Assembly: GCA_025353765.1 (NCBI GenBank)
Contig: JANXOD010000016.1
Coordinates: forward strand, 62,001 to 126,000
Reading direction: 5' to 3'
DNA: 64,000 nt
Source: Sphingobacteriales bacterium
GTDB lineage: Bacteria > Bacteroidota > Bacteroidia > Sphingobacteriales > Sphingobacteriaceae
Of the stretch, positions 1-64,000 are shown piece after piece. A program made the translations under genes and the position numbers. Position 1 is the first letter of the stretch; every line of letters starts with the position of its first letter. A model generated the notes under the pieces. The model made no database searches. It was not told the DNA's origin and saw only the letters and a program-made list of their open reading frames with translations.

Positions 1-832
1 CGATAACAGATAAGATCAATACGGTTTGTCCCCATGCGGCAAATCCTAGTGGGGCTACCGGGATTAACCAGCGGATTACACCATAAATTCCCATCTTCAG
101 CATAATACCTGAAAGTAACATGGTGCCGGCTGTTGGTGATTCCGTATAGGTATCCGGTTGCCAGGTATGAAAGGGGAATATCGGCATCTTAATCGCGAAA
201 GCCAGGAAGAATGCCCAGAAGATCCAGGCTTGAGTATGAGGATCTAAGTTCAGCTTATAAAATGCCTCTATATCGTATTTATGACCAGGTGTTTGCAGAT
301 GCAGATAAATGATCGCAATCAGCATGATTAAACTACCGGCAATGGTATAAATAAAGAATTTCAAGTTGATGCGAATACGATCTCCACTACCCCAAAGGGC
401 GCAGATAAAATAAATTGGGAGTAAAGCGGCTTCCCAACCGATGTAAAATAAGAAGCCGTCTAATGCGGTAAATACAACCAGCAAACCCGCCTGCATGAAA
501 AAGATTAAGGAATAAAAAGCATTGGGATTTTTCGGTTCCTGTTTAAAGCTTGACAAAATGATGAGAGGCACCAATAAATTAGTTAATAGCAATAATATCA
601 TGCTGATACCATCAATACCTAATTTAAAATGAATCCCCAAAGCAGGGATCCAGGGATAATCTACAGCAAACTGAGTGGAAGCATCGGCATTAAATTGAGA
701 TAAAAGCAGAATTGAAAAGGCCAGGGGTAATAAGGATGCGGCCAATGCCCATTTTTTAACAGCAGGCCCTTTTATAAATGCAATTAAAGCACAGAGCAGA
801 GGAGTTAAAACAACTAAAAATATCTTATCCAT
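1..832 (-). CDS. nuoM: NADH-quinone oxidoreductase subunit M (NuoM), N-terminal part
   Basis: These are the first ~277 residues of NuoM, a proton-pumping antiporter-like membrane subunit of respiratory complex I; the C-terminal part lies beyond base 1. The ATG at 832-830 opens 18 bp after nuoL ends. The translation is a run of hydrophobic helices. It carries the antiporter-family glutamate in 'GWEAALLPIYF', the channel lysine in 'IKMPIFPFHTWQPD' and a second lysine in 'MLKMGIYG'. As the last visible gene of the nuo operon on this side, it is probably followed by nuoN outside the window (inference). Confidence 0.95.
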   Translation of the reverse strand, partial: MDKIFLVVLTPLLCALIAFIKGPAVKKWALAASLLPLAFSILLLSQFNADASTQFAVDYPWIPALGIHFKLGIDGISMILLLLTNLLVPLIILSSFKQEPKNPNAFYSLIFFMQAGLLVVFTALDGFLFYIGWEAALLPIYFICALWGSGDRIRINLKFFIYTIAGSLIMLIAIIYLHLQTPGHKYDIEAFYKLNLDPHTQAWIFWAFFLAFAIKMPIFPFHTWQPDTYTESPTAGTMLLSGIMLKMGIYGVIRWLIPVAPLGFAAWGQTVLILSVI

Positions 833-850
833 GTATCTTCCTATGCCTTA

Positions 851-2758
851 TTAAAATTTATAAAATCCGTAAACCAGTAAAGCAATTATACCGGCAACCA
901 TCATAAACAGGTAAAAACCTACATTACCGGCTTGTAATAATCTAAAACCTTTGCTTGCCTCGTTCGCTCCTGAACCTAAACCATTTACTATTCCGTCAAT
1001 TCCGGCTTTGTCCACCACTTTAAAAAAGAAACGTGATAAGGCATCCAGCGGACGAGTAATTAAAGCAGCATAAATTTCATCCACATAATATTTATTTAAG
1101 GAAATTTTTGCTAAAGCATTCCGCTTTACCTGATCTCCAACGGGAACATGTGCATTTTTAACATAGCGGGTATACGCAAATAGTAAAGCCGCTAAAGCTC
1201 CCGCGACGGAAACTCCCATTAATATAAATTCGGTCGTGTGATCTAAACCTGATTCGCCCATTATACTGCTCGATGATCCAAAAACCGGGGATAGAAATCC
1301 GGCCAGCCAATGTTTACCTCCTAATACTTCGGGTATTCCAATAAATCCTCCGATTGCAGATAATACCGCCAGAATGATCAATGGAATAGTCATTGATTTT
1401 GGAGACTCATGCAAATGATGCTCCTGCTCATGTGTTCCTCTGAATGTACCGCTAAACGTTAAAAATAGCATCCGGAACATATAGAATGAGGTGAACACAG
1501 CACCAATTACACCAATTATCCAGAGTATCTTATTATGCTCATATACGTGAGCTAAAATTTCATCTTTAGAAAAAAAACCTGCAAATGGTGGTAGTCCGGC
1601 TATCGCGACGGTTCCAATCATCATCGTTAAAAACGTAATGGGCAATTTCTTTTTTAGTCCGCCCATATGGCGCATATCCTGTTCATTACTCATAGCATGA
1701 ATGACCGAACCTGCACCCAGGAATAATAGTGCTTTAAAGAAAGCATGCGTAATGACATGGAAGAATGCTCCGGTATAGGCTCCTACTCCTAAGCCTAAAA
1801 ACATATATCCCAATTGAGATACCGTTGAATAGGCCAGAACCTTTTTAATATCTGTTTGCGTTACCGCGATGGTTGCTCCTAAAATTGCAGTTGCTAATCC
1901 TATAATTGAAACTACTTCCAGCGTTTGAGGAGCAAGCGTAAAAAGAATGTTTGAGCGGGAAATCATATAAATGCCTGCTGTAACCATGGTTGCTGCATGG
2001 ATTAATGCTGAAACAGGCGTAGGGCCAGCCATTGCATCGGGCAACCAGGTAAATAATGGGATTTGTGCGGATTTACCAATGGCTCCCACAAATAATAAGG
2101 CAGTAATCAGAATTAGTATTTTATCGCCTGAAACCATATTGGCTGCCTGCGGAAAGATCTTAGCAAATTCTACACTTCCAAATGTGGTAAATATTAGAAA
2201 AACTGCGATCAGGAAACCTAAATCGCCAATACGATTCATTACAAATGCTTTTTTAGCAGCACTTGCGTAAGAAGCATTGGTAAACCAAAACCCAATGAGT
2301 AAATAAGAACATAATCCAACTCCTTCCCAGCCAATGAACATGATCACATAATTGGAACCAAGTACCAGTAATAGCATGAAGAATATGAACAGGTTGAGAT
2401 AAGAAAAGAATTTAGCAAAACCGGCATCATTATGCATGTAACCAGTTGAATACACGTGGATCAGAAAGCCAATTCCTGTTATTATCAATAACATTAAAGA
2501 GCTAAGCGGATCAAGCAGAAAGGAAAATGGAATAGTTAAATTTCCGGCGCTAATCCAATCAAAAAGTGGAACAATAAATGATTTTGTTTGGGATGCATTA
2601 AGCTCAAAAAATATAGTCAAACTGAGTATAAATGATAATAATACCGTTAAACTGCCTATAAAGCCAACTACACTTTTTGGAAGTACATTACGCCCTAATC
2701 CATTGATCAAAAAACCAAGCATCGGAAATAAAGGAATTAAGTAAACTAATTTTATCAT
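851..2758 (-). CDS. nuoL: NADH-quinone oxidoreductase subunit L (NuoL)
   Basis: NuoL is the distal proton-pumping subunit of complex I in the inner membrane. At 635 residues it has the usual family length. It is almost entirely hydrophobic helices. The antiporter glutamate is in 'FIGWEGVGLCSYLL' and the conserved lysine and loop in 'GKSAQIPLFTWLPDAM', followed by 'GPTPVSALIHAATMVTAG'. A His-rich linker ('HEQEHHLHE') lies near residue 445, and the C-terminal portion should form the lateral helix (family knowledge). It starts 7 bp after nuoK and is followed by nuoM, in standard nuo order. Confidence 0.97.
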   Translation of the reverse strand: MIKLVYLIPLFPMLGFLINGLGRNVLPKSVVGFIGSLTVLLSFILSLTIFFELNASQTKSFIVPLFDWISAGNLTIPFSFLLDPLSSLMLLIITGIGFLIHVYSTGYMHNDAGFAKFFSYLNLFIFFMLLLVLGSNYVIMFIGWEGVGLCSYLLIGFWFTNASYASAAKKAFVMNRIGDLGFLIAVFLIFTTFGSVEFAKIFPQAANMVSGDKILILITALLFVGAIGKSAQIPLFTWLPDAMAGPTPVSALIHAATMVTAGIYMISRSNILFTLAPQTLEVVSIIGLATAILGATIAVTQTDIKKVLAYSTVSQLGYMFLGLGVGAYTGAFFHVITHAFFKALLFLGAGSVIHAMSNEQDMRHMGGLKKKLPITFLTMMIGTVAIAGLPPFAGFFSKDEILAHVYEHNKILWIIGVIGAVFTSFYMFRMLFLTFSGTFRGTHEQEHHLHESPKSMTIPLIILAVLSAIGGFIGIPEVLGGKHWLAGFLSPVFGSSSSIMGESGLDHTTEFILMGVSVAGALAALLFAYTRYVKNAHVPVGDQVKRNALAKISLNKYYVDEIYAALITRPLDALSRFFFKVVDKAGIDGIVNGLGSGANEASKGFRLLQAGNVGFYLFMMVAGIIALLVYGFYKF

Positions 2759-2765
2759 TCTTATT

Positions 2766-3098
2766 TTACCACTTTAATTTATTCAATACATTCACATCCG
2801 TCGAATTTGTATTTCGATAGATCATGACAATGATAGCAAGGCCAACAGCAACTTCTGCCGCAGCTAAAGCCATTATAAAAAACACAAATACCTGTCCAGA
2901 TGCATCATTATGATACACAGAAAAAGCTGTTAAAAGCAAATTAACGGCGTTAAGCATCAGCTCAACAGACATGAAAATAACAATCGCATTTCTGCGGATT
3001 AATACGCCTACCACTCCTATGGAAAAGATAATAGCACTTAACAGAATATAATGATTTAAAGGAACACCTTTTATAACTTGATTAACTGTTTCCATCAT
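2766..3098 (-). CDS. nuoK: NADH-quinone oxidoreductase subunit K (NuoK)
   Basis: Small three-helix membrane subunit of complex I (110 residues), a homologue of MrpC, lining part of the proton path. Seen: '[10 protein letters not shown]' with the conserved intramembrane glutamate in '[10 protein letters not shown]' and a second acidic residue in '[11 protein letters not shown]'. Its start overlaps the end of nuoJ by 4 bp, indicating translational coupling. Length and motifs are typical. Confidence 0.96.
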
Positions 3099-3601
3099 TT
3101 ATATAGTTTGGGTTCTTTCTTAGCTAATAAAACGGCTCCCACCATTGCCGAAAGCAGTAAAATGGAAGATACTTCAAATGGCAACAGAAATTCACTAAAC
3201 AACACTTTACCAAGATTTTTAACTAAGCCTAAGTTCTGGTTTTGCAACACAACTGGATTGGAAGTATCCAAAACCTTCATTGATCCTACCAAAGTAACTA
3301 GCAAACACATACCTGCAACAACTCCTGCGATTTTAAGAAGATTAGATTTTGCAGGCTCGGACTCTTTATTTAAGTTTAATAACATGAGTACAAACAGGAA
3401 TAATACCATGATTGCTCCCATATAAACAATGAAATTTACAATAGCCAAAAACTGGGCATTAAGCAAAATATAGTGAATAGTGAATGTGAAAAAAGTAATG
3501 ATAAGATATAAAACACTATGAACCGGATTTTTGGAAAAAATTACCAGCAGAGAAAAGAAGATGGATAAGAATGCAATAAAATAAAATAGAGATATACTCA
3601 T
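3095..3601 (-). CDS. nuoJ: NADH-quinone oxidoreductase subunit J (NuoJ)
   Basis: Membrane subunit J of complex I, 168 residues with about five predicted helices. The family signature around '[19 protein letters not shown]' is present; this is the helix known to contain a pi-bulge. It overlaps nuoK by 4 bp and follows nuoI after about 50 bp. Nothing unusual in length or composition. Confidence 0.95.
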
Positions 3602-3653
3602 TAACGCTAAGTTTGGATTTGCCTTCGCAATTAGGGGACAAAGGTATAATTTT

Positions 3654-4151
3654 TTAGGATTTCAATGGCTCCTCAACCAGTTTGTCTTTACCGTAAATAA
3701 AGTCTTTCCTTAAATAATCTGAGGGAACAATCGGTCCATCCAAATAAATTGCTTCTTTCGGGCAGGCCTCTTCACATAAGCCGCAAAAAATACAACGTAG
3801 CATATTGATTTCATACACTGCAGCATACTTTTCTTCGCGATATAAATTCTCCTCACCTTTCTGGCGTTCTGCTGCAATCATGGTTATTGCTTCTGCCGGA
3901 CATGATAAAGCACATAAACCGCAAGCTGTACAACGTTCACGGCCTTGTTCATCCCGTTTAAGGGAATGCATGCCTCTCCAGTTTTCAGAAAATTCACGTT
4001 CAACTTCCGGATAAAAAACGGTTTCCTTCTTTTTGAACATGTGTTTGAAAGTAATTCCCATGCCCTGAAAAATAGCCGGAAGGTATAAACGCTCCCAGAA
4101 ATTCATCGGTTTCTGTTCTAAAACTTTCTTTCTGTTACTTAATGATTCCAC
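3654..4151 (-). CDS. nuoI: NADH-quinone oxidoreductase subunit I (NuoI), 2x[4Fe-4S] protein
   Basis: Peripheral-arm subunit carrying the two [4Fe-4S] clusters N6a and N6b, which pass electrons to NuoB. Both ferredoxin motifs are complete: 'CTACGLCALSCPAEA' near residue 77 and 'CIFCGLCEEACPKEA' near residue 120. The N-terminus ('FWERLYLPAIFQGM') should be the amphipathic membrane-anchoring helix. Length is 165 residues. It sits between nuoH and nuoJ as usual. Confidence 0.97.
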   Translation of the reverse strand: MESLSNRKKVLEQKPMNFWERLYLPAIFQGMGITFKHMFKKKETVFYPEVEREFSENWRGMHSLKRDEQGRERCTACGLCALSCPAEAITMIAAERQKGEENLYREEKYAAVYEINMLRCIFCGLCEEACPKEAIYLDGPIVPSDYLRKDFIYGKDKLVEEPLKS

Positions 4152-4183
4152 TTTAAATACTAAATTCTAATTCTCAATACTAT

Positions 4184-5221
4184 TTATAACTTATCATATA
4201 TCGTAATCCAGACTCCTGTTATCACAATATTGGCAATTGCCAATGGAATTAATACCTTCCATCCTAAATTCATCAACTGATCATATCTGAAACGTGGAAC
4301 TGTCCAGCGTACCCACATGAAGAAGAAGATGAAAGCAAATATTTTAGCGAATAAAACAACCATCCCAATTAACGGTCCCCATAACGGTCCCATTGCATTG
4401 TTTACCCAATCCATACCCGGATAGTTATATCCACCAAAGTATAAAGTTGCCATTACTGCAGATGAGATAAACATATTGATATATTCGGCAAACAGGAAAA
4501 ATCCCAGTTTCATGGATGAATACTCAGTATGATAACCTCCAACTAATTCCGTTTCACATTCGGGCAAATCAAAAGGCGTACGGTTTGTTTCTGCAAACGA
4601 ACAAACTAAGAACAATATAAAGCCTAATGGCTGATATAATATGTTCCAATGCCAGCCGTGTTGTTGCTCTGTAATTTCTTTTAAACTAAGCGTACCCGTT
4701 ACCAACAACAAAGCAATAATGGATAAGCCCATTGGAATTTCATAACTGATATTTTGCGATGCAGCACGTATGGCTCCCATTAAAGAGAATTTATTATTGG
4801 ATGCCCAACCACCGATCATCACACCATAAACTCCTAAAGAAACGACACCGAAGATGTATAAAATCCCCACATTAATATCAGTAACCTGAAGACTAACGGT
4901 ACGGCCGGCAATTAATATATTTTGTCCCCATGGAATTACCGCACTTCCTATACAAGCTGTTAAAATTGCCAAAGAAGGACCGGCAATAAATAAAAACTTA
5001 CTGGAATCTGCGGGAATGATCTCTTCTTTGAAAAACATTTTAGCTCCATCTGCCAAAGGCTGGAACATTCCGCCTGGTCCGGCACGGTTTGGGCCTATCC
5101 TGTCTTGCAAAAAAGCAGCTATTTTACGCTCTGCCAAAGTTGAGTACATGGCAACAACCAAACTGAGAGAAAAAATCACTGTGATTAATACAAACTTCTC
5201 TATTACAAATGCTAATTCCAT
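4184..5221 (-). CDS. nuoH: NADH-quinone oxidoreductase subunit H (NuoH)
   Basis: Membrane subunit that forms much of the quinone-binding chamber. Its 345 residues form about eight helices. Diagnostic motifs are 'AERKIAAFLQDRIGPNRAGP' near residue 31 and the acidic loop 'ETNRTPFDLPECETELV' near residue 212. The start codon overlaps the nuoG stop by one base (5221), so translation is probably coupled. No anomalies. Confidence 0.97.
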   Translation of the reverse strand: MELAFVIEKFVLITVIFSLSLVVAMYSTLAERKIAAFLQDRIGPNRAGPGGMFQPLADGAKMFFKEEIIPADSSKFLFIAGPSLAILTACIGSAVIPWGQNILIAGRTVSLQVTDINVGILYIFGVVSLGVYGVMIGGWASNNKFSLMGAIRAASQNISYEIPMGLSIIALLLVTGTLSLKEITEQQHGWHWNILYQPLGFILFLVCSFAETNRTPFDLPECETELVGGYHTEYSSMKLGFFLFAEYINMFISSAVMATLYFGGYNYPGMDWVNNAMGPLWGPLIGMVVLFAKIFAFIFFFMWVRWTVPRFRYDQLMNLGWKVLIPLAIANIVITGVWITIYDKL

Positions 5222-6234
5222 TAAATTTTTGTTGCTCTGTCAAATTCCACCTTATTGGCTTCAATAAGCAATTGATCTTTTTGAATTACCGGTAAGGGCT
5301 TAGCCATTTCATAATGATTGGAAGATATTACAGAAGTATGATCAATATGTGTTGGACCTTCAATTATCCAATCATTTGTTTTCTTGGTATCATAACGGCA
5401 AGTGTTACAGATAAATTCTTCTACTTCTCCAAACTGATCTTTACGAGCTGTAACACGCAGTACTTCTTCGCCTTTATACCACAAGGTTACTTTACCACTA
5501 CATGTTGGACAATTGCGATGTGCATCTACCGGTTTAGTGAACCAAACCCTATTTTTAAACCTAAATGTTTTGTCTGTTAATGCTCCAACCGGACAAACAT
5601 CAATCACATTTCCTGAAAAATCATTATCAATTGCTTTTTCAATATAGGTTGATATTTCGGAAGCATCTCCACGACCTAAAATACCATGCACACGATTATC
5701 GGTAATCTGATCGGCAACATAAGTACAGCGATAGCACAATATGCATCGATTCATGTGCAATTGAACTTTATCACCAATATCTATGCGGTCAAATGTGCGT
5801 CTTTCAAACTCGTAACGTGTTTTTTCTGCTCCATGTTCATACGCCAGATTCTGCAAATCGCATTCTCCCGCCTGGTCGCAAACAGGGCAATCAAGAGGAT
5901 GATTGATTAATAACATTTCGACTATGCCTTTGCGAGCTTCAATAACTTCCGGCGAAGTAATATTTTCCACTTCCATACCATCCATTACCGTAGTACGACA
6001 AGATGCAACGAGTTTAGGCATGGGGCGGGGATCTTTTTCAGAACCCTTACTCACCTTAACCAAACAAGTACGGCATTTTCCGCCACTACCTTCCAGTTTG
6101 GAATAATAGCACATAGCCGGCGGCACAATATCCCCTCCAATCTGACGGGCAGCATTGAGAATACTTGTTCCGGGCTCTACCTCAACCGTAATTCCGTCTA
6201 TTGTTACCTTAACTTTTGCTATCTCCTCACTCAT
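5221..6234 (-). CDS. nuoG: NADH-quinone oxidoreductase subunit G (NuoG), short form
   Basis: Iron-sulfur subunit of the peripheral arm. The N-terminal [2Fe-2S] ferredoxin cysteines are in 'MCYYSKLEGSGGKCRTC', the His-Cys3 [4Fe-4S] site in 'HPLDCPVCDQAGECDLQ', and a further [4Fe-4S] set in 'NRCILCYRC' with a distal 'CPVGAL'. A second Cys pair group ('CPTCSGK', 'CNTC') lies near the C-terminus. At 337 residues it lacks the long molybdopterin-oxidoreductase-like C-terminal domain of proteobacterial NuoG (about 900 residues). I believe short NuoG is usual in Bacteroidota. It follows the M48 protease gene by 35 bp. Confidence 0.93.
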   Translation of the reverse strand: MSEEIAKVKVTIDGITVEVEPGTSILNAARQIGGDIVPPAMCYYSKLEGSGGKCRTCLVKVSKGSEKDPRPMPKLVASCRTTVMDGMEVENITSPEVIEARKGIVEMLLINHPLDCPVCDQAGECDLQNLAYEHGAEKTRYEFERRTFDRIDIGDKVQLHMNRCILCYRCTYVADQITDNRVHGILGRGDASEISTYIEKAIDNDFSGNVIDVCPVGALTDKTFRFKNRVWFTKPVDAHRNCPTCSGKVTLWYKGEEVLRVTARKDQFGEVEEFICNTCRYDTKKTNDWIIEGPTHIDHTSVISSNHYEMAKPLPVIQKDQLLIEANKVEFDRATKI

Positions 6235-6269
6235 AACAATTAAGAATTTCTTCTATATATTGATTTTAA

Positions 6270-7049
6270 CTATTGCTCTTTTGCCCTCTTCTCCATGCGT
6301 TCAGCACGTTTTTCTGAATCCGGATGAGAGGAAAGTATTTGTGATTTCTTCTTTCCACTACTGACATTTTCTTTCTCTATTGCTGCCAATTTTCTGAAAG
6401 CAGTACTCATAGCTAAGACATTGTAATTGTTTTTCTTTAGGAATTCGAACCCATTATCATCCGCACTTTTTTCCTGTCCTTGAGAGAATTGTGCATTAGC
6501 CAAAGATTCTCCCAAAGCCCCTAACTGAGATTCTGATAAATAACCTACTGCTCCGTCTTGTGAACTGGCTACTTTACGAGCTGCGGAGGCCATATATGCT
6601 GTTTTCATGGCATCTTTAGAATCTTTGTTTTTTACATGGCCCATCTCATGTCCAATAACTCCCAATATTTCATCATCAGTCATTATATCCATTAATCCGG
6701 CACAAACACGAACACTGCCATCTGCTAAAGCAAATGCATTTACATCCTTTACTAAATATGCCTTAAAATTTAAGTTTAATCCACTTTCATTTACATGCTT
6801 GTCTGTAAGTTGTTTCAAACGGATAGCATATTTACTATCTGCCGGCGCAACCGGGTTGTGTTCATCCATCCATTTTGCATATTCGAGACAAAGTTTAGCT
6901 ACATCTGCATCAGTAAGTGTGGCTGCTTTAACAACATCCGCCCCACCTGTAACAGTTCTGGCATTTATTTTAAATTGTGCCTTTACAAGGGTTGCTGATC
7001 CTAAAATCAGGATCGCTCCAGCTAAAATAATTTTTTTTGAGTTCATCAT
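6270..7049 (-). CDS. M48-family zinc metalloprotease, secreted, inside the nuo operon
   Basis: A 259-residue protein with an N-terminal signal peptide (hydrophobic stretch to about residue 24, ending 'LVKAQ'), so it probably acts in the periplasm. The zinc site HEMGH is at residues 134-138 and the third ligand is probably Glu193 in 'QEKSADDNG', the M48 (HtpX/Oma1/LoiP-like) arrangement. The C-terminus is basic and ends in 'HPDSEKRAERMEKRAKEQ', the 'SSHPdseRR' tail of this family. It sits between nuoF and nuoG in the same direction, with 47 bp upstream and 35 bp downstream, and has its own promoter-like element. Role in complex I or membrane quality control is only an inference. The alternative start is Met2 at 7046. 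Confidence 0.9.
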   Translation of the reverse strand: MMNSKKIILAGAILILGSATLVKAQFKINARTVTGGADVVKAATLTDADVAKLCLEYAKWMDEHNPVAPADSKYAIRLKQLTDKHVNESGLNLNFKAYLVKDVNAFALADGSVRVCAGLMDIMTDDEILGVIGHEMGHVKNKDSKDAMKTAYMASAARKVASSQDGAVGYLSESQLGALGESLANAQFSQGQEKSADDNGFEFLKKNNYNVLAMSTAFRKLAAIEKENVSSGKKKSQILSSHPDSEKRAERMEKRAKEQ

Positions 7050-7077
7050 GTTAAGATTAATTGGTTTATATTAATTA

Positions 7078-7085
7078 CAAAGTTA
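7078..7085 (-). promoter_or_regulatory. Putative -7 promoter element for the M48 protease gene
   Basis: Reading the minus strand from 7085 gives TAACTTTG, an exact match to the Bacteroidota -7 consensus TAnnTTTG. It is placed about 29 bp before the M48 start and 12 bp after the nuoF stop. No clear -33 TTG is seen. If real, the protease and the downstream nuoG-M genes can be transcribed separately from nuoA-F. Confidence 0.4.
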
Positions 7086-7096
7086 GTTTACTTATA

Positions 7097-8446
7097 TTAA
7101 ATAGCATTTGTAAATTCAGCATAATTTGCTAAACCGTAATTTCTTTCTAAAGCTTCTTTGGGATGAGTAACATGCCATTCAAATTCATCACGGAAATGAC
7201 GAATTGCACTGGCAACAGGCCAGGCAGCAGCATCTCCTAAAGGACAGATCGTATTCCCTTCTATCTTTTTAGCTACATCAACCAATAAGTCAATATCACT
7301 CATTTTACCATGGCCGTATTCCAGGCGATGCAGTACTTTTTCCATCCAGCCTGTCCCTTCACGGCAAGGTGAACATTGTCCACAACTTTCATGATGGTAA
7401 AAACGTGCATAATTCCAGGTATTTCGTACAATACATTGGTCTTCATCAAATGCAATAAAACCACCCGAACCCAGCATGGATCCAGATTGGAAACCACCAT
7501 CAGATAATGATTCATAGCTCATTAAGCGAGGTTCTCCAGTTATTGTTTTCAAAATCAAATTAGCTGGTAAAATTGGAACTGATGAGCCTCCGGCAACAAC
7601 TGCCTTTAATCTTTTGCTATTTGCAATGCCACCACAATAATCATCCGAGTAAATAAACTCTTCAACAGGCAAACCCAACTCTATTTCATATACACCTGGT
7701 TTATTTATATTCCCTGATGCTGATATGAGTTTGGTTCCTGTACTTCTGCCGTTTCCAATTTTTGCATATTCTTCACCACCATCATTGATAATTGGAACAA
7801 CAGCCGCAATTGATTCTACATTATTTACTACCGTTGGGCAACCCCAAACTCCGGAAATAGCAGGAAATGGTGGTTTAATACGTGGGTTACCTCTTTTTCC
7901 TTCCAATGATTCTATCAGGGCAGTTTCTTCACCACAGATGTATGCACCACCACCAGGTTGTACATAAAGTTCGAGGTCATAACCTGATCCTAAAATATTT
8001 TTGCCTAAAAAACCTGCATTTTTTGCTTCCGCGATTGCTTTTTCTAATATCCTGATCTGTGGCATCATTTCACCACGAACATAGATATAGGATACTTTAG
8101 CACCTAAGGCGAAACTGGAAACAATCATTCCTTCGATCAAAAGATGAGGAAGATAAGTCATCAGGTAACGGTCTTTAAAAGTTCCTGGTTCAGATTCATC
8201 CGCATTGCAAACCAGGTAACGTGCCTTACCTTCGGGCTTGGCTAAAAAGCTCCACTTCATCCCGGTAGGAAAACCTGCACCGCCACGCCCGCGTAAACCC
8301 GATTTTTTTACTTCTTCCACCACATCATCAGGCGACATAGATTTCAGCGCTTTTTCAACCGCACGATATCCTCCCTGCTGACGATATACATCGAAAGTGT
8401 TTATTCCTGGAACATTAATATTTTCTAATAATAACTTGCGAGCCAT
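7097..8446 (-). CDS. nuoF: NADH-quinone oxidoreductase subunit F (NuoF)
   Basis: The NADH- and FMN-binding subunit of complex I, 449 residues. Motifs: 'GLRGRGGAGFPTGMKW' (FMN/NADH site, near residue 50), 'YICGEETALIESLEG', and the C-terminal [4Fe-4S] (N3) site 'SCGQCSPCREGTGW' with the distal cysteine in 'TICPLGDAAAW'. It is preceded by an unusual repeat-containing 80-bp gap after nuoE and followed by the inserted M48 gene instead of nuoG. Confidence 0.97.
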   Translation of the reverse strand: MARKLLLENINVPGINTFDVYRQQGGYRAVEKALKSMSPDDVVEEVKKSGLRGRGGAGFPTGMKWSFLAKPEGKARYLVCNADESEPGTFKDRYLMTYLPHLLIEGMIVSSFALGAKVSYIYVRGEMMPQIRILEKAIAEAKNAGFLGKNILGSGYDLELYVQPGGGAYICGEETALIESLEGKRGNPRIKPPFPAISGVWGCPTVVNNVESIAAVVPIINDGGEEYAKIGNGRSTGTKLISASGNINKPGVYEIELGLPVEEFIYSDDYCGGIANSKRLKAVVAGGSSVPILPANLILKTITGEPRLMSYESLSDGGFQSGSMLGSGGFIAFDEDQCIVRNTWNYARFYHHESCGQCSPCREGTGWMEKVLHRLEYGHGKMSDIDLLVDVAKKIEGNTICPLGDAAAWPVASAIRHFRDEFEWHVTHPKEALERNYGLANYAEFTNAI

Positions 8447-8448
8447 GT

Positions 8449-8524
8449 TTTTTAGATGTGAGATCTGAGATTTGAGATTTAAGGCTTATTGCCCATTCCC
8501 TTATCTCATATCTATATTCTCAAA
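8449..8524. repeat. Hairpin-forming simple repeat between nuoE and nuoF
   Basis: The gap is made of short near-tandem words of the type GAGATTT/GAGATCT on the left (8457-8481) and their reverse complements (TCTCATATC, TCTCAAATC) on the right (8502-8526). The best perfect arm is GATTTGAGA paired with TCTCAAATC. The transcript would fold back on itself. Similar elements occur at three other co-directional gaps in this window. Confidence 0.7.
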
Positions 8525-8526
8525 TC

Positions 8527-9036
8527 TTATTTCTTTAATTCTTGTATCAACTGATCTACTTTTTCTTCTGTTAAATGCTCATGAAATGTATATTCGGGGC
8601 CAATTTGTAAAACCGGTGCCATTCCGCAGGCAGCTAAACACTCCACACCTCTCCAGCTAAATAAGCCGTCGGAAGTAACTTCGCCTTCTTTAACTCCCAA
8701 TTGTTTCTCCATATAGTCCATTATTTTTTCGGCGCCTACCAAACAACACGGGCCTGTGCGACAAACTTCCAGAACGTATTTCCCTTGAGGTTTTAAAAAA
8801 TACATACTATAAAAGCTGGCTACTTCATACACTTCAATGGGTTTAATGTCTAAATGCTCTGCAACCTTATCCATTGCCGGAACACTTACCCAACCGTATT
8901 CTGCCTGCACTAAATGTAAAATAGGCAATAACGCAGCTTTCTGTTTTTCTTCCGGATAACGGGTTACAATTTCATTAAACTCAGTGATCAGTTTTGATGA
9001 AAATTCAATTGGCTGTTCTTCTGTAACCTTAAGCAT
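8527..9036 (-). CDS. nuoE: NADH-quinone oxidoreductase subunit E (NuoE)
   Basis: Thioredoxin-like [2Fe-2S] (N1a) subunit partnering NuoF, 169 residues. The four cluster cysteines are in 'CRTGPCCLVGA' and 'CLAACGMAPVLQI'. The N-terminal helical region ('LLPILHLVQAEYGW') is typical. Its start overlaps the nuoD end by 8 bp. It is separated from nuoF by the repeat element at 8449-8524. Confidence 0.96.
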   Translation of the reverse strand: MLKVTEEQPIEFSSKLITEFNEIVTRYPEEKQKAALLPILHLVQAEYGWVSVPAMDKVAEHLDIKPIEVYEVASFYSMYFLKPQGKYVLEVCRTGPCCLVGAEKIMDYMEKQLGVKEGEVTSDGLFSWRGVECLAACGMAPVLQIGPEYTFHEHLTEEKVDQLIQELKK

Positions 9037-10240
9037 CTAACTCTCCTGCAATTACGTTTAAACTACTCATATTAATGATGGCATCCGACAATAACATGCC
9101 TGCACTCATTGGGGCGTACATTTGATAATTGATAAAACTTGGTCTCCGGAAATGTAAACGATATGGCGACCGGCCGCCATCATTAACCAAATAAAAGCCT
9201 AATTCGCCGTTTCCACCTTCAACTCCATGATATACTTCTGTTTTGGGAGTATCAATTTCGCCCATTACAATTTTGAAATGGTAGATCAGGGCTTCCATAT
9301 TATTGTATACTTCTTCTTTTGGAGGAAGGTAAAACTCAGGAACATCCGCATGGAAAATTCCTTTCGGTTCTTTTTCTATTTTTTGTAAAGCTTGTTCTAT
9401 TATTCGCAGACTTTGCCAGATCTCTTCATTACGAACAATAAAACGATCGTAAACATCGCCTGTTGTTCCTACCGGGATCTCAAAATCAAAATCTTCGTAA
9501 GATGAATAAGGTTCGTTCACACGCACATCATAATCTACACCCGTGGCACGTAAAATTGGTCCACTCCAGCTGTAGTTTAATGCAACTTCAGGATCAACTG
9601 GTGCTACACCTGAAGTACGTTCGATAAAGATACGGTTGCGATTAAATAAGGATTCAAATTCCTTCAAAATGGGCGGGAACTTGATTAAGAATTTTTTGAT
9701 TTTTGCAAAAGCAATATCATTAAAGTCTCTCTCGAAACCACCAATACGGCCAATATTGGTAGTTAATCGTGCGCCACAAACCTCTTCATAAATTTCATAG
9801 ATATGCTCACGCTCTTCCATTAACCATAAGAAACCTGTAAAAGCGCCAGTATCAACACCTAAAATTCCATTACAAATTAAGTGATCTGAAATTCGTGCTA
9901 ATTCCATAATGATCACCCGAAGATAATCCACACGTTTAGGCATTTGAATATTGAGCATTTTCTCAACCGTCATGTGCCAACCCATATTATTAATTGGTGA
10001 TGAACAGTAGTTCATGCGATCTGTTAATGGGGTTATCTGGTAAAATGGCCGATGTTCAGCTATTTTTTCAAATGCACGATGGATATATCCGATAGTAGAA
10101 ACACCACTCACAATTCGCTCGCCATCCAATTCCAGTACATTCTGGAAAACTCCATGTGTAGCCGGATGCGTTGGACCCAGATTTAAGGTGATGGTCTCCT
10201 TTTGCGGATCGTTATCTATAAAGACTGGATGATTTGTCAT
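9029..10240 (-). CDS. nuoD: NADH-quinone oxidoreductase subunit D (NuoD)
   Basis: The 49-kDa-type quinone-site subunit, 403 residues. Motifs: 'NLGPTHPATHGVFQ' at the N-terminus (quinone-site histidine), 'GYIHRAFEKIAEHR', and the C-terminal 'SDAIINMSSLNVIAGELD'. NuoC and NuoD are separate here, unlike the fused form of enterobacteria, and overlap by 4 bp. Confidence 0.97.
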   Translation of the reverse strand: MTNHPVFIDNDPQKETITLNLGPTHPATHGVFQNVLELDGERIVSGVSTIGYIHRAFEKIAEHRPFYQITPLTDRMNYCSSPINNMGWHMTVEKMLNIQMPKRVDYLRVIIMELARISDHLICNGILGVDTGAFTGFLWLMEEREHIYEIYEEVCGARLTTNIGRIGGFERDFNDIAFAKIKKFLIKFPPILKEFESLFNRNRIFIERTSGVAPVDPEVALNYSWSGPILRATGVDYDVRVNEPYSSYEDFDFEIPVGTTGDVYDRFIVRNEEIWQSLRIIEQALQKIEKEPKGIFHADVPEFYLPPKEEVYNNMEALIYHFKIVMGEIDTPKTEVYHGVEGGNGELGFYLVNDGGRSPYRLHFRRPSFINYQMYAPMSAGMLLSDAIINMSSLNVIAGELDA

Positions 10241-10740
10241 CTTCCGAAAAAATAATCTTTTTTATCAACTCTGTTTGGATCTTCCAATGGATGCTCTTTG
10301 CGCATTGGAAAAACCTTCATATCATCCACATTTAAAATACGAACTAAATTAGGATGGCCTTTAAATATGATCCCAAAGAAATCATAAGTTTCCCGTTCCA
10401 TCCAGTTTGCACCTTCCCATAAGATTGTTGCAGTTGGAATTTTAGGATGATTCCCATCTAAAAAAACCTTTATTCGTACCCGGATATTATTAGCTAAACT
10501 ATGAATATGGTAAATCACACCAATAGATAATTTTTGTTCGGGGATATGAATTCCTGTTATATCTGTCAGGTAATTAAACTTAAGTTCTTTGTCTTCTTTT
10601 AAAAAAGTAAGAACTTCTATGATATGCTCCGGCTTCGTTTCGAATGTTACTAATCCAAACGGTTCTGCAGGAACAGAGATTTGATCTGCAAAACGTGCAG
10701 TTATTTTTTGTAAAACAGCCTGATTGCTTATTTTGCCCAT
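10237..10740 (-). CDS. nuoC: NADH-quinone oxidoreductase subunit C (NuoC)
   Basis: The 30-kDa-type peripheral-arm subunit, 167 residues. The family signature 'WMERETYDFFGIIFKGHPN' lies near residue 117 and is followed by 'MRKEHPLEDPNR' at the C-terminus. Overlaps of 1 bp with nuoB and 4 bp with nuoD imply coupled translation. Confidence 0.96.
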   Translation of the reverse strand: MGKISNQAVLQKITARFADQISVPAEPFGLVTFETKPEHIIEVLTFLKEDKELKFNYLTDITGIHIPEQKLSIGVIYHIHSLANNIRVRIKVFLDGNHPKIPTATILWEGANWMERETYDFFGIIFKGHPNLVRILNVDDMKVFPMRKEHPLEDPNRVDKKDYFFGR

Positions 10741-11282
10741 TACTGGATTCCGTATCTGCTTAAAAGTTCTTTATATTCGGGTGAATTTCTTCTGCGAAGT
10801 GATTCATTCTTAACCAATTCCTGTATCTTATTAAAACCATCAATGATAGCTTCGGGCCTTGGAGGGCATCCGGGTACGTACACATCAACAGGAATAATCT
10901 CATCGATTCCCTGCAAAACAGAATAGGTATCAAATATTCCTCCGCTGCTTGCACATGCTCCAACAGCAATTACCCAACGAGGCTCTGCCATTTGAATATA
11001 TACCTGCTTTAAAACCGGGCCCATTTTTTTTGCGATTGTACCCATTACCATCAGTAAATCTGCCTGGCGAGGAGAAAAACTGGGTCTTTCTGCTCCAAAA
11101 CGTGCAAAATCGTAGTGAGAACCCATAGTTGCCATAAATTCTATTCCGCAACAAGAAGTAGCAAAAGGTAAAGGCCATAATGAGTGCGAACGTGCTAAAC
11201 CCACCACCTTATCTATTGATGTTGCAAAGAAGCCTGATCCTTCTACACCCGGAGGTGCTTCTACTAATTTTACATCACTCAT
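10740..11282 (-). CDS. nuoB: NADH-quinone oxidoreductase subunit B (NuoB)
   Basis: PSST-type subunit that binds cluster N2 and reduces quinone. Cluster ligands are in '[10 protein letters not shown]' (adjacent cysteines), 'GACASSGG' and '[12 protein letters not shown]'. I place the start at 11282 ('[12 protein letters not shown]'), where family similarity begins. The frame stays open to an upstream ATG at 11321, adding 13 residues that look unrelated. The product is about 180 residues. Very well conserved. Confidence 0.96.
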
Positions 11283-11385
11283 AATCAAAGAAAAAAGCTC
11301 ATCTAAACATCGTTTAAACAAGCCTCAAAATTACACAAATTAAATTTTTGTTTGGTTTAAAGAATTATTTAGAAACAGTCTAATG

Positions 11386-11763
11386 TTATTCCCAATCTAA
11401 TGCGCCTTTTTTAATAATGTAGATAAAGCCCAGTAAAAGTGTTCCCATAAAAATGAACATTTCAATCATTCCCTTTATTCCCAAATCTCTGAAATTGACT
11501 GCCCAAGGATACATAAATATCACCTCTACATCAAACAGTACAAATAAAATAGCTACTAAAAAATATTTAATAGAGAATGGCTGACGGGCATTTCCCACAG
11601 ATTCTATTCCTGATTCAAAGGGTACTAATTTGTCGGATGTTTTCCGCCTCGGGCCAATTAAGTGTGTAACAACCATTGTCATTATAACAAATCCTAAGGC
11701 AACCAGCATTTGAAATATAATTGGCAGGTAATTTACTGCCGTACTTTGTGCTTCCATTATCAA
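11386..11763 (-). CDS. nuoA: NADH-quinone oxidoreductase subunit A (NuoA)
   Basis: First gene of the nuo operon: a three-helix membrane subunit of about 125 residues. The family signatures are 'YESG'-like 'PFESGIESVGNARQPFSIKY' followed by 'LFDVEVIFMYPWA' with its conserved acidic pair. Start could be at 11763 or at the second Met (11757, 'MEAQS'). It lies just downstream of a promoter-like element and of the terminator of the upstream TPR gene, so the nuo operon probably begins here. Confidence 0.95.
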   Translation of the reverse strand: MIMEAQSTAVNYLPIIFQMLVALGFVIMTMVVTHLIGPRRKTSDKLVPFESGIESVGNARQPFSIKYFLVAILFVLFDVEVIFMYPWAVNFRDLGIKGMIEMFIFMGTLLLGFIYIIKKGALDWE

Positions 11764-11775
11764 ACTTTATCGGGA

Positions 11776-11802
11776 CAAATATAAAAAAGAACCCCAAAGC
11801 AA
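11776..11802 (-). promoter_or_regulatory. Putative nuo operon promoter
   Basis: On the minus strand TATATTTG (11783-11776) matches the Bacteroidota -7 consensus TAnnTTTG. A TTG (11802-11800) lies 16 bp upstream, slightly short of the usual 17-23. The site overlaps the terminator hairpin of the preceding TPR gene, so termination and initiation would be packed into about 45 bp. Confidence 0.45.
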
Positions 11803-11824
11803 TAATGCTTCAGGGTTCTTTTAT
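11783..11824 (-). terminator. Terminator of the exbB-tonB-TPR operon
   Basis: On the minus strand AAGAACCC...GGGTTCTT flanks an inner GAAGC/GCTTT pairing and a short loop, and is followed by a run of T (TTCTTTTTT). It separates the TPR gene from nuoA. Confidence 0.8.
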
Positions 11825-11836
11825 TAAAAAATTATA

Positions 11837-13516
11837 CTATTTACTTCCGCCTGCTCCTTTTAATGCCTTTAAAGCACTCATAGCATATGGGTTAGCAGGA
11901 TCTAATTCGGTTACCTTATTAAAATACTCAATTGCTTTAGCTTTATCTGTTTTTTGATAATATGCTCCAAGATTAGTATAAGCTTCTACTAAATTATTTT
12001 TTACAGCAGGTGAAGGAGCTTCTGCTTTAGCGGTTACCAACTCTACATACTTTTCAAAATAAGGAACCATTAATCCTTTTGAAGCCTGCTCATCATCTAA
12101 TTGCTTACCTACACGTGCACGATATAAATAAGCATCGGGACTGGTTGGTGATCTTTGTATTACATAACTAAACAAAGTGTCGGCTTTTACTAATAGATCT
12201 TTACTTGGATTTAATTTTGCATTATTTTGTGTTGCATAATCAAAATAATAAGATAATCCCAAGTAAAAACTGTCATAAACAGTAGTTTTTGATCTGGGAT
12301 TGTTAACTGCCAATTCATAGGTTTTTGAAGCTTCTCCATATTTTTTCGCCTTAAACAAGGCAAGTCCTATCTCACTCATTACTTCCGCATTAGTAGAGTC
12401 TAATTCTACAGCTTTTTTCAAATTATTCACACCCTCGGTTTCTGAACCCGGAGTTTTCATTTGAGCTCTTCCCAAGTACAAATAATCTTTTGCTATAATC
12501 CGTTTAGGTTCAACTTTAGCGATAAAGTCTTTTAGTGCTTGCACACTACCTGCATAATTTCCATTTTCATATGATGAATAAGCTAAATAACGCAATACTT
12601 TCGGATTCACTTTATCAATTTTTGCCATTTCATTGGCTTCTGTTTCCAGCTCTTTATATTTTTTTGCAAGTATTAAGAAATCTGCATGACGGATACGCGA
12701 TTCTAAAGATCTGTCTGTCAAATCCATGTATTTCTCGTAATACTGTAAAGCCTGATTTATTCTTTCATTATATTTATTTGGCTCTGCATTTGCCCATAAG
12801 TAATAGGTTTCTGCTAACTCGCGATAAGCAGGTCCATAATTAGGGTCTAAAGCAATTACACTGTTAAATTCTTCGGCAGATTCCGGATATGCTTTTGACA
12901 TTTTATTAATTACACCCAATTCTACTTTTGAACGCAACAATGTTTTATTTAGATCAAAAGCAGTACGGTAAGCGCTATAAGCTTCGCTATTTTTTAGTTG
13001 AGCACGATATGCATCCCCTAGTGCAAGATATACTTCAGCATCTTTAGCATTAATGACTTTAGCTTTTTCTAAATTAAGTGCGGCATCTATATTAGGTTTT
13101 GCTGCCTTAATATATGCTTTTCCAATAAATAAATACGTTTTCTGATCCTTTTTATCTGTTAGAGGTATTGCCTGATCAAAACTAAGTTTAGCAGCAGGTT
13201 CGTTATTTTCTGCAAGAGCAACTGATCCTAAACCAACATAATTCAAAGCAAATTTTGGGTTTGCAGTAACACCCTGATTGTAAGTCAGTTTTGCCGAATC
13301 TACATCATCTGTTTTAAGATAAACATTACCTAAATAGAAATAATTTTCAGCATTAGCAGGCTGTGAACTTGTTAGTGTTTTTAATATGGTTTTACCTTTT
13401 TGATATTGCTCGGCATCAATGGCTTTTTTTGCGTCAGCTAAGCTTTGTGCAAAAACGGCTGAACCTACTAAAATTAACCCTAAGGTTGCTTTTATTATCT
13501 TTTTCATCATTTCCAT
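11837..13516 (-). CDS. Periplasmic tetratricopeptide-repeat protein
   Basis: A 559-residue protein with a signal peptide (about residues 1-24, 'GSAVFAQS') followed by TPR helices over nearly its whole length, for example 'AENYFYLGNVYLKTDDVDSA', 'VYLALGDAYRAQLKNSEAY' and a C-terminal 'AKAIEYFNKVTELDPANPYA'. It probably scaffolds protein complexes in the periplasm. It is the last gene of the exbB-tonB operon, after the PstS-like lipoprotein. I recall the order TonB system - PBP-like lipoprotein - TPR protein as common in Bacteroidota; the exact function is not established by sequence. Met4 ('MKKIIK') is an equally plausible start. Confidence 0.88.
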   Translation of the reverse strand: MEMMKKIIKATLGLILVGSAVFAQSLADAKKAIDAEQYQKGKTILKTLTSSQPANAENYFYLGNVYLKTDDVDSAKLTYNQGVTANPKFALNYVGLGSVALAENNEPAAKLSFDQAIPLTDKKDQKTYLFIGKAYIKAAKPNIDAALNLEKAKVINAKDAEVYLALGDAYRAQLKNSEAYSAYRTAFDLNKTLLRSKVELGVINKMSKAYPESAEEFNSVIALDPNYGPAYRELAETYYLWANAEPNKYNERINQALQYYEKYMDLTDRSLESRIRHADFLILAKKYKELETEANEMAKIDKVNPKVLRYLAYSSYENGNYAGSVQALKDFIAKVEPKRIIAKDYLYLGRAQMKTPGSETEGVNNLKKAVELDSTNAEVMSEIGLALFKAKKYGEASKTYELAVNNPRSKTTVYDSFYLGLSYYFDYATQNNAKLNPSKDLLVKADTLFSYVIQRSPTSPDAYLYRARVGKQLDDEQASKGLMVPYFEKYVELVTAKAEAPSPAVKNNLVEAYTNLGAYYQKTDKAKAIEYFNKVTELDPANPYAMSALKALKGAGGSK

Positions 13517-13541
13517 GGTTCAAATTTAAGTTAATTCTAAT

Positions 13542-14438
13542 TTATTTTCTAATTATCACTTCACGTGGAGGAATGCTATCTGGCAAAAGCCCCGATTTTA
13601 GTACGATCCTCTGTCCGCGTTCTCCTGCCAGAAATGATGCAAACCCTGTGCCTAAACCAGGGCCACCCTGACAATTTATAATGTATATAGACCGGGTAAG
13701 TGGATAAAGGTTTAATGCCAATGCATTTTGATCTGGTTTATAATACCCATCAGATCCGGGCTTTCCGGGTAAATTTTTAACGCCTAATACCTTTAATTTT
13801 TCTACTACCTTTTCCAAATCTTTATCCGGTTGTTCTACCCTATTTATGCCTACAACGCCTATTGATCCCGGATGTTCATGTACATATTTAATCACATCGG
13901 CATTCGACTTTAAAGCATAAATGCCCTTAGCAGGAAGATCTTTAACACCTGCCAGATCTTTCAAATACCTTACTGTACTTGAGTTTGGATTATCAAAAAC
14001 TAAACTTTTTATTTGCCCGGATTTGCCTTGCAATACTTTTACTATTTCATCCACTGTTGTGGTAGAATCTGCACTGAATTTATCTGTGATCAGTGCTATA
14101 CCATCTATAGCAAAACGATTAACGCGTATTGTTATCTTTTTATTTTCATAAAATTTAGATTCTGCGGGAGTTAATTGTCGTGATAAAATTGCTACACGGA
14201 TACTATCATTAAGAAAAAGTTTTAAAAGCTCGTTTTCTGGTTTATTAACTAATTCAAGTTTAGCTTTGGGATATATACTTTCAAACACATAAGCCTCATC
14301 TTCTATGATAGGACCGAAAGATTCATCAACCAAAATCTTTGCTTTTCCTGTAGTATAAGTTTGTATCTGGGAATTATTCTGACAGGCAGTTATGTTTAGT
14401 AGAATAACTATGGCTAAAAATATTTTTTTAAGTATCAT
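13542..14438 (-). CDS. PstS-like phosphate-binding lipoprotein
   Basis: A 298-residue lipoprotein: the signal 'MILKKIFLAIVILLNITAC' ends in a lipobox cysteine at residue 19. The rest resembles the PBP-like (PstS) fold, with 'VNRFAIDGIALITDK', 'NSSTVRYL' and 'GSIGVVGINR', where PstS proteins bind an oxyanion. No pstCAB transporter genes are nearby. Instead it lies in the exbB/exbD/tonB operon, suggesting it works with the TonB machinery or a TonB-dependent receptor (inference). Confidence 0.82.
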   Translation of the reverse strand: MILKKIFLAIVILLNITACQNNSQIQTYTTGKAKILVDESFGPIIEDEAYVFESIYPKAKLELVNKPENELLKLFLNDSIRVAILSRQLTPAESKFYENKKITIRVNRFAIDGIALITDKFSADSTTTVDEIVKVLQGKSGQIKSLVFDNPNSSTVRYLKDLAGVKDLPAKGIYALKSNADVIKYVHEHPGSIGVVGINRVEQPDKDLEKVVEKLKVLGVKNLPGKPGSDGYYKPDQNALALNLYPLTRSIYIINCQGGPGLGTGFASFLAGERGQRIVLKSGLLPDSIPPREVIIRK

Positions 14439-14455
14439 CTTAATCTTCTCCTTTC

Positions 14456-14668
14456 TTATTGTTTTATTCTAAAGAACCGGATGATGGAATACACTATAAG
14501 TAATACCCCAAATGCAATGCGATAGTTTTGGGATAAAGCGATTGGAAAACCTTTCCAGAAAATTATGATTATACCTAGTACAAAATATAATACTAAAAAA
14601 ATAAGTCCTAAAATAAACAGAAATCGCTTTGCGGGCGATTTCTGTTCTTCATCTTTATTAAAAAACAT
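14456..14668 (-). CDS. Small two-helix membrane protein
   Basis: A 70-residue protein with a charged N-terminus ('FFNKDEEQKSPAKRF') and two hydrophobic helices ('FLFILGLIFLVLYFVLGIII' and 'YRIAFGVLLIVYSIIRFF'). It lies between tonB (4 bp away) and the PstS-like gene (17 bp away), clearly inside the operon. I do not recognise a family; the position suggests an accessory component of the TonB system. Confidence 0.75.
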   Translation of the reverse strand: MFFNKDEEQKSPAKRFLFILGLIFLVLYFVLGIIIIFWKGFPIALSQNYRIAFGVLLIVYSIIRFFRIKQ

Positions 14669-14672
14669 TTGT

Positions 14673-15488
14673 TTATTCTGCAGCTAAGTCCAATTTAAAT
14701 GGTAAAGTATAGGCTACCCGTACCGGTCGGCCATTTTGTATACCTGGCTTCCATCTAGGGGAGCTCTTAAGCAAACGTATTGCTTCTTCTCCGGTTCCAA
14801 ATCCCAGATCTCTAAGTACTTTAATATCTGTTAAACTGCCGTCTTTTTCTACAACGAAAGACATAATAACTCTACCAGAAACTCCTTGTTCACGAGCCAT
14901 TGCAGGATATCTATAGTTTTTACTCAGAAATTTTGTGAAGGCAGCTTGGCCACCACCAGGAAACTCTGGGACTACTTCTACACTTGCAAAATCTTTGATA
15001 CCGTTATCTTCTGTAACTTCTGCATCACCAACAGGTGCATCAATTTTAATTTCTGCATTTGGATCACCTTCAACAGTTTTCTGTCCCGGATCAGCCACCT
15101 TAAGTTCTTCTACCGTTGGGGGTTCTTCATCTTTTACCTGTTCTGCAGGTACCACTACCGGAGGAGGAAATTTCACTTGGTCTACTTTAGGCTTAGGTGG
15201 TTCTGGTGGGGGGGGTGGAGTTGCTTTATCATCAACCGGTGGCGGCGGTGCTAAAACTACTTCTGTTTCCTGAAACTTTTTTTCTTCCGGTAAAATCCCT
15301 GAAATGTATTTTATAATAAGAGGAAGGCTTACTAATATAATAAATAAAGTACCACCTATTAATACTGCCCTGCTTGTAGTATTATTATTTTCTTTACGCA
15401 ATTCGTAAGCTCCATAAGCTTTATTACGGCCGGCAAATATAACATCCAGCCATTGCGGTTTAAATAAATCTAATTTTGACCCTAACAT
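14673..15488 (-). CDS. tonB: Energy transducer TonB
   Basis: TonB couples the proton motive force, via ExbB/ExbD, to outer-membrane receptors. The 271 residues contain a Bacteroidota-type cytoplasmic N-terminus ('RNKAYGAYELRKE'), one membrane helix (about 41-63), a Pro/Val/Glu-rich periplasmic linker (about 80-140) and the TonB C-terminal domain (about 180-270: 'FPGGGQAAFTKFL', 'GRVIMSFVVEKDGSL', 'PVRVAYTLPFKLD'). The linker codons include an uninterrupted run of eight G on the + strand (15208-15215), a potential slippage site. It follows two exbD genes. Confidence 0.95.
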   Translation of the reverse strand: MLGSKLDLFKPQWLDVIFAGRNKAYGAYELRKENNNTTSRAVLIGGTLFIILVSLPLIIKYISGILPEEKKFQETEVVLAPPPPVDDKATPPPPPEPPKPKVDQVKFPPPVVVPAEQVKDEEPPTVEELKVADPGQKTVEGDPNAEIKIDAPVGDAEVTEDNGIKDFASVEVVPEFPGGGQAAFTKFLSKNYRYPAMAREQGVSGRVIMSFVVEKDGSLTDIKVLRDLGFGTGEEAIRLLKSSPRWKPGIQNGRPVRVAYTLPFKLDLAAE

Positions 15489-15518
15489 ATCTTAATTTTT
15501 AGAGGGTTAATAATGCAA

Positions 15519-16076
15519 TTACTTCTTTTTATAAATCCCGTCCCGGGTCATTAAATCTATCTCACCTGGAATTATATCAACAATTGCATATGTTTGAATG
15601 TTTGAAATTTTCATTTCATCCAAAATATCAACCAGGTTTTTGTAGTTGGATTTATCACTTGGCTTAATTAAAACAATTAACCCTTTTTTGGGATCGCCGG
15701 TTATACCCAATACTTCTTTAGATTTTTCTATTAAAGCTTTACGAATGCCATTTTTACCAAAGCCATCAACAGTTGGAGGTGCTAAAGGATTGGAAGCCTG
15801 CCCCATATACCATTCTAAGCGGTTTCCCTCTCCTAAAAGGATGTTCATCGTCCGGTTATCTGCTATGGTTAATTCCTGTTGGTTTTTCTCGTCCTTATCA
15901 GGCATTGCTAAATCCATTGCCTGAGGTTTGGCCAATGTTGTGGTAAGCATAAAGAAAGTAATCAATAAGAAAGCTAAATCAACCATTGCAGTTAAATCTA
16001 CTCGTGTAGACTGCTTTTTGCTTCTTACTTTTCCGCCTTTTTTCTTACCCCCGCCGGAGGTGTCTAATTCTGCCAT
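15519..16076 (-). CDS. exbD: ExbD/TolR-family biopolymer transport protein (second copy)
   Basis: A 185-residue ExbD-family protein: a Gly/Lys-rich cytoplasmic N-terminus ('GGGKKKGGKVRSKKQS'), one membrane helix with the proton-relay aspartate in 'VDLTAMVDLAFLLITFFML', and a periplasmic C-terminal domain ending 'DLMTRDGIYKKK'. It pairs with the adjacent exbD (16098-16721). Two non-identical ExbD proteins next to one ExbB and one TonB is the arrangement known in this phylum. Confidence 0.93.
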   Translation of the reverse strand: MAELDTSGGGKKKGGKVRSKKQSTRVDLTAMVDLAFLLITFFMLTTTLAKPQAMDLAMPDKDEKNQQELTIADNRTMNILLGEGNRLEWYMGQASNPLAPPTVDGFGKNGIRKALIEKSKEVLGITGDPKKGLIVLIKPSDKSNYKNLVDILDEMKISNIQTYAIVDIIPGEIDLMTRDGIYKKK

Positions 16077-16097
16077 CGTTTAATTTTTATTTACGAT

Positions 16098-16721
16098 TTA
16101 TTTTTCTGCTGCTCTCAACGAAGTGATCAAGCTAAACTTGTTAATATTTTGTTTTTGAAGGATATCAATTACTTTTTTAACAGTAGGGTATTCCTCTTTG
16201 GAGTCTCCTTTAATACTGATACGCATATCTTTATTATTTAACTCTTTAGTAGCATATCTGGCCTGAAGTATCCAATCATTCAATTCGGATGCACGGGTGC
16301 CTACTGAATCTGCGGGGATCCCTGTTTGGAGGCCTGGCTTATTCCGGGCATCTCCATCCAGGCTAATGACCTGCTTCAAATTACCTATTGGAACTCCAAA
16401 ACTTTCTATCAATGAAAAACGAATTTTCTCTTCTGGCGTGAATGAAATTCCATATATCTTACTCATTTTTTCTAAAGTAAGTTCCCGCACTTTTTGCCCT
16501 TTTACCCCAAAAAATACTTTCCCGTGACCTATAGTAAGCATGGCTATATCCAATTCAGGCAATTTAATTTTTACTATAGAGGCCGGAGTATCAACCGGAA
16601 GTGGTTCTGGTTGGCGGGCAGTTGCTGTTAGAATAAAGAAGGTAAGCAACAGGAACGCCACATCGCACATCGCCGTCATATCTATAGCTGTACTTTTTCT
16701 GGCAACTTTAATTCTTGGCAT
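16098..16721 (-). CDS. exbD: ExbD/TolR-family biopolymer transport protein (first copy)
   Basis: A 207-residue ExbD paralogue with the membrane-helix aspartate in 'IDMTAMCDVAFLLLTFFIL' near residue 19. Its periplasmic domain is longer than in the neighbouring copy and includes 'ISIKGDSKEEYPTVKKVIDI'. It lies between exbB and the second exbD and should form the ExbB-ExbD motor with them. The divergence between the two copies suggests an asymmetric or specialised complex. Confidence 0.93.
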   Translation of the reverse strand: MPRIKVARKSTAIDMTAMCDVAFLLLTFFILTATARQPEPLPVDTPASIVKIKLPELDIAMLTIGHGKVFFGVKGQKVRELTLEKMSKIYGISFTPEEKIRFSLIESFGVPIGNLKQVISLDGDARNKPGLQTGIPADSVGTRASELNDWILQARYATKELNNKDMRISIKGDSKEEYPTVKKVIDILQKQNINKFSLITSLRAAEK

Positions 16722-16815
16722 TATTTTAAGAATTTAATATCCATTAATATAGAGATGAAAATTTCCCCGACTTTCCATAAAATTGGGGGAAGAATTTCAA
16801 ACCAACTATTATATT

Positions 16816-17643
16816 TTATTTGTGTGTACTGGCGTATGTTTGCACAATTGAGAAACCTGCTTCATCAATAGCATATGTTAATTTATCAATTTTAGAAGTA
16901 AATAAATTATACATAATGATTGCTAATGCAGACGTAGATATACCCGTTGCTGTATTAATTAAAGCTTCAGAAATACCATTTGCCAAAGTAGCCTGATCTG
17001 GAGAACCCGCACTTGATAACGCTGCAAATGCCTTAATCATACCTGTTACTGTACCCAATAAACCCATTAATGTACCTACAGAAACCAATGTGGCAATTAC
17101 GGTTAAGTTTTGCTCTAACATCGGCATTTCTAAAGCGGTTGCTTCTTCTATATCTTTTTGGATAGCTAAACATTTTTGTTCAGTATCCATATTAGGCTCA
17201 ACTTCCATTTCTTTATATTTTTTCAAGCCAGATTTAATAACATTGGCTACAGAACCTTCCTGCTTATCACATTCTGCCATAGCAGCATCAATATTTCCTG
17301 AACTGAGGAACCCCTGAATTGCTTTAACAAATGAATCTACATTTCCTTTTCCCGTTGCTTTGCTGATCACAAAGAAACGCTCAAAAGAAAAGACAATAAC
17401 CATTAATAACATTCCCATTAATACAGGAACAATAAATCCTCCTTTGTAAACCATGCCAAAATAGTTACCCGGCAATGGATGTCCATTTACAGGATCTCCA
17501 CCTTCAAAGTTTGCAGAATTACCCATTACGAATTTCCATAAAAGAAAACCAACTATGATGCAGGTAACAATTGATAAACTTGCAAAAATGCTTGAACCAG
17601 AGCTCTCTTTCTTCGCTGTTGTCGGTTTTGGTGCGTTTGCCAT
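16816..17643 (-). CDS. exbB: MotA/TolQ/ExbB proton channel family protein
   Basis: A 275-residue ExbB-type proton channel: an N-terminal helix (about 20-40), a second helix near residue 75 ('VPVLMGMLLMVIVFSFERFF'), a cytoplasmic helical domain, and the conserved pair of pore helices ('LTVIATLVSVGTLMGLLGTV' and 'ISEALINTATGISTSALAII'). It has an extra N-terminal helix compared with short ExbB proteins, as is common in Bacteroidota. First gene of the exbB-exbD-exbD-tonB operon; a promoter-like site lies about 130 bp upstream. Confidence 0.94.
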   Translation of the reverse strand: MANAPKPTTAKKESSGSSIFASLSIVTCIIVGFLLWKFVMGNSANFEGGDPVNGHPLPGNYFGMVYKGGFIVPVLMGMLLMVIVFSFERFFVISKATGKGNVDSFVKAIQGFLSSGNIDAAMAECDKQEGSVANVIKSGLKKYKEMEVEPNMDTEQKCLAIQKDIEEATALEMPMLEQNLTVIATLVSVGTLMGLLGTVTGMIKAFAALSSAGSPDQATLANGISEALINTATGISTSALAIIMYNLFTSKIDKLTYAIDEAGFSIVQTYASTHK

Positions 17644-17769
17644 TTTTTTTAAATTTTAGTTTTTAGTTATGATTAGATATGAATTAATTAATTGTTTTTA
17701 ACATGTACCACAGTGCGTTATTCTTCATCATCGTGTGCATAAGTGCAACCGCTTAAAGTTTAGCGTTAA

Positions 17770-17777
17770 CAAAAATA
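17770..17777 (-). promoter_or_regulatory. Putative -7 element for the exbB-tonB operon
   Basis: Minus-strand TATTTTTG matches TAnnTTTG. No good -33 TTG is seen at the right spacing, so this is tentative. Confidence 0.3.
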
Positions 17778-17879
17778 TACTTTTCACAATAATAAGAGAT
17801 TATTTCTGATATTAATTTTTAATATTTTGATAAATCCCAAACACCAGCAGTATCATGTAGGGATTATAACGCTCTACTA

Positions 17880-17912
17880 AAAAAAAATTGCCTCATGAGA
17901 GACAATTCTTTT
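17880..17912 (-). terminator. pckA terminator
   Basis: Minus-strand hairpin AATTGTCTC / GAGGCAATT with one mismatch and a short loop, followed by nine T. It lies about 55 bp after the pckA stop. Confidence 0.8.
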
Positions 17913-17965
17913 ACAATGAAAACCAATTTTTATTGAAAATGCAAATTTCCTGTTAAAATTAAAAA

Positions 17966-19576
17966 TTATACTACTATTGCAGTTTTGGGTGCTGCATTAA
18001 GTATCTCTGTATTAGCAAATTCTGAGAATTGTTTGAAGTTTGTTACAAAAGCTTGAGCCAAATCGCCTGCTTTTTGATCATATGCATTTTTATCTGCCCA
18101 GGTATTTTTCGGATTTAATAACTCTGCGGGAACATCAGGGCAACTAACCGGCATCATTAAACCAAATACAGGGTGTTCTTCATATTTAACCTTATTCAAA
18201 TCGCCACTTAATGCTTCTGTGATCATTGTTCGAGTATAGCTTAATTTCATCCGTTTGCCAATCCCATAAGGACCACCTGTCCAGCCGGTATTGATGAGCC
18301 AAACATTAACCTGATGATTTTTCATCCTTTCTCCAAGCAATTCTGCATATTTAGTTGGATGGAGAGGAAGAAAAGCTTTACCAAAACAAGCAGAAAATGT
18401 GGCTTGTGGTTCTGTTATACCTGCCTCTGTTCCTGCAACTTTTGCTGTATATCCTGATATAAAATGATACATGGCCTGCCCGGCATTTAATTTAGATATT
18501 GGAGGCAGTACACCAAACGCATCGGCTGTTAAGAAAAATATGTTTTTCGGAATTGATGCAATTGATGGCTCAATAGCATTATCAATATAATCAATAGGGT
18601 AAGCTACACGTGTATTTTCTGTTTTCTCGATATTAGAAAAATCAACAGTACGGGCTTTTTTGTAATAATTTATGTTTTCCAATAACGCTCCAAATTTTAT
18701 AGCATTATAAATTTGTGGTTCTTTTTCAGGAGTAAGATCTACACATTTTGCATAACATCCTCCTTCAAAATTAAATACAGAATCTGCTCCCCAGCCATGC
18801 TCATCATCTCCAATTAAACCTCTTTTTGGATCTGCAGACAGCGTTGTTTTACCTGTTCCTGAAAGTCCAAAGAAGATTGCTGTATCGCCATCTTTACCCA
18901 CATTTGCAGAGCAATGCATGGATAATACTTTACGCTGATGAGGAAGGATAAAATTCAAAACTGAAAAAATCCCTTTTTTAATTTCACCGGTATAACCGGT
19001 TCCACCTATAAGGATAATTTTTTTTGTAAAATTCAAAATGGCAAAATTAGATTGCCTAGTTCCATCAATGGCAGCTACTGCTTTAAAACCAGGCGCTGCA
19101 ATAATGGTCCATTCGGGTTGTTCTTCAGGATTAACTTCTTTAGGCCGCAGAAACATATTATTAGCAAAAAGATTTTGATAAGCTGTTTCTGTTACAACTC
19201 TTATGTTAAGCCTATATTTAGGATCTGCACAAGCATAGGCGTCTCGCACATAAATGTCTCTATCTGCCAGGTAATTAGCTACTTTATTAAAGAGTAGTTC
19301 AAATTTTTCCGGACTGAATTTAATATTGATATCACCCCACCAGACTGCATTTTCTGTAATATCATCGGCAACAATAAACCGATCTTTGGGAGATCTGCCC
19401 GTAAATTCACCTGTATCGGCTGCCAGTGCACCACTATCTGCCAAAGTGCCTTCGCCATTGCATATAGCCATTTCAACCAATTCAGCAGGCGTTAATTGAT
19501 AATGTACTTTTTTAGCCCCACCTAAGTTTAGATATTTAAGGTTAAGCTTATTTACTGACATTTCGTTCATAACCAC
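17966..19576 (-). CDS. pckA: Phosphoenolpyruvate carboxykinase (ATP)
   Basis: Converts oxaloacetate and ATP to phosphoenolpyruvate (gluconeogenesis). 536 residues, normal for the ATP-dependent family. Seen: the P-loop 'GLSGTGKT' at residues 237-244, the following 'LIGDDEHGW' metal/nucleotide motif, the N-terminal substrate motif 'TGEFTGRSPKDRF' near residue 55 and the adenine-binding region 'NTGWTGGPYGIGKRM'. Three Met codons lie close together (19576, 19570, 19561), so the exact start is uncertain. It has its own strong promoter and terminator and is monocistronic. Confidence 0.97.
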   Translation of the reverse strand: MVMNEMSVNKLNLKYLNLGGAKKVHYQLTPAELVEMAICNGEGTLADSGALAADTGEFTGRSPKDRFIVADDITENAVWWGDINIKFSPEKFELLFNKVANYLADRDIYVRDAYACADPKYRLNIRVVTETAYQNLFANNMFLRPKEVNPEEQPEWTIIAAPGFKAVAAIDGTRQSNFAILNFTKKIILIGGTGYTGEIKKGIFSVLNFILPHQRKVLSMHCSANVGKDGDTAIFFGLSGTGKTTLSADPKRGLIGDDEHGWGADSVFNFEGGCYAKCVDLTPEKEPQIYNAIKFGALLENINYYKKARTVDFSNIEKTENTRVAYPIDYIDNAIEPSIASIPKNIFFLTADAFGVLPPISKLNAGQAMYHFISGYTAKVAGTEAGITEPQATFSACFGKAFLPLHPTKYAELLGERMKNHQVNVWLINTGWTGGPYGIGKRMKLSYTRTMITEALSGDLNKVKYEEHPVFGLMMPVSCPDVPAELLNPKNTWADKNAYDQKAGDLAQAFVTNFKQFSEFANTEILNAAPKTAIVV

Positions 19577-19601
19577 TTATGCTCTTAACAATTATTTCAT
19601 A

Positions 19602-19631
19602 CAAAAGTAATAAGTAAGGGAGCGTTTGCAA
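19602..19631 (-). promoter_or_regulatory. pckA promoter
   Basis: Minus strand: TTG at 19631-19629, a spacer of 19 bp, then TACTTTTG at 19609-19602. This is a full match to the Bacteroidota consensus (TTG, 17-23 bp, TAnnTTTG). Expected transcript start is near 19597, giving a leader of about 20 bases. Confidence 0.75.
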
Positions 19632-19725
19632 AAATAAAACTAATTAATAATCATCTCATTGTATTGATTACACTAAGTATTAATTATCTGATTATCAAAT
19701 TCATAAACGTTACTTATCTGAGAAA

Positions 19726-20070
19726 TTAACCGCCAATTTTTTTCACCTTGTATCCGTCAGTTTGAAGTAAAACCATAATTTTTTCGCGAAAATCTCCCTG
19801 AATAAGGATTTCTCTATCTTTAACTGATCCACCAACACCGCATTTTTGCTTTATTTTTTTACCCAGGATTTCCAGATCATCTGCTTTGCCTATAAACCCG
19901 GTAATAAGTGTAACAGCTTTACCGCCCCGTTGTTTTTTATCTAATTGAATGCGCAAATCTTGTTGCTGAGGAGATAGTGTATCTTCTGCTTCCTTTTTTT
20001 CAAAATCATACTGAAAATTGGGATCTGTAGAATACATGACACCGTTAATTGCTTTGTTTTTTTTTGACAT
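19726..20070 (-). CDS. SUI1/eIF1-like translation factor (YciH family)
   Basis: A 114-residue protein whose C-terminal ~65 residues match the SUI1 domain: '[14 protein letters not shown]', then '[20 protein letters not shown]'-type residues (here '[14 protein letters not shown]') and 'GYKVKKIGG' at the end. The N-terminal ~45 residues are charged and probably disordered. Bacterial members are thought to affect initiation fidelity, but the role is not well established. It follows the lipid-kinase gene by 10 bp in the same direction. Confidence 0.88.
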
Positions 20071-20080
20071 GACAATATAG

Positions 20081-20953
20081 CTAATTTAATATAGCAAGAG
20101 ACAAAGGCTTAATATGTATTTCCAATTCTGAGCTCATATATTGGGGCTCACCATCCAAATGTACTGCCCCTGCTGTTTCCCTTACTATGCGAATCTCTTT
20201 GCCTTTGATTATTTCAACGTATTTAGATTTATGAGCTGTTTTACTAAACAGGTGATATCCCATAAGGGGAAAATGATAAAGTGGGAAAGGTTTAATAATA
20301 CAAACATCCAACAGGCCATCTTTTACTGAAGCGAAAGGAGATACATGAGCATTATTGCCAAACTGAGAAGAATTAGCAATACTTACCATAAATGCTTCAC
20401 GTTCATAAGATATTCCATCTATTTCTATCTGATACTGTTGCGATTTATATTGCCAAATCTCTGTCAAAGTAGTTCTTACATATCCTTGTAATCCTCTTGT
20501 TTTATCTTCGGCGAAACGAGTACTAATATGAGCATCAAAACCCATACCAGCCATATTGAAAAAATTTTTACCATTTAAAACCCCTGAGTCAATAACATTA
20601 GTTTCTAGTCGGTTTAACCGGATTATTGCCTGTTTGCTTTTTAAAGGAATGGCCAAAGACCGGGCTAAACCATTGCCAGAACCATAAGGAATAATCCCCA
20701 TTGTTTTGCCAGAATTTACAATAGCAGAAGCTACTTCATTGATTGTACCATCACCTCCTACAGCAACTATAATATCCATATCCCTTTTCAAAGCTTCCAG
20801 AGCAATTTCATGAGCATGCCCTACTTTTTCTGTGAACGCATAATTAGCCTGAAATATGCTTTTATCAAGATATTTATCTGCTAAACGAGGGAAATCAAGT
20901 TTAGTTTTCCCTCCGGAAATAGGATTAATAACAAATAGAATACTCTTTTTCAA
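20081..20953 (-). CDS. Diacylglycerol/lipid kinase, YegS family
   Basis: A 290-residue DAGK-catalytic-domain protein that probably phosphorylates a lipid (diacylglycerol or a sphingoid base; Sphingobacteriaceae make sphingolipids, so the latter is possible by inference). Motifs: the N-terminal 'NPISGGK', nucleotide-binding '[12 protein letters not shown]', '[13 protein letters not shown]' and '[10 protein letters not shown]', with the C-terminal 'AVHLDGEPQ'. Cytoplasmic, no signal peptide. Probably co-transcribed with the SUI1-like gene. Confidence 0.9.
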
Positions 20954-20995
20954 TGAGATGAGCTCGAAATGTGAATTGGCAAAAATACTTTTTAA

Positions 20996-21027
20996 TTTTC
21001 CATAATTTAAAAATTATCCTACTTTTG
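20996..21027 (+). promoter_or_regulatory. metK promoter
   Basis: TACTTTTG at 21020-21027 is an exact -7 match. TTTTCC at 20996-21001 sits 18 bp upstream, and the same TTTTCC-18 bp-TACTTTTGCA arrangement occurs in front of the HU gene. The expected start (about 21031-21034) falls right at the 5' end of the riboswitch. Confidence 0.6.
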
Positions 21028-21035
21028 CAGTGCAA

Positions 21036-21100
21036 AAAAGTGGATCGATTTGCGTTGATTGCAACCACGTAAAAAAAAGTGCTAAAACATATACTGATTT
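21036..21100 (+). promoter_or_regulatory. SAM-II riboswitch (metK leader)
   Basis: Core SAM-II residues are present in order: P1 5' strand GTGG (21040-21043), GATTTG (21046-21051), then TTGCAACCACG (21059-21069), whose CCAC (21065-21068) pairs with GTGG, an A-rich segment, and GCTAAA (21081-21086) for the pseudoknot. This matches the SAM-II consensus known from Alphaproteobacteria and Bacteroidota. It precedes metK, the SAM synthetase gene, so repression by SAM is expected. The aptamer ends about 60 bases before the start codon, and no terminator hairpin or Shine-Dalgarno is visible there. Confidence 0.85.
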
Positions 21101-21160
21101 TTACCCGCCAATCACACTCCTTTCTGTTTACTTGCCTTTTATTCCATTAAATTCATTTAT

Positions 21161-22414
21161 ATGCCTTATTTATTCACATCAGAATCTGTTTCTGAAGGTC
21201 ACCCGGACAAAGTAGCTGATCAAATTTCAGATGCATTAATTGATAACTTTTTAGCTTGGGATGCAGATTCCAAAGTAGCTTGTGAAACCCTAGTTACAAC
21301 CGGCTTAGTAGTTTTAGCTGGCGAGGTTAAATCAAAAACCTATTTAGATGTTCAAAAAATAGCCCGCGATGTAATACGTAAAATTGGATATACTAAGTCT
21401 GAATATATGTTTGAAGCAGATTCATGTGGTATTATTTCTACCATTCATGATCAGTCCGCAGATATTAACCAAGGTGTAGATCGTGTTGAAAAACAGGATC
21501 AAGGTGCAGGTGACCAAGGGATGATGTTTGGTTATGCTACTAATGAAACTGATAATTATATGCCTTTGGCTTTAGATTTAGCTCATAAAATATTAACAGA
21601 ATTAGCAGCTCTTCGTCGTGAGAATAATGCGATTAAATATCTTCGCCCTGATGCAAAATCGCAGGTTACCATTGAGTATAGTGATGATCATAAACCCATT
21701 CGCATTGATGCCATTGTAATTTCTACCCAGCATGATGATTTTGATACCGAAGAAAACATGCAGAAAAAAATACAGGGGGATATCATATCAATATTAATTC
21801 CGCGTATTAAAGCTCAATTGAAACCAGAGTTGCAGGCTTTATTTACAGATGATATCATACATCATATTAACCCAACCGGTAAATTTGTAATTGGTGGGCC
21901 TCATGGCGATACAGGATTAACAGGTCGTAAAATCATTGTGGATACTTATGGTGGTAAAGGAGCTCATGGTGGTGGTGCATTTTCAGGTAAAGATCCATCA
22001 AAAGTAGATCGTTCGGCAGCTTATGCTACACGTCATATTGCTAAAAATATGGTTGCAGCTGGTATTTGTAATGAGATTTTGGTTCAGGTTTCTTACGCCA
22101 TTGGCGTAAAAGACCCGATGGGGATTTATGTAAATACATATGGTACAGCTAAAGTTGATTTTACTGATGGTGAAATTGCTCAAAAAGTATCCGAATTATT
22201 TGACATGACACCTTACGGGATTGAAACCCGATTAAAATTACGTAATCCTATTTATTCTGAAACTGCTGCTTATGGCCATATGGGGCGCCATAACGAAGTG
22301 GTAACTAAAGTATTTAATGGTAACAACGGTGATTCTAAAACTTTAAAAGTAGAATTGTTTACCTGGGAAAAACTGGATTATGTGGATAAAATCAAGGAAG
22401 CATTTAGAAAATAA
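21161..22414 (+). CDS. metK: S-adenosylmethionine synthetase
   Basis: Makes SAM from methionine and ATP. 417 residues with the three-fold MetK domain order. Motifs: '[18 protein letters not shown]' at the N-terminus, '[11 protein letters not shown]' near residue 117, and the glycine-rich loop '[20 protein letters not shown]' near residue 265. Slightly longer than the E. coli enzyme (384 residues), as is usual in Bacteroidota. Preceded by a SAM-II riboswitch and followed by a clear terminator, so it is a one-gene unit under feedback control. Confidence 0.98.
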
Positions 22415-22432
22415 AAAAATCTAATCTATTGT

Positions 22433-22467
22433 AAGCCTTCTTTCTGTAAATGAGAGAAGGCTTTTTT
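22433..22467 (+). terminator. metK terminator
   Basis: AAGCCTTCT (22433-22441) pairs perfectly with AGAAGGCTT (22455-22463), followed by a T run. The hairpin could also serve the convergent gene at 22508. Confidence 0.88.
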
Positions 22468-22507
22468 ATTATTTTGAAAAAACAGAGAATCTACTTAAAA
22501 AGTATTT

Positions 22508-23527
22508 TCAGATTTTTTCTTTTAAAATAGTGTCTGTTTCATTAATAAAGTCCTGAATCTTATTTGTTTTATGAAATGCTTTTAATAAAAGTATCTTCCC
22601 GTTATTAAAAACTAAACTGACTGTGGTATCGCTATAAATCCCATTATATCTATTACGAGTAATCTGGAAACGAAGGAAATCAGCAAATGTAAACTCTTGC
22701 TTCAAGCTATTAAAAGCATATACGCTTATTATCATTTTTGTATTGCAATTAAATAGTAGTTTATGGGTAGCCATAAAAGCTGCAATGGGTGGGAATAAAA
22801 AGCCAAAAGCATAAGCCAAATATTCGCCAATGGGCAGATGTTCACTGAAATTTAGAGAAAATTTACTATTAAAGTATATAGCAGCTACTAACACTATTAT
22901 TCCCAAAAACCACAATTTTTTACTCTTTTTTAAGTGATAAACAGAATTTTCAAGGTTATAATAATTAAAATCATGAATGTGAGTTTCAGAAGTTTTTATA
23001 GGTAACGGTACTATCGGCAATGGTACTAATGCTACCTTAGAATTAAGCATTTGCTGAATTTTTGGTAAGACTTTCCCCTGAAATTCCGTTGCATTTTTAT
23101 CATCAATTGACCGATAAGCTGAACTAAGGCGAATACCTTTGCCATACTTATCTTTAGCCAAAGTGATTTTATAATATATCCCCTGCATATTAGAGGTTAC
23201 AGGTACAATTTCATGGAGTTCTTCAAAACCATAAGATTGCATTTGTATCATCCCTATTTTTTTAAAAATAATTTTTTTATTCACATCAAATACAACGCTT
23301 ATGTGTGAAAGAATCCAACCTATAATAAAAAATAAAATTGTCGGGATTCCCAGTAGAACCACAAAAAAGGCAGTACTAAAGTTTGCATAGGTTTTACCTA
23401 AAAATAAAATAAAAGCAGCAAGGGCTATAAAAAAAATACTCATAAACATCAGCAGCAGCAGCCTTTCATAAAAAGGGTAAACGGTTACGGTATTTTTACT
23501 AATACTAAATTTATTTTTTTTGAACAT
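22508..23527 (-). CDS. Internally duplicated membrane protein of unknown function
   Basis: A 339-residue protein built as two similar halves. Each half has a pair of hydrophobic helices (about 22-75 and 203-255) followed by a beta-rich soluble stretch: 'VVFDVNKKIIFKKIGMIQ' in the first, 'LFNCNTKMIISVYAFNSL' in the second. The soluble parts look like small PH-like sandwiches as in bacterial membrane-anchored PH proteins, but this is a guess. No signal peptide. It stands alone between metK (convergent) and a NUDIX gene (divergent). Confidence 0.7.
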   Translation of the reverse strand: MFKKNKFSISKNTVTVYPFYERLLLLMFMSIFFIALAAFILFLGKTYANFSTAFFVVLLGIPTILFFIIGWILSHISVVFDVNKKIIFKKIGMIQMQSYGFEELHEIVPVTSNMQGIYYKITLAKDKYGKGIRLSSAYRSIDDKNATEFQGKVLPKIQQMLNSKVALVPLPIVPLPIKTSETHIHDFNYYNLENSVYHLKKSKKLWFLGIIVLVAAIYFNSKFSLNFSEHLPIGEYLAYAFGFLFPPIAAFMATHKLLFNCNTKMIISVYAFNSLKQEFTFADFLRFQITRNRYNGIYSDTTVSLVFNNGKILLLKAFHKTNKIQDFINETDTILKEKI

Positions 23528-23609
23528 CGGGTGTAATTATTGACTACAGTTAAATAGATCAAATATAGTCAAGATCGCTAAACAAGCCTTATTTATTTAA
23601 GTTTACAAT

Positions 23610-24173
23610 ATGGAAAATAGTAAGAGCAATCCCTGGCAAACACTAACAGGCAAGGAAATCTATGATAATGCCTGGATCAATTTAAAAGAGCATCAGGTTA
23701 TTAATCCCAATGGTGGTAAAGGGATTTATGGAAAGGTTCATTTTAAAAATTTGGCTATCGGCGTAGTGGTTTTAGATGAAGAAGATCATATATGGCTGGT
23801 TGGGCAGTATCGTTTCCCTATAAATCAATATAGCTGGGAAATTCCGGAAGGTGGTGGACCATTGGATGTTGATCCTGTTGATTCTGCTAAGCGGGAGTTA
23901 TTAGAAGAAACCGGAATAAGAGCAAAAGACTGGCAGGAAATTCAGCGTATGCATCTTTCTAATTCAGTGAGTGATGAACTAGCGATTATTTATCTGGCAC
24001 ATAATTTAAGTTATGGTGAAGCTGAGCCTGAAGAAACTGAACAGTTAATAGTCCGAAAATTACCTTTTGAAGAAGCCTATCAACTGGTTTTAAGCGGCGA
24101 AATTACCGATTCATTAAGTGTAGCAGGAATTTTAAAAGTGAAAATTTTAAGATTAGAAGGGAAACTCATCTAA
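23610..24173 (+). CDS. NUDIX hydrolase, ADP-ribose pyrophosphatase-like
   Basis: A 187-residue cytoplasmic NUDIX protein, probably cleaving ADP-ribose or a related nucleoside diphosphate derivative. 'WEIPEGGG' precedes the NUDIX box, which ends in an intact 'RELLEETGI' holding the metal-binding glutamates. The box departs from consensus: the first glutamate of GX5EX7REUXEEXGU is replaced by Val ('GGGPLDVDPVDSAK'). That position is usually structural, so activity may remain. Followed 22 bp later by a PlsC gene. Confidence 0.88.
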   Translation: MENSKSNPWQTLTGKEIYDNAWINLKEHQVINPNGGKGIYGKVHFKNLAIGVVVLDEEDHIWLVGQYRFPINQYSWEIPEGGGPLDVDPVDSAKRELLEETGIRAKDWQEIQRMHLSNSVSDELAIIYLAHNLSYGEAEPEETEQLIVRKLPFEEAYQLVLSGEITDSLSVAGILKVKILRLEGKLI

Positions 24174-24195
24174 CTGCATATTACCTTTACACCGC

Positions 24196-24930
24196 ATGAA
24201 TAAAATATTGAGTTACCTCTTTACGCCGTTCCATTACTTAGCCTTTGGATTATTTCTGTGCGTATTTCATCCTATTCAATGGCTTGCCTTAAAGTTTGGT
24301 GGAATTAAGGCTCATAAAAAATCTGTTGATCTGCTTAATTTTTTTCTGGTTAGTACTTACTATATATTAGGCTGCCGTATAAAATTCACTAATCAACAGC
24401 AGTTACCGGAAAATAGGTCTATTATTTTTATTGCAAACCACCAGAGCATGTATGACATTGCGCCTTTAATTTGGTTTTTGCGAAAATATCATGCAAAATT
24501 TATCTCAAAAATTGAACTTACTAAAGGTATACCCAGCATATCATTCAATTTAAAATATGGTGGTGGAGCTAATATCGACAGAAAAGATAATAAACAGGCT
24601 GTTGTAGAAATCCTGAAATTGGGCGAACGAATGAGAGCTAACAATTGGTCGGCAGTCATATTTCCTGAAGGAACCCGATCACGCGACGGCCAACTAAAGC
24701 CTTTTGCCGTCGGAGGAATTGCAACTCTGCTTAAAAAAGCTCCCAACTCTCTTATTGTTCCCATTGCTATAAATGGTTCATGGAATTTAGTTCAGTTTGG
24801 AAGTTTTCCATTGAGTTTTGGTGAGAAGATTAGCCTTACTGTACTTGACCCTATTGAACCGGATAAAACGGCAATAGAAGATCTAGTAGAAATAGCCAGA
24901 CATGCTATCGATAAATCCCTTAAATTGTAA
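24196..24930 (+). CDS. plsC: 1-acyl-sn-glycerol-3-phosphate acyltransferase (PlsC family)
   Basis: A 244-residue membrane-associated acyltransferase that probably makes phosphatidic acid. The catalytic HX4D is in 'NHQSMYD' near residue 82, and the acceptor-binding motif is 'FPEGTRSRDG' near residue 155. 'GGGANIDRKD' and 'LIVPIAINGSW' are the remaining family blocks. N-terminal hydrophobic segments ('FHYLAFGLFLCVFHPIQWL') anchor it. Same direction as, and close to, the NUDIX gene. Confidence 0.93.
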   Translation: MNKILSYLFTPFHYLAFGLFLCVFHPIQWLALKFGGIKAHKKSVDLLNFFLVSTYYILGCRIKFTNQQQLPENRSIIFIANHQSMYDIAPLIWFLRKYHAKFISKIELTKGIPSISFNLKYGGGANIDRKDNKQAVVEILKLGERMRANNWSAVIFPEGTRSRDGQLKPFAVGGIATLLKKAPNSLIVPIAINGSWNLVQFGSFPLSFGEKISLTVLDPIEPDKTAIEDLVEIARHAIDKSLKL

Positions 24931-24956
24931 TCCTGTTTTTATTTCTATAAATTGAT

Positions 24957-25847
24957 CTAAGCGTCCCCATTTATCTGGAAGCTTAAACATTTACCAGTTT
25001 CCAGATCAATTAACACATTAAAAAAATAATAACCACCATCATTTACAACACAAATATCTTTTTTCCAAGTACGCTCCAGAAAATCATCAGGAATAAAGAA
25101 GTTTACCCATATTAATTTGTGTTTGTTTTCTCTACTTAAAAAACCTACATATTGGCGTCTGTATTTGGGGTATATTTTTGAGATTTTACAAATTCTGTCG
25201 GAGAGATATTTTTGTGCATTAATTTGATTTCCCTTCGGATAGCTCGCTACTATATTTCGAGCCGTCTGTTGAGGATCGGAAATATATTTTTGAACCATTT
25301 CATCTGCTTTTCTTACATCAACTTCTAAAGGGCTCCAGGAACCTTCCGCTTCTTTAAAGCCGGGTCGGTAATTTGGCCCATCTTTAGGAAAAATAATGCC
25401 CGAAGGGTTTTTTATCTCCACTATTTGAAACGATGGTGCCGTATTTTTAAGCTTTAAAGTTACCTTATATTTAGATTTTGAAATTTCCCGCGATTGTTTT
25501 CCGCGTACAGGCTCAACATGGGTAAATTGAATATCATAATCTTCTGTTAGGTATTCGCTCTTCTGTAGGCTTAAAGAGAAAACTGAGCCTTTCAAAGGTT
25601 TGTTATCTTTAGAAATTTTAAGTGTTATGGTAACATTCCCGGAATTCTGACAACCAGCATCTGCCGGACAACGCGAATCCTTTATATCTAATAAATAGAA
25701 ACTCATTCCGTTTATAGTTAGTCCTTGTCCTGGCGATAAGCTAAATTCTTTATCTGCCTTAACCTGGGGAGAATTTGTATTAGGGCTTGTACATCCTAAT
25801 CCCATAAAAAAGCATGAATAAGCGAAATACTGATTAAATATTAGCAT
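24957..25847 (-). CDS. Lipoprotein of unknown function with a Cys-containing beta domain
   Basis: A 296-residue predicted lipoprotein: short hydrophobic N-terminus with lipobox cysteine in 'FFMGLGC' (residue 19). The first part contains 'KDSRCPADAGCQNSGNVTI', a motif (DSRCP...C) I recall from small secreted Bacteroidota proteins. The C-terminal part ('YYFFNVLIDLETGKCLSFQI') looks like a second small domain. Function unknown. It stands alone, convergent with plsC, and ends only 26 bp from it. Confidence 0.72.
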   Translation of the reverse strand: MLIFNQYFAYSCFFMGLGCTSPNTNSPQVKADKEFSLSPGQGLTINGMSFYLLDIKDSRCPADAGCQNSGNVTITLKISKDNKPLKGSVFSLSLQKSEYLTEDYDIQFTHVEPVRGKQSREISKSKYKVTLKLKNTAPSFQIVEIKNPSGIIFPKDGPNYRPGFKEAEGSWSPLEVDVRKADEMVQKYISDPQQTARNIVASYPKGNQINAQKYLSDRICKISKIYPKYRRQYVGFLSRENKHKLIWVNFFIPDDFLERTWKKDICVVNDGGYYFFNVLIDLETGKCLSFQINGDA

Positions 25848-25917
25848 ATTGATTTATTTTATATATAGAATATGATGCGTATTATCTTAATTTCCACAAA
25901 ATGGAGTAGAATGAATA

Positions 25918-26637
25918 TTAAATATTCTTGTTCTCAATTAATTTAAAAAAAATGTCCCGATAGGTATCTCCAATAGGTATTATTTTTTCGGCAATTTGAA
26001 TACGGCTGCGCTCAATGCTGTCTATTTTATCCAGTGCTACAATATATGATTTATGCACACGAACAAATCTACCGGATGGCAAAATTTCCTCCATTTTTTT
26101 CATGTTTTGCAAGGTAATAATACGTTCTTCTTTCGTAAAAATTGAGATGTAATCTTTTAAACCTTCAATGTATAAAATATCATTGAGGTATATTTTTTGA
26201 ATTTTATGCTCTGTTTTTATAAAGATAAAATCATGATTGACTGTATTCGATACTGCTTCCGGAGATAAAGAAGTAGAACTATTGGTATTGTGCTGCAAAA
26301 TTTTTTGGGCCGCCTTATAAAAACGATCAAAGGCAATTGGCTTAAGTAAATAGTCTGCCACATTTAAATCATATCCATCTAATGCATATTGTGGATAGGC
26401 CGTGGTAAGTATTACATCGCATTTACCATTAATAATTTTCAGAAATTGTAAGCCACTCAGTTCCGGCATTTGCACATCCAGAAAAACCAGATCGATATTG
26501 CCATCCCGTACTAATGATAACCCTTCAATGGCACTAGTGGTTGTTTTAACCAGCTCTAAAAAAGGAGTTTTTTTTATATAATCTTCTAAAATATCGAGCG
26601 CCAAAGGCTCATCATCAACAACCAGGCAGCGTATCAT
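25918..26637 (-). CDS. LytTR-family response regulator
   Basis: A 239-residue response regulator: receiver domain (1-120) with the acidic pocket 'VVDDE', phospho-acceptor Asp54 in 'VFLDVQMPE' and Lys in 'LLKPI', then a LytTR DNA-binding domain (about 140-235: 'DILYIEGLKDYISI', 'FVRVHKSYIVALDKI'). It is the partner of the histidine kinase gene just upstream, with one base between that stop and this start. Confidence 0.94.
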   Translation of the reverse strand: MIRCLVVDDEPLALDILEDYIKKTPFLELVKTTTSAIEGLSLVRDGNIDLVFLDVQMPELSGLQFLKIINGKCDVILTTAYPQYALDGYDLNVADYLLKPIAFDRFYKAAQKILQHNTNSSTSLSPEAVSNTVNHDFIFIKTEHKIQKIYLNDILYIEGLKDYISIFTKEERIITLQNMKKMEEILPSGRFVRVHKSYIVALDKIDSIERSRIQIAEKIIPIGDTYRDIFFKLIENKNI

Positions 26638-26638
26638 G

Positions 26639-27649
26639 TTATAAATCTAAATATAATTCGCAACTATAAATAGCCGGACCATCTTCAATCTGCAAGTGAT
26701 GTTGATTTTTGTACAAAAGATCTAAACGACGTTTCATATTTAATAAGCCAATGCCTCCTGTTTGATCTTTATTTTGCTTGCTCTTTTTATTAGTAACCTG
26801 GAAATAAAGTTTATCAGGATCAATATTCATGGTAATAATTATCGGATTTTTTTCATCTGTAGCTACTCCGTGCTTAAAAGCATTTTCCACAAAAGAAATT
26901 AATACCAGGGACATGATTTTTTGATTCTTTGCATCCCCCTTTATATTAAATTTTATGTTGACTTTATCCTTAAAACGCAACTTCTGGAGTTCGATATAAT
27001 TTTCCAAATATTGAATTTCTTTGCCCAGATCAACCTTATCTTCATTGCTTTCATATAGCATATAACGCATAATTTCAGAAAGTTTTAAAATAGCTTCCGG
27101 AGTTTTCTCCGATTTCTGGTATGCTAAGGAGTAGATGTTATTAAGAGAATTAAATAAAAAATGAGGGTTTATCTGAGATTTTAAAAAAGCCAATTCTGCA
27201 GTCAGTTTCTCATTTTCAAGTGTAGTTTTAACTTTTTCATTAATAAACCAATCTGCCATGAATTTTAAGGCAGTACTTAAGAATATAAAAAGGCAGCTTA
27301 CAACTACTGATCCCACATAATACTCTCCAAAATTAAGTGGATGTTGCTTTTTAACATCTTTGGATAACATAATATCTCCTAAAGAATAAGCCAATCCATA
27401 TTTTACTAATCCGGCAATCAAAACTAACAATATACTAAGCGCAAACCAGAAGTCTTTTTTTTGTTTTAAAAATTTAGGGAGTATAAACAGATAGTTAGTA
27501 TAAAATACTGCGATATTAATACATCCAAAATAAAAAACTATACCGAATGTTTGATAGGTCAGTTTACCGTTCCCTGCCATAAACATAAATAGCAGTAAAA
27601 CAGAAACCCATACCGCTGAATGCAGAAATACCTGCCTGGTTTTATTCAT
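26639..27649 (-). CDS. LytS/YehU-type sensor histidine kinase
   Basis: A 336-residue membrane histidine kinase. About four helices occupy residues 8-150, a coiled-coil-like linker follows, and the His_kinase domain has the phospho-acceptor histidine in 'QINPHFLFNSLNNIYSLAY' and the N-box 'FVENAFKHGV'. The ATPase G-box is 'GGIGLLNMKRRLDLLY'. It has no extracytoplasmic sensor domain, so the signal may be sensed in the membrane. First gene of a two-gene operon with the LytTR regulator; the target genes are not apparent. Confidence 0.93.
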   Translation of the reverse strand: MNKTRQVFLHSAVWVSVLLLFMFMAGNGKLTYQTFGIVFYFGCINIAVFYTNYLFILPKFLKQKKDFWFALSILLVLIAGLVKYGLAYSLGDIMLSKDVKKQHPLNFGEYYVGSVVVSCLFIFLSTALKFMADWFINEKVKTTLENEKLTAELAFLKSQINPHFLFNSLNNIYSLAYQKSEKTPEAILKLSEIMRYMLYESNEDKVDLGKEIQYLENYIELQKLRFKDKVNIKFNIKGDAKNQKIMSLVLISFVENAFKHGVATDEKNPIIITMNIDPDKLYFQVTNKKSKQNKDQTGGIGLLNMKRRLDLLYKNQHHLQIEDGPAIYSCELYLDL

Positions 27650-27898
27650 TTTTAAAAATAAGATTTATTAAGAACGAATATTTTCAGATTCGACCAACAT
27701 GTATTTAAAATCTAGCAACCTAACAAAAAAATCTATTAATCGTTTCCAAAGTAAAAAAATACAGTTCGTCTATCAGAAAAGCTGTTTGGTCTAATAAATT
27801 TTTAAGCTAAACTTATTTAGTATTTCTTTGTTATCAAATAAAGTAACATAAAACATTAGGAGCAATTGGGAACTCACGAATGATTATAATAAAATCAA

Positions 27899-28078
27899 AT
27901 GAAAAAACTATCAACCTCAGCATCGCCCTTCCTTCTTTTATTAGTGCCTCTATTCCTTATTATGGGTTTATGGTTCACTAATATGCACAATGAAATTCCT
28001 GCTGAAAAGTATCAGGCTTGTATAGAATTACAGGTTCCATCTTTTAAAGTTTTAATAGAATCTATTATAGATCTATAA
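27899..28078 (+). CDS. Possible 59-residue single-helix membrane peptide
   Basis: An open frame of 59 codons begins at 27899 with 'MKKLSTSASPF' followed by a hydrophobic segment ('LLLLVPLFLIMGLWF') and a short polar tail. It lies between the divergent histidine kinase and the convergent NR-kinase gene, ending 4 bp before the latter. Lys-rich start and signal-like helix favour a real gene. There is no visible homologue and a competing ATG (27880) opens another short frame, so this stays uncertain. Confidence 0.4.
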   Translation: MKKLSTSASPFLLLLVPLFLIMGLWFTNMHNEIPAEKYQACIELQVPSFKVLIESIIDL

Positions 28079-28082
28079 AGAA

Positions 28083-28613
28083 CTAATATTTTAGAAGAAA
28101 TGTATCAATACTATGAACTGCATTTTCAAAACGTATATTACCATAACCCGATATTACTTTGTAATTAGCTTTTAATACATATAGTTCATTATGCCATATC
28201 TGCATAAAATGCTCCCGTTTATCAGGAAAATCACGAAGTGGATCAGGCTGCCAAGGCAGATCGACATCCATCAATAAGTAAAAATCATAGGGATGCTTAG
28301 GCAATTCATTCAAAACTTCTTTGGGTGATTCACCAAACATGTAATCACTCCATATTTTTACAGTAACGAAAGTAGTATCACAAATAAGAAGCTTATTGGC
28401 CTCCGGCAAGAGTTTATTTTCCAGTTCTAACTGTCCGTAAAACATATTAATTTCATCTTGCAAGTTGCAAGGTTCTGTTAGCTTTGCACAGTATTCACGG
28501 GCGTATTCAGGTACCCAAACGGTGTTGTACTGTTTTGCCAGATGAGCTGAAAGAACAGATTTTCCGGTTGATTCCGGGCCAACAATAGCGATTTTTATAA
28601 TATCTGCTTTCAT
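28083..28613 (-). CDS. Nicotinamide riboside kinase-like ATPase (NadR C-terminal type)
   Basis: A 176-residue P-loop protein: Walker A 'GPESTGKS' at residues 12-19, then 'WVPEYAREYC' and 'LLMDVDLPWQPDPLRDFP', which match the ribosylnicotinamide kinase domain of NadR. It phosphorylates nicotinamide riboside to NMN in the cytoplasm (family knowledge). It overlaps the end of pnuC by one base, so import and phosphorylation are coupled in one operon. Confidence 0.9.
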   Translation of the reverse strand: MKADIIKIAIVGPESTGKSVLSAHLAKQYNTVWVPEYAREYCAKLTEPCNLQDEINMFYGQLELENKLLPEANKLLICDTTFVTVKIWSDYMFGESPKEVLNELPKHPYDFYLLMDVDLPWQPDPLRDFPDKREHFMQIWHNELYVLKANYKVISGYGNIRFENAVHSIDTFLLKY

Positions 28614-29290
28614 TATTTGAATAGAATAGGTTGGTTATCTATGGAATCCAAATCTCTTTTTTCTGGCTGATGCCGAAAGTCCTTACGCCAATCTAAATAT
28701 CCAATAATAGCAATATAAATATACAAAGCATACATTCCTGATGTTAAATGCAGTCCTTTTACCATATAAACACCCACGTAAATTGCATCTACAAAGATCC
28801 AGATGAGCCAATTTTCCATTACTTTACGAGCAAGAAAGATTTGGGCTACCAGACTACAAGCGGTGCAAAAACTATCTATAAATGGGAAAGATGCATCTGT
28901 TCCCTGTTTTAAAATATAGCCCAACAACGCTGTAAAAATGATAATTGCAATGCATGATAAGATAATCTCCTTTTTAGTAATACGAGATACAGGAACTTTA
29001 ATTTCAGTTTTAGATTTCCGGCTCCAAAAATACCAGCCATAAATATTAGTAATTAAAAAATATACCTGCAAGCCTGTATCTGCATATAATCTGGCTTCTA
29101 AAAAAATGATCATATAGATAGCAACGCTAATGATAGCTATTGGCCAATTCCATATATTGTTTTTAGCAGCCAGGTAAACGCATAAAATCCCGGTTATAAC
29201 TCCAAAAGTCTCTAAAATACTTTGACCTTTAAGCCAATCTATAATTGCCGAAATTATATTCATCCACTCAAATATAAGTGGTAGACTCAA
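28613..29290 (-). CDS. pnuC: Nicotinamide riboside transporter PnuC
   Basis: A 225-residue membrane protein with about seven helices. The family blocks include 'VYLAAKNNIWNWPIAIISV', 'YADTGLQVYFLITNIYGWYFW' (the tryptophan-rich substrate region) and 'WIFVDAIYVGVYMVKGLHL'. Facilitates NR uptake, with trapping by the adjacent kinase. PnuC relatives can carry thiamine (PnuT), but the kinase neighbour favours NR. No TPP riboswitch is seen upstream. Confidence 0.92.
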   Translation of the reverse strand: MSLPLIFEWMNIISAIIDWLKGQSILETFGVITGILCVYLAAKNNIWNWPIAIISVAIYMIIFLEARLYADTGLQVYFLITNIYGWYFWSRKSKTEIKVPVSRITKKEIILSCIAIIIFTALLGYILKQGTDASFPFIDSFCTACSLVAQIFLARKVMENWLIWIFVDAIYVGVYMVKGLHLTSGMYALYIYIAIIGYLDWRKDFRHQPEKRDLDSIDNQPILFK

Positions 29291-29315
29291 ATAACCTAAA
29301 ACAAATGATACAAAA

Positions 29316-29344
29316 AATCCTTCCCGATAAAACCAGGAAGGATT
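29316..29344 (-). terminator. Terminator after the 29374-29904 lipoprotein gene
   Basis: Minus-strand AATCCTTCC pairs perfectly with GGAAGGATT across an 11-base loop, followed by six T. It separates the lipoprotein gene from pnuC. Confidence 0.85.
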
Positions 29345-29373
29345 ATATAAATTAAAAAAGTACTAAACGGTTT

Positions 29374-29904
29374 TTAAGGAGTGGTGTTAGGTGCAGTGTT
29401 AAAACCTAAGCTGACATGTAAACTAACATCAATAGTTAAAGTATTACGCAATACATATTCCATACGTACACGCACGGTTGAACCTTTTATATACTCATCC
29501 AGGAAATGTGAATTATCAATATCCAAAACTAAACTGTTCCCAACCGTTGAAGAAATATCGGTACGTGAAGCTACTAACACTTCGCCCGAACTGTCGCCCC
29601 GGGAAATATAGACTTTTATAGATTTAAATACCCCTAAATTTTGATTGGATGGATTGCTCGCTTCAATTTTCGCTGATGCAATGCGTACTTCTTTTACAGA
29701 TGCAGTATTAGAGCCCTGTCCTGTAAAAATCTGGTCGAAACTGCTGGCAGAACTGGTGGCAGACTTAACAGTATTCGTACTGCTTGATGCAGGAACTACC
29801 AATGTTGCAGTATATGGAAATGTAGATCTAACAATAGATTGCATAGTAGCGCAACTTGTAATCATACCCGCTACCGCGGTAAGTGCTAAAAAGGCCTTTT
29901 TCAT
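29374..29904 (-). CDS. Lipoprotein of unknown function
   Basis: A 176-residue lipoprotein with signal 'MKKAFLALTAVAGMITSC' (lipobox Cys18). The mature part is Ser/Thr/Val-rich and looks like a single beta domain ('FKSIKVYISR', 'SLVLDIDNSHFLDEYIKGST', 'LTIDVSLHVSLGF'). No family recognised. It is monocistronic, with a terminator downstream and a long repeat-containing region upstream shared with miaE. Confidence 0.7.
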   Translation of the reverse strand: MKKAFLALTAVAGMITSCATMQSIVRSTFPYTATLVVPASSSTNTVKSATSSASSFDQIFTGQGSNTASVKEVRIASAKIEASNPSNQNLGVFKSIKVYISRGDSSGEVLVASRTDISSTVGNSLVLDIDNSHFLDEYIKGSTVRVRMEYVLRNTLTIDVSLHVSLGFNTAPNTTP

Positions 29905-29938
29905 CTTAAATAATTATTTGTTTTTGTTTTGCTTTTAT

Positions 29939-29957
29939 CCCAAAGAACTCCTTTGGG
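29939..29957. repeat. Small hairpin upstream of the lipoprotein gene
   Basis: CCCAAAG (29939-29945) and CTTTGGG (29951-29957) pair perfectly around AACTC, 35-53 bp upstream of the minus-strand lipoprotein start. It could be a leader hairpin or operator; no T run follows on either strand. Confidence 0.5.
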
Positions 29958-30053
29958 GTTTATACTCATGAGTTCGCTCCTTTGTGAGCTGCTCCTGATG
30001 GTTCATGTATATAATTTGTTTGAGTATTACAAAAGCTGTTCCAAAGATTCAGT

Positions 30054-30158
30054 CAAATGCTATCGTCGTGTATCCAAATGCTGTCGGATCACATCCAAAT
30101 GCCTTCATCATGCGCCCAAATGCTATCGTCGTGTATTCAAATGCTGTCGGCAAAGTAT
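30054..30158. repeat. 21-bp tandem array, five units, upstream of miaE
   Basis: Five consecutive units of exactly 21 bp start at 30054, 30075, 30096, 30117 and 30138. Each begins CAAATGC and most continue with YRTCG; units 1 and 4 differ at one base. The array ends 25 bp before the miaE start. Because 21 is divisible by three, all three + frames are open as heptapeptide repeats (for example 'PNAIVVY', 'PNAVGSH', 'PNAFIMR'). I take this as a DNA-level repeat, not a gene. Confidence 0.85.
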
Positions 30159-30183
30159 CCAATGAAGTTTTTACCTTTGCTTT

Positions 30184-30786
30184 ATGGGCAATGAAAAGAC
30201 AGTTTTAAAACTACGGCTTCCTACAGACCCACGCTGGGTAAAAAATGTGGTAGAAGGTAATATTGAAAAAATACTGACTGATCATGCTTTTTGCGAACAG
30301 AAAGCGGCCAGCAATGCCATTACGCTTATTGTTCAAAATCCAAACCTCTCAGATCTGGTACAGGAAATGGCTCTATTAGTGCAGGAAGAAATGGATCATT
30401 TTAAACGTGTGCATGATTTAATTTTAGAACGAGGTTTTGTTTTGGGACGTGAGCGTAAAGATCATTACGTAAATGAATTACTTCAATTTGTGATAAAAGG
30501 AGGGAGCAGGCATGAGCAATTGATCGATCGATTGCTGTTTTCTGCCATGATAGAAGCCCGCAGTTGCGAGCGTTTTAAAGTAATGTCTGAACATATTAAG
30601 GATAAACAACTGGCTGATTTCTATTATGAACTCATGATTAGTGAAGCCGGCCATTATACCATGTTTATCACCTTAGCTCGCAAATATGCAGGGAATATTG
30701 ATGTAGAAAAACGATGGAAAGATTTTTTAGAATATGAAGCGAAAGTGATTAAAAACTATGGCAAAACCGAAGGTATACATGGATAA
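30184..30786 (+). CDS. miaE: tRNA-(ms2io6A37) hydroxylase-like protein (MiaE)
   Basis: A 200-residue ferritin-like di-iron protein of the MiaE family, which hydroxylates the prenyl group of modified A37 in tRNA. Carboxylate/His ligand motifs are visible: 'DHAFCEQKAASNA' (about 33), 'EEMDHFKRVH' (about 67), 'MIEARSCERF' (about 119) and 'SEAGHYTMF' (about 153). Cytoplasmic. The start lies just after the 21-bp repeat array, which may affect its expression. The substrate is inferred from the family. Confidence 0.9.
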   Translation: MGNEKTVLKLRLPTDPRWVKNVVEGNIEKILTDHAFCEQKAASNAITLIVQNPNLSDLVQEMALLVQEEMDHFKRVHDLILERGFVLGRERKDHYVNELLQFVIKGGSRHEQLIDRLLFSAMIEARSCERFKVMSEHIKDKQLADFYYELMISEAGHYTMFITLARKYAGNIDVEKRWKDFLEYEAKVIKNYGKTEGIHG

Positions 30787-30839
30787 TAGTCCGCCTTTAT
30801 CTAGTAACGATGTAAAATTAAGCCCTATAATTATTTCAA

Positions 30840-31232
30840 ATGAAAAATATATACAAATTCTTTATTGGCTGCCTTATAATTATTGTGGGATGGATATTTG
30901 TTGACTTCTTTTTTCAATTTTCAGTAAGAAAAAGCATAGAAAATGTAAATTCTAACAAACCATATTGCCTTTTAATCGTAGATGCTACTAAACATCATCA
31001 TTGGGCAGATTTGAAACCAGCTTCGGCCAATGAAATCCACTTTTTTAATATAGTATTTATAAATAATATGCGGCAGAATTTATATGAAACACCGCCTCAT
31101 ATTTTGCTAATAACAGAAAATAAATCTTATCTATGGAGTATGAGAAAATGGCGATTTATAGCTTATGAACCAGGCTCTTATGTAAGCTTAAATGAAATCA
31201 ATAATAAGAAATTTATCAAAAACTGCAAATAA
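30840..31232 (+). CDS. Membrane-anchored protein of unknown function
   Basis: A 130-residue protein with one N-terminal hydrophobic helix ('FFIGCLIIIVGWIFVDFFF') and a small soluble domain ('CLLIVDATKHHHWADLKPAS', 'PPHILLITENKSYLWSMRKW'). I do not recognise a family. It follows miaE by 53 bp in the same direction and ends 2 bp before the convergent rsmI-like gene. Confidence 0.65.
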   Translation: MKNIYKFFIGCLIIIVGWIFVDFFFQFSVRKSIENVNSNKPYCLLIVDATKHHHWADLKPASANEIHFFNIVFINNMRQNLYETPPHILLITENKSYLWSMRKWRFIAYEPGSYVSLNEINNKKFIKNCK

Positions 31233-31233
31233 A

Positions 31234-31944
31234 TTACTGTTTATATATTAAGAATATAGCGGGTTTCTTATGCAATTCCGGGATTTGCTTTTTCCATTCC
31301 AAAATAGTTTTAGTTTGGATAAATTCATCATCTGCTGTCAGGTTACAGGCAATGCATAATCTGGTTTGCAGATTGCAACTTCGCAAGATCTCTTCCAGCA
31401 TGGGGTTATTCCGAAAGGGTGTTTCTATAAATAACTGGGTTTGATTGTGCCGTTCTGCTAATGCTTCCAGTTCTTTAATCTTATTTGCCCGTTGTAGTTT
31501 ATCAATGGGTAAATAACCGTGAAACGTAAAACTTTGTCCGTTAAAACCCGAAGCCATAAGAGCTAATAAAATAGAACTTGGCCCCACCAATGGGACTACT
31601 TTTATTCCTTTTTTATGAGCCATTGCTACAATTTCTGCACCTGGGTCTGCAACTCCCGGGCAACCGGCTTCGCTCATTAAGCCCACATCATTCCCGGCTA
31701 ATAAGCCTTTAAAAAAATCAGTTGTATTGCTATCGCGATTATGCTTGCCATAATCATGTACAATAAGCTCGCTTTGCGGAGTTTTTAACCCGGCTTCCTT
31801 TAAAAACCGGCGTGCTGTTTTACTATTTTCTACGATGTATTCTTTAATGTGATTTATCGTGTCTACCAAATATGGCGTAAAAGATTTAGCCGAAGCATCC
31901 TCTGCCAAAGGCACGGGGATAAGATATAAGGTTCCTGGGAGCAT
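31234..31944 (-). CDS. RsmI-like SAM-dependent methyltransferase (tetrapyrrole methylase fold)
   Basis: A 236-residue protein of the tetrapyrrole-methylase superfamily, closest to RsmI, the 16S rRNA C1402 2'-O-methyltransferase. Motifs: 'PGTLYLIPVPL' at the N-terminus, 'VGLMSEAGCPGVADPG' (SAM-binding loop, near residue 87) and 'VPLVGPSSILLALMASGFN'. It is shorter than E. coli RsmI (286) and starts with 'VPLAEDA' where RsmI has a 'TPIGN'-type sequence, matching a Bacteroidota subfamily. The target RNA is therefore less certain. Confidence 0.85.
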   Translation of the reverse strand: MLPGTLYLIPVPLAEDASAKSFTPYLVDTINHIKEYIVENSKTARRFLKEAGLKTPQSELIVHDYGKHNRDSNTTDFFKGLLAGNDVGLMSEAGCPGVADPGAEIVAMAHKKGIKVVPLVGPSSILLALMASGFNGQSFTFHGYLPIDKLQRANKIKELEALAERHNQTQLFIETPFRNNPMLEEILRSCNLQTRLCIACNLTADDEFIQTKTILEWKKQIPELHKKPAIFLIYKQ

Positions 31945-32135
31945 TTAGTTTTTTATCAAAGAAAGTTAAAATTGAGTGAAAATGGAATATAAATTAAACT
32001 TCCGTTTGATGGTCTAAATTTCATTGGACACTCTCAATAGGAATGAAACTCTTTTCTACAAAGCTAAATTCCTAAAAAGTGTTATATTTATCTACAAATA
32101 TAATTTATTACTTAATTTAAAAAACAAAAACTATC

Positions 32136-32813
32136 ATGAAAAAATTAGCTCTATTACTCTTACTATTGCCTGTATTACATGCATGTAAAAAAGAAACTAA
32201 AGTTGTCACTCCGCCATTAACAGTAACTGATGTAGATGGCAACGTGTACAAAACCATAAAAATAGGCACCCAGACCTGGATGGCAGAAAACCTGAAAACG
32301 ACTAAGTACCGAGATAAAAGCCCGATAACTGATGGAACAGTTACTACTACATGGGTAAACAACACCGACGGAGCTTATTGCAATTATTTTGGCGATGCTG
32401 CTAATGGTGAAAACTATGGCCACCTGTATAATTGGTATGCTGTTGTAAATACTAAGAATTTGGCACCAGAAGGCTGGCATGTACCAAGTGAAGCAGAGTT
32501 TGAAACCTTAATTGCTTATGTAAAAAATGGTACCTTAACTCAGACTGAAATTAGCAATGCGCTAAGAGAAACAGGCATTACTCATTGGGAATCTCCCAAT
32601 ACCGGGGCTACTAATAGTACTGGTTTTACAGCCCTCGCAAGTGGTTATCGGAATGTGGATGGTACATACTTTTATTTAAAAGTAGAGGAGGATTTTTGGT
32701 CATCTGGCACCGACTCCACGTATGGGGTGTTAGCCTACTTCGATTCTAATACTTCTAGTATGGACTCTGCCCCTAAAAGATATGGACTTTCTATCCGTTG
32801 TGTTAAAGATTAA
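32136..32813 (+). CDS. FISUMP-domain lipoprotein
   Basis: A 225-residue lipoprotein: signal 'MKKLALLLLLLPVLHAC' with lipobox Cys17, followed by a 'Fibrobacter succinogenes major paralogous' domain from about residue 32 to the end. The diagnostic 'YKTIKIGTQTWMAENLKTTK', 'GHLYNWYAVV' and 'APEGWHVPSEAEFETLI' are present, and it closes with 'LSIRCVKD'. Such proteins are surface-exposed in Bacteroidota; function unknown. Monocistronic with its own terminator. Confidence 0.9.
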   Translation: MKKLALLLLLLPVLHACKKETKVVTPPLTVTDVDGNVYKTIKIGTQTWMAENLKTTKYRDKSPITDGTVTTTWVNNTDGAYCNYFGDAANGENYGHLYNWYAVVNTKNLAPEGWHVPSEAEFETLIAYVKNGTLTQTEISNALRETGITHWESPNTGATNSTGFTALASGYRNVDGTYFYLKVEEDFWSSGTDSTYGVLAYFDSNTSSMDSAPKRYGLSIRCVKD

Positions 32814-32859
32814 ATAAGCAAAATTTGCCTGCCACATTTAGCAGTAACATTTTTAGGAT

Positions 32860-32889
32860 AAAAAACCTGCTTTTTAAGGTGGGTTTTTG
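32860..32889 (+). terminator. Terminator after the FISUMP gene
   Basis: An A-rich arm with AAAAACC pairs with GGGTTTTT across a T-rich loop, ending in a T run. It lies about 45 bp after the stop codon. Confidence 0.65.
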
Positions 32890-33018
32890 TACAATATAGA
32901 GCCTGTTGTTGATGTGCTGTCAGGTGTTTCTAACTGGCAAAACAGGAATATCATTAGTATAACTAAACCTTTCGTAAAATTAATACTCTCATAAATAAAA
33001 CAATTAAATTGTATAGAT

Positions 33019-34179
33019 ATGGAAGCGCAAAAGAAATTTCCGAAATATATTTTAGGTTTATTATTGCTCCTGATCGGATCATTACCTCATTCAGTACAGG
33101 CTCAGGATCGGATTAGTCAGGATCAAACTAATGATGTGTCCCTGCAATCTTTTTACGATGAACTTTCTCCTTATGGAGTTTGGATAAATGATCCTGATTA
33201 TGGGCGTGTTTGGCGCCCGGATGTGGATCAAGATGAATTCAGGCCTTATTATAGTCAGGGACATTGGGAAATGACTCAATATGGTAATACCTGGGTTTCT
33301 GATTACAATTGGGGATGGGCACCTTTCCATTATGGACGCTGGAATCATAACGACAGGACTGGTTGGGTATGGATTCCTGGTACTACCTGGGGGCCGGCTT
33401 GGGTAAGCTGGAGAACCGGCGGGGGTTATTATGGCTGGGCGCCTTTAGAACCCGAAGTAAACATCCATATTTCTTTAGGTCGCCAGATTCCTGATTTTTG
33501 CTGGGTATTTGTACCTCAAAGAGAAATTTATCATGCTTCCTTTTCAAGATATTATGCTAGCAGGAACAGGTATATTATGCGTAATACCACCTATATAAAT
33601 AACACATACGTGAATAACCGACGGACTTATTATACCGGACCAAGGGCAGATGATATTAGAAGAGATACCCACCAGGAGGTAAGAATGCTTGAATTAAGAG
33701 ATGACAGACACTCTGAGTTTGCAAATAACAGGAGTAACGATAGGATAGAAAGAGGAAATCCTGGTAGATTTTCAACAGATCATTCTTTAGGAGGTGGTTA
33801 TTCCGATCATAAGAATGCTCCATCTTCACGACCTGAAAGATCATATGGAAATAATAATTCCAAAAATGAACCAGATTATAGAAAAGACAGGATTGATTTA
33901 AAGCCTGAGAATCGTCAAACATCAAATCCGGTTAATGAGCATACGCATAACTCCAGATCATATACACCAAATCAACCGGAGCGAAGCATACAAGCTGATT
34001 CAAATAAAGGTTCAAGGGTAAGTAGTTCACCTTATTCTCAGAATAATACATCTCCTAATGTTGAGCATCGTTCAGCAGAAAATGCAGGTAAGAATAACCG
34101 AACAGGTCGTGATAGCAATAGAAAAAGATATGATGATGGAGAAAAAGTCAGGCCGGTAAGGCAAAAGGATAATAAATAA
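33019..34179 (+). CDS. DUF6600-type secreted protein, Trp/Tyr/Gly-rich
   Basis: A 386-residue exported protein: signal peptide to about residue 29 ('GSLPHSVQAQD'), then an aromatic-rich N-terminal half with repeated 'W-G-P/W-A-P' motifs ('YGVWINDPDYGRVWRPDV', 'GNTWVSDYNWGWAPFHYGRW', 'GTTWGPAWVSWRTGGGYYGW'), the pattern of DUF6600. The C-terminal ~170 residues are low-complexity, rich in Asn, Arg, Ser and Asp, and probably disordered. Function unknown, possibly cell-envelope related. Own terminator shared with the convergent aminotransferase. Confidence 0.82.
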   Translation: MEAQKKFPKYILGLLLLLIGSLPHSVQAQDRISQDQTNDVSLQSFYDELSPYGVWINDPDYGRVWRPDVDQDEFRPYYSQGHWEMTQYGNTWVSDYNWGWAPFHYGRWNHNDRTGWVWIPGTTWGPAWVSWRTGGGYYGWAPLEPEVNIHISLGRQIPDFCWVFVPQREIYHASFSRYYASRNRYIMRNTTYINNTYVNNRRTYYTGPRADDIRRDTHQEVRMLELRDDRHSEFANNRSNDRIERGNPGRFSTDHSLGGGYSDHKNAPSSRPERSYGNNNSKNEPDYRKDRIDLKPENRQTSNPVNEHTHNSRSYTPNQPERSIQADSNKGSRVSSSPYSQNNTSPNVEHRSAENAGKNNRTGRDSNRKRYDDGEKVRPVRQKDNK

Positions 34180-34181
34180 AT

Positions 34182-34218
34182 AAAAAAGAGGTGGTTTTAA
34201 AAGCCACCTCTTTTTTTT
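34182..34218. terminator. Bidirectional terminator between the DUF6600 and aminotransferase genes
   Basis: GAGGTGG and CCACCTC pair across an AT-rich loop, flanked by an A run on the left and T8 on the right, so it works on both strands. It overlaps the last bases of the convergent aminotransferase gene. Confidence 0.85.
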
Positions 34219-35473
34219 ATTTCAATTTTTCTAAAGCTGCCTTTAATCGTGGTAACATGCCTTCAATATCGGTTAATGAACAACCACCAACAGAGGCTCT
34301 AAACCAATTTACATTCGCATCTGTTCCAAATGCAGAGAAAGGAACCATCGCCATCTTTGCTTCCTTAATGAGATAGAAATTTACATCGGCACTGGTTTTT
34401 AAAAGATCGCCATTGGGAGTAGTTTTACCTGTATAGTCTACTTTGACAGTGAGATAAATAGCACCCATCGGGTCAATAGAATCTACTGCAAAACCTTCAG
34501 ATTTAAGCTCAATGATGCCGTTATACAATGTATCTAAGCTATGCTGAACTTTAGCTTTAAAAGCCTTGAGATAAGTATTTAGATCCGCGGTTTGAGTAAG
34601 GAATTTTGCTGTTGCGATTTGTTCTGCTTTAGGTGCCCATGCGCCCACATGGCCCAAAATAGATTTCATTTTACCAATAATATTTTCCGGTCCAAAAGCC
34701 CATCCAACACGAACACCAGTGGCAGCAAAACATTTAGAAATGCCATCAATATAAATGGCATATTGTTTTAATTCGGGGCGTAAAGTAACTGGATCGTAAT
34801 GCTTTTTATCTGCAAAAGTGAGCAAAGAATAGATCTGATCATATAATATATATAAAGGCTTTTCACTCTCGCCACGGCTTTTATTTTCTGCTATAACCAG
34901 ATCACAAATTTCTTCCAGATCTTTTTTAGCAAACATCGTCCCAGTAGGGTTTAAAGGAGAACATAGGGCCAGCATCGTTGCACCTTTCAAATGCGGACGT
35001 ATATCATCGGCCGTAGGCATAAAATTATTTTCTGCAGATGTTTCTACAACTATACCATTTGCACCAGAAAGATGACAATAATGATTATTATTCCAGGAAG
35101 GTGTTGGGTAGATAACCTTATCTCCTGGATCAATTAAAGCTAAATAAGTAGCATAAATTAAAGGCCTCGAACCGCCAGCAACTAAAATCTGGTTAGTAGC
35201 ATAATCCAATTGGTAGCGCTCACGCAGGAAATCGGTTATATTCTCACGTAATACAGTTACGCCATCAGCGGGTGGATAATTGGTTTGATTGGCATGATAG
35301 GCATCTATAATTCCATGCTTTAAACCGGTGGGAATAGGATAAATGGCAGGATCAAAGTCACCAATAGTTAAATTTGTAATCTTTTCCCCTTGTCTTTTCA
35401 GTTCGTTGATTTCACCGCCAATTTTGATGATTTCAGAACCTTTTAGGGTTTGCGCTAATAAAGATACACTCAT
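34217..35473 (-). CDS. Pyridoxal-phosphate aminotransferase, class I/II
   Basis: A 418-residue fold-type I aminotransferase. The PLP lysine is Lys247 in 'YIDGISKCFAATGVRVGW', preceded by 'YDQIYSLL' and the substrate/PLP loop 'SPLNPTGTMF' (about 172). The C-terminal arginine region is 'NWFRASVGGCS'. It is aspartate/aromatic aminotransferase-like, but the amino-acid substrate cannot be fixed from sequence and no pathway neighbours help. Confidence 0.9.
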   Translation of the reverse strand: MSVSLLAQTLKGSEIIKIGGEINELKRQGEKITNLTIGDFDPAIYPIPTGLKHGIIDAYHANQTNYPPADGVTVLRENITDFLRERYQLDYATNQILVAGGSRPLIYATYLALIDPGDKVIYPTPSWNNNHYCHLSGANGIVVETSAENNFMPTADDIRPHLKGATMLALCSPLNPTGTMFAKKDLEEICDLVIAENKSRGESEKPLYILYDQIYSLLTFADKKHYDPVTLRPELKQYAIYIDGISKCFAATGVRVGWAFGPENIIGKMKSILGHVGAWAPKAEQIATAKFLTQTADLNTYLKAFKAKVQHSLDTLYNGIIELKSEGFAVDSIDPMGAIYLTVKVDYTGKTTPNGDLLKTSADVNFYLIKEAKMAMVPFSAFGTDANVNWFRASVGGCSLTDIEGMLPRLKAALEKLK

Positions 35474-35645
35474 GCTGTTTGATTTTATATTTTATAAAGA
35501 CCACGAAATACCAATTTCCACAATATATTGATATTATGCCTGCTTTGCAAGAAGTGTACCAATTGCCTGTCTACTTTAGAAGAATTAAAGTTTATAAGAT
35601 GGCCGTTTGAGATGGATAATAGCAATTAAGATCTTATTGAGAAAT

Positions 35646-36380
35646 TTAAGCAATAGCCTTTCTTAAAGTAATGACCCTTGTCCAGTTTAAAAATCGCATA
35701 AAAGGATAGACAGGATCAATCTCAAACCATTTTTTTGCAAAATTCGGACTATTAGGATACCGATGATGATTATTCTGAAATAATTCGCCCAGCATTAAGA
35801 AGTCAAAAGGCGTGGTATTTTTAGATTTGTCTTTATTATCAAAGTTTGAATATCCATATTTATGACCGCACCAGTTTACAATAGCTCCATGAAGTGGGCC
35901 CATTAAAAAATGAATAGGTAATAATAAAAACATCCACCAATGGGTGGCAAATATAACATAGAACAATACGTATAATGCACCAAATGCAAGACGAGATGTT
36001 ATCGTATTGCCAAAATGGTCAATCGATCTCCATTCCGGATAATTGCCTACAAAACGCTCTTCAGGATTTCGTTTAAATTTTAGATAATCACTGAACATAT
36101 TTTTAGTTGCCCAGGTCATTTGGAAAATATCCCTAAAGAAATGGGGTGAGTGAGGATCTTGTTCAGTATCACTATAAGCATGATGCATACGATGCAAAAT
36201 TGCGTAAGCACGGGGATTTAAAAATGAAGATCCTTGAAATATATAAGTCATAAAATAAAATATACGTTCCCAGCCTTTGCTAAAGGTGAACATTTTATGT
36301 GATGCGTATCTGTGAAGGAAAAATGTTTGAAAAAAAAGGGACAAAAACCAATGCCCTAAAAAGAAAATTAATATGATCAT
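35646..36380 (-). CDS. Acyl-CoA/fatty acid desaturase
   Basis: A membrane di-iron desaturase of about 244 residues. The three histidine clusters are in 'FLHRYASHKMF', 'LHRMHHAYSDTEQDPHS' and 'FQNNHHRYPN'. Hydrophobic pairs ('LIFFLGHWFLSLFF', 'LAFGALYVLFYVIF') cross the membrane. I prefer the start at 36380 ('MIILIFFLGHW'), where similarity should begin; the frame is open 12 codons further to 36416. It introduces a double bond in membrane fatty acids, useful for fluidity control. Confidence 0.9.
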   Translation of the reverse strand: MIILIFFLGHWFLSLFFQTFFLHRYASHKMFTFSKGWERIFYFMTYIFQGSSFLNPRAYAILHRMHHAYSDTEQDPHSPHFFRDIFQMTWATKNMFSDYLKFKRNPEERFVGNYPEWRSIDHFGNTITSRLAFGALYVLFYVIFATHWWMFLLLPIHFLMGPLHGAIVNWCGHKYGYSNFDNKDKSKNTTPFDFLMLGELFQNNHHRYPNSPNFAKKWFEIDPVYPFMRFLNWTRVITLRKAIA

Positions 36381-36542
36381 TATGTTTGTGTGGATGAGAA
36401 AAATATATAAGTGCACATTTTAGCACATTATGGCTAATATAGGTATAAGTTTTAGTTTAATGAGATTATATTATTTACATGATAAAATAAATGTCGCATT
36501 ATTGGAGATATTAGATTGAAAGAGTGTATTGGAAGTCCAAGG

Positions 36543-36588
36543 AAGAGCATATAAAAACCCAGCTTAAGCTGGGTTTTTATATGCTCTT
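36543..36588. terminator. Perfect 46-bp palindrome, probable bidirectional terminator
   Basis: The 23 bases 36543-36565 are exactly the reverse complement of 36566-36588, with no loop. The centre is AAACCCAGCTTAAGCTGGGT with A5 on the left and T5 on the right. It ends 2 bp from the ssb stop and probably terminates ssb (minus). Confidence 0.85.
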
Positions 36589-36590
36589 AA

Positions 36591-37019
36591 TCAAAACGGC
36601 AAGTCATCATCCGGACTGTTTTCATCATAAGTTAAAGGCTGCTCGTCCTCTTTATTACCTTGTTGATCATTGCTGTTGTTATCAAAATCGCTTTTCCGGC
36701 CGAGCATCGTAAAGTTTTCAGCCACAATTTCGGTGGTATATTTTTTATGCCCTTCTTTATCTTCAAAGGATCGTGTTCTTAACTTTCCTTCAATATAAAC
36801 CAGCTTTCCTTTCTGTAGGTATTTGGATGCAACATCTGCCAATCCACGCCACATGACAATATTATGCCATTCAGTTTGCTCTATTTTACGTCCATCTTTA
36901 TTATATGTTTCCGATGTAGCCAAGGGGAAACTCGCTACACTTACTCCCCCATCTAAATGGCGAACTTCGGGGTCCTTGCCCAAATGTCCAACCAGAATTA
37001 CTTTGTTAATGCCCGACAT
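36591..37019 (-). CDS. ssb: Single-stranded DNA-binding protein
   Basis: A 142-residue SSB: OB-fold N-terminus ('NKVILVGHLGKDPEVRHLDG', 'WHNIVMWRGLADVASKYLQK', 'VYIEGKLRTRSFED') and an acidic, disordered tail ending 'DDDLPF', the conserved partner-binding tip. It is the gene after mutY on the minus strand with 12 bp between, so DNA repair and replication functions share an operon. Confidence 0.97.
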   Translation of the reverse strand: MSGINKVILVGHLGKDPEVRHLDGGVSVASFPLATSETYNKDGRKIEQTEWHNIVMWRGLADVASKYLQKGKLVYIEGKLRTRSFEDKEGHKKYTTEIVAENFTMLGRKSDFDNNSNDQQGNKEDEQPLTYDENSPDDDLPF

Positions 37020-37031
37020 GCTTTCTTAGGT

Positions 37032-38093
37032 TTAAATATGCCTCAATTTAATGAAATTTTTGAAAAACTCAAAAATTAGTTTGGGCTGTGCCAACAGTTC
37101 TAAATCTTCGCTATTTGCATAAAACCAACTGTTTTCCTCTAAAAATTGTTCTGAAAAATTTTCTATCTCTATAAATTGGGTATGAAGTTTTTGATGACTG
37201 AGAATATGCTTTACCGGCCCTGTAACAGAAAGAATATTCACTTTATCTCCAAAGCATTTTGTGAAGCTATCTGTAAATATCAAATCTTTTGCCTTAACCG
37301 CTGTTGCCGTTTCAAATAATGGTAATTGATGCAAATTTTGCCATATATCATTTGCACCTCGTTTATGCATAAGTATGTGTTTATTTTTTGCTGCTACAAT
37401 ATAATAGAAGTACCGATCACGAATTTTTGTGGTTTTTAATTTTACAGGTAAATCATTAATTTTATTAAGAGTGTAGGCCTGACAATTTAATTGAAGAGGG
37501 CATATTCCGCAATCCGGGTTTTTAGGTTTACATTGTAATGAACCAAATTCCATAGCCGCCTGATTGTAGGTTCCTGGCTGCGATTTATCCATTAACTCGT
37601 TGGCCAGATCTGTAAACAATACTTTTCCTTTCCCGGAATTTATAGGAACATCGATCCCAAAATATCGCGATAGCAATCTGAAAACATTCCCATCAACAAC
37701 AGCCTTAGGCTCATTAGCAGAAAAAGAAGCAATGGCCGCTGCTGTATATTCGCCCACTCCTTTAAGCTTAATTAACTGATCATAGGTTTTGGGGAAATAC
37801 CCTGCATGATCTTCCATAACCATTTGGGCAGTATGATGCATGTTTCTCCCACGCGAATAATATCCCAGACCTTGCCATAATTTTAAAATCTCGTCTTCGC
37901 TGGCATAAGCAAAATCAGCTACAGTTGGATAATTTTCAGCAAACCGATTAAAATAAGGCGTTCCCTGTTCAACCCTTGTTTGTTGCATAATTATTTCTGA
38001 TAACCAAATAATATACGGATCGCGGGTATTTCTCCATGGCAAATCCCGCTTATGGAGTTGATACCACGCAATAATTTCTTGTGCAAAATTCAT
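37032..38093 (-). CDS. mutY: A/G-specific adenine DNA glycosylase
   Basis: MutY removes adenine mispaired with 8-oxoguanine. 353 residues: helix-hairpin-helix 'LKGVGEYTAAAIASF' with the following catalytic Asp ('VVDGNVFRLLSR'), catalytic Glu in 'EIIMQQTRVEQ', and the [4Fe-4S] loop 'CGICPLQLNC' with the outer cysteine at 'LQCKPKNPDC'. The C-terminal NUDIX-like domain that reads 8-oxoG follows (about 225-350). Immediately upstream of ssb. Confidence 0.96.
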   Translation of the reverse strand: MNFAQEIIAWYQLHKRDLPWRNTRDPYIIWLSEIIMQQTRVEQGTPYFNRFAENYPTVADFAYASEDEILKLWQGLGYYSRGRNMHHTAQMVMEDHAGYFPKTYDQLIKLKGVGEYTAAAIASFSANEPKAVVDGNVFRLLSRYFGIDVPINSGKGKVLFTDLANELMDKSQPGTYNQAAMEFGSLQCKPKNPDCGICPLQLNCQAYTLNKINDLPVKLKTTKIRDRYFYYIVAAKNKHILMHKRGANDIWQNLHQLPLFETATAVKAKDLIFTDSFTKCFGDKVNILSVTGPVKHILSHQKLHTQFIEIENFSEQFLEENSWFYANSEDLELLAQPKLIFEFFKNFIKLRHI

Positions 38094-38181
38094 ACAGAGC
38101 AGAGCGTTTTGAGTTTTAAGATTGTAAAAATACCTTACTATTTGTTTTATAGCACGTTGGTTTAAAAAAAATCCTTATTTA

Positions 38182-38213
38182 TTTTCCAAATCCAATTTAA
38201 ACCAATACTTTTG
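38182..38213 (+). promoter_or_regulatory. Promoter of the HU gene
   Basis: TACTTTTG (38206-38213) is an exact -7 match and TTTTCC (38182-38187) lies 18 bp upstream, the same arrangement and spacing as at metK. Transcript start is expected near 38218, about 45 bases before the ATG. Confidence 0.6.
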
Positions 38214-38263
38214 CAACCCCAAAACAGTTAAGTATTTATAAAAAATAATAGAATAAAACAGAC

Positions 38264-38563
38264 ATGACCAAGGCAGAAATCATAACAGAAATCTCTAATA
38301 AAACCGGTATTGAGAAATTAGATGTTCAGGAGGCGGTAGAGGCATTTTTCAAAGTGGTGAAAAATTCTATGATTAATGGAGAAAATGTATATGTAAGAGG
38401 TTTTGGAAGTTTTGTGGTTAAGAAAAGAGCTAAGAAAACTGCACGTAATATCTCTAAGAATACAGCTATTATTATTCCTGAACATTTTGTGCCAAGCTTT
38501 AAGCCGGCCAAAGTTTTTATAGAAAAGGTAAAGAGCAGTAATAAGAAAATATCCGAATTATAA
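38264..38563 (+). CDS. HU-family DNA-binding protein
   Basis: A 99-residue histone-like protein. The family pattern is clear: 'MTKAEIITEISNKTGIEKLD', then 'VYVRGFGSFVVKKRAKKTAR' and the DNA-binding arm with 'SFKPAKVF'. The C-terminus is slightly longer and Lys/Ser-rich. Basic, dimeric nucleoid protein that bends DNA. Own promoter; followed 13 bp later by a TPR gene. Confidence 0.94.
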   Translation: MTKAEIITEISNKTGIEKLDVQEAVEAFFKVVKNSMINGENVYVRGFGSFVVKKRAKKTARNISKNTAIIIPEHFVPSFKPAKVFIEKVKSSNKKISEL

Positions 38564-38576
38564 TCTAATATCTATA

Positions 38577-39425
38577 ATGTTAAAAACAAAGCAAGTTATA
38601 GTTGTCGGGTCAGTAGTATTACTGATGGCTGTATTGCTTTCTTTAGATATTAAAGGATTAGTTAAACCAAAGGAGCAACAAGGAATTAGCAACTCCAATG
38701 CTGGTCAAAGCGGAGCAGTACCTGCTTTAAAATTGGATGCCGTATCAACTACAGCAAAGCAAACTTTAAATGCAAATTTAGCACAGCAGATAACAGAGCT
38801 GGAGAATAAATTAAAAAGTGCTAATGGAGATGATAAGCCAAGTATTCAAAAGCAACTAGCTCAAAAATGGGAGGATGTTAACCTTTCTACTCCGGCTGCT
38901 TTTTATGATGAGTTAATTGCAAATGCAGAAAGCAATTATCCTAACTGGATAAAAACAGGTGATAAATTCACTGATGCATATCAAAATACTCAGGATACAT
39001 TAACGCAACCTGCTTTGGTACAAAAGGCTATTGCAGCATATCAAAAAGCTATTGAATTTAAGCCTGGTAGCTTAGAAGCAAAAACAGGTTTAGGTATTGC
39101 GTACGTAAGTGGAACGCCAAACCCAATGCAGGGCATACAATTATTGCTTGAGGTAGTTAAACAAGAGCCAAACAACATAAAAGCGAACATGAATTTAGGA
39201 TTGTTCTCTATGAAATCTGGCCAGTATGATAAGGCTGTAAATCGTTTTAAAACGGTTATAGCTCAAAAGCCACAACCAGAGGCCTGGTTTTACCTTGCCT
39301 CGGCTTATGAAAATTTAGGAAATAAAGAAGAAGCAATAGCGGCTTATTTACAAAGTAAAGAACTGGCAGCAGATCCAAGCTTAGGTCAATTTGTTGACCG
39401 GAAAATTCAGGAATTAAGAAAATAA
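38577..39425 (+). CDS. Membrane-anchored TPR protein
   Basis: A 282-residue protein with one N-terminal membrane helix ('VIVVGSVVLLMAVLLSL'), an Ala/Gln/Ser-rich linker, and at least three TPR units in the C-terminal half ('AIAAYQKAIEFKPGSLEAKT', 'IKANMNLGLFSMKSGQYDKA', 'PEAWFYLASAYENLGNKEEA'). Extracytoplasmic orientation is likely. Role unknown. Between the HU gene and the small ribosomal protein gene, same direction. Confidence 0.87.
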   Translation: MLKTKQVIVVGSVVLLMAVLLSLDIKGLVKPKEQQGISNSNAGQSGAVPALKLDAVSTTAKQTLNANLAQQITELENKLKSANGDDKPSIQKQLAQKWEDVNLSTPAAFYDELIANAESNYPNWIKTGDKFTDAYQNTQDTLTQPALVQKAIAAYQKAIEFKPGSLEAKTGLGIAYVSGTPNPMQGIQLLLEVVKQEPNNIKANMNLGLFSMKSGQYDKAVNRFKTVIAQKPQPEAWFYLASAYENLGNKEEAIAAYLQSKELAADPSLGQFVDRKIQELRK

Positions 39426-39457
39426 TTGATTTATAAAACATTTTAAAAACTAAGATT

Positions 39458-39547
39458 ATGCCAAGCGGTAAAAAAAGAAAAAGACATAAAATGGCTACTC
39501 ATAAGCGCAAAAAGCGTTTAAGAAAAAACAGACATAAGAAAAAATAG
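39458..39547 (+). CDS. bS22-like small ribosomal protein (AURKAIP1/COX24 domain)
   Basis: A 29-residue, extremely basic peptide: 'MPSGKKRKRHKMATHKRKKR' followed by 'LRKNRHKKK'. It matches the 'KMxxHKRKKRLRKNRxKK' core of the AURKAIP1/COX24 (DUF1713) family. That family includes mitochondrial mS38 and mycobacterial bS22, located on the small ribosomal subunit. The frame is clean with an ATG and a TAG stop, and a terminator follows. Placement between an HU-TPR unit and RNase G fits an RNA-related role. Confidence 0.88.
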   Translation: MPSGKKRKRHKMATHKRKKRLRKNRHKKK

Positions 39548-39615
39548 TCTCAAGTTATAAGTAATTTATCTTTAGTTGAAACTTCAGATTTTGCACTTAA
39601 ACTTCCTATTCAAGT

Positions 39616-39648
39616 AAACCTCCGCAGAGTAAAAACAGTCGGAGGTTT
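39616..39648 (+). terminator. Terminator upstream of RNase G
   Basis: AAACCTCCG (39616-39624) pairs perfectly with CGGAGGTTT (39640-39648) over a 15-base loop; the following T tract is broken (TTTGCCTATTTT). Confidence 0.7.
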
Positions 39649-39728
39649 GCCTATTTTCATTTGTTTTTAATATAGTCCTTGTATAAACGTATGCTGGTTA
39701 TATTAATCAGCACCTTAAAGAGTAGCTA

Positions 39729-41279
39729 TTGGTAAAGGAATTAATTATCAATTCATCCCCAAGCGGGGTCACTATTGCTTTACTGCAAGACAAGCAACTC
39801 GTAGAATTAAATACAGAACAGGTCAACAATAATTATGCTGTTGGCGATATTTATATGGGTAAGATCAAAAAGATCATGCCGGGTTTAAATGCTGCTTTTG
39901 TTGATGTAGGCTATGAGAAAGATGCTTTTTTGCATTATCTAGACCTGGGGCCACAGGTACAGTCGCTTGTAAAGCTGACTAAGATTGTAAAGAATGGCAG
40001 TTATAAAGATAAACTGCTGAATAGTTTTAAACTGGAACAGGATATAAGTAAATCAGGAAAAGTTTCCGAATTGCTTAGCCGTAACATGTTATTACCGGTT
40101 CAGATAGCCAAAGAACCGATATCAACCAAAGGTCCGAGGTTGAGTGCAGATATTTCTATTGCAGGGCGTTTCATTGTATTGGTCCCTTTTTCTGATGTCA
40201 TATCCATTTCGAAAAAGATTAGAAGCAATACCGAGCGAAGCCGCCTGAAAAAAGTTGTCGAAAGTATAAAGCCTAAAAATTTCGGTGTCATTATACGTAC
40301 CGTATCTGAAGGTAAAGGAGTTGCCGAATTGCAAAAAGATATGTTAGATCTGGTTGCTAAGTGGGAAAGTTTCATGACTCGTTTGCCTAATACGGAACCT
40401 TCTAAAAAAATATTAGGTGAAATGGGACGAACATCTACCATTTTAAGAGATATTTTAAATGCAGATTTTACAAATATTCATATTGGCGATCCTGCTTTAT
40501 ATGAAGAAGTAAGGTCATACGTACATGAAATTTCTCCCGAAATGGAAAAGATCGTGAAACTGTACAAAGGCCGCGAACCTATTTTCGAAAATTTTGGTGT
40601 TGATAAACAAATTAAAGGTGCATTCGGCAGAACCGTAAATCTTCCGGGAGGTGCTTATTTGGTTATTGAACATACCGAAGCTTTGCATGTTATTGATGTA
40701 AATAGTGGCAATCGTACAGCCAGCCCCGAGAACCAGGAGCAGAATGCGTTGATGGTAAACATGGAGGCCGCAAAAGAAATTGCCCGCCAGTTGCGCTTAC
40801 GCGATATGGGTGGAATTGTGGTGATCGATTTTATTGATATGCACAAGCCCCAAAATCGTAAAGAACTATTTGATTACCTGAAAGAGCAAATGCTTTTAGA
40901 TCGTGCTAAACACACTATTTTGCCTCCAAGTAAATTTGGACTGGTACAAATTACACGCCAGCGTGTAAGGCCGGAGATGAATATTGTGACCAATGAAAAA
41001 TGCCCGGCTTGTGACGGAACAGGAGAGATTAAGGCCAGCATAATTTTAATGGATGATATTGAGAATAATCTGAACTATATTCTTAATGAGCAAAACGAAA
41101 AGAATATTACGCTTTGTGTGCATCCTTATATTGAAGCATATATTACAAAAGGTTTTTATTCATGCCAATGGAAATGGTTTTTTAAATTTAATAAGTGGAT
41201 AAAAGTTAAAGCTATCCCATCTTATTATCTGACAGAATTTCATTTTTTAAATTCTAAAGAGGAAGAGATTAAGCTTTAA
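39729..41279 (+). CDS. rng: Ribonuclease G/E family endoribonuclease
   Basis: A 516-residue RNase G-type protein for rRNA and mRNA processing. Order: S1 domain at residues ~35-125 ('GDIYMGKIKKIMPGLNAAFV'), then the RNase E/G catalytic core with 'LVIEHTEALHVIDVNSGN' and 'MGGIVVIDFIDM' (metal-binding aspartates), and the zinc-link 'CPACDGTG' near 425. It begins with TTG at 39729; no ATG is available in a suitable place. It lacks the long RNase E scaffold tail. Upstream of radA. Confidence 0.95.
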   Translation: MVKELIINSSPSGVTIALLQDKQLVELNTEQVNNNYAVGDIYMGKIKKIMPGLNAAFVDVGYEKDAFLHYLDLGPQVQSLVKLTKIVKNGSYKDKLLNSFKLEQDISKSGKVSELLSRNMLLPVQIAKEPISTKGPRLSADISIAGRFIVLVPFSDVISISKKIRSNTERSRLKKVVESIKPKNFGVIIRTVSEGKGVAELQKDMLDLVAKWESFMTRLPNTEPSKKILGEMGRTSTILRDILNADFTNIHIGDPALYEEVRSYVHEISPEMEKIVKLYKGREPIFENFGVDKQIKGAFGRTVNLPGGAYLVIEHTEALHVIDVNSGNRTASPENQEQNALMVNMEAAKEIARQLRLRDMGGIVVIDFIDMHKPQNRKELFDYLKEQMLLDRAKHTILPPSKFGLVQITRQRVRPEMNIVTNEKCPACDGTGEIKASIILMDDIENNLNYILNEQNEKNITLCVHPYIEAYITKGFYSCQWKWFFKFNKWIKVKAIPSYYLTEFHFLNSKEEEIKL

Positions 41280-41366
41280 TTTGAAAATGAGCTAATTTGA
41301 GAATTTGGAAATGAAGCATTGGCTATAAATTTTTAATTATATTTTCAATTAGCTCAAATTAAAATT
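41280..41366. repeat. Hairpin-forming simple repeat between rng and radA
   Basis: The left arm contains GAGCTAATT and repeated words like TTTGAGAATTTGGAAAT; the right arm carries AATTAGCTC and ATTTTCAA. GAGCTAATT/AATTAGCTC (41288-41296 with 41350-41358, approximate) and GAAAAT/ATTTTC pair. Same architecture as the elements at 8449, 50146 and 50801, but a different word. Confidence 0.65.
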
Positions 41367-42746
41367 ATGGCTAAAACCAAATCAGCTTATTTCTGTCAAA
41401 GTTGCGGTTATGAATCGGCGAAATGGCTGGGTAAATGCCCTTCCTGTAATCAGTGGAATACTTTTGTTGAAGAGATTACCCAGAAAGCAAATACATCTAT
41501 TCCCGATTGGAAAGCAGGTTCTACAAGTACCCAACGGTCGAACAAACCTTCTGCAATAAATGATATCGCATTTACTGAAGAAAACCGTCTCATTACTCCC
41601 GATAAAGAATTAAACCGGGTTTTAGGTGGTGGTATTGTTGGAGGATCTATTGTTTTAATAGGAGGTGAGCCCGGGATTGGAAAATCCACTTTAATGCTTC
41701 AGATTGCACTTAATTTGCCAGGATTAAAAGTTCTGTATGTATCCGGCGAAGAAAGTGAGCAGCAGATAAAAATGCGGGCAGAGCGTTTAAGCAGCCCGGG
41801 AAATTCATCCACCTTTATTCTTACCGAAACATCCACACAAAATATATTTAAGCAAATTGAAATTTTGCAACCAGATTTGGTTGTGATAGACTCTATACAA
41901 ACGCTTTATTCTGCACATATAGAATCTACTCCGGGCAGTGTGTCGCAGGTTAGGGAATGTACGGCAGAATTACTTCGTTTTGCAAAAGAAAGCGGAACGC
42001 CTGTATTTCTTATTGGCCATATTACGAAAGATGGTATGATAGCCGGACCGAAAATTTTGGAGCATATGGTTGATACTGTTTTACAGTTTGAGGGCGATCG
42101 TCATCATGTTTACCGTATTTTAAGATCAGTGAAAAATCGCTTTGGTTCTGCTTCAGAACTGGGTATTTATGAAATGCAGGGAAGTGGCTTAAGGGAAGTA
42201 TCTAATCCATCCGAAATCCTGCTTTCTCAACGCGATGAACCTCTAAGCGGAATTACCATTTCGGCCATGCTGGAAGGTTTGCGCCCCATGTTAATAGAAA
42301 CACAGGCTTTGGTCAGTGTATCAGCATACGGAACTCCGCAGCGATCTGCCACAGGTTTTGATACCAAGCGAATGAATATGTTACTGGCTGTTTTAGAAAA
42401 GCGTTGCGGTTTTAAATTGAGTGCAAAAGATGTCTTTTTAAATATTGCAGGTGGTCTGCGTGTAGAAGATCCGGCTATTGACCTGGCTGTGATTGTTGCC
42501 ATTATATCTTCGCATGAAGATATGCCTATTGGCACTAAAATATGTTTTGCTGCCGAGGTAGGCTTATCCGGCGAAATAAGAGCTGTAAATAGAATAGAGC
42601 AGCGCATCGCGGAAGCAGAAAAACTGGGCTTTGAGCAAATATTTATATCAAAATACAATCAAAAAGGCTTGGATATGAAACGTTATTCCATCGAAATAAA
42701 AACAGTTTCTAAAGTAGAAGAGGTATTTCATGCTTTATTTGGATAA
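41367..42746 (+). CDS. radA: DNA repair protein RadA
   Basis: A 459-residue RecA-like branch-migration protein. Seen: the N-terminal zinc finger ('CQSCGYESAKWLGKCPSC'), Walker A 'GGEPGIGKSTLML' near residue 97, the RadA-specific 'KNRFGSASELG' near 254, and a C-terminal Lon-like domain ('RVEDPAIDLAVIVAIISSHE'). Length is normal. It shares one base with the following DinB-like gene. Confidence 0.97.
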   Translation: MAKTKSAYFCQSCGYESAKWLGKCPSCNQWNTFVEEITQKANTSIPDWKAGSTSTQRSNKPSAINDIAFTEENRLITPDKELNRVLGGGIVGGSIVLIGGEPGIGKSTLMLQIALNLPGLKVLYVSGEESEQQIKMRAERLSSPGNSSTFILTETSTQNIFKQIEILQPDLVVIDSIQTLYSAHIESTPGSVSQVRECTAELLRFAKESGTPVFLIGHITKDGMIAGPKILEHMVDTVLQFEGDRHHVYRILRSVKNRFGSASELGIYEMQGSGLREVSNPSEILLSQRDEPLSGITISAMLEGLRPMLIETQALVSVSAYGTPQRSATGFDTKRMNMLLAVLEKRCGFKLSAKDVFLNIAGGLRVEDPAIDLAVIVAIISSHEDMPIGTKICFAAEVGLSGEIRAVNRIEQRIAEAEKLGFEQIFISKYNQKGLDMKRYSIEIKTVSKVEEVFHALFG

Positions 42747-43282
42747 TGAAAATGTTAGAAAAAGATATCATCAGAATAATACGTCAAAATTTTAATAGCT
42801 ATAAAGTTTTGGCAGATAGAACATTTGTTCAGTTGAGCGAACAGAACTTTCATTATAAACCGGATGAAACAGCTAATTCTGTAGCTATCATTATCAAACA
42901 TATGAATGGTAATCTTAAATCGCGGTTTACAGATTTTTTCACAACCGATGGAGAAAAGCCAGATCGTAACCGGGATATGGAATTTAATGAAGACAATTCT
43001 ACAAAGGGTGTATTATTAAATGACTGGGAAAATAGCTGGAAGATATTGTTTGATCTTATGAATACACTTACTCCCGAGGACCTGTCTAAAAAAATAACCA
43101 TACGTACTGAAGAACATAGCGTATTAGAAGCATTAAACCGACAGGTTGCACATTATGCCTATCATGTGGGACAGATAGTTTTTTTGGGGAAACTTATCCT
43201 GAAAGAACAATGGATAAACCTAAGTATTGCTAGAGGAAAGTCACAGGAATTTAATAATCTATTAAATAAGTCACAGGAATAA
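42746..43282 (+). CDS. DinB-like/DUF1572 protein
   Basis: A 178-residue four-helix-bundle protein. Histidines at the positions expected of a DinB-type metal site are 'IIKHMNGNL', and 'QVAHYAYHVGQIVFLGKLI' near the C-terminus. The motif 'WINLSIARGKSQEFN' fits DUF1572. Probably a metal-dependent thiol-related enzyme, but the substrate is unknown. The start codon overlaps the last base of radA. Met3 ('MLEKD') is an alternative start. Confidence 0.83.
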   Translation: MKMLEKDIIRIIRQNFNSYKVLADRTFVQLSEQNFHYKPDETANSVAIIIKHMNGNLKSRFTDFFTTDGEKPDRNRDMEFNEDNSTKGVLLNDWENSWKILFDLMNTLTPEDLSKKITIRTEEHSVLEALNRQVAHYAYHVGQIVFLGKLILKEQWINLSIARGKSQEFNNLLNKSQE

Positions 43283-43318
43283 AAAATTTACGCAACTTTA
43301 CATTTTTAAATTAAATAT

Positions 43319-43804
43319 ATGAAATATTTTATACTCTTTATAAGTGCAGCTCTTTTATTAACAGCCTGCAATTCAAAACCGAAAACCAAGCTTAAAGCCA
43401 TAGAAAATCTTAAGGGGATTGTTTATGGCGACTCTGTAAAAAATGACAACGTAATAGATATGGATGCCATGCTCACTGCTATGAGTAAAGAATCTAAGTT
43501 GGATATGAAAGTGAAAGGCAAGGTGAATGAAGTATGCAAGAAGGAAGGTTGCTGGATAATCATGAAACTAAGTAATGGCGAAGACATGCGTGTTACATTT
43601 AAAGATCATGCCATATATGTTCCTCAAACCCTGCAAGGGAAAGAAGTCATTTTAGATGGATTTGCTTTCACAGATACCACATCTATAGAAGACCAGAAAC
43701 ACTATGCAAAAGATGCAGGCAAGCTTCCTGCAGAAATTGCTAAAATTACCACTCCTAAAAAACAATTAGCTTTTGAAGCTAAAGGCTTGGTTGTTTTAAA
43801 TTAA
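43319..43804 (+). CDS. DUF4920 lipoprotein
   Basis: A 161-residue lipoprotein: signal 'MKYFILFISAALLLTAC' with lipobox Cys17. The mature domain has 'VKGKVNEVCKKEGCWIIMKL' near residue 60 and 'EVILDGFAFTDTTSIEDQKH', the DUF4920 pattern of a small OB-like fold with a possible Cys pair. Periplasmic or outer-membrane facing; function unknown. Follows the DinB-like gene by 36 bp. Confidence 0.85.
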   Translation: MKYFILFISAALLLTACNSKPKTKLKAIENLKGIVYGDSVKNDNVIDMDAMLTAMSKESKLDMKVKGKVNEVCKKEGCWIIMKLSNGEDMRVTFKDHAIYVPQTLQGKEVILDGFAFTDTTSIEDQKHYAKDAGKLPAEIAKITTPKKQLAFEAKGLVVLN

Positions 43805-43829
43805 TTGCAAACAAAAAAGTATGCAAATT

Positions 43830-44042
43830 TTACTTTTTATTATCTATAATCATAAAGCCAAAACCACCTAATAGCATAATGATGAGATAACCTAACCATA
43901 ATTCTAAAGATGGATTGAAGGTAAAGGGTTCATTGTATACATAAAAGTGAAATAACTTATTAATAATAAGTATAATCATGCTAAGTAAAAAGCCTTGTAA
44001 AAAGCCAATCGTATTAAATCTAATTCTCATAAGAGTATTCAT
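43830..44042 (-). CDS. Small two-helix membrane protein (copy 2)
   Basis: A 70-residue protein with two hydrophobic helices ('TIGFLQGFLLSMIILIINKL', 'LELWLGYLIIMLLGGFGFMI') joined by a polar turn containing 'FYVYNEPF'. It resembles its upstream neighbour (44039-44224), which has 'FYILNEPF' at the same position, so the pair is a tandem duplication. It overlaps that gene by 4 bp. Family unknown. Confidence 0.7.
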   Translation of the reverse strand: MNTLMRIRFNTIGFLQGFLLSMIILIINKLFHFYVYNEPFTFNPSLELWLGYLIIMLLGGFGFMIIDNKK

Positions 44043-44224
44043 TTTTTAATAAGACCCACATATAAAAAACCTGCAAATAGTATAATAAGCAAGTGACCCA
44101 AGAATAAAGTTAAAGTGGGGCGGAATGGTTCATTTAATATATAGAACCGAAACAGTTGGGTGACCACTAATAGTAAGGTAAAGAACAGGCAGGCCCGTAA
44201 AAATTCAATAGTATTTTTTTTCAT
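44039..44224 (-). CDS. Small two-helix membrane protein (copy 1)
   Basis: A 61-residue paralogue of the next gene: helix 1 'ACLFFTLLLVVTQLF', loop 'FYILNEPF', helix 2 'LFLGHLLIILFAGFLYVG'. It lies about 90 bp downstream of the lipoprotein gene at 44317, same strand. Small size, duplication and neighbourhood allow an immunity-like role, but nothing in the sequence proves it. Confidence 0.68.
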   Translation of the reverse strand: MKKNTIEFLRACLFFTLLLVVTQLFRFYILNEPFRPTLTLFLGHLLIILFAGFLYVGLIKK

Positions 44225-44316
44225 AGCAGAATGTGTTTTTACAATTAGTGATGCATAGGTAATTTTAATTGGGCTTTAAAATGATCCATTTGAAAAGAAT
44301 AGACCATCACTCTTTT

Positions 44317-45261
44317 TTATAGCATCCCCGCTGAACTAGCAGACATTCCCCAAATAGCACCTTGTCCAATTCTTCTCCATTGACCACTTGGTTTCACTCC
44401 TCCTTTACTATTATAATCATCCCATAAGGCACTTCCCCAACCAGAAAGATACCCAAGGCAATCTAACTGAATCAGAGCAGAAGAAGATTGCCCTATGGTT
44501 TCAGAATTTATATGTAGTGCAGAAATGGATTTTTTTGATAAGCCCTCTGTAGATTTATTTGCAGGCGAAATTAAACTAGGATCAGAAAGATTATGCCAAT
44601 AATTATTAGAAGCGAGTGCAATGTCTATAATACCATTAAATAATTCACCTTCATTTTCCTGATAATTTATATTTGAATACTTTAATCTTAAAGCCTCTAA
44701 TTTGCTTTTTAATACCAAATAAATTTGATTTGATGCTTGTTGGCCATGAACTTCATCAAATACTTGTTTAATATCATTAACCATATTTTTTTCCCTAGAA
44801 GTAATAAGGTTATATATTTTTGAGTCAACCAAGGTATTCCATTGCTTTTTCATACCGCTTTCGCTAATATCTGCTCTTAAATCATCCAGTTTTTGTAGAA
44901 GTTCAGGTGTGCTGTTAAAAGTCAGGTGGGAATATTCAGGTTGTTTAGCCATATAGCCTATCGCACTTTTAAAAATTGTTGCAGAAGAAACCTCAGGATG
45001 TAAATTATCCGCTCTATATCCATTAGAGAAGCTTGAATTTAGACTTGTGCTTCCTGAGTTCAACCTGGGATTTTGAGAAGTTGAATTCAGAACATCGGAA
45101 ATGATATACGACAAGCCAGCATTATGTACTTTGCCAGCAAGAGCTGTAGATTTTAATAAATCTTGCGACCCTGCATTTATACTGGGCTGTGATTCATTTC
45201 TTTTGCAAGAATAAATTACGAGAAGAAGGATTAGCGGAAAGATAAATTTTAAGGTTTTCAT
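44317..45261 (-). CDS. Lipoprotein with a Gly/Trp/Ala-rich C-terminal tail
   Basis: A 314-residue lipoprotein: signal 'MKTLKFIFPLILLLVIYSC' (lipobox Cys19), then a polar helical region. The last ~50 residues change character: 'LDCLGYLSGWGSALWDDY' and 'GQGAIWGMSASSAGML'. Such glycine/tryptophan/alanine-rich helix-packing tails resemble those of class II bacteriocins and of some secreted Bacteroidota proteins. No family recognised for the main body. Two small membrane proteins follow on the same strand. Upstream lies a perfect 18-bp hairpin. Confidence 0.68.
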   Translation of the reverse strand: MKTLKFIFPLILLLVIYSCKRNESQPSINAGSQDLLKSTALAGKVHNAGLSYIISDVLNSTSQNPRLNSGSTSLNSSFSNGYRADNLHPEVSSATIFKSAIGYMAKQPEYSHLTFNSTPELLQKLDDLRADISESGMKKQWNTLVDSKIYNLITSREKNMVNDIKQVFDEVHGQQASNQIYLVLKSKLEALRLKYSNINYQENEGELFNGIIDIALASNNYWHNLSDPSLISPANKSTEGLSKKSISALHINSETIGQSSSALIQLDCLGYLSGWGSALWDDYNSKGGVKPSGQWRRIGQGAIWGMSASSAGML

Positions 45262-45593
45262 AATTTGAGATATTTATAGTTTTACTCTATTTCAAGGTTT
45301 TCGCCTTTCCCTTACTGCTTGCTAAAACATTAGTATAAATTTAGGGAGTATATTTTTTCATTATGCCAAGCGTTACTTGGCATAATGAAAAAACAATTTG
45401 TTGATATGTATTGTTAGCAAATCTCAGAAATAAGGATAGGCTTTCACCAAGAACATTGTGTAATTTAAATACACTATAAAAACCTTATTCTGATCAGCAT
45501 CCTGGCATCATCAAACTTTATGTAAGTTATTTAGTTTATTTAGTTAAAATAATTACCATCTCTTTTATAAATGCATATCATCTATTACTATAT
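45262..45593. other. Intergenic region with a perfect hairpin between divergent genes
   Basis: No gene seen in 332 bp between the lipoprotein (minus) and the XRE regulator (plus). The main feature is the 18-bp stem at 45353-45393. A weaker pair, CAGAAATAAGG (about 45426) with CCTTATTCTG (about 45483), also exists. Confidence 0.6.
45353..45393. repeat. Perfect 18-bp inverted repeat with 5-base loop
   Basis: Bases 45353-45370 (TTTTTTCATTATGCCAAG) pair without mismatch with 45376-45393 around CGTTA. The T run is on the 5' side and the A run on the 3' side on both strands, the reverse of an intrinsic terminator. It may therefore be a protein-binding palindrome. It lies 92 bp upstream of the lipoprotein gene. 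Confidence 0.85.
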
Positions 45594-45794
45594 ATGGGAT
45601 TAATTCTCAGAAAATTACGGATGGAAAAAGGCTATTCTCAACAGCATATAGCAAATTGCCTGAATATAAGTAGAAATGCTTATATGGCTTGGGAAAGCAA
45701 TAAAGTAAATTTATCTATAAGGCAGATAATACAGATTTGTGAACTGTATAATGTAAAATTTAGTTCTTTTGTGGAAGAATACCTGGAAAAATAA
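45594..45794 (+). CDS. XRE-family helix-turn-helix regulator
   Basis: A 66-residue protein that is little more than one HTH_XRE domain: 'ILRKLRMEKGYSQQHIANCL' followed by 'ISRNAYMAWESNKVNLSIRQ' and 'IIQICELYNVKFSSF'. A typical minimal Cro/CI-like DNA-binding protein. It lies immediately upstream of the 231-bp repeat array and downstream of the hairpin at 45353. Confidence 0.9.
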   Translation: MGLILRKLRMEKGYSQQHIANCLNISRNAYMAWESNKVNLSIRQIIQICELYNVKFSSFVEEYLEK

Positions 45795-45847
45795 TAAGAA
45801 TTCTACAGAAAAACTCATGCTAATCCCATATAATCATCTACTTCAAC

Positions 45848-46078
45848 TATTTAATACTCAATGCCGAGTATTAAAGCATTGTTTTCGAATATTTAACATT
45901 TATTATCAAACATTAAAACTTCATTATCGATGCCTTAATATTTACAAATAAATACTAAGGCATCGATATTAAACATTTGATATTCATTGATGAATATTAA
46001 AGTATGGCTTTCAAATATTTAATATTTATTACAAAGTATTAAAGCTCGGTTTTTGTATATTTAATAATAAGTTCCATT
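45848..46078. repeat. Eleven-unit array with exact 21-bp period
   Basis: Eleven contiguous 21-bp units begin at 45848, 45869, 45890, 45911, 45932, 45953, 45974, 45995, 46016, 46037 and 46058. Most start with TATTTAA (type A: units 1, 3, 9, 11) or TATTAAA (type B: units 2, 8, 10), which alternate over much of the array. These heptamers are reverse complements with a one-base offset. Units 3 and 9, and units 2 and 8, are near-identical, giving a 42-bp higher-order repeat. The array fills the gap between two DNA-binding-protein genes and ends 16 bp before the second. Confidence 0.85.
45925..45968. repeat. Long hairpin inside the 21-bp array
   Basis: TATCGATGCCTTA (45925-45937) pairs with TAAGGCATCGATA (45956-45968). 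After one A/C mismatch, TATTTA (45939-45944) pairs with TAAATA (45949-45954) around CAAA. That is 19 pairs with a single mismatch, at about the middle of the array. Confidence 0.8.
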
Positions 46079-46094
46079 AAATAAACATCAACTT

Positions 46095-46463
46095 ATGATT
46101 ATTGGGAGAAAATACACCATGCAGGGAGTGCATACCGGGGCACTTTTAGAAAAAAAACTAATAGAGCTACACATTAGCAAAGCTGAATTAGGCCGGCGAA
46201 TAAAGCGGTCGGGCAGTACCATTTTAAGTTTTACCAGGCAACCCAGTATTCAAACAGCTGTATTAACAGAAATATGCATCGCTTTAAAGTATAATTTTTT
46301 CAATGATATTATGGATGCCCTACCGCCGGAATTAAAGGAAACACCAGCTGTAGCAGAGCCTGTAATAAGCGCTGAAGCTATAAAAGATAGTGTACAACTG
46401 GAATGGCTGAGACAAGAAAATGCGTATCTCAAAAAGATGATTGATGTGCTGGCGAAAAAATAA
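46095..46463 (+). CDS. HTH-type DNA-binding protein with C-terminal coiled coil
   Basis: A 122-residue protein (114 if started at Met9, 46119, 'MQGVHTGALLEKKL'). The N-terminal half looks like a lambda-repressor-type HTH ('LIELHISKAELGRRIKRSGS', 'TEICIALKYNFFNDIM'). A Pro/Ala-rich linker is followed by a short leucine-containing helix ('QLEWLRQENAYLKKMIDVLA') likely to be a coiled coil. It begins 16 bp after the array and is a candidate reader or regulator of it (inference). Confidence 0.8.
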   Translation: MIIGRKYTMQGVHTGALLEKKLIELHISKAELGRRIKRSGSTILSFTRQPSIQTAVLTEICIALKYNFFNDIMDALPPELKETPAVAEPVISAEAIKDSVQLEWLRQENAYLKKMIDVLAKK

Positions 46464-46472
46464 AGAATGTGT

Positions 46473-46500
46473 GTAGGGATAATTCATCAATTATCCCTAC
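46473..46500. repeat. 12-bp perfect hairpin between convergent genes
   Basis: GTAGGGATAATT (46473-46484) pairs with AATTATCCCTAC (46489-46500) around CATC. No T run follows on either strand. It overlaps the carB stop codon and probably helps end both transcripts. Confidence 0.6.
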
Positions 46501-49313
46501 TTCGATAAATACATTGATTTTTCTTTATACAAATGTCTGAAATAGGGATCATCTAAATCTTTAATGAAACGGATAGCTTCACCGGTTGATTTCATTTCGG
46601 GGCCCAATTGTTTTTCTACTTCCGGGAATTTATCAAAAGAAAAAACGGGTTCCTTAATGGCATAACCGGTCAGCTTAGGTTCAATTTTAAAATCTTTCAA
46701 TTTATTAACCCCCAGCATCACTTTGGCAGCAATATTTATGTAAGGTACATCATGCGCTTTCGCGATAAATGGAACCGTACGCGATGCCCTTGGGTTTGCC
46801 TCTATCACATAAACCTTTCCGTTTTTTATAGCAAACTGAATATTGAGCAGGCCACGTACATTTAAGGCTTTTGCAATCCGTTTGCTGTACTCTTTCATGT
46901 GAGTAAGTACATCATCAGGTAAATTAAAGGGCGGCAAAACAGCGTATGAATCTCCGGAATGAATCCCGGCAGGCTCTATATGTTCCATTAAACCAATAAT
47001 ATGTACATCCTCACCATCACAAATAGAATCGGATTCTGCCTCTTCTGCCCGATCCAGGAAATGATCAATCAATACCCGGTTTCCCGGAAGGTTTCTAAGC
47101 AATTTTACTACCGCTTTTTCCAAATCCTCGTCATTAATAACGATACTCATTCCCTGTCCGCCAAGTACGTAACTAGGGCGAACCAACACCGGATATCCGA
47201 CTTTATGAGCAACTTCCAAAGCTTCTTCTGCACTTTCGGCAACTCCGTATTTCGGATAAGGAATATCCATTTCTTTTAGCAGATCCGAAAAACGCCCGCG
47301 ATCTTCGGCAATATCCATATTATCATAAGATGTACCTATGATTTTAATACCCAGCGCATGAAGCTTTTCAGCCATTTTTAGAGCCGTTTGTCCGCCAAGC
47401 TGAACAATTACACCTTCCGGTTTTTCAAGTTCGATGATCTCACGGACATGTTCCCAAAAAACAGGCTCGAAATACAACTTATCGGCCATATTAAAATCTG
47501 TAGAAACTGTTTCGGGATTACAATTAATCATGATGGCTTCGTAACCGGATTCTTTAGCAGCCAGTAATCCGTGTACACAGGAATAATCAAACTCAATTCC
47601 CTGCCCAATCCGGTTTGGCCCCGAACCTAATACAATGATCTTCTTTTTATTGGAAACTATAGATTCATTTTCATCTTCAAACGTAGAGTAATAATAGGGC
47701 GTTTGTGCCTGGAATTCAGCCGCACAGGTATCCACCATTTTGTAAACCCGGTTTATGCCTAATTGCTTACGACGATCGTATACTTCATCTTCCGTTACAT
47801 TGCCCAATAACCAGGAAATCTGAGAATCTGCATACCCTTTTTGTTTTAAGGTAATAAAGAAGTCTTTTGGGATATTAGTTAAAGAATATCGCTTTAACTC
47901 CAGTTCTAAATTAACAAGTTCCTGGATCTGAAGTAAAAACCATTTATCAATATGGGTTACTTTACGGATGGATTCCAGTGGTACACCCAAACTCATCGCA
48001 TCTTTTACATGAAACAAGCGATCCCAACTCGGATGCTCCAGACTGTGCATGATTTCTTCCAGGTTCCGACTTTGCTTTCCATCAGCGCCTAAACCTAAAC
48101 GATTGGTTTCCAAACTCTGACAAGCTTTTTGTAGCGCTTCTATAAATGTTCGCCCTATGGCCATTACTTCACCTACCGATTTCATCTGTAAACCCAGTTC
48201 GGTATTAGCTCCTTTAAATTTATCGAAATTGAAACGCGGAATTTTTACGATCACATAATCCAGCGTGGGTTCAAAATAAGCGGATGTAGTTTTGGTGATC
48301 TGATTTTCTATTTCATCCAAATTATAACCTATGGCCAACTTGGCAGCAATTTTTGCAATAGGATAACCCGTAGCTTTGGAGGCTAAAGCCGATGAACGTG
48401 ATACCCGTGGATTGATCTCAATGGCAATGATATTTTCCGTTGCCGGATCAACCGAGAACTGCACGTTACAACCGCCTGCAAAATTTCCGATGGCACGCAT
48501 CATCCGTATGGCTTGATTACGCATATCCTGGTAACAGCGGTCACTTAAGGTCATAGCCGGAGCAACAGTTATAGAGTCGCCGGTATGAATTCCCATCGGA
48601 TCAAAATTTTCGATGGAACAAATAATAATTACATTGTCTTTGCTATCGCGAAGTAACTCCAGTTCAAATTCTTTCCAGCCTAATACGGCTTTTTCTACCA
48701 GTACTTCATGCGTGGGCGATGCCTGCAAACCACGACTTAAGGCTTGGTCGAACTCTTCTTTTTTATGTACAAAACCCCCGCCCGAACCGCCAAGTGTATA
48801 AGATGGCCGGATAACTAAGGGGAAACCAATTTCCTGTGCCGCTTCTTTACCTTCCAGAAAGGAGTTTGCAATTTTAGATTTTGCTACTCCAATGCCAATC
48901 TCCACCATCAGCTTGCGAAATTCTTCCCGATTTTCTGTTTTCTCAATAGCAGCTACATCCACTCCCACAATCCGAACATGATATTTCTCCCAAAGCCCAC
49001 GTTCTTCTGCTTCTTTACAAAGATTTAAAGCAGTTTGTCCGCCCATAGTGGGTAATACAGCATCGATCTTTTGTTCCTGTAATATTTGTTCAATGCTTTC
49101 ACAAGTTAAAGGCAAAAGATACACATGGTCAGCAATGATCTTATCCGTCATGATAGTTGCCGGATTTGAATTAATAATGGAAACCTTAATGCCCTCTTCT
49201 TTTAAAGAAAGCGCTGCCTGGGAACCTGCATAATCAAATTCGCAAGCCTGGCCAATAATAATAGGACCGGAACCAATAATAAGTACGGAATGGATAGATG
49301 TATCTCTGGGCAT
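46497..49313 (-). CDS. carB: Carbamoyl-phosphate synthase large subunit, without the MGS domain
   Basis: Makes carbamoyl phosphate for pyrimidine and arginine synthesis. Two tandem ATP-grasp halves are present: the first starts 'VLIIGSGPIIIGQACEFDYA', the second 'IIVLGSGPNRIGQGIEFDYS' (near residue 555). Each half has its ATP-grasp block ('SYTLGGSGGGF', 'SYVLGGQGMSIV'). The protein stops at 938 residues ('HLYKEKSMYLSK'), where E. coli CarB (1073) continues into the C-terminal MGS-like allosteric domain. No carA is adjacent. Confidence 0.95.
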   Translation of the reverse strand: MPRDTSIHSVLIIGSGPIIIGQACEFDYAGSQAALSLKEEGIKVSIINSNPATIMTDKIIADHVYLLPLTCESIEQILQEQKIDAVLPTMGGQTALNLCKEAEERGLWEKYHVRIVGVDVAAIEKTENREEFRKLMVEIGIGVAKSKIANSFLEGKEAAQEIGFPLVIRPSYTLGGSGGGFVHKKEEFDQALSRGLQASPTHEVLVEKAVLGWKEFELELLRDSKDNVIIICSIENFDPMGIHTGDSITVAPAMTLSDRCYQDMRNQAIRMMRAIGNFAGGCNVQFSVDPATENIIAIEINPRVSRSSALASKATGYPIAKIAAKLAIGYNLDEIENQITKTTSAYFEPTLDYVIVKIPRFNFDKFKGANTELGLQMKSVGEVMAIGRTFIEALQKACQSLETNRLGLGADGKQSRNLEEIMHSLEHPSWDRLFHVKDAMSLGVPLESIRKVTHIDKWFLLQIQELVNLELELKRYSLTNIPKDFFITLKQKGYADSQISWLLGNVTEDEVYDRRKQLGINRVYKMVDTCAAEFQAQTPYYYSTFEDENESIVSNKKKIIVLGSGPNRIGQGIEFDYSCVHGLLAAKESGYEAIMINCNPETVSTDFNMADKLYFEPVFWEHVREIIELEKPEGVIVQLGGQTALKMAEKLHALGIKIIGTSYDNMDIAEDRGRFSDLLKEMDIPYPKYGVAESAEEALEVAHKVGYPVLVRPSYVLGGQGMSIVINDEDLEKAVVKLLRNLPGNRVLIDHFLDRAEEAESDSICDGEDVHIIGLMEHIEPAGIHSGDSYAVLPPFNLPDDVLTHMKEYSKRIAKALNVRGLLNIQFAIKNGKVYVIEANPRASRTVPFIAKAHDVPYINIAAKVMLGVNKLKDFKIEPKLTGYAIKEPVFSFDKFPEVEKQLGPEMKSTGEAIRFIKDLDDPYFRHLYKEKSMYLSK

Positions 49314-49440
49314 AGGGCTAAAAAGCTATGGGATTTCTATGCAATAAAACGAAGACCTGCATGTACTTCTGCTCATAAACAGGGATGAATAGGCTTATGC
49401 AAGCTTCATCACCTTTAAAAAGCAATTTATTATGATGAAA

Positions 49441-49462
49441 ATCCCGACTGTGTTGTCGGGAT
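49441..49462 (-). terminator. Hairpin after nadD, probable terminator
   Basis: ATCCCGAC (49441-49448) pairs with GTCGGGAT (49455-49462) around a 6-base loop. On the minus strand it is followed by a short T tract (ATTTTC). Located about 110 bp after the nadD stop. Confidence 0.6.
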
Positions 49463-49569
49463 GTAAAGATAGAAAACGTTTCTTATTTGAATCTATAATA
49501 TTGTTTTTTAGTACGGTTGGAGATTCAAAATTAATCTTACAATCATGAAACATATCATTTAAGAAAGTC

Positions 49570-50142
49570 TTAGCTATAAAGATTTTTGCTTTCAATAAAG
49601 TTTAGCACAGTATCTGGGACAAAGAATTGCACATTTTTCTTTTCCTTAATTGATTTACGGATGAAAGTTGCCGATAATTCCATTAAAGGAGTTTGGGTTA
49701 ACGTTACTGAAGGATGGTTTATGAAATCGGCATTTTCAAATTCCGGCCTCGGATAAACATGAATATGATAGTCACGCAAAATCAATTCATAGTTCTTCCA
49801 TTTTTTAAAAGAAACCAAATTGTCTGATCCCATAATAAGACTAAAATCATGCTCAGGATATTTTTCATGGAGATGAATAAGCGTATCTATGGTGTATGAA
49901 GGTTGTGGCAATTTTAATTCTATATCGCTTACGCGGATACCCTCTGCATTTTCAACAGCCAATTTACACATCTCCAAACGGTCGTACATATTGATGAGAT
50001 CGCTTTTTTCCTTTAAGGGATTATGTGGTGAAACAACCAGCCATACCTGATCTAACTCTGTATGATTGGCCATATAATTGGCAATGATCAAATGACCAAT
50101 ATGAATGGGATTAAAGGAACCAAAGAATAGGCCTATTTTCAT
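49570..50142 (-). CDS. nadD: Nicotinate-nucleotide adenylyltransferase
   Basis: A 190-residue nucleotidyl transferase of NAD synthesis. Seen: the N-terminal 'LFFGSFNPIHIGHLIIANYM' with the HxGH-type motif, 'VVSPHNPLKEK', and the C-terminal 'SATFIRKSIKEKK' (ISxTxxR-like motif). Last gene of a yicC-gmk-nadD cluster. The nadD/pnuC/NR-kinase set gives both de novo and salvage NAD routes in this window. Confidence 0.95.
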   Translation of the reverse strand: MKIGLFFGSFNPIHIGHLIIANYMANHTELDQVWLVVSPHNPLKEKSDLINMYDRLEMCKLAVENAEGIRVSDIELKLPQPSYTIDTLIHLHEKYPEHDFSLIMGSDNLVSFKKWKNYELILRDYHIHVYPRPEFENADFINHPSVTLTQTPLMELSATFIRKSIKEKKNVQFFVPDTVLNFIESKNLYS

Positions 50143-50145
50143 TTC

Positions 50146-50222
50146 AGTTTGCAGTTTTTAGTTGCCAATTTGCAGTTAACATTATTGACCAAATTTATCG
50201 GGATTGATAACTGCCAACTGGA
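50146..50222. repeat. Hairpin-forming simple repeat between gmk and nadD
   Basis: Left words CAGTTTGCAGTTTTTAGTTG and TTTGCAGTTA, right words GATAACTGCCAACTG. GCAGTTA pairs with TAACTGC and AGTTG with CAACT. The element lies just inside the intergenic gap and is of the same class as those at 8449, 41280 and 50801. Confidence 0.65.
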
Positions 50223-50225
50223 TCC

Positions 50226-50792
50226 CTATTTCAAAAAATCATTAACCAATTTTTCCGCCTCCTCACAAGCAATATTAAGATCGAAATTTTTTAAAATTAC
50301 ATCAAAACGGTCGGCATACTTCAGCTCATTCTTAGCCTTTGTAATTCGCTCAGCTAGCTTTATCACATTATCGGTTCCCCGGCTTGTGAGGCGCTCAATC
50401 AATACTTCTAATGATGGTGGTTGTACAAAAATGGCTAAGGCCCAATCGCCGAATTTCTTTTTTAAATGTAAACCTCCTTCTACATCAATATCAAATATGA
50501 CGTGTTTGCCTTCAGCCCATATACGTTCAATTTCTGAACGTAATGTGCCGTAAAAAGTACCGGAATAGACTTCTTCAAATTCAACAAACTCTTTCTGAGC
50601 AATTTTATGCAGAAACTTTTCCTGGGAAATAAAATAATAATCTTTGCCATGAACCTCATCTCCTCTTTTAAGACGGGTTGTAGCCGAAATAGAAAACCTG
50701 AGAGCAGGTATTTTTTTTAACAGATGATGTACAATAGTGGTTTTACCTGCACCCGATGGAGCTGAAAATATAATGAGTTTGCCTTCTTGCAT
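50226..50792 (-). CDS. gmk: Guanylate kinase
   Basis: Phosphorylates GMP to GDP. 188 residues: P-loop 'SAPSGAGKTTIVHHLL' at about 10-25, GMP-binding 'FSISATTRLKRGDEVHGKDY', 'FVEFEEVYSGTFYGTLRSEI' and 'VIFDIDVEGGLHLKKKF'. Between yicC and nadD, separated from each by a repeat element. Confidence 0.96.
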   Translation of the reverse strand: MQEGKLIIFSAPSGAGKTTIVHHLLKKIPALRFSISATTRLKRGDEVHGKDYYFISQEKFLHKIAQKEFVEFEEVYSGTFYGTLRSEIERIWAEGKHVIFDIDVEGGLHLKKKFGDWALAIFVQPPSLEVLIERLTSRGTDNVIKLAERITKAKNELKYADRFDVILKNFDLNIACEEAEKLVNDFLK

Positions 50793-50800
50793 GATTGGTA

Positions 50801-50879
50801 TTGAAGGTTGAAGGTTAAATTTATAAGGTGTAGATTAGCTTGGAAAGCCTACAACTCACAACATACAACCCACAACTTA
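50801..50879. repeat. Hairpin-forming simple repeat between yicC and gmk
   Basis: Left part GGTTGAAGGTT then TTTATAAG (50820-50827 approximately); right part repeats ACAACTCACAACATACAACC and ends CTTATAAA. TTTATAAG/CTTATAAA pair perfectly. The right half is a run of ACAAC words with period 7-8. It overlaps the last codons of yicC. Confidence 0.65.
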
Positions 50880-51752
50880 TAAAACATTTAATAATTGTTC
50901 TTTAATTTTTTCAAGCTCTTCTTTCATGCCTACAACAATTTGCTGCATTTTTGCATCATTTGCTTTTGAGCCCATCGTATTAATCTCACGGCCAATTTCC
51001 TGTGAAATGAAGCCTAACTTTTTCCCGTTGGCATCTTTATCTTTTAATGCTTCTAAAAAATAATCACAATGGCTTTTAAGCCTTATTTTTTCTTCCGTGA
51101 TATCCAGTTTATCAATATAAAATATTAATTCCTGTTCAAACCGGTTATGGTCTACATGTTCCCTTCCAACAGCTCCCTCTAAAAAGTGATTTAATCGCTC
51201 ACGTATTGCGGGTATACGGTTTGGTTCCTGTTCAGCTACCAATCGCATTCCTTCTAAAATATTATTGATACGTAAAATGATGTCTTGCTTTAACACATTC
51301 CCTTCATCCTGGCGGAAGTGCTGAAAATTAGTTAATGCCTCTTCAAAAGTTTTATAGATTAATTTCCATTCGTCTTCACTTATTTCATCCACATCATACT
51401 TTACCACTTCCGGAAAATTCAGGGCTAATTGAATTAGACCGTTACCACTATCGCCTAAATCATTAGCCACAGCCTTTAGTTGCCTATAGTAATACTTTAA
51501 GAGATCTTGATTAATGGTAGAGGTTTTAGAAGTACTTTCTGCATGTTCTACAGTAATGCTGATGTTCACTTTACCACGTTCTATTTGTCTACTGCAATCG
51601 TTACGCAATAAAAATTCTTTATCAGAAAAAGCTTTGGGTAATTTTAAAGAGAGTTCTAAGAATTTACTGTTCAATGATTTGATCTCAACTGTGTATTTTG
51701 CCTGAGCATAATCATTAGTTGCCAAACCATATCCTGTCATGGATTTTATCAT
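50877..51752 (-). CDS. YicC-family endoribonuclease-like protein
   Basis: A 291-residue YicC protein: 'MIKSMTGYG' at the N-terminus, 'VEIKSLNSKFLELSLKLP', and the C-terminal DUF1732 signature 'LGFISQEIGREINTMGSKAN'. The family has been linked to RNA decay and stress. First gene of yicC-gmk-nadD. The conserved N-terminus fixes the start at 51752. Confidence 0.94.
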   Translation of the reverse strand: MIKSMTGYGLATNDYAQAKYTVEIKSLNSKFLELSLKLPKAFSDKEFLLRNDCSRQIERGKVNISITVEHAESTSKTSTINQDLLKYYYRQLKAVANDLGDSGNGLIQLALNFPEVVKYDVDEISEDEWKLIYKTFEEALTNFQHFRQDEGNVLKQDIILRINNILEGMRLVAEQEPNRIPAIRERLNHFLEGAVGREHVDHNRFEQELIFYIDKLDITEEKIRLKSHCDYFLEALKDKDANGKKLGFISQEIGREINTMGSKANDAKMQQIVVGMKEELEKIKEQLLNVL

Positions 51753-51892
51753 CGGGCAAAGATAAGATAATTGCGGAAAAGGCTTAGGTAAGTATTTAGA
51801 TTATCTTAGTAAGCTATTTCCCCCCAATTTAACACATTTTCACACTTAAGGACGTTATCATTTGACTAGGTTTACAGCAATTCTTCCTCCAT

Positions 51893-52645
51893 ATGAAACC
51901 TGTTCGTTTAGTAATCATTTTTCTAACTCTACCATTTATGACAAAAGCTCAAAGCAATGATATTAAAGGAGCAATTTTTGAAAAAGGCACATCACACCGT
52001 GTTTCGCAAGCCAGAATTAGTAATATCAATCATCCGTTTATTTCTCAAAGCGATGGATTAGGATTATTTACTATAAAAGCATCTGTTGGTGATACCTTAA
52101 CAATATCAAAAGAAGGATTTGCTGATCTATCTGTAATTGTTTCTTCTTATAAAGACCTGATTATTCAGTTACCCAAACCTATTCAGCTGGATGAAGTTAA
52201 AGTTGTTGGTCAGTCAAAAAAACAGGAGCTAGACGAGGTTAAAAAAGAATATCGGAATAAAGGCTCCTATTATGAAGGTAAACCACCTTTTCTTACTTTC
52301 CTATTCAAACCTCTAACAGCTTTATATGAAGTATTCGGAAAAACACCGGGTCAGGCAAGACGCTTTAATAAGTACTATTACAGAGAATTACAGCAAACAG
52401 AAATTGACCAGAGATTTAATTCGTACACTGTAAAACCATATACTAAATATGAGGGAAAAGACCTTCAGAATTTCATAGAAACATATCGGCCTACCTACGA
52501 TCAGGTATTAAAATGGGGTGATTATGATTTTATAAATTATATTAGAAAATCAGCACTATCTTTTGAAGCGGCAGGCAGGCCTGCAAATACTTTACCCAAA
52601 CTTCCTAAAGCACCGGATTTAAGCGAGAAACATTTAAAATATTAG
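51893..52645 (+). CDS. Secreted protein with CarboxypepD_reg-like domain
   Basis: A 250-residue exported protein: signal peptide to about residue 19 ('PFMTKAQS'), then a beta-sandwich domain of the carboxypeptidase-regulatory type ('IKGAIFEKGTSHRVSQARIS', 'GDTLTISKEGFADLSVIVSS', 'IQLDEVKVVG'), as at the N-terminus of TonB-dependent receptors. The charged C-terminal half ('GKTPGQARRFNKYYYRELQQ') has no recognised domain. Function unknown; convergent with rnc, with 2 bp between them. Confidence 0.8.
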   Translation: MKPVRLVIIFLTLPFMTKAQSNDIKGAIFEKGTSHRVSQARISNINHPFISQSDGLGLFTIKASVGDTLTISKEGFADLSVIVSSYKDLIIQLPKPIQLDEVKVVGQSKKQELDEVKKEYRNKGSYYEGKPPFLTFLFKPLTALYEVFGKTPGQARRFNKYYYRELQQTEIDQRFNSYTVKPYTKYEGKDLQNFIETYRPTYDQVLKWGDYDFINYIRKSALSFEAAGRPANTLPKLPKAPDLSEKHLKY

Positions 52646-52647
52646 TG

Positions 52648-53376
52648 TTAGATATTCAACACTTCACAGGCTTTTTCAGCTGCTAGTTTTTCGGCATTCT
52701 TTTTATTATAGTCTCTGCCTGTGGCGCAATTTTCACCATCAATGTCTATTTGTATGGTAAATAACTTAGAGTTTTCTCCCTCAGCATTGGCAATAACTTC
52801 AAACGTGATGTCTTTGCCATGATGCTGGCACCATTCAATCAATTTACTTTTAAAATTTGTTTCGGTAAGTTCTAAAGTATGAATATCTACATGAGGTTTC
52901 AGAATCCGTGTAATTATAAAATCTTTGGTAAAATTATAACCTTTATCCATGTAAACGGCGCCAATTAATGCTTCAAAGGCATCTCCAAGCAAAGAGCCAC
53001 TTTTATTAGGATAGTTTACCATGCGATTATCAAACTCAATCAATTCATCTAAACCTAATTTCTTAGCCAACTGATTTAAGTTTACCCGACTTACAATTTT
53101 AGATCTCATTTCGGTTAGAAATCCTTCTTCTTTGTAGGGGTACAATTTAAATAACACTTCTGCTATCACACATCCTAAAACAGCATCGCCTAAAAATTCC
53201 AAACGCTCATTACTGTTTTTAGCCCCATTTTTTAATGGAATAGCTACAGATCGGTGCCTGAAAGCCATGCGATATAAATTGAGATTGCTCGGAATAAAAC
53301 CCAATAAATTTTTTAAAGACTTAACGTACTTACGATGGGGAGAAAAATGAAGTTTATATATTTTAGAAAATGGCAC
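52648..53376 (-). CDS. rnc: Ribonuclease III
   Basis: Double-strand-specific endoribonuclease, 242 residues. The catalytic signature 'NERLEFLGDAVLGCVIAEVL' is near residue 60, the second acidic site in 'GDAFEALIGAVYMDKGY', and a C-terminal dsRBD is present ('KLIEWCQHHGKDITFEVI', 'KNAEKLAAEKACEVL'). It directly abuts the fabF stop, and acpP-fabF-rnc is a conserved bacterial order. Confidence 0.96.
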   Translation of the reverse strand: MPFSKIYKLHFSPHRKYVKSLKNLLGFIPSNLNLYRMAFRHRSVAIPLKNGAKNSNERLEFLGDAVLGCVIAEVLFKLYPYKEEGFLTEMRSKIVSRVNLNQLAKKLGLDELIEFDNRMVNYPNKSGSLLGDAFEALIGAVYMDKGYNFTKDFIITRILKPHVDIHTLELTETNFKSKLIEWCQHHGKDITFEVIANAEGENSKLFTIQIDIDGENCATGRDYNKKNAEKLAAEKACEVLNI

Positions 53377-54630
53377 CTACTCTTCGTATTTTTTGAAGAT
53401 AACGGACGCATTATGTCCGCCAAAGCCAAAAGTATTGCTTTGTGCAACTTTAACAACACGTTTTTGAGCCTTATTATAGGTGAGATTTAATTTTGGATCA
53501 ATAGCCGGATCGTCAGTGAAATGATTAATAGTGGGAGGGATTAGATCATTTTTAACAGCAAGAATAGCTGCAATAGCTTCAATGGCACCAGCTGCACCTA
53601 ACAAATGCCCGGTCATGGATTTGGTTGAGCTGATGTTTAGCTTGTATGCATGTTCTCCAAATAGCTCTACAATTGCTTTAGTTTCACTAATGTCGCCAAG
53701 AGGAGTAGAAGTACCGTGAACATTAATGTAATCAATGTCAGAAGTAGTCATTCCAGCATCTCTAAGTGCATTGGTCATGACCAAACGGGCACCTAAACCT
53801 TCAGGATGTGGTGCAGTTATATGATTTGCATCAGCACTCATACCACCGCCTACTAATTCGGCATATATTTTTGCTCCGCGGGCTTTGGCATGTTCTAATT
53901 CTTCCAGAATAATTGCCCCGGCACCTTCGCCCGCAACAAAACCGTCCCGATCTTTATCAAACGGGCGTGAGGCAGTAGTTGGATCGTCATTACGGGTGGA
54001 AAGTGCATGCATCGCATTAAAACCACCCATACCTGCTTCATTAATAATAGCTTCAGAACCGCCGGATACAATAATATCAGCCATTCCTAAACGAATATAA
54101 TTAAATGAATCAATCAGGGCGTTTGTTGATGAAGCACATGCTGAAACTGTAGAAAAATTTGGCCCTCTCAAACCATACTTAATAGAAATATGACCCGGAG
54201 CAATATCCAATATCATTTTTGGAATAAAGAATGGATTAAATCTTGGAGTACCGTCGCCTTTGGCAAAGTTAACGACTTCATCAAAAAAGGTTTTTAAGCC
54301 GCCAATACCAGATCCCCAGATTACTCCGATACGATTGGTATCAAATTTTTCAAAATCCAAATCTGCATCTTTAACCGCTTCATCTGTTGCGGCAAGTGCA
54401 AATTGAACAAATGGATCTAACTTGCGAGCTTCCTTTTTATCCATGAAATCTTCTGGATTAAAGTTTTTTACTTCGCAAGCGAACTTAGTTTTAAAGTTCG
54501 TAGTGTCATATTTTGTTATGGGAGCAGCGCCGCTTACCCCATTGATAAGATTATCCCAGTATTCGGGGACAGTATTACCAATTGGAGTAAGCGCACCTAA
54601 TCCTGTTACAACGACTCTTTTTAGCTCCAT
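53377..54630 (-). CDS. fabF: 3-oxoacyl-ACP synthase II
   Basis: Condensing enzyme of fatty acid elongation, 417 residues. Catalytic triad: Cys in 'TVSACASSTNALID', His in 'NVHGTSTPLGD' and His in 'STKSMTGHLLGAAGA'. The N-terminal 'RVVVTGLGALTPIGN' is typical. Sits between acpP (21 bp upstream) and rnc. Confidence 0.97.
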   Translation of the reverse strand: MELKRVVVTGLGALTPIGNTVPEYWDNLINGVSGAAPITKYDTTNFKTKFACEVKNFNPEDFMDKKEARKLDPFVQFALAATDEAVKDADLDFEKFDTNRIGVIWGSGIGGLKTFFDEVVNFAKGDGTPRFNPFFIPKMILDIAPGHISIKYGLRGPNFSTVSACASSTNALIDSFNYIRLGMADIIVSGGSEAIINEAGMGGFNAMHALSTRNDDPTTASRPFDKDRDGFVAGEGAGAIILEELEHAKARGAKIYAELVGGGMSADANHITAPHPEGLGARLVMTNALRDAGMTTSDIDYINVHGTSTPLGDISETKAIVELFGEHAYKLNISSTKSMTGHLLGAAGAIEAIAAILAVKNDLIPPTINHFTDDPAIDPKLNLTYNKAQKRVVKVAQSNTFGFGGHNASVIFKKYEE

Positions 54631-54651
54631 TTATATGAGAGGTGGCGTAAA

Positions 54652-54888
54652 TTATTTTACGTTTTTTTCTAAATAAGCGATAGCTTGACCAACAGTACCG
54701 ATAGTTTCTGCCTGGTCATCTGGGATAGCCACATTAAATTCTTTTTCAAATTCCATGATCAATTCCACGGTGTCTAATGAATCAGCACCAAGATCATTAG
54801 TGAAAGATGCTTCGGGTGTAACTTCACTCTCATCAACACCTAATTTTTCAACGATAATTGCTTTAACTCTTGAAGCGATATCAGACAT
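54652..54888 (-). CDS. acpP: Acyl carrier protein
   Basis: Acidic 78-residue acyl carrier with phosphopantetheine Ser37 in '[20 protein letters not shown]'. First gene of the acpP-fabF-rnc operon. No perfect TAnnTTTG element is visible upstream. Length and charge are typical. Confidence 0.98.
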
Positions 54889-55034
54889 GGTTTTATAATT
54901 TTAAATGGTTAAATAATCTGTGCAAAGAAAAATAAATTTCGGTAAATATCAAACCTTTTTATTTTTACTACTATTATAACATACAATTTACAAGCTAAAG
55001 CGTTTTTCTTTTGTATTTTAGCAATCGCAATAAA

Positions 55035-55454
55035 TTGAATAAAACAACTTTAAAATACGAAATTGACCTTGACTTTGTGCTTTTGGCCATTACTGCGCCG
55101 CTCAAAGACTACAGGCTGTGTTATAAAATTAATAAACAGCTTAGTATTGATTTTTGTCGAATTAATGAGTTGGAATTGCTTTTTAATACTGATGAAGAAC
55201 CTTTTTACTTCAGCAGGTATTACTTTAAAGATCCACAATCTGAAACAGATTTTTATCTTCTAGTAAATAAAGGTACGGAAGGTTTTCTGGTGCCCGAAAT
55301 GAAAAAGGTAGATTTCTTTTTATTAATACGTAACTATATTGATGTGGAGGACTTAAAGAAAGTAATTTTAGGGCTTACAAAAATTCCTGAAGTGCTTGTG
55401 GCGGCAGAAATTGATCCAAAAAAATTGAGATCTAAAGAAAATCTAATATTTTAG
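55035..55454 (+). CDS. IPExxxVDY family protein
   Basis: A small protein of about 139 residues defined by the motif seen here as 'LVPEMKKVDFFLLI'. The N-terminus ('NKTTLKYEIDLDFVLLAITA') should be the family start and would use TTG at 55035. The frame is open upstream to another TTG at 55011, and no ATG fits. Cytoplasmic, function unknown. It precedes pyk by 77 bp; this pairing is, as I recall, common in Bacteroidota. Confidence 0.85.
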   Translation: MNKTTLKYEIDLDFVLLAITAPLKDYRLCYKINKQLSIDFCRINELELLFNTDEEPFYFSRYYFKDPQSETDFYLLVNKGTEGFLVPEMKKVDFFLLIRNYIDVEDLKKVILGLTKIPEVLVAAEIDPKKLRSKENLIF

Positions 55455-55464
55455 CTAAATACTT

Positions 55465-55481
55465 GGTGTAATTTATACACC
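55465..55481. promoter_or_regulatory. Short inverted repeat upstream of pyk
   Basis: GGTGTA and TACACC pair perfectly around ATTTA, 51 bp before the pyk start. It is not followed by a T run, so an operator is as likely as a weak terminator. Confidence 0.4.
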
Positions 55482-55531
55482 TTGCAGCCTATTAGTATTA
55501 ATAGTATATTATAACTTAAAAGAAATAACAG

Positions 55532-56962
55532 ATGAAAGCGGTTCATAACAGAACTAAAATTGTAGCCACCTTAGGCCCGGTATCTTCTAAAAAAGAAGTT
55601 TTATTAAGTATGATTAAGGCCGGAGTAGATGTATGCAGATTGAATTTTTCTCATGGCAACCAGGCAGATCACCAAAAAGTGATTGATATTATTAGGGATA
55701 TTAATAAAAAATATAAGACCAACGTAGGTATTTTAGCTGATTTGCAAGGGCCAAAAATTCGTATTGGCTTAGTAAAAGATGGTGGAATTAATTTAGTTCC
55801 GGGGAATAAAATTGAGATCACAACCAAAGAATTAATAGGTGATGATAAGCAAATTTATATCACTTATCAAAGTTTCCCACGCGATGTTCGTGCAGGGGAG
55901 ATCATTTTATTGGATGATGGTAAAATACAAATGCGTGTTTTAGAAACAAACAACAATGATACTGTTACATGCGAAGTAATATATGGGGGTATTTTAACAT
56001 CCCGTAAAGGGGTAAATCTGCCAAATACAAAAGTTTCTATTCCAAGTTTAACGGATGAAGATTTATTTAATCTTGAATTTGCCTTAAAAAATGATGTAGA
56101 GTGGATTGGTTTATCTTTCGTTCGTTCTGTTGATGATATTGTTGAATTGAAGCGTATCATCACCCGGAGTGAAAAAACAGCACGTGTGATTGCTAAAATT
56201 GAGAAACCCGAAGCAATTGATAACATAGATGAGATTATAGCCGCAACAGATGGTGTAATGGTTGCCCGTGGCGATCTGGGAGTTGAAATGCCAATGGAAC
56301 AGGTCCCGATGCTTCAGAAAATGATAGCCAGAAAATGTCGCGATGCCGGGAAACCGGTTATTGTAGCTACACAAATGCTAGAAAGTATGATTACTGCCCC
56401 ACGCCCAACTCGTGCAGAAGTGAATGATGTAGCAAATTCTGTATTAGATGGTGCAGATGCGGTGATGTTAAGTGGTGAAACATCGGTGGGTGAATTTCCT
56501 ATCATTGTGATTGAAACCATGCAAAAGATCGTTCGTAATGTAGAAGAAAATGGTTATCCTTTTAATACTCCTAAAGAATTAAAAGAAAATTCTCCGACAT
56601 ATATAGGCGATGCAGTTTGTGGTTCGGCTGTTTTCTTGGCAGAAAAAACAAATGCTGTCGGAATTATATCCATGACTTCCTCCGGTTATACCGCCTTTGA
56701 AATATCCAGCCATCGGCCTAAGGCTGCCACATTTATTTTTACCAGTAATCGCAAATTATTAAATACCCTAAGTTTACTTTGGGGTGTTAGAGGATTCTTT
56801 TACGATAAATTTGAAAGTACTGATAAAACCATTAGTGAAGTAAACCAAATACTAAAAGCCGAAGGATTGGTTGAACCGGGTAACGTAGTTATAAATACCG
56901 CAGCGATTCCCATAGAGAAAAAGGGTAAAACAAATATGATTAAAGTAACCTTAGTAGAATAA
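55532..56962 (+). CDS. pyk: Pyruvate kinase
   Basis: Final glycolytic kinase, 476 residues. Motifs: 'RTKIVATLGPVSSKKEVLLS' at the N-terminus, 'VCRLNFSHGNQADH', 'ARVIAKIEKPEAIDNIDEII' (active-site Lys/Glu) and 'GVMVARGDLGVEMPMEQVP'. The C-terminal domain is complete. It opposes PEP carboxykinase (17966-19576) in central metabolism. No anomaly. Confidence 0.97.
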   Translation: MKAVHNRTKIVATLGPVSSKKEVLLSMIKAGVDVCRLNFSHGNQADHQKVIDIIRDINKKYKTNVGILADLQGPKIRIGLVKDGGINLVPGNKIEITTKELIGDDKQIYITYQSFPRDVRAGEIILLDDGKIQMRVLETNNNDTVTCEVIYGGILTSRKGVNLPNTKVSIPSLTDEDLFNLEFALKNDVEWIGLSFVRSVDDIVELKRIITRSEKTARVIAKIEKPEAIDNIDEIIAATDGVMVARGDLGVEMPMEQVPMLQKMIARKCRDAGKPVIVATQMLESMITAPRPTRAEVNDVANSVLDGADAVMLSGETSVGEFPIIVIETMQKIVRNVEENGYPFNTPKELKENSPTYIGDAVCGSAVFLAEKTNAVGIISMTSSGYTAFEISSHRPKAATFIFTSNRKLLNTLSLLWGVRGFFYDKFESTDKTISEVNQILKAEGLVEPGNVVINTAAIPIEKKGKTNMIKVTLVE

Positions 56963-57016
56963 TTAGGTTATCGATTAGCATAAGGTAACGTATCTCCACC
57001 AATTTGTAATATTAAA

Positions 57017-58027
57017 TTAATGAGGTAGCATAAAGCCAAATCGGGGCCCGCCTGGGACAAAAAGAGCTCTTGCCCTTAATTTTTGGCCATTAGTAAACAT
57101 AAACTTACATCCATCCCATGTATAATCCATATAATTCATGGTCATTTCAACATTGCCAGTACAAATATTTCTTTTAGGAAAAATAGGACATCCTCCATTA
57201 GGTTTTTCATGCACAGGGGTGTCACTTACGAAATCGTTCCCGCATGGAGCAGTACCCCATATATGTTGTAAGTTTAGCCAATGTCCAATTTCATGAGTGA
57301 CTGTACGGCCTTTATTGTAAGGTTCCTTCACAGTGCCAATGGTACCAAAAAATTGTGGATCTATTACTATTCCGCTAGTTGCCGGATCAACGCCCGGGTA
57401 TTGCGAAAACCCTAAATAGTTACCACCATCAATATTACATATCCATATATTTAAGGTTTTAGAAGGATTAACAGGTGCTACTCCACCTTTACTAGGTGTT
57501 TTACAATCATCCCCCAAGCCCCACAGCCACCTTGAAGTAGTAAATTTCCGATCAAGACTTTTCAAAGTAAAATGCATTTGAAAATTCGAGGCCACATTTT
57601 TGAAAATATCGGGAGTGAAATTAAAATCATCATTGGTTGCACTAAAATCTTTGTTTATTACGATCATTTGTGATTCTATCTGCGCATCAGAAATATTTCC
57701 GGGAAATTGTGGACCAAACGCGATTACATGTACAGCTATCGGAATTTCAATAACACCATTAGTAGCTGAAACTAAACTTTCATTTTTGCTATTCAAAATT
57801 GATTTACTTATAAAGTTATTTGTTTGCATTTCAATAGCATTCATCTTATCAGCCAAGGTGGGGTCTGCCTGCATTTGCCTGGCTAATACCTCCATAGTTG
57901 CACAAGTTGGTTGAATAACTGATGTTTTAGTTTCTTCAACTACAGCCTTATCAACGGGGTTTTTGGTACAGGCTATCATACATAATAGCATAAAACCCCA
58001 AACATAGTTTTTAGTGATTTTTCCCAT
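57017..58027 (-). CDS. M43 (pappalysin-like) zinc metalloprotease lipoprotein, copy A
   Basis: A 336-residue lipoprotein: signal with lipobox in 'GFMLLCMIACTKNP' (Cys20). The zinc motif HExxHxxxxxH is in 'VTHEIGHWLNLQHIWG' near residue 244, and the downstream Met-turn region 'VEMTMNYMDYTWDGCKFMF' is characteristic of M43B peptidases. Conserved cysteines ('APCGNDFVSDTP') suggest disulfides. Likely surface or periplasmic. A close paralogue lies upstream (58593-59705). Confidence 0.9.
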   Translation of the reverse strand: MGKITKNYVWGFMLLCMIACTKNPVDKAVVEETKTSVIQPTCATMEVLARQMQADPTLADKMNAIEMQTNNFISKSILNSKNESLVSATNGVIEIPIAVHVIAFGPQFPGNISDAQIESQMIVINKDFSATNDDFNFTPDIFKNVASNFQMHFTLKSLDRKFTTSRWLWGLGDDCKTPSKGGVAPVNPSKTLNIWICNIDGGNYLGFSQYPGVDPATSGIVIDPQFFGTIGTVKEPYNKGRTVTHEIGHWLNLQHIWGTAPCGNDFVSDTPVHEKPNGGCPIFPKRNICTGNVEMTMNYMDYTWDGCKFMFTNGQKLRARALFVPGGPRFGFMLPH

Positions 58028-58592
58028 TCCGGCAAATCAAATTAATTATAGTACAATATAAGATAGCTTTAAAGAAAACCAGTGTAACAAATAAGATACA
58101 AAAAATGAGAAATTATTGTTTAAAAAAATTAAATAAAGTTATGCCTAATACTAAAGCTATTATCATTATCAAGAGTAATAAATGATAATTATAAACAAGA
58201 CTACCGATAAAGATCGTTGGTAATGTGAAAGAAAAGATTGTGAATTATATGTATGCCCCTATCCAGCTATATGGGCAATGTTAAGTCATAGACTTAAAAG
58301 GCGATATTCATTTTTATATTTTTACAAGCAACGAAAATTATTAAACAGAATGAGTTTATTTTCGGATATTAAAGGATTCTTTAGTATCGGTTTGAGAGTA
58401 CTGGCAACTATTAGTTTGTGTTAAAACAGAGGAACTTAACAACATCATCACTATAACTTACTTTAATAAAAAACCAAGACCTAATGAATCAGGAAATATT
58501 AGTAGGTGAAAGCAGATTGGTTTTATAAAATATATAGCAAGAAGCTAATCCAAATTAAAAAGGCCACCAGAATTTCTGGTAGCCTTTTTAAT
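58028..58592. other. 565-bp gap between the two M43 genes
   Basis: No substantial gene. It holds the terminator of copy B (58557-58589), an AT-rich stretch with a weak TTATCATTAT/ATAAATGATAA inverted repeat (about 58161-58190), and a 24-codon frame (58350-58424, 'MSLFSDIKGFFSIGLRVL...') that may be a gene remnant or chance. Confidence 0.5.
58557..58589 (-). terminator. Terminator of M43 copy B
   Basis: AAAAAGGC and ACCAGAA pair with TTCTGGT and GCCTTTTT, with one C/A mismatch and a one-base loop; T5 on one side and A5 on the other, so it functions on either strand. It begins 4 bp past the stop codon of copy B. Confidence 0.85.
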
Positions 58593-59705
58593 TTAATGAC
58601 CAATATTTATAGGCCCAACTGGAATTTTTGGGAATTGGGGAATCTGAATTGTTGGTAATGCAGGAAGTCTATGTAATGGGATAAATCCGCTTCTGGCTGC
58701 ACCTGTATTAAAAATAGCTCGTGTGCGTACTTTTTGGCCATTGGTAAACATGTACATTACAGCATCATCAACATAATCCATGTAATTCATTGTCATTTCA
58801 GGATTTCCACTACAACTACCTATTGTTGGATAAGGAGGCTTATCATAATTGGCTTTTTCAGCGACTGGAGTATCACTTACAAGATCGTTTCCACATTTCT
58901 TATCACCCCAAATGTGATGTAAGTTCAACCAATGGCCAACTTCATGAGTAGCTGTACGGCCTTTATTATAAGGACTAGGGAATGGCTTACCATTCTTATC
59001 AAGAAGAGGATCATTGACCGTTCCAATAGTACCGAAAAATTCTGGTGATATTACTACACCGTCGGTCGCTGGATCACCTCCGGGAAATTGAGCATAGCCC
59101 AAAAGTCCTCCACCAATCTTACACACCCAAAAATTTAAGTTGTTAAAAGGATAATATGGCGCCACGCCCCCCGCAGCTGGTTTTTTGCAAGAATCATCGT
59201 CACCCCACAATGCATTAGGAGAATACTTACGATCAACTTTGACCAACTTAAAGTGAATCTCAAAATCCGAAATTAAACTTTTGAAAGGTGCAGGAGTAGA
59301 GTTAAGATCAGTATTTGTTGCACTATAATCTATGTTTAGAGCATCAATTTGTGATGCTATTTGTGCATCAGAAATATTTTCCTTATTAAGATGATAAATC
59401 ACATGCACCACTACCGGAATTTCAATAATTCCATCCACTAAAACTGAATTTCCATTCTTGCTATTCAGCATAGTTTTATTTACATAATCTGTAGTTTGGC
59501 GCTCTATGGCATTAATGCGGTCTGCTAAGCCAGGATCTGCCTTCAATTGTGCAGCTAATACCTCCATTGTTCCGCAAGTTCTTTTGATAGTTGTTGTTTC
59601 TATTTTTTCAATTGACTCTTTGTTATCAATTGGCGTTTTAGTACAAGCTATTATAAATAATAACATGGAGGCCCAAGTCAGACCTTTGGTAATTTTTCTA
59701 TTCAT
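58593..59705 (-). CDS. M43 (pappalysin-like) zinc metalloprotease lipoprotein, copy B
   Basis: A 370-residue paralogue of copy A: lipobox in 'SMLLFIIACTKTP', zinc site 'ATHEVGHWLNLHHIWG' near residue 249, Met-turn 'NPEMTMNYMDYVDDAVMYMF'. It differs by an insertion before the zinc site ('LLDKNGKPFPSPYNKGRT') and a Pro-rich C-terminal extension ('RLPALPTIQIPQFPKIPVGP'). The insert could change specificity and the tail could anchor it. Tandem duplication is evident. Confidence 0.9.
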   Translation of the reverse strand: MNRKITKGLTWASMLLFIIACTKTPIDNKESIEKIETTTIKRTCGTMEVLAAQLKADPGLADRINAIERQTTDYVNKTMLNSKNGNSVLVDGIIEIPVVVHVIYHLNKENISDAQIASQIDALNIDYSATNTDLNSTPAPFKSLISDFEIHFKLVKVDRKYSPNALWGDDDSCKKPAAGGVAPYYPFNNLNFWVCKIGGGLLGYAQFPGGDPATDGVVISPEFFGTIGTVNDPLLDKNGKPFPSPYNKGRTATHEVGHWLNLHHIWGDKKCGNDLVSDTPVAEKANYDKPPYPTIGSCSGNPEMTMNYMDYVDDAVMYMFTNGQKVRTRAIFNTGAARSGFIPLHRLPALPTIQIPQFPKIPVGPINIGH

Positions 59706-60158
59706 TTTAATTTAGTTTAAGTTAATTGGGGAACAATATAAGTAACAAAAATGATACTATAACAATTTTAATACAATATTTAAAAAGTTAAAAGAATTCT
59801 TATTAAATAGCGGTTACAATAATTTATATTAAAAAAATAAAAAATCCAAAAGGTACAACGTTATTTATGTTTATGTGTAAGATAAAATTTGATTAAACCT
59901 TCAAAAATCAATTATTTCTCAATCCTTTTTATTGCGTTTTTAATACAACAGAACATCCGTTTTTTAGAGTTTTCCACAGGCTTAAACTTCTATAAAACAG
60001 GATATTGCTATGAACACATTCATCACAGCCTTGTTACATTAACAAAGTGTTGAAAACTCTGATGAGAGAAAAGAAACCTAACTGATAGATTTGGTTAAAA
60101 ACCACCAAACATTTTTACAATAGTTAAAACTCTCTAAACCAAATAAATAAAAATAAAC
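59706..60158. promoter_or_regulatory. Long upstream region of nrdJ
   Basis: 453 bp without a gene between divergent M43 copy B and nrdJ. Contents: AGAGTTTTC (59966-59974) and GAAAACTCT (60052-60060), a 9-bp inverted repeat about 77 bp apart; TTTTCCACA (59970-59978), one mismatch from the DnaA box TTATCCACA; TTGTTAcatTAACAA (60031-60045), a perfect palindrome; and TAGATTTG (60086-60093), a -7-like element 66 bp before nrdJ without a good -33. No cobalamin riboswitch box was found. Confidence 0.45.
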
Positions 60159-63100
60159 ATGGCTACAACATCTACCACCAAAGCCTCAAAAGGAGCTTCA
60201 AAAGGTTTAAGCTTCCAACGCTATTTTACTAAAACCGGAGTGAACGTATACGATCTGTTCACTTATGAAAAACGCACATCAGTTATTCGTAATCCTGCAG
60301 GTGATGCAGTGTTCGAAATGAAAAATGTAGAAGTGCCTGCAAGCTGGAGCCAGGTCGCAACAGATATTCTGGCTCAGAAATATTTTAGAAAAGCAGGAGT
60401 ACCTCAACCAGACGGATCAATATCATCCGAAACCAGCATTAAACAGGTAGCACATCGTATGGCTAATTGCTGGAAAATATGGGGAGAACGTTACGGTTAC
60501 TTTGCAAATAAAGAAGATGCAGCCATCTTTTATGATGAGCTTGTTTATACTATTGTAGGACAGCTTGCAGCACCTAATTCCCCGCAATGGTTTAATACCG
60601 GTTTACATAGCTCATATGGCATTACAGGTAAACCACAGGGGCATTATTTTGTAGATCCGGATACGGAAAAATTAAGTAAGTCTACTTCTGCATACGAGCG
60701 TCCTCAACCACATGCCTGTTTTATCTTATCTGTAAGTGATGATCTGGTGAATGATGGCGGTATTATGGATCTTTGGGTTCGTGAAGCACGTATTTTTAAA
60801 TATGGTTCTGGTGTGGGGACTAACTTTTCTGCTATTCGCGGTGAAAGTGAAAAATTATCCGGCGGAGGTTATTCATCCGGTTTAATGTCATTCCTTAAAA
60901 TTGGCGATCGTGCTGCAGGAGCTATCAAATCTGGTGGTACAACTCGTCGTGCTGCCAAAATGGTTTGTCTGGATATGGATCATCCCGAAATTGAAGGTTT
61001 TGTAAACTGGAAAGTGGAAGAAGAAAAAAAAGTAGCTGCCTTAATTGCTGCCGGATATTCTTCTGATTATGAAGGCGAGGCTTATCGTACCGTTTCCGGT
61101 CAAAATTCTAATAACTCAGTGCGTGTTCCAAATACATTTTTCAAAGCTTTAGAAAACGGTGCAAACTGGGATCTGATTGGCCGCATCAATGGCAAAACTG
61201 TTAAATCCATATCAGCTGAAAAACTTTGGCAGGATATTGCTTTCGCCGCTTGGGCTTGCGCCGATCCGGGTATACAATATGATACAACTATAAATGAATG
61301 GCATACCTGCCCCGAAGGCGGACGTATTAATGCATCCAACCCATGTTCAGAATATATGTTTTTGGATAATACCGCCTGTAATTTAGCATCTCTCAACCTG
61401 GCACATTTCTTCGATCCGCAAACCTTAGTTTTTGATGTAAAAGGTTTTGAGCATGCCTGCCGAATATGGACTGTAGTATTAGAGATCTCTGTATTGATGG
61501 CTCAGTTTCCATCTAGAGAAGTAGCTCAATTATCTTATGATTATCGCACATTAGGTTTAGGATATGCCAATTTAGGTTCTATGTTAATGGTTTCAGGTAT
61601 TCCTTATGATAGTGATAAAGCCCGTGCCATTGGCGGCGCTATTACAGCCATCATGACGGGTACAGCTTATGCTACTTCCGCAGAAATGGCTAAAGAATTA
61701 GGGACTTTCAGCAAATACGAAGAAAATAAAAATCACATGCTGCGGGTAATGCGTAATCATCGTTATGCTGCTTACAATACAAATTCATACGAAGGTTTAG
61801 AAATTGCTCCTCCGGGAATTGATCAAAAAAACTGTCCAGATTATTTGCTTTCTGCAGCATGCAATTCATGGGACAAAGCAGTTGAACTGGGCGAAAAATA
61901 TGGTTATCGCAATGCACAAACTACGGTTATTGCTCCAACAGGCACCATTGGTTTGGTTATGGATTGCGATACTACAGGTATTGAGCCTGATTTTGCTTTG
62001 GTTAAATTTAAAAAATTATCTGGCGGAGGTTATTTCAAAATCATTAATCAGGGAGTGCCGGCTGCTTTACGTAATCAGGGTTATGAAGAACACGAGATTG
62101 AAGCGATAGTTAATTATGCTAAAGGTGCAGCAACTTTACAGGGCGCTCCTCACATCAATTTCGATACTCTTGCGGCGAAGGGTTTCACACAGGATGAACT
62201 GGAAAAAATTGATAGATCATTGCTTGCTGCTTTTGAAATCGGTTTTGTATTTAACCAGTGGAGTCTAGGTGAAGATTGCTTAAAGCGTTTAGGTTTTAAA
62301 ACGGAGCAATATAATTCTCCAGATTTTAATTTATTGCGTACTATTGGTTTTAACCGTCAGCAAATCGCAGAAGCAAATGAATTTATTTGTGGAACGATGA
62401 CTGTAGAAGGTGCTCCATATTTGAAAGAAGAGCATTATCCGATATTTGATTGTGCAAATAAATGCGGCCAGAAAGGTGAACGTTACATTCATGCTCATGG
62501 GCATATCAAAATGATGGCGGCAGCACAACCGTTCTTATCAGGAGCTATTTCTAAAACTATTAATCTTCCAAATGAGGCAACGGTTGAAGAGATTAAAGAT
62601 TGTTATGAATTATCGTGGAATCTGGCTTTGAAAGCGAATGCCATCTATCGTGATGGTTGTAAATTATCCCAACCCTTATCCACTAAATCTTCTGATAGTA
62701 AAGAAGATAAGCTAGATAGTGTTGAAGAAGTTTTAGGCGAAGCGGCGAATGTTAAATTAAGCGATTTAACTGCCGATCAAGTTTTAGAGGCGGCTCGTGC
62801 TATTTTAGAACGCTCAACTGATACTAAATTTAAACGCCAGCTTTCATCTGTTGTAGAGCGTAAAAATTTGCCAGGTAAACGTGGCGGTTTCACACAAAAA
62901 GCAGCCGTTGGCGGGCAAACTGTATTTGTTCGTACTGGTGAATATGAAGATGGAACTTTGGGCGAGATCTTTATAGATATGCATAAAGAAGGTGCAACTT
63001 TCCGTTCATTAATGAACTGTTTTGCTATTGCAGTATCTGTTGGTTTGCAGTATGGGGTTCCTTTAGAGGAGTTTGTAGATAAGTTTACGTTCACCCGTTT

Positions 63101-63464
63101 TGAGCCATCTGGTATGGTAAACGGGCATGATAATATCAAAAGTGCGACTTCTATTGTTGATTATATTTTCAGGATGCTGGGTTATGAGTACTTAAATCGC
63201 ACTGATTTAGTTCATGTTATAACCGAGCAAAAAGCGGTATTGGGTAATCCTCAAATGGCTGATGAAGATGTCAATACCGATGAAAGCAATACGTTTGCAG
63301 AAATTCCCAAAGCTGCATCAAACCTTAAATTAAAACCTGTTTTAGACATTTCCGGTGGTGGACAGTCTGATGCTCCATCATGCAGTAATTGCGGACATAT
63401 TATGGTTCGTTCCGGTACGTGTTATAAATGTTTAAACTGTGGCACACAGGGCGGATGTAGTTAA
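60159..63464 (+). CDS. nrdJ: Vitamin B12-dependent (class II) ribonucleoside-diphosphate reductase
   Basis: Reduces ribonucleotides to deoxyribonucleotides with adenosylcobalamin, oxygen-independent. 1101 residues, usual for the long NrdJ form. Seen: active-site loop '[19 protein letters not shown]' (Asn-Cys-Glu set), '[13 protein letters not shown]' (redox Cys), '[13 protein letters not shown]', '[20 protein letters not shown]' and a C-terminal zinc-ribbon-like '[20 protein letters not shown]'. The region about 770-1100 is the characteristic extension of this class. No activity-regulating ATP-cone is obvious. Followed by a terminator. Confidence 0.96.
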
Positions 63465-63493
63465 TGGTATAGAAATATATGTTATTAAAATAA

Positions 63494-63515
63494 AAAAGCA
63501 CCTATTGGTGCTTTT
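63494..63515 (+). terminator. nrdJ terminator
   Basis: AAAAGCACC (63494-63502) pairs perfectly with GGTGCTTTT (63507-63515) around TATT, 30 bp after the nrdJ stop. Confidence 0.85.
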
Positions 63516-63522
63516 AAAAAAT

Positions 63523-63654
63523 GTGATCTTTTGGACGAGGGTCACAAAACACGTTCAAAGTACGAGAACAAAGATGGTCTCATTTGCCATTCTAAGTTAA
63601 AAGTTATGAAAGTGGGATTAGCGTTGGACAATCATTATAGTCCAGCGCTTTTTT
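63523..63654 (+). ncRNA. Candidate structured small RNA downstream of nrdJ
   Basis: Past the nrdJ terminator, three hairpins lie in a row: GTGATC (63523-63528) with GGTCAC (63540-63545, one G-U pair), GTTC (63553-63556) with GAAC (63566-63569), and AGATGG (63572-63577) with CCATTCT (63587-63593, one bulge). A strong terminator ends the series. No convincing ORF fits this span. A clear promoter is not seen, so it could also be processed from read-through. Candidate only. Confidence 0.4.
63620..63654 (+). terminator. Second terminator downstream of nrdJ
   Basis: AGCGTTGGAC (63620-63629) pairs with GTCCAGCGCT (63640-63649), all ten positions with one G-T, followed by T6. Strong intrinsic terminator with no annotated gene directly before it. 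Confidence 0.88.
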
Positions 63655-63842
63655 GTTAAAAAAAACATTATTATTGAACAAATCTAAGCGTTTAACTCAT
63701 AAATACTATCTTTCTGTTTCTTTAATTTTTAAACATATTAACATTAAGAGCACAAAAACAATAAAATGAGCAGTATATTATGTTAATAAAAAACTAGCCC
63801 AAGTATATCCCGGTACTTCTATTCTATTAAAATTGATTTAAA

Positions 63843-64000
63843 ATGCTAAAAAAATATATAACACCGTTACCCATCACTTTTATAATATTACTTATTTCCA
63901 GTATTCGTTTATTATTGGGGAAAGATGAAGGAGGATGGGGATTGCTTATTGCGGCTGTTTTAACCGGAACAGCCTTTGTTTTATTGTTGGTCCATTTTAT
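63843..64000 (+). CDS. Membrane protein, N-terminal fragment at window edge
   Basis: An ATG at 63843 opens a frame that runs off the window (52 codons): 'MLKKYITPLPITFIILLISS' followed by a charged turn ('LLLGKDEGGW') and a second hydrophobic helix ('LLIAAVLTGTAFVLLLVHF'). Two membrane helices are visible. Too short to assign a family. Confidence 0.6.
   Translation, partial: MLKKYITPLPITFIILLISSIRLLLGKDEGGWGLLIAAVLTGTAFVLLLVHF

Follow-up and report, generated by a model that had tools for sequence, protein, structure and literature searches.

We read the eleven contiguous 21-bp units at positions 45848-46078 of the window (the whole analysed stretch of 64,000 nucleotides), on balance, as one of about 50 intergenic minisatellite arrays of this genome, in which unit length is fixed, unit sequence varies by locus, and register is kept, perhaps as a scaffold. 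The array very probably belongs to the previously described class of repeats with constant size and variable sequence. It thus gives a view of a genome-wide, already described class of repeats, and its significance differs from that proposed in an earlier, sequence-only reading, which took it for an undescribed local system of the flanking helix-turn-helix (HTH) proteins. The arrays lie on several contigs in intergenic positions, keep an exact period, are depleted in indels, share unit families and composites, and are absent from the congener sites examined.

Structure of the array

The array observation was correct and statistically strong. Autocorrelation, the check suggested with the earlier reading, placed identity at multiples of 42 bp far above shuffles: it reached 62% at lag 42, 66% at lag 126, 56% at lag 84 and 48% at lag 21, against a baseline of ~33% in dinucleotide shuffles. 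The lag-42 identity was matched at any lag by 0 of 2000 shuffles, and the lag-21 identity at some lag by 18 of 2000. Because identity was higher at lag 42 than at lag 21, the repeat is properly described as built from dimers of 42 bp. Wraparound alignment to the 42-bp consensus yielded 58 mismatches (~24% divergence) and 0 indels, confirming the exact spacing of eleven contiguous units, with no phase-changing indel. A 7-bp subperiod was also present (z ~2.4, lags 7 and 14), and the array was the strongest of the 7/14-bp-multiple signals in the window.

Two details of the earlier description held in part. The heptamers TATTTAA and TATTAAA do alternate with unit parity, but the heads are degenerate in units 4-7 (CATTAAA, GCCTTAA, TACTAAG, CATTTGA); similarly, the 42-bp superrepeat was borne out, but the unit pairs 3/9 and 2/8, said to be near-identical, share only 17 of 21 positions. 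Since at least four stops fall in every frame of the array, as they do in its relative on contig C35, its retention of register is not a reading-frame effect. We also discarded the idea that the arrays encode heptads. Translation of many sister arrays yields 7-aa repeats (EIDKLRA, LDIKSMA), but such an open frame arises by chance: several have at least one, as expected for a 7-codon repeat, and no frame is free of stops in either the array or its C35 relative. The units are contiguous and have no unique spacers of the CRISPR kind. A CRISPR array was seen in a congener (L105, G001:C32, ~9608-11910), with a repeat, GTTTAAGAGACCCTTTTAATTTCTACTATTGTAGAT, that resembles type V-A (Cas12a) repeats.

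Table 1. Features of the window around the 21-bp arrays (strand "." where none applies)
Feature	Position	Strand	Remarks
Second 21-bp array	30045..30159	.	Unit CAAATGCTATCGTCGTGTATC, unrelated; intergenic, adjoins a MiaE-like gene
Hairpin	45353..45393		18-bp stem, A/T runs flanking, between the gene for the 314-aa lipoprotein-like protein and the 45594 HTH gene; likely a bidirectional terminator
XRE/Cro-type HTH protein (HTH_19/HTH_3)	45594..45794	+	66 aa; flanks the array
Eleven-unit 21-bp array	45848..46078	.	Noncoding; superrepeat of 42-bp dimers in which TATTTAA and TATTAAA heads follow unit parity
Perfect 10-bp inverted repeat	45850..45875	.	TTTAATACTC / GAGTATTAAA, within the array
Near-perfect hairpin	45925..45967	.	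~19-bp stem, TATCGATGCCTTA...TAAGGCATCGATA, array centre
Protein with weak HTH_26 similarity	46095..46463	+	122 aa; coiled-coil-like C-terminal tail

Arrays of the same period across the genome

We scanned 883 kb of the same genome (the window and 41 further stretches, about a third of 2.83 Mb) for periods of 7 to 60, later extended to lag 130. There were 15 calls at lag 21, 15 at lag 42 and six at lag 7, while the other lags from 8 to 60 not divisible by 7 had 0-3 each (mean 0.2 per lag). Sixteen intergenic arrays with a 21/42-bp period were recovered, or 18 per Mb, which extrapolates to ~50 (51) for the 2.83-Mb genome, provided that the sampled stretches are typical of it. The array is therefore no local one-off, given these 16 and the second array, with an unrelated unit, in the window itself (Table 1). 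A DNA search of the genome additionally located a related TATTAAA-type array on contig C35, between genes for an ICMT-type methyltransferase and an SPFH/Band 7 protein.

All 16 arrays are intergenic, and the orientation of their neighbour pairs (four convergent, four divergent and eight tandem) fits random intergenic placement. Neighbours include genes for thymidine kinase, cytochrome c, succinyl-CoA ligase, an S46 peptidase, kynureninase and an ABC ATPase, among others, and no common function was found among those checked. HTH genes stand on both sides at two arrays, the one at 45848-46078 and L072. Two paralogous proteins of ~203 aa and uncharacterised function, encoded at L049 10446-11057 and L060 2218-2829, each adjoin a 21-bp array.

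Unit sequences are mostly unrelated between loci, with small families shared: the 45848-46078 array with C35; L049a with L054 and with the L049b tail; and L051 with the tail of L081. Some arrays (L049b, L081) combine units from two families, L081 having one L051-type unit. As these array ends (L049 19435-19475, L081 1868-1920) carry units of another locus's family, the pattern suggests that units may move between loci. In an all-against-all BLAST of the arrays with 300-bp flanks, there were no shared flanks; matches were confined to arrays or array edges, except for a single match of 31 bp and the gene with paralogues at L049a and L060. A MITE origin was rejected on this basis. Heptamer repeats were likewise rejected as the source of all arrays, there being no 7-bp subperiod outside the TATTAAA type. 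Intergenic heptamer arrays are themselves frequent in this genome (L076 5268-5415, L063 14121-14231, L056 18626-18743, and window positions 8443-8549 and 50761-50876) and in the genus (L104 and L083 in congeners), in line with the SPADE survey.

Spacing is kept while sequence drifts

Cyclic 42-bp alignment of the 16 arrays gave 638 mismatches and 10 indel events, versus 332 and 33 in control noncoding repeats. As controls we took noncoding repeats whose units have other lengths, together with a 21-bp array of 10/11-bp substructure; most come from congeners, and one is a heptamer array of the same genome. The contrast (Fisher P ~3e-8) was weaker against the heptamer controls alone (P 0.002), and for the 45848-46078 array by itself (58:0) P was 0.014 with the full control set and 0.08 with the heptamers only; the effect size is uncertain, as the controls are few, hand-picked and mostly of shorter units prone to slippage. 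The direction of the contrast favours constraint on register, and the earlier claim that spacing is kept while sequence drifts is supported, now genome-wide.

This depletion bears on the possibility that the arrays are neutral minisatellites, produced by a replication or recombination process of the lineage that prefers 21-bp amplification, so that the generator sets the unit length and the arrays have no function. Such an origin is a serious but tentative alternative. It agrees with the syntenic congener sites that have no arrays, with the lack of both gene association and orientation bias, and with the mutually unrelated sequences of most loci; yet a diverging neutral array would be expected to lose register, and here 638 mismatches accompany 10 indels. 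We also know of no bacterial process that fixes a 21-bp unit, which we count against it.

A constraint on register could instead reflect intrinsically curved DNA, as 21 bp is two helical turns and the bends of in-phase units would sum. We consider this very unlikely, and the earlier appeal to curvature as the cause of the phasing was not upheld: neither W nor AA/TT was enriched at the 10.5-bp harmonic relative to column permutations (z -0.5 and -0.6), and phased A-tract curvature was accordingly dropped. Across arrays there was also no enrichment of a common motif and no common subperiod, the 7-bp subperiod missing from most 21-bp arrays. As neither the 10.5-bp harmonic nor a common motif is enriched, nothing in the DNA points positively to a ligand shared by the arrays.

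Inverted symmetry and folding

The inverted symmetry claimed for the 45848-46078 array is real, with a self-reverse-complement match of 110 bp at 73% in addition to the stems in Table 1. As DNA the array folds with z -6 relative to shuffles, and with z -4.3/-5.3 relative to column-permuted arrays. It could accordingly be supposed that the element is transcribed or acts as a hairpin, either as a repeat-derived small RNA or as a cis structure for the 46095 gene, and transcription has been reported for the 52-nt repeats of B. coagulans (PMC8161180). However, a general excess of secondary structure was not found across arrays, most others folding no better than their column-permuted versions (mean z ~-0.8), and Rfam returned only sub-threshold matches, none at the gathering score. 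We regard an RNA or hairpin role as very unlikely.

Flanking genes

The array lies on a 407-kb contig between the two genes of Table 1, with the gene for a lipoprotein-like 314-aa protein and carB among its other neighbours. Of the two HTH proteins described earlier, one with a coiled coil, the 45594 product is indeed of XRE/Cro type, but the HTH_26 similarity of the 46095 product is weak (E 0.0027, below the cutoff) and its tail is coiled-coil-like. The latter's ORF starts 17 bp past the array end, or at an internal ATG at 46119. The array could be an operator for one or both proteins, forming a local autoregulatory switch: an HTH gene lies on each side, the 46095 ORF follows within 17 bp, the inverted-repeat symmetry exceeds that of column-permuted arrays, and two HTH genes also flank L072. 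Against this, the sequence-related C35 array has ICMT and SPFH genes and no HTH neighbour; among the neighbours checked at other arrays, HTH genes occur only at L072; beside carB in relatives there is no association of HTH genes and array; and the 46095 protein had no match among the 19 congeners searched. Linkage of an array to the same regulator gene was found neither in relatives nor at sister loci. An operator is thus unlikely in our view, and adjacency and inverted symmetry make binding by the flanking HTH proteins possible at the 45848-46078 locus only. Nor do the surroundings resemble a plasmid iteron or a heptad partition site (omega, parS type), since the neighbours are the XRE-type HTH protein, the 314-aa lipoprotein-like protein and carB, with no adjacent initiator or ParA/RHH partition gene.

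The undescribed local system proposed earlier is not supported: HTH genes are missing beside most sister arrays, the combination of array and HTH pair is absent beside carB in congeners, a three-unit TATTWAA motif occurs in 4 of 296 Bacteroidota genomes, and the class has already been published.

Comparison with relatives

We recovered carB-anchored loci from 18 congeners (carB identity 77-80%). Downstream of carB there was no 21-bp array or HTH pair wherever the flank was captured, a few loci ending at contig ends, and the captured flanks hold other genes. The conserved 21-bp periodicity at orthologous loci on which the earlier proposal had been made to depend is therefore absent beside carB in these congeners. 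In 560 kb sampled across five congeners, and leaving coding-like repeats aside, we saw a single 21-bp array that is not a heptamer repeat, in G018. This array (L085, G018:C10, 6105-6236) has ATATAACCAG/ATATAACCAAA units of 10 + 11 bp, adding to 21 bp, each one helical turn.

The three-unit TATTWAA motif at 21-bp spacing, found in those 4 genomes, compares with 3, 1, 1 and 0 genomes at spacings of 24, 20, 18 and 22, counts too few for a spacing preference outside this genome, and a conserved TATTWAA array system was rejected. A contig search with a four-unit motif returned many 21-bp arrays from many phyla, but a 21-bp period is built into the motif searched for, and several hits are coding or of low complexity. 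Given the absence at congener carB sites and the 4 of 296 genomes, the arrays at the examined sites are recent or lineage-specific, rather than a conserved regulator-operator system. Since they are absent from examined congener sites, the genus can do without any function they may have.

Proposed role of the arrays

We suggest that local duplication generates the units and drives their turnover, that a unit family occasionally spreads between loci, and that length variants out of helical register are removed by selection. Because 21 bp is two turns of B-DNA, the array would then offer a same-face scaffold to a putative architectural (nucleoid-type) protein that polymerises and is weakly sequence-specific. 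This scaffold mechanism is put forward tentatively, as what we take to be the simplest function compatible with a fixed period, drift and few indels; a neutral origin, from a generator biased towards 21 bp, comes close to it in likelihood. More speculatively, and with little expectation that it will hold, the genome might encode an architectural protein for this purpose, which congeners lack or do not use; largely indifferent to sequence, it would polymerise on DNA in steps of 21 bp and select for in-register arrays at ~50 intergenic sites, the TATTAAA-type inverted-symmetry pair being its highest-affinity sites.

Why some bacterial genomes hold dozens of fixed 20-21-bp arrays without a common sequence is an open question. 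The present case adds a Bacteroidota example in which the arrays have diverged enough to show that register, not sequence, is retained, and the sequenced congeners, without arrays at the examined sites, open the question to comparative and experimental test.

Comparison with known repeat systems

The BrickBuilt MITE minisatellite of Porphyromonas gingivalis (23-nt unit, ~19 loci per genome; PMC4596501) is likewise a Bacteroidota repeat whose intergenic, contiguous units span about two helical turns. It has, however, a single unit sequence and a shared leader and tail with terminal inverted repeats, whereas the 300-bp flanks here held no such leader or tail and are not shared. The SPADE survey described intergenic heptamer repeats of prokaryotes (PMC6344855), and the resemblance is that the genus has many 7-bp arrays, that 21 is 3 x 7, and that the 45848-46078 array keeps a 7-bp subperiod; unlike those repeats, most 21-bp arrays here have none.

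The closest match is the class of Subirana and Messeguer, with "constant repeat size (20-21 nt), variable sequence", mostly noncoding and in species-specific families, for which the function is open and protein polymerisation and nucleoid stabilisation have been proposed (PMC8161180). The arrays have every testable feature of the class: a unit length held at 20-21 bp across numerous loci within a single genome (15 lag-21 calls in 883 kb), locus-specific units with small species-specific families, and noncoding, intergenic positions (16 of 16 intergenic, with stops in every frame at 45848-46078). As in that class (PMC8161180), the unit is about two helical turns, the arrays are scattered and species-specific, and several unrelated or loosely related families share a genome. 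Unlike the published repeats, those described here belong to a Bacteroidota host, have more diverged units (~24% mismatch) and frequently form a 42-bp dimer, and their indel depletion has been measured.
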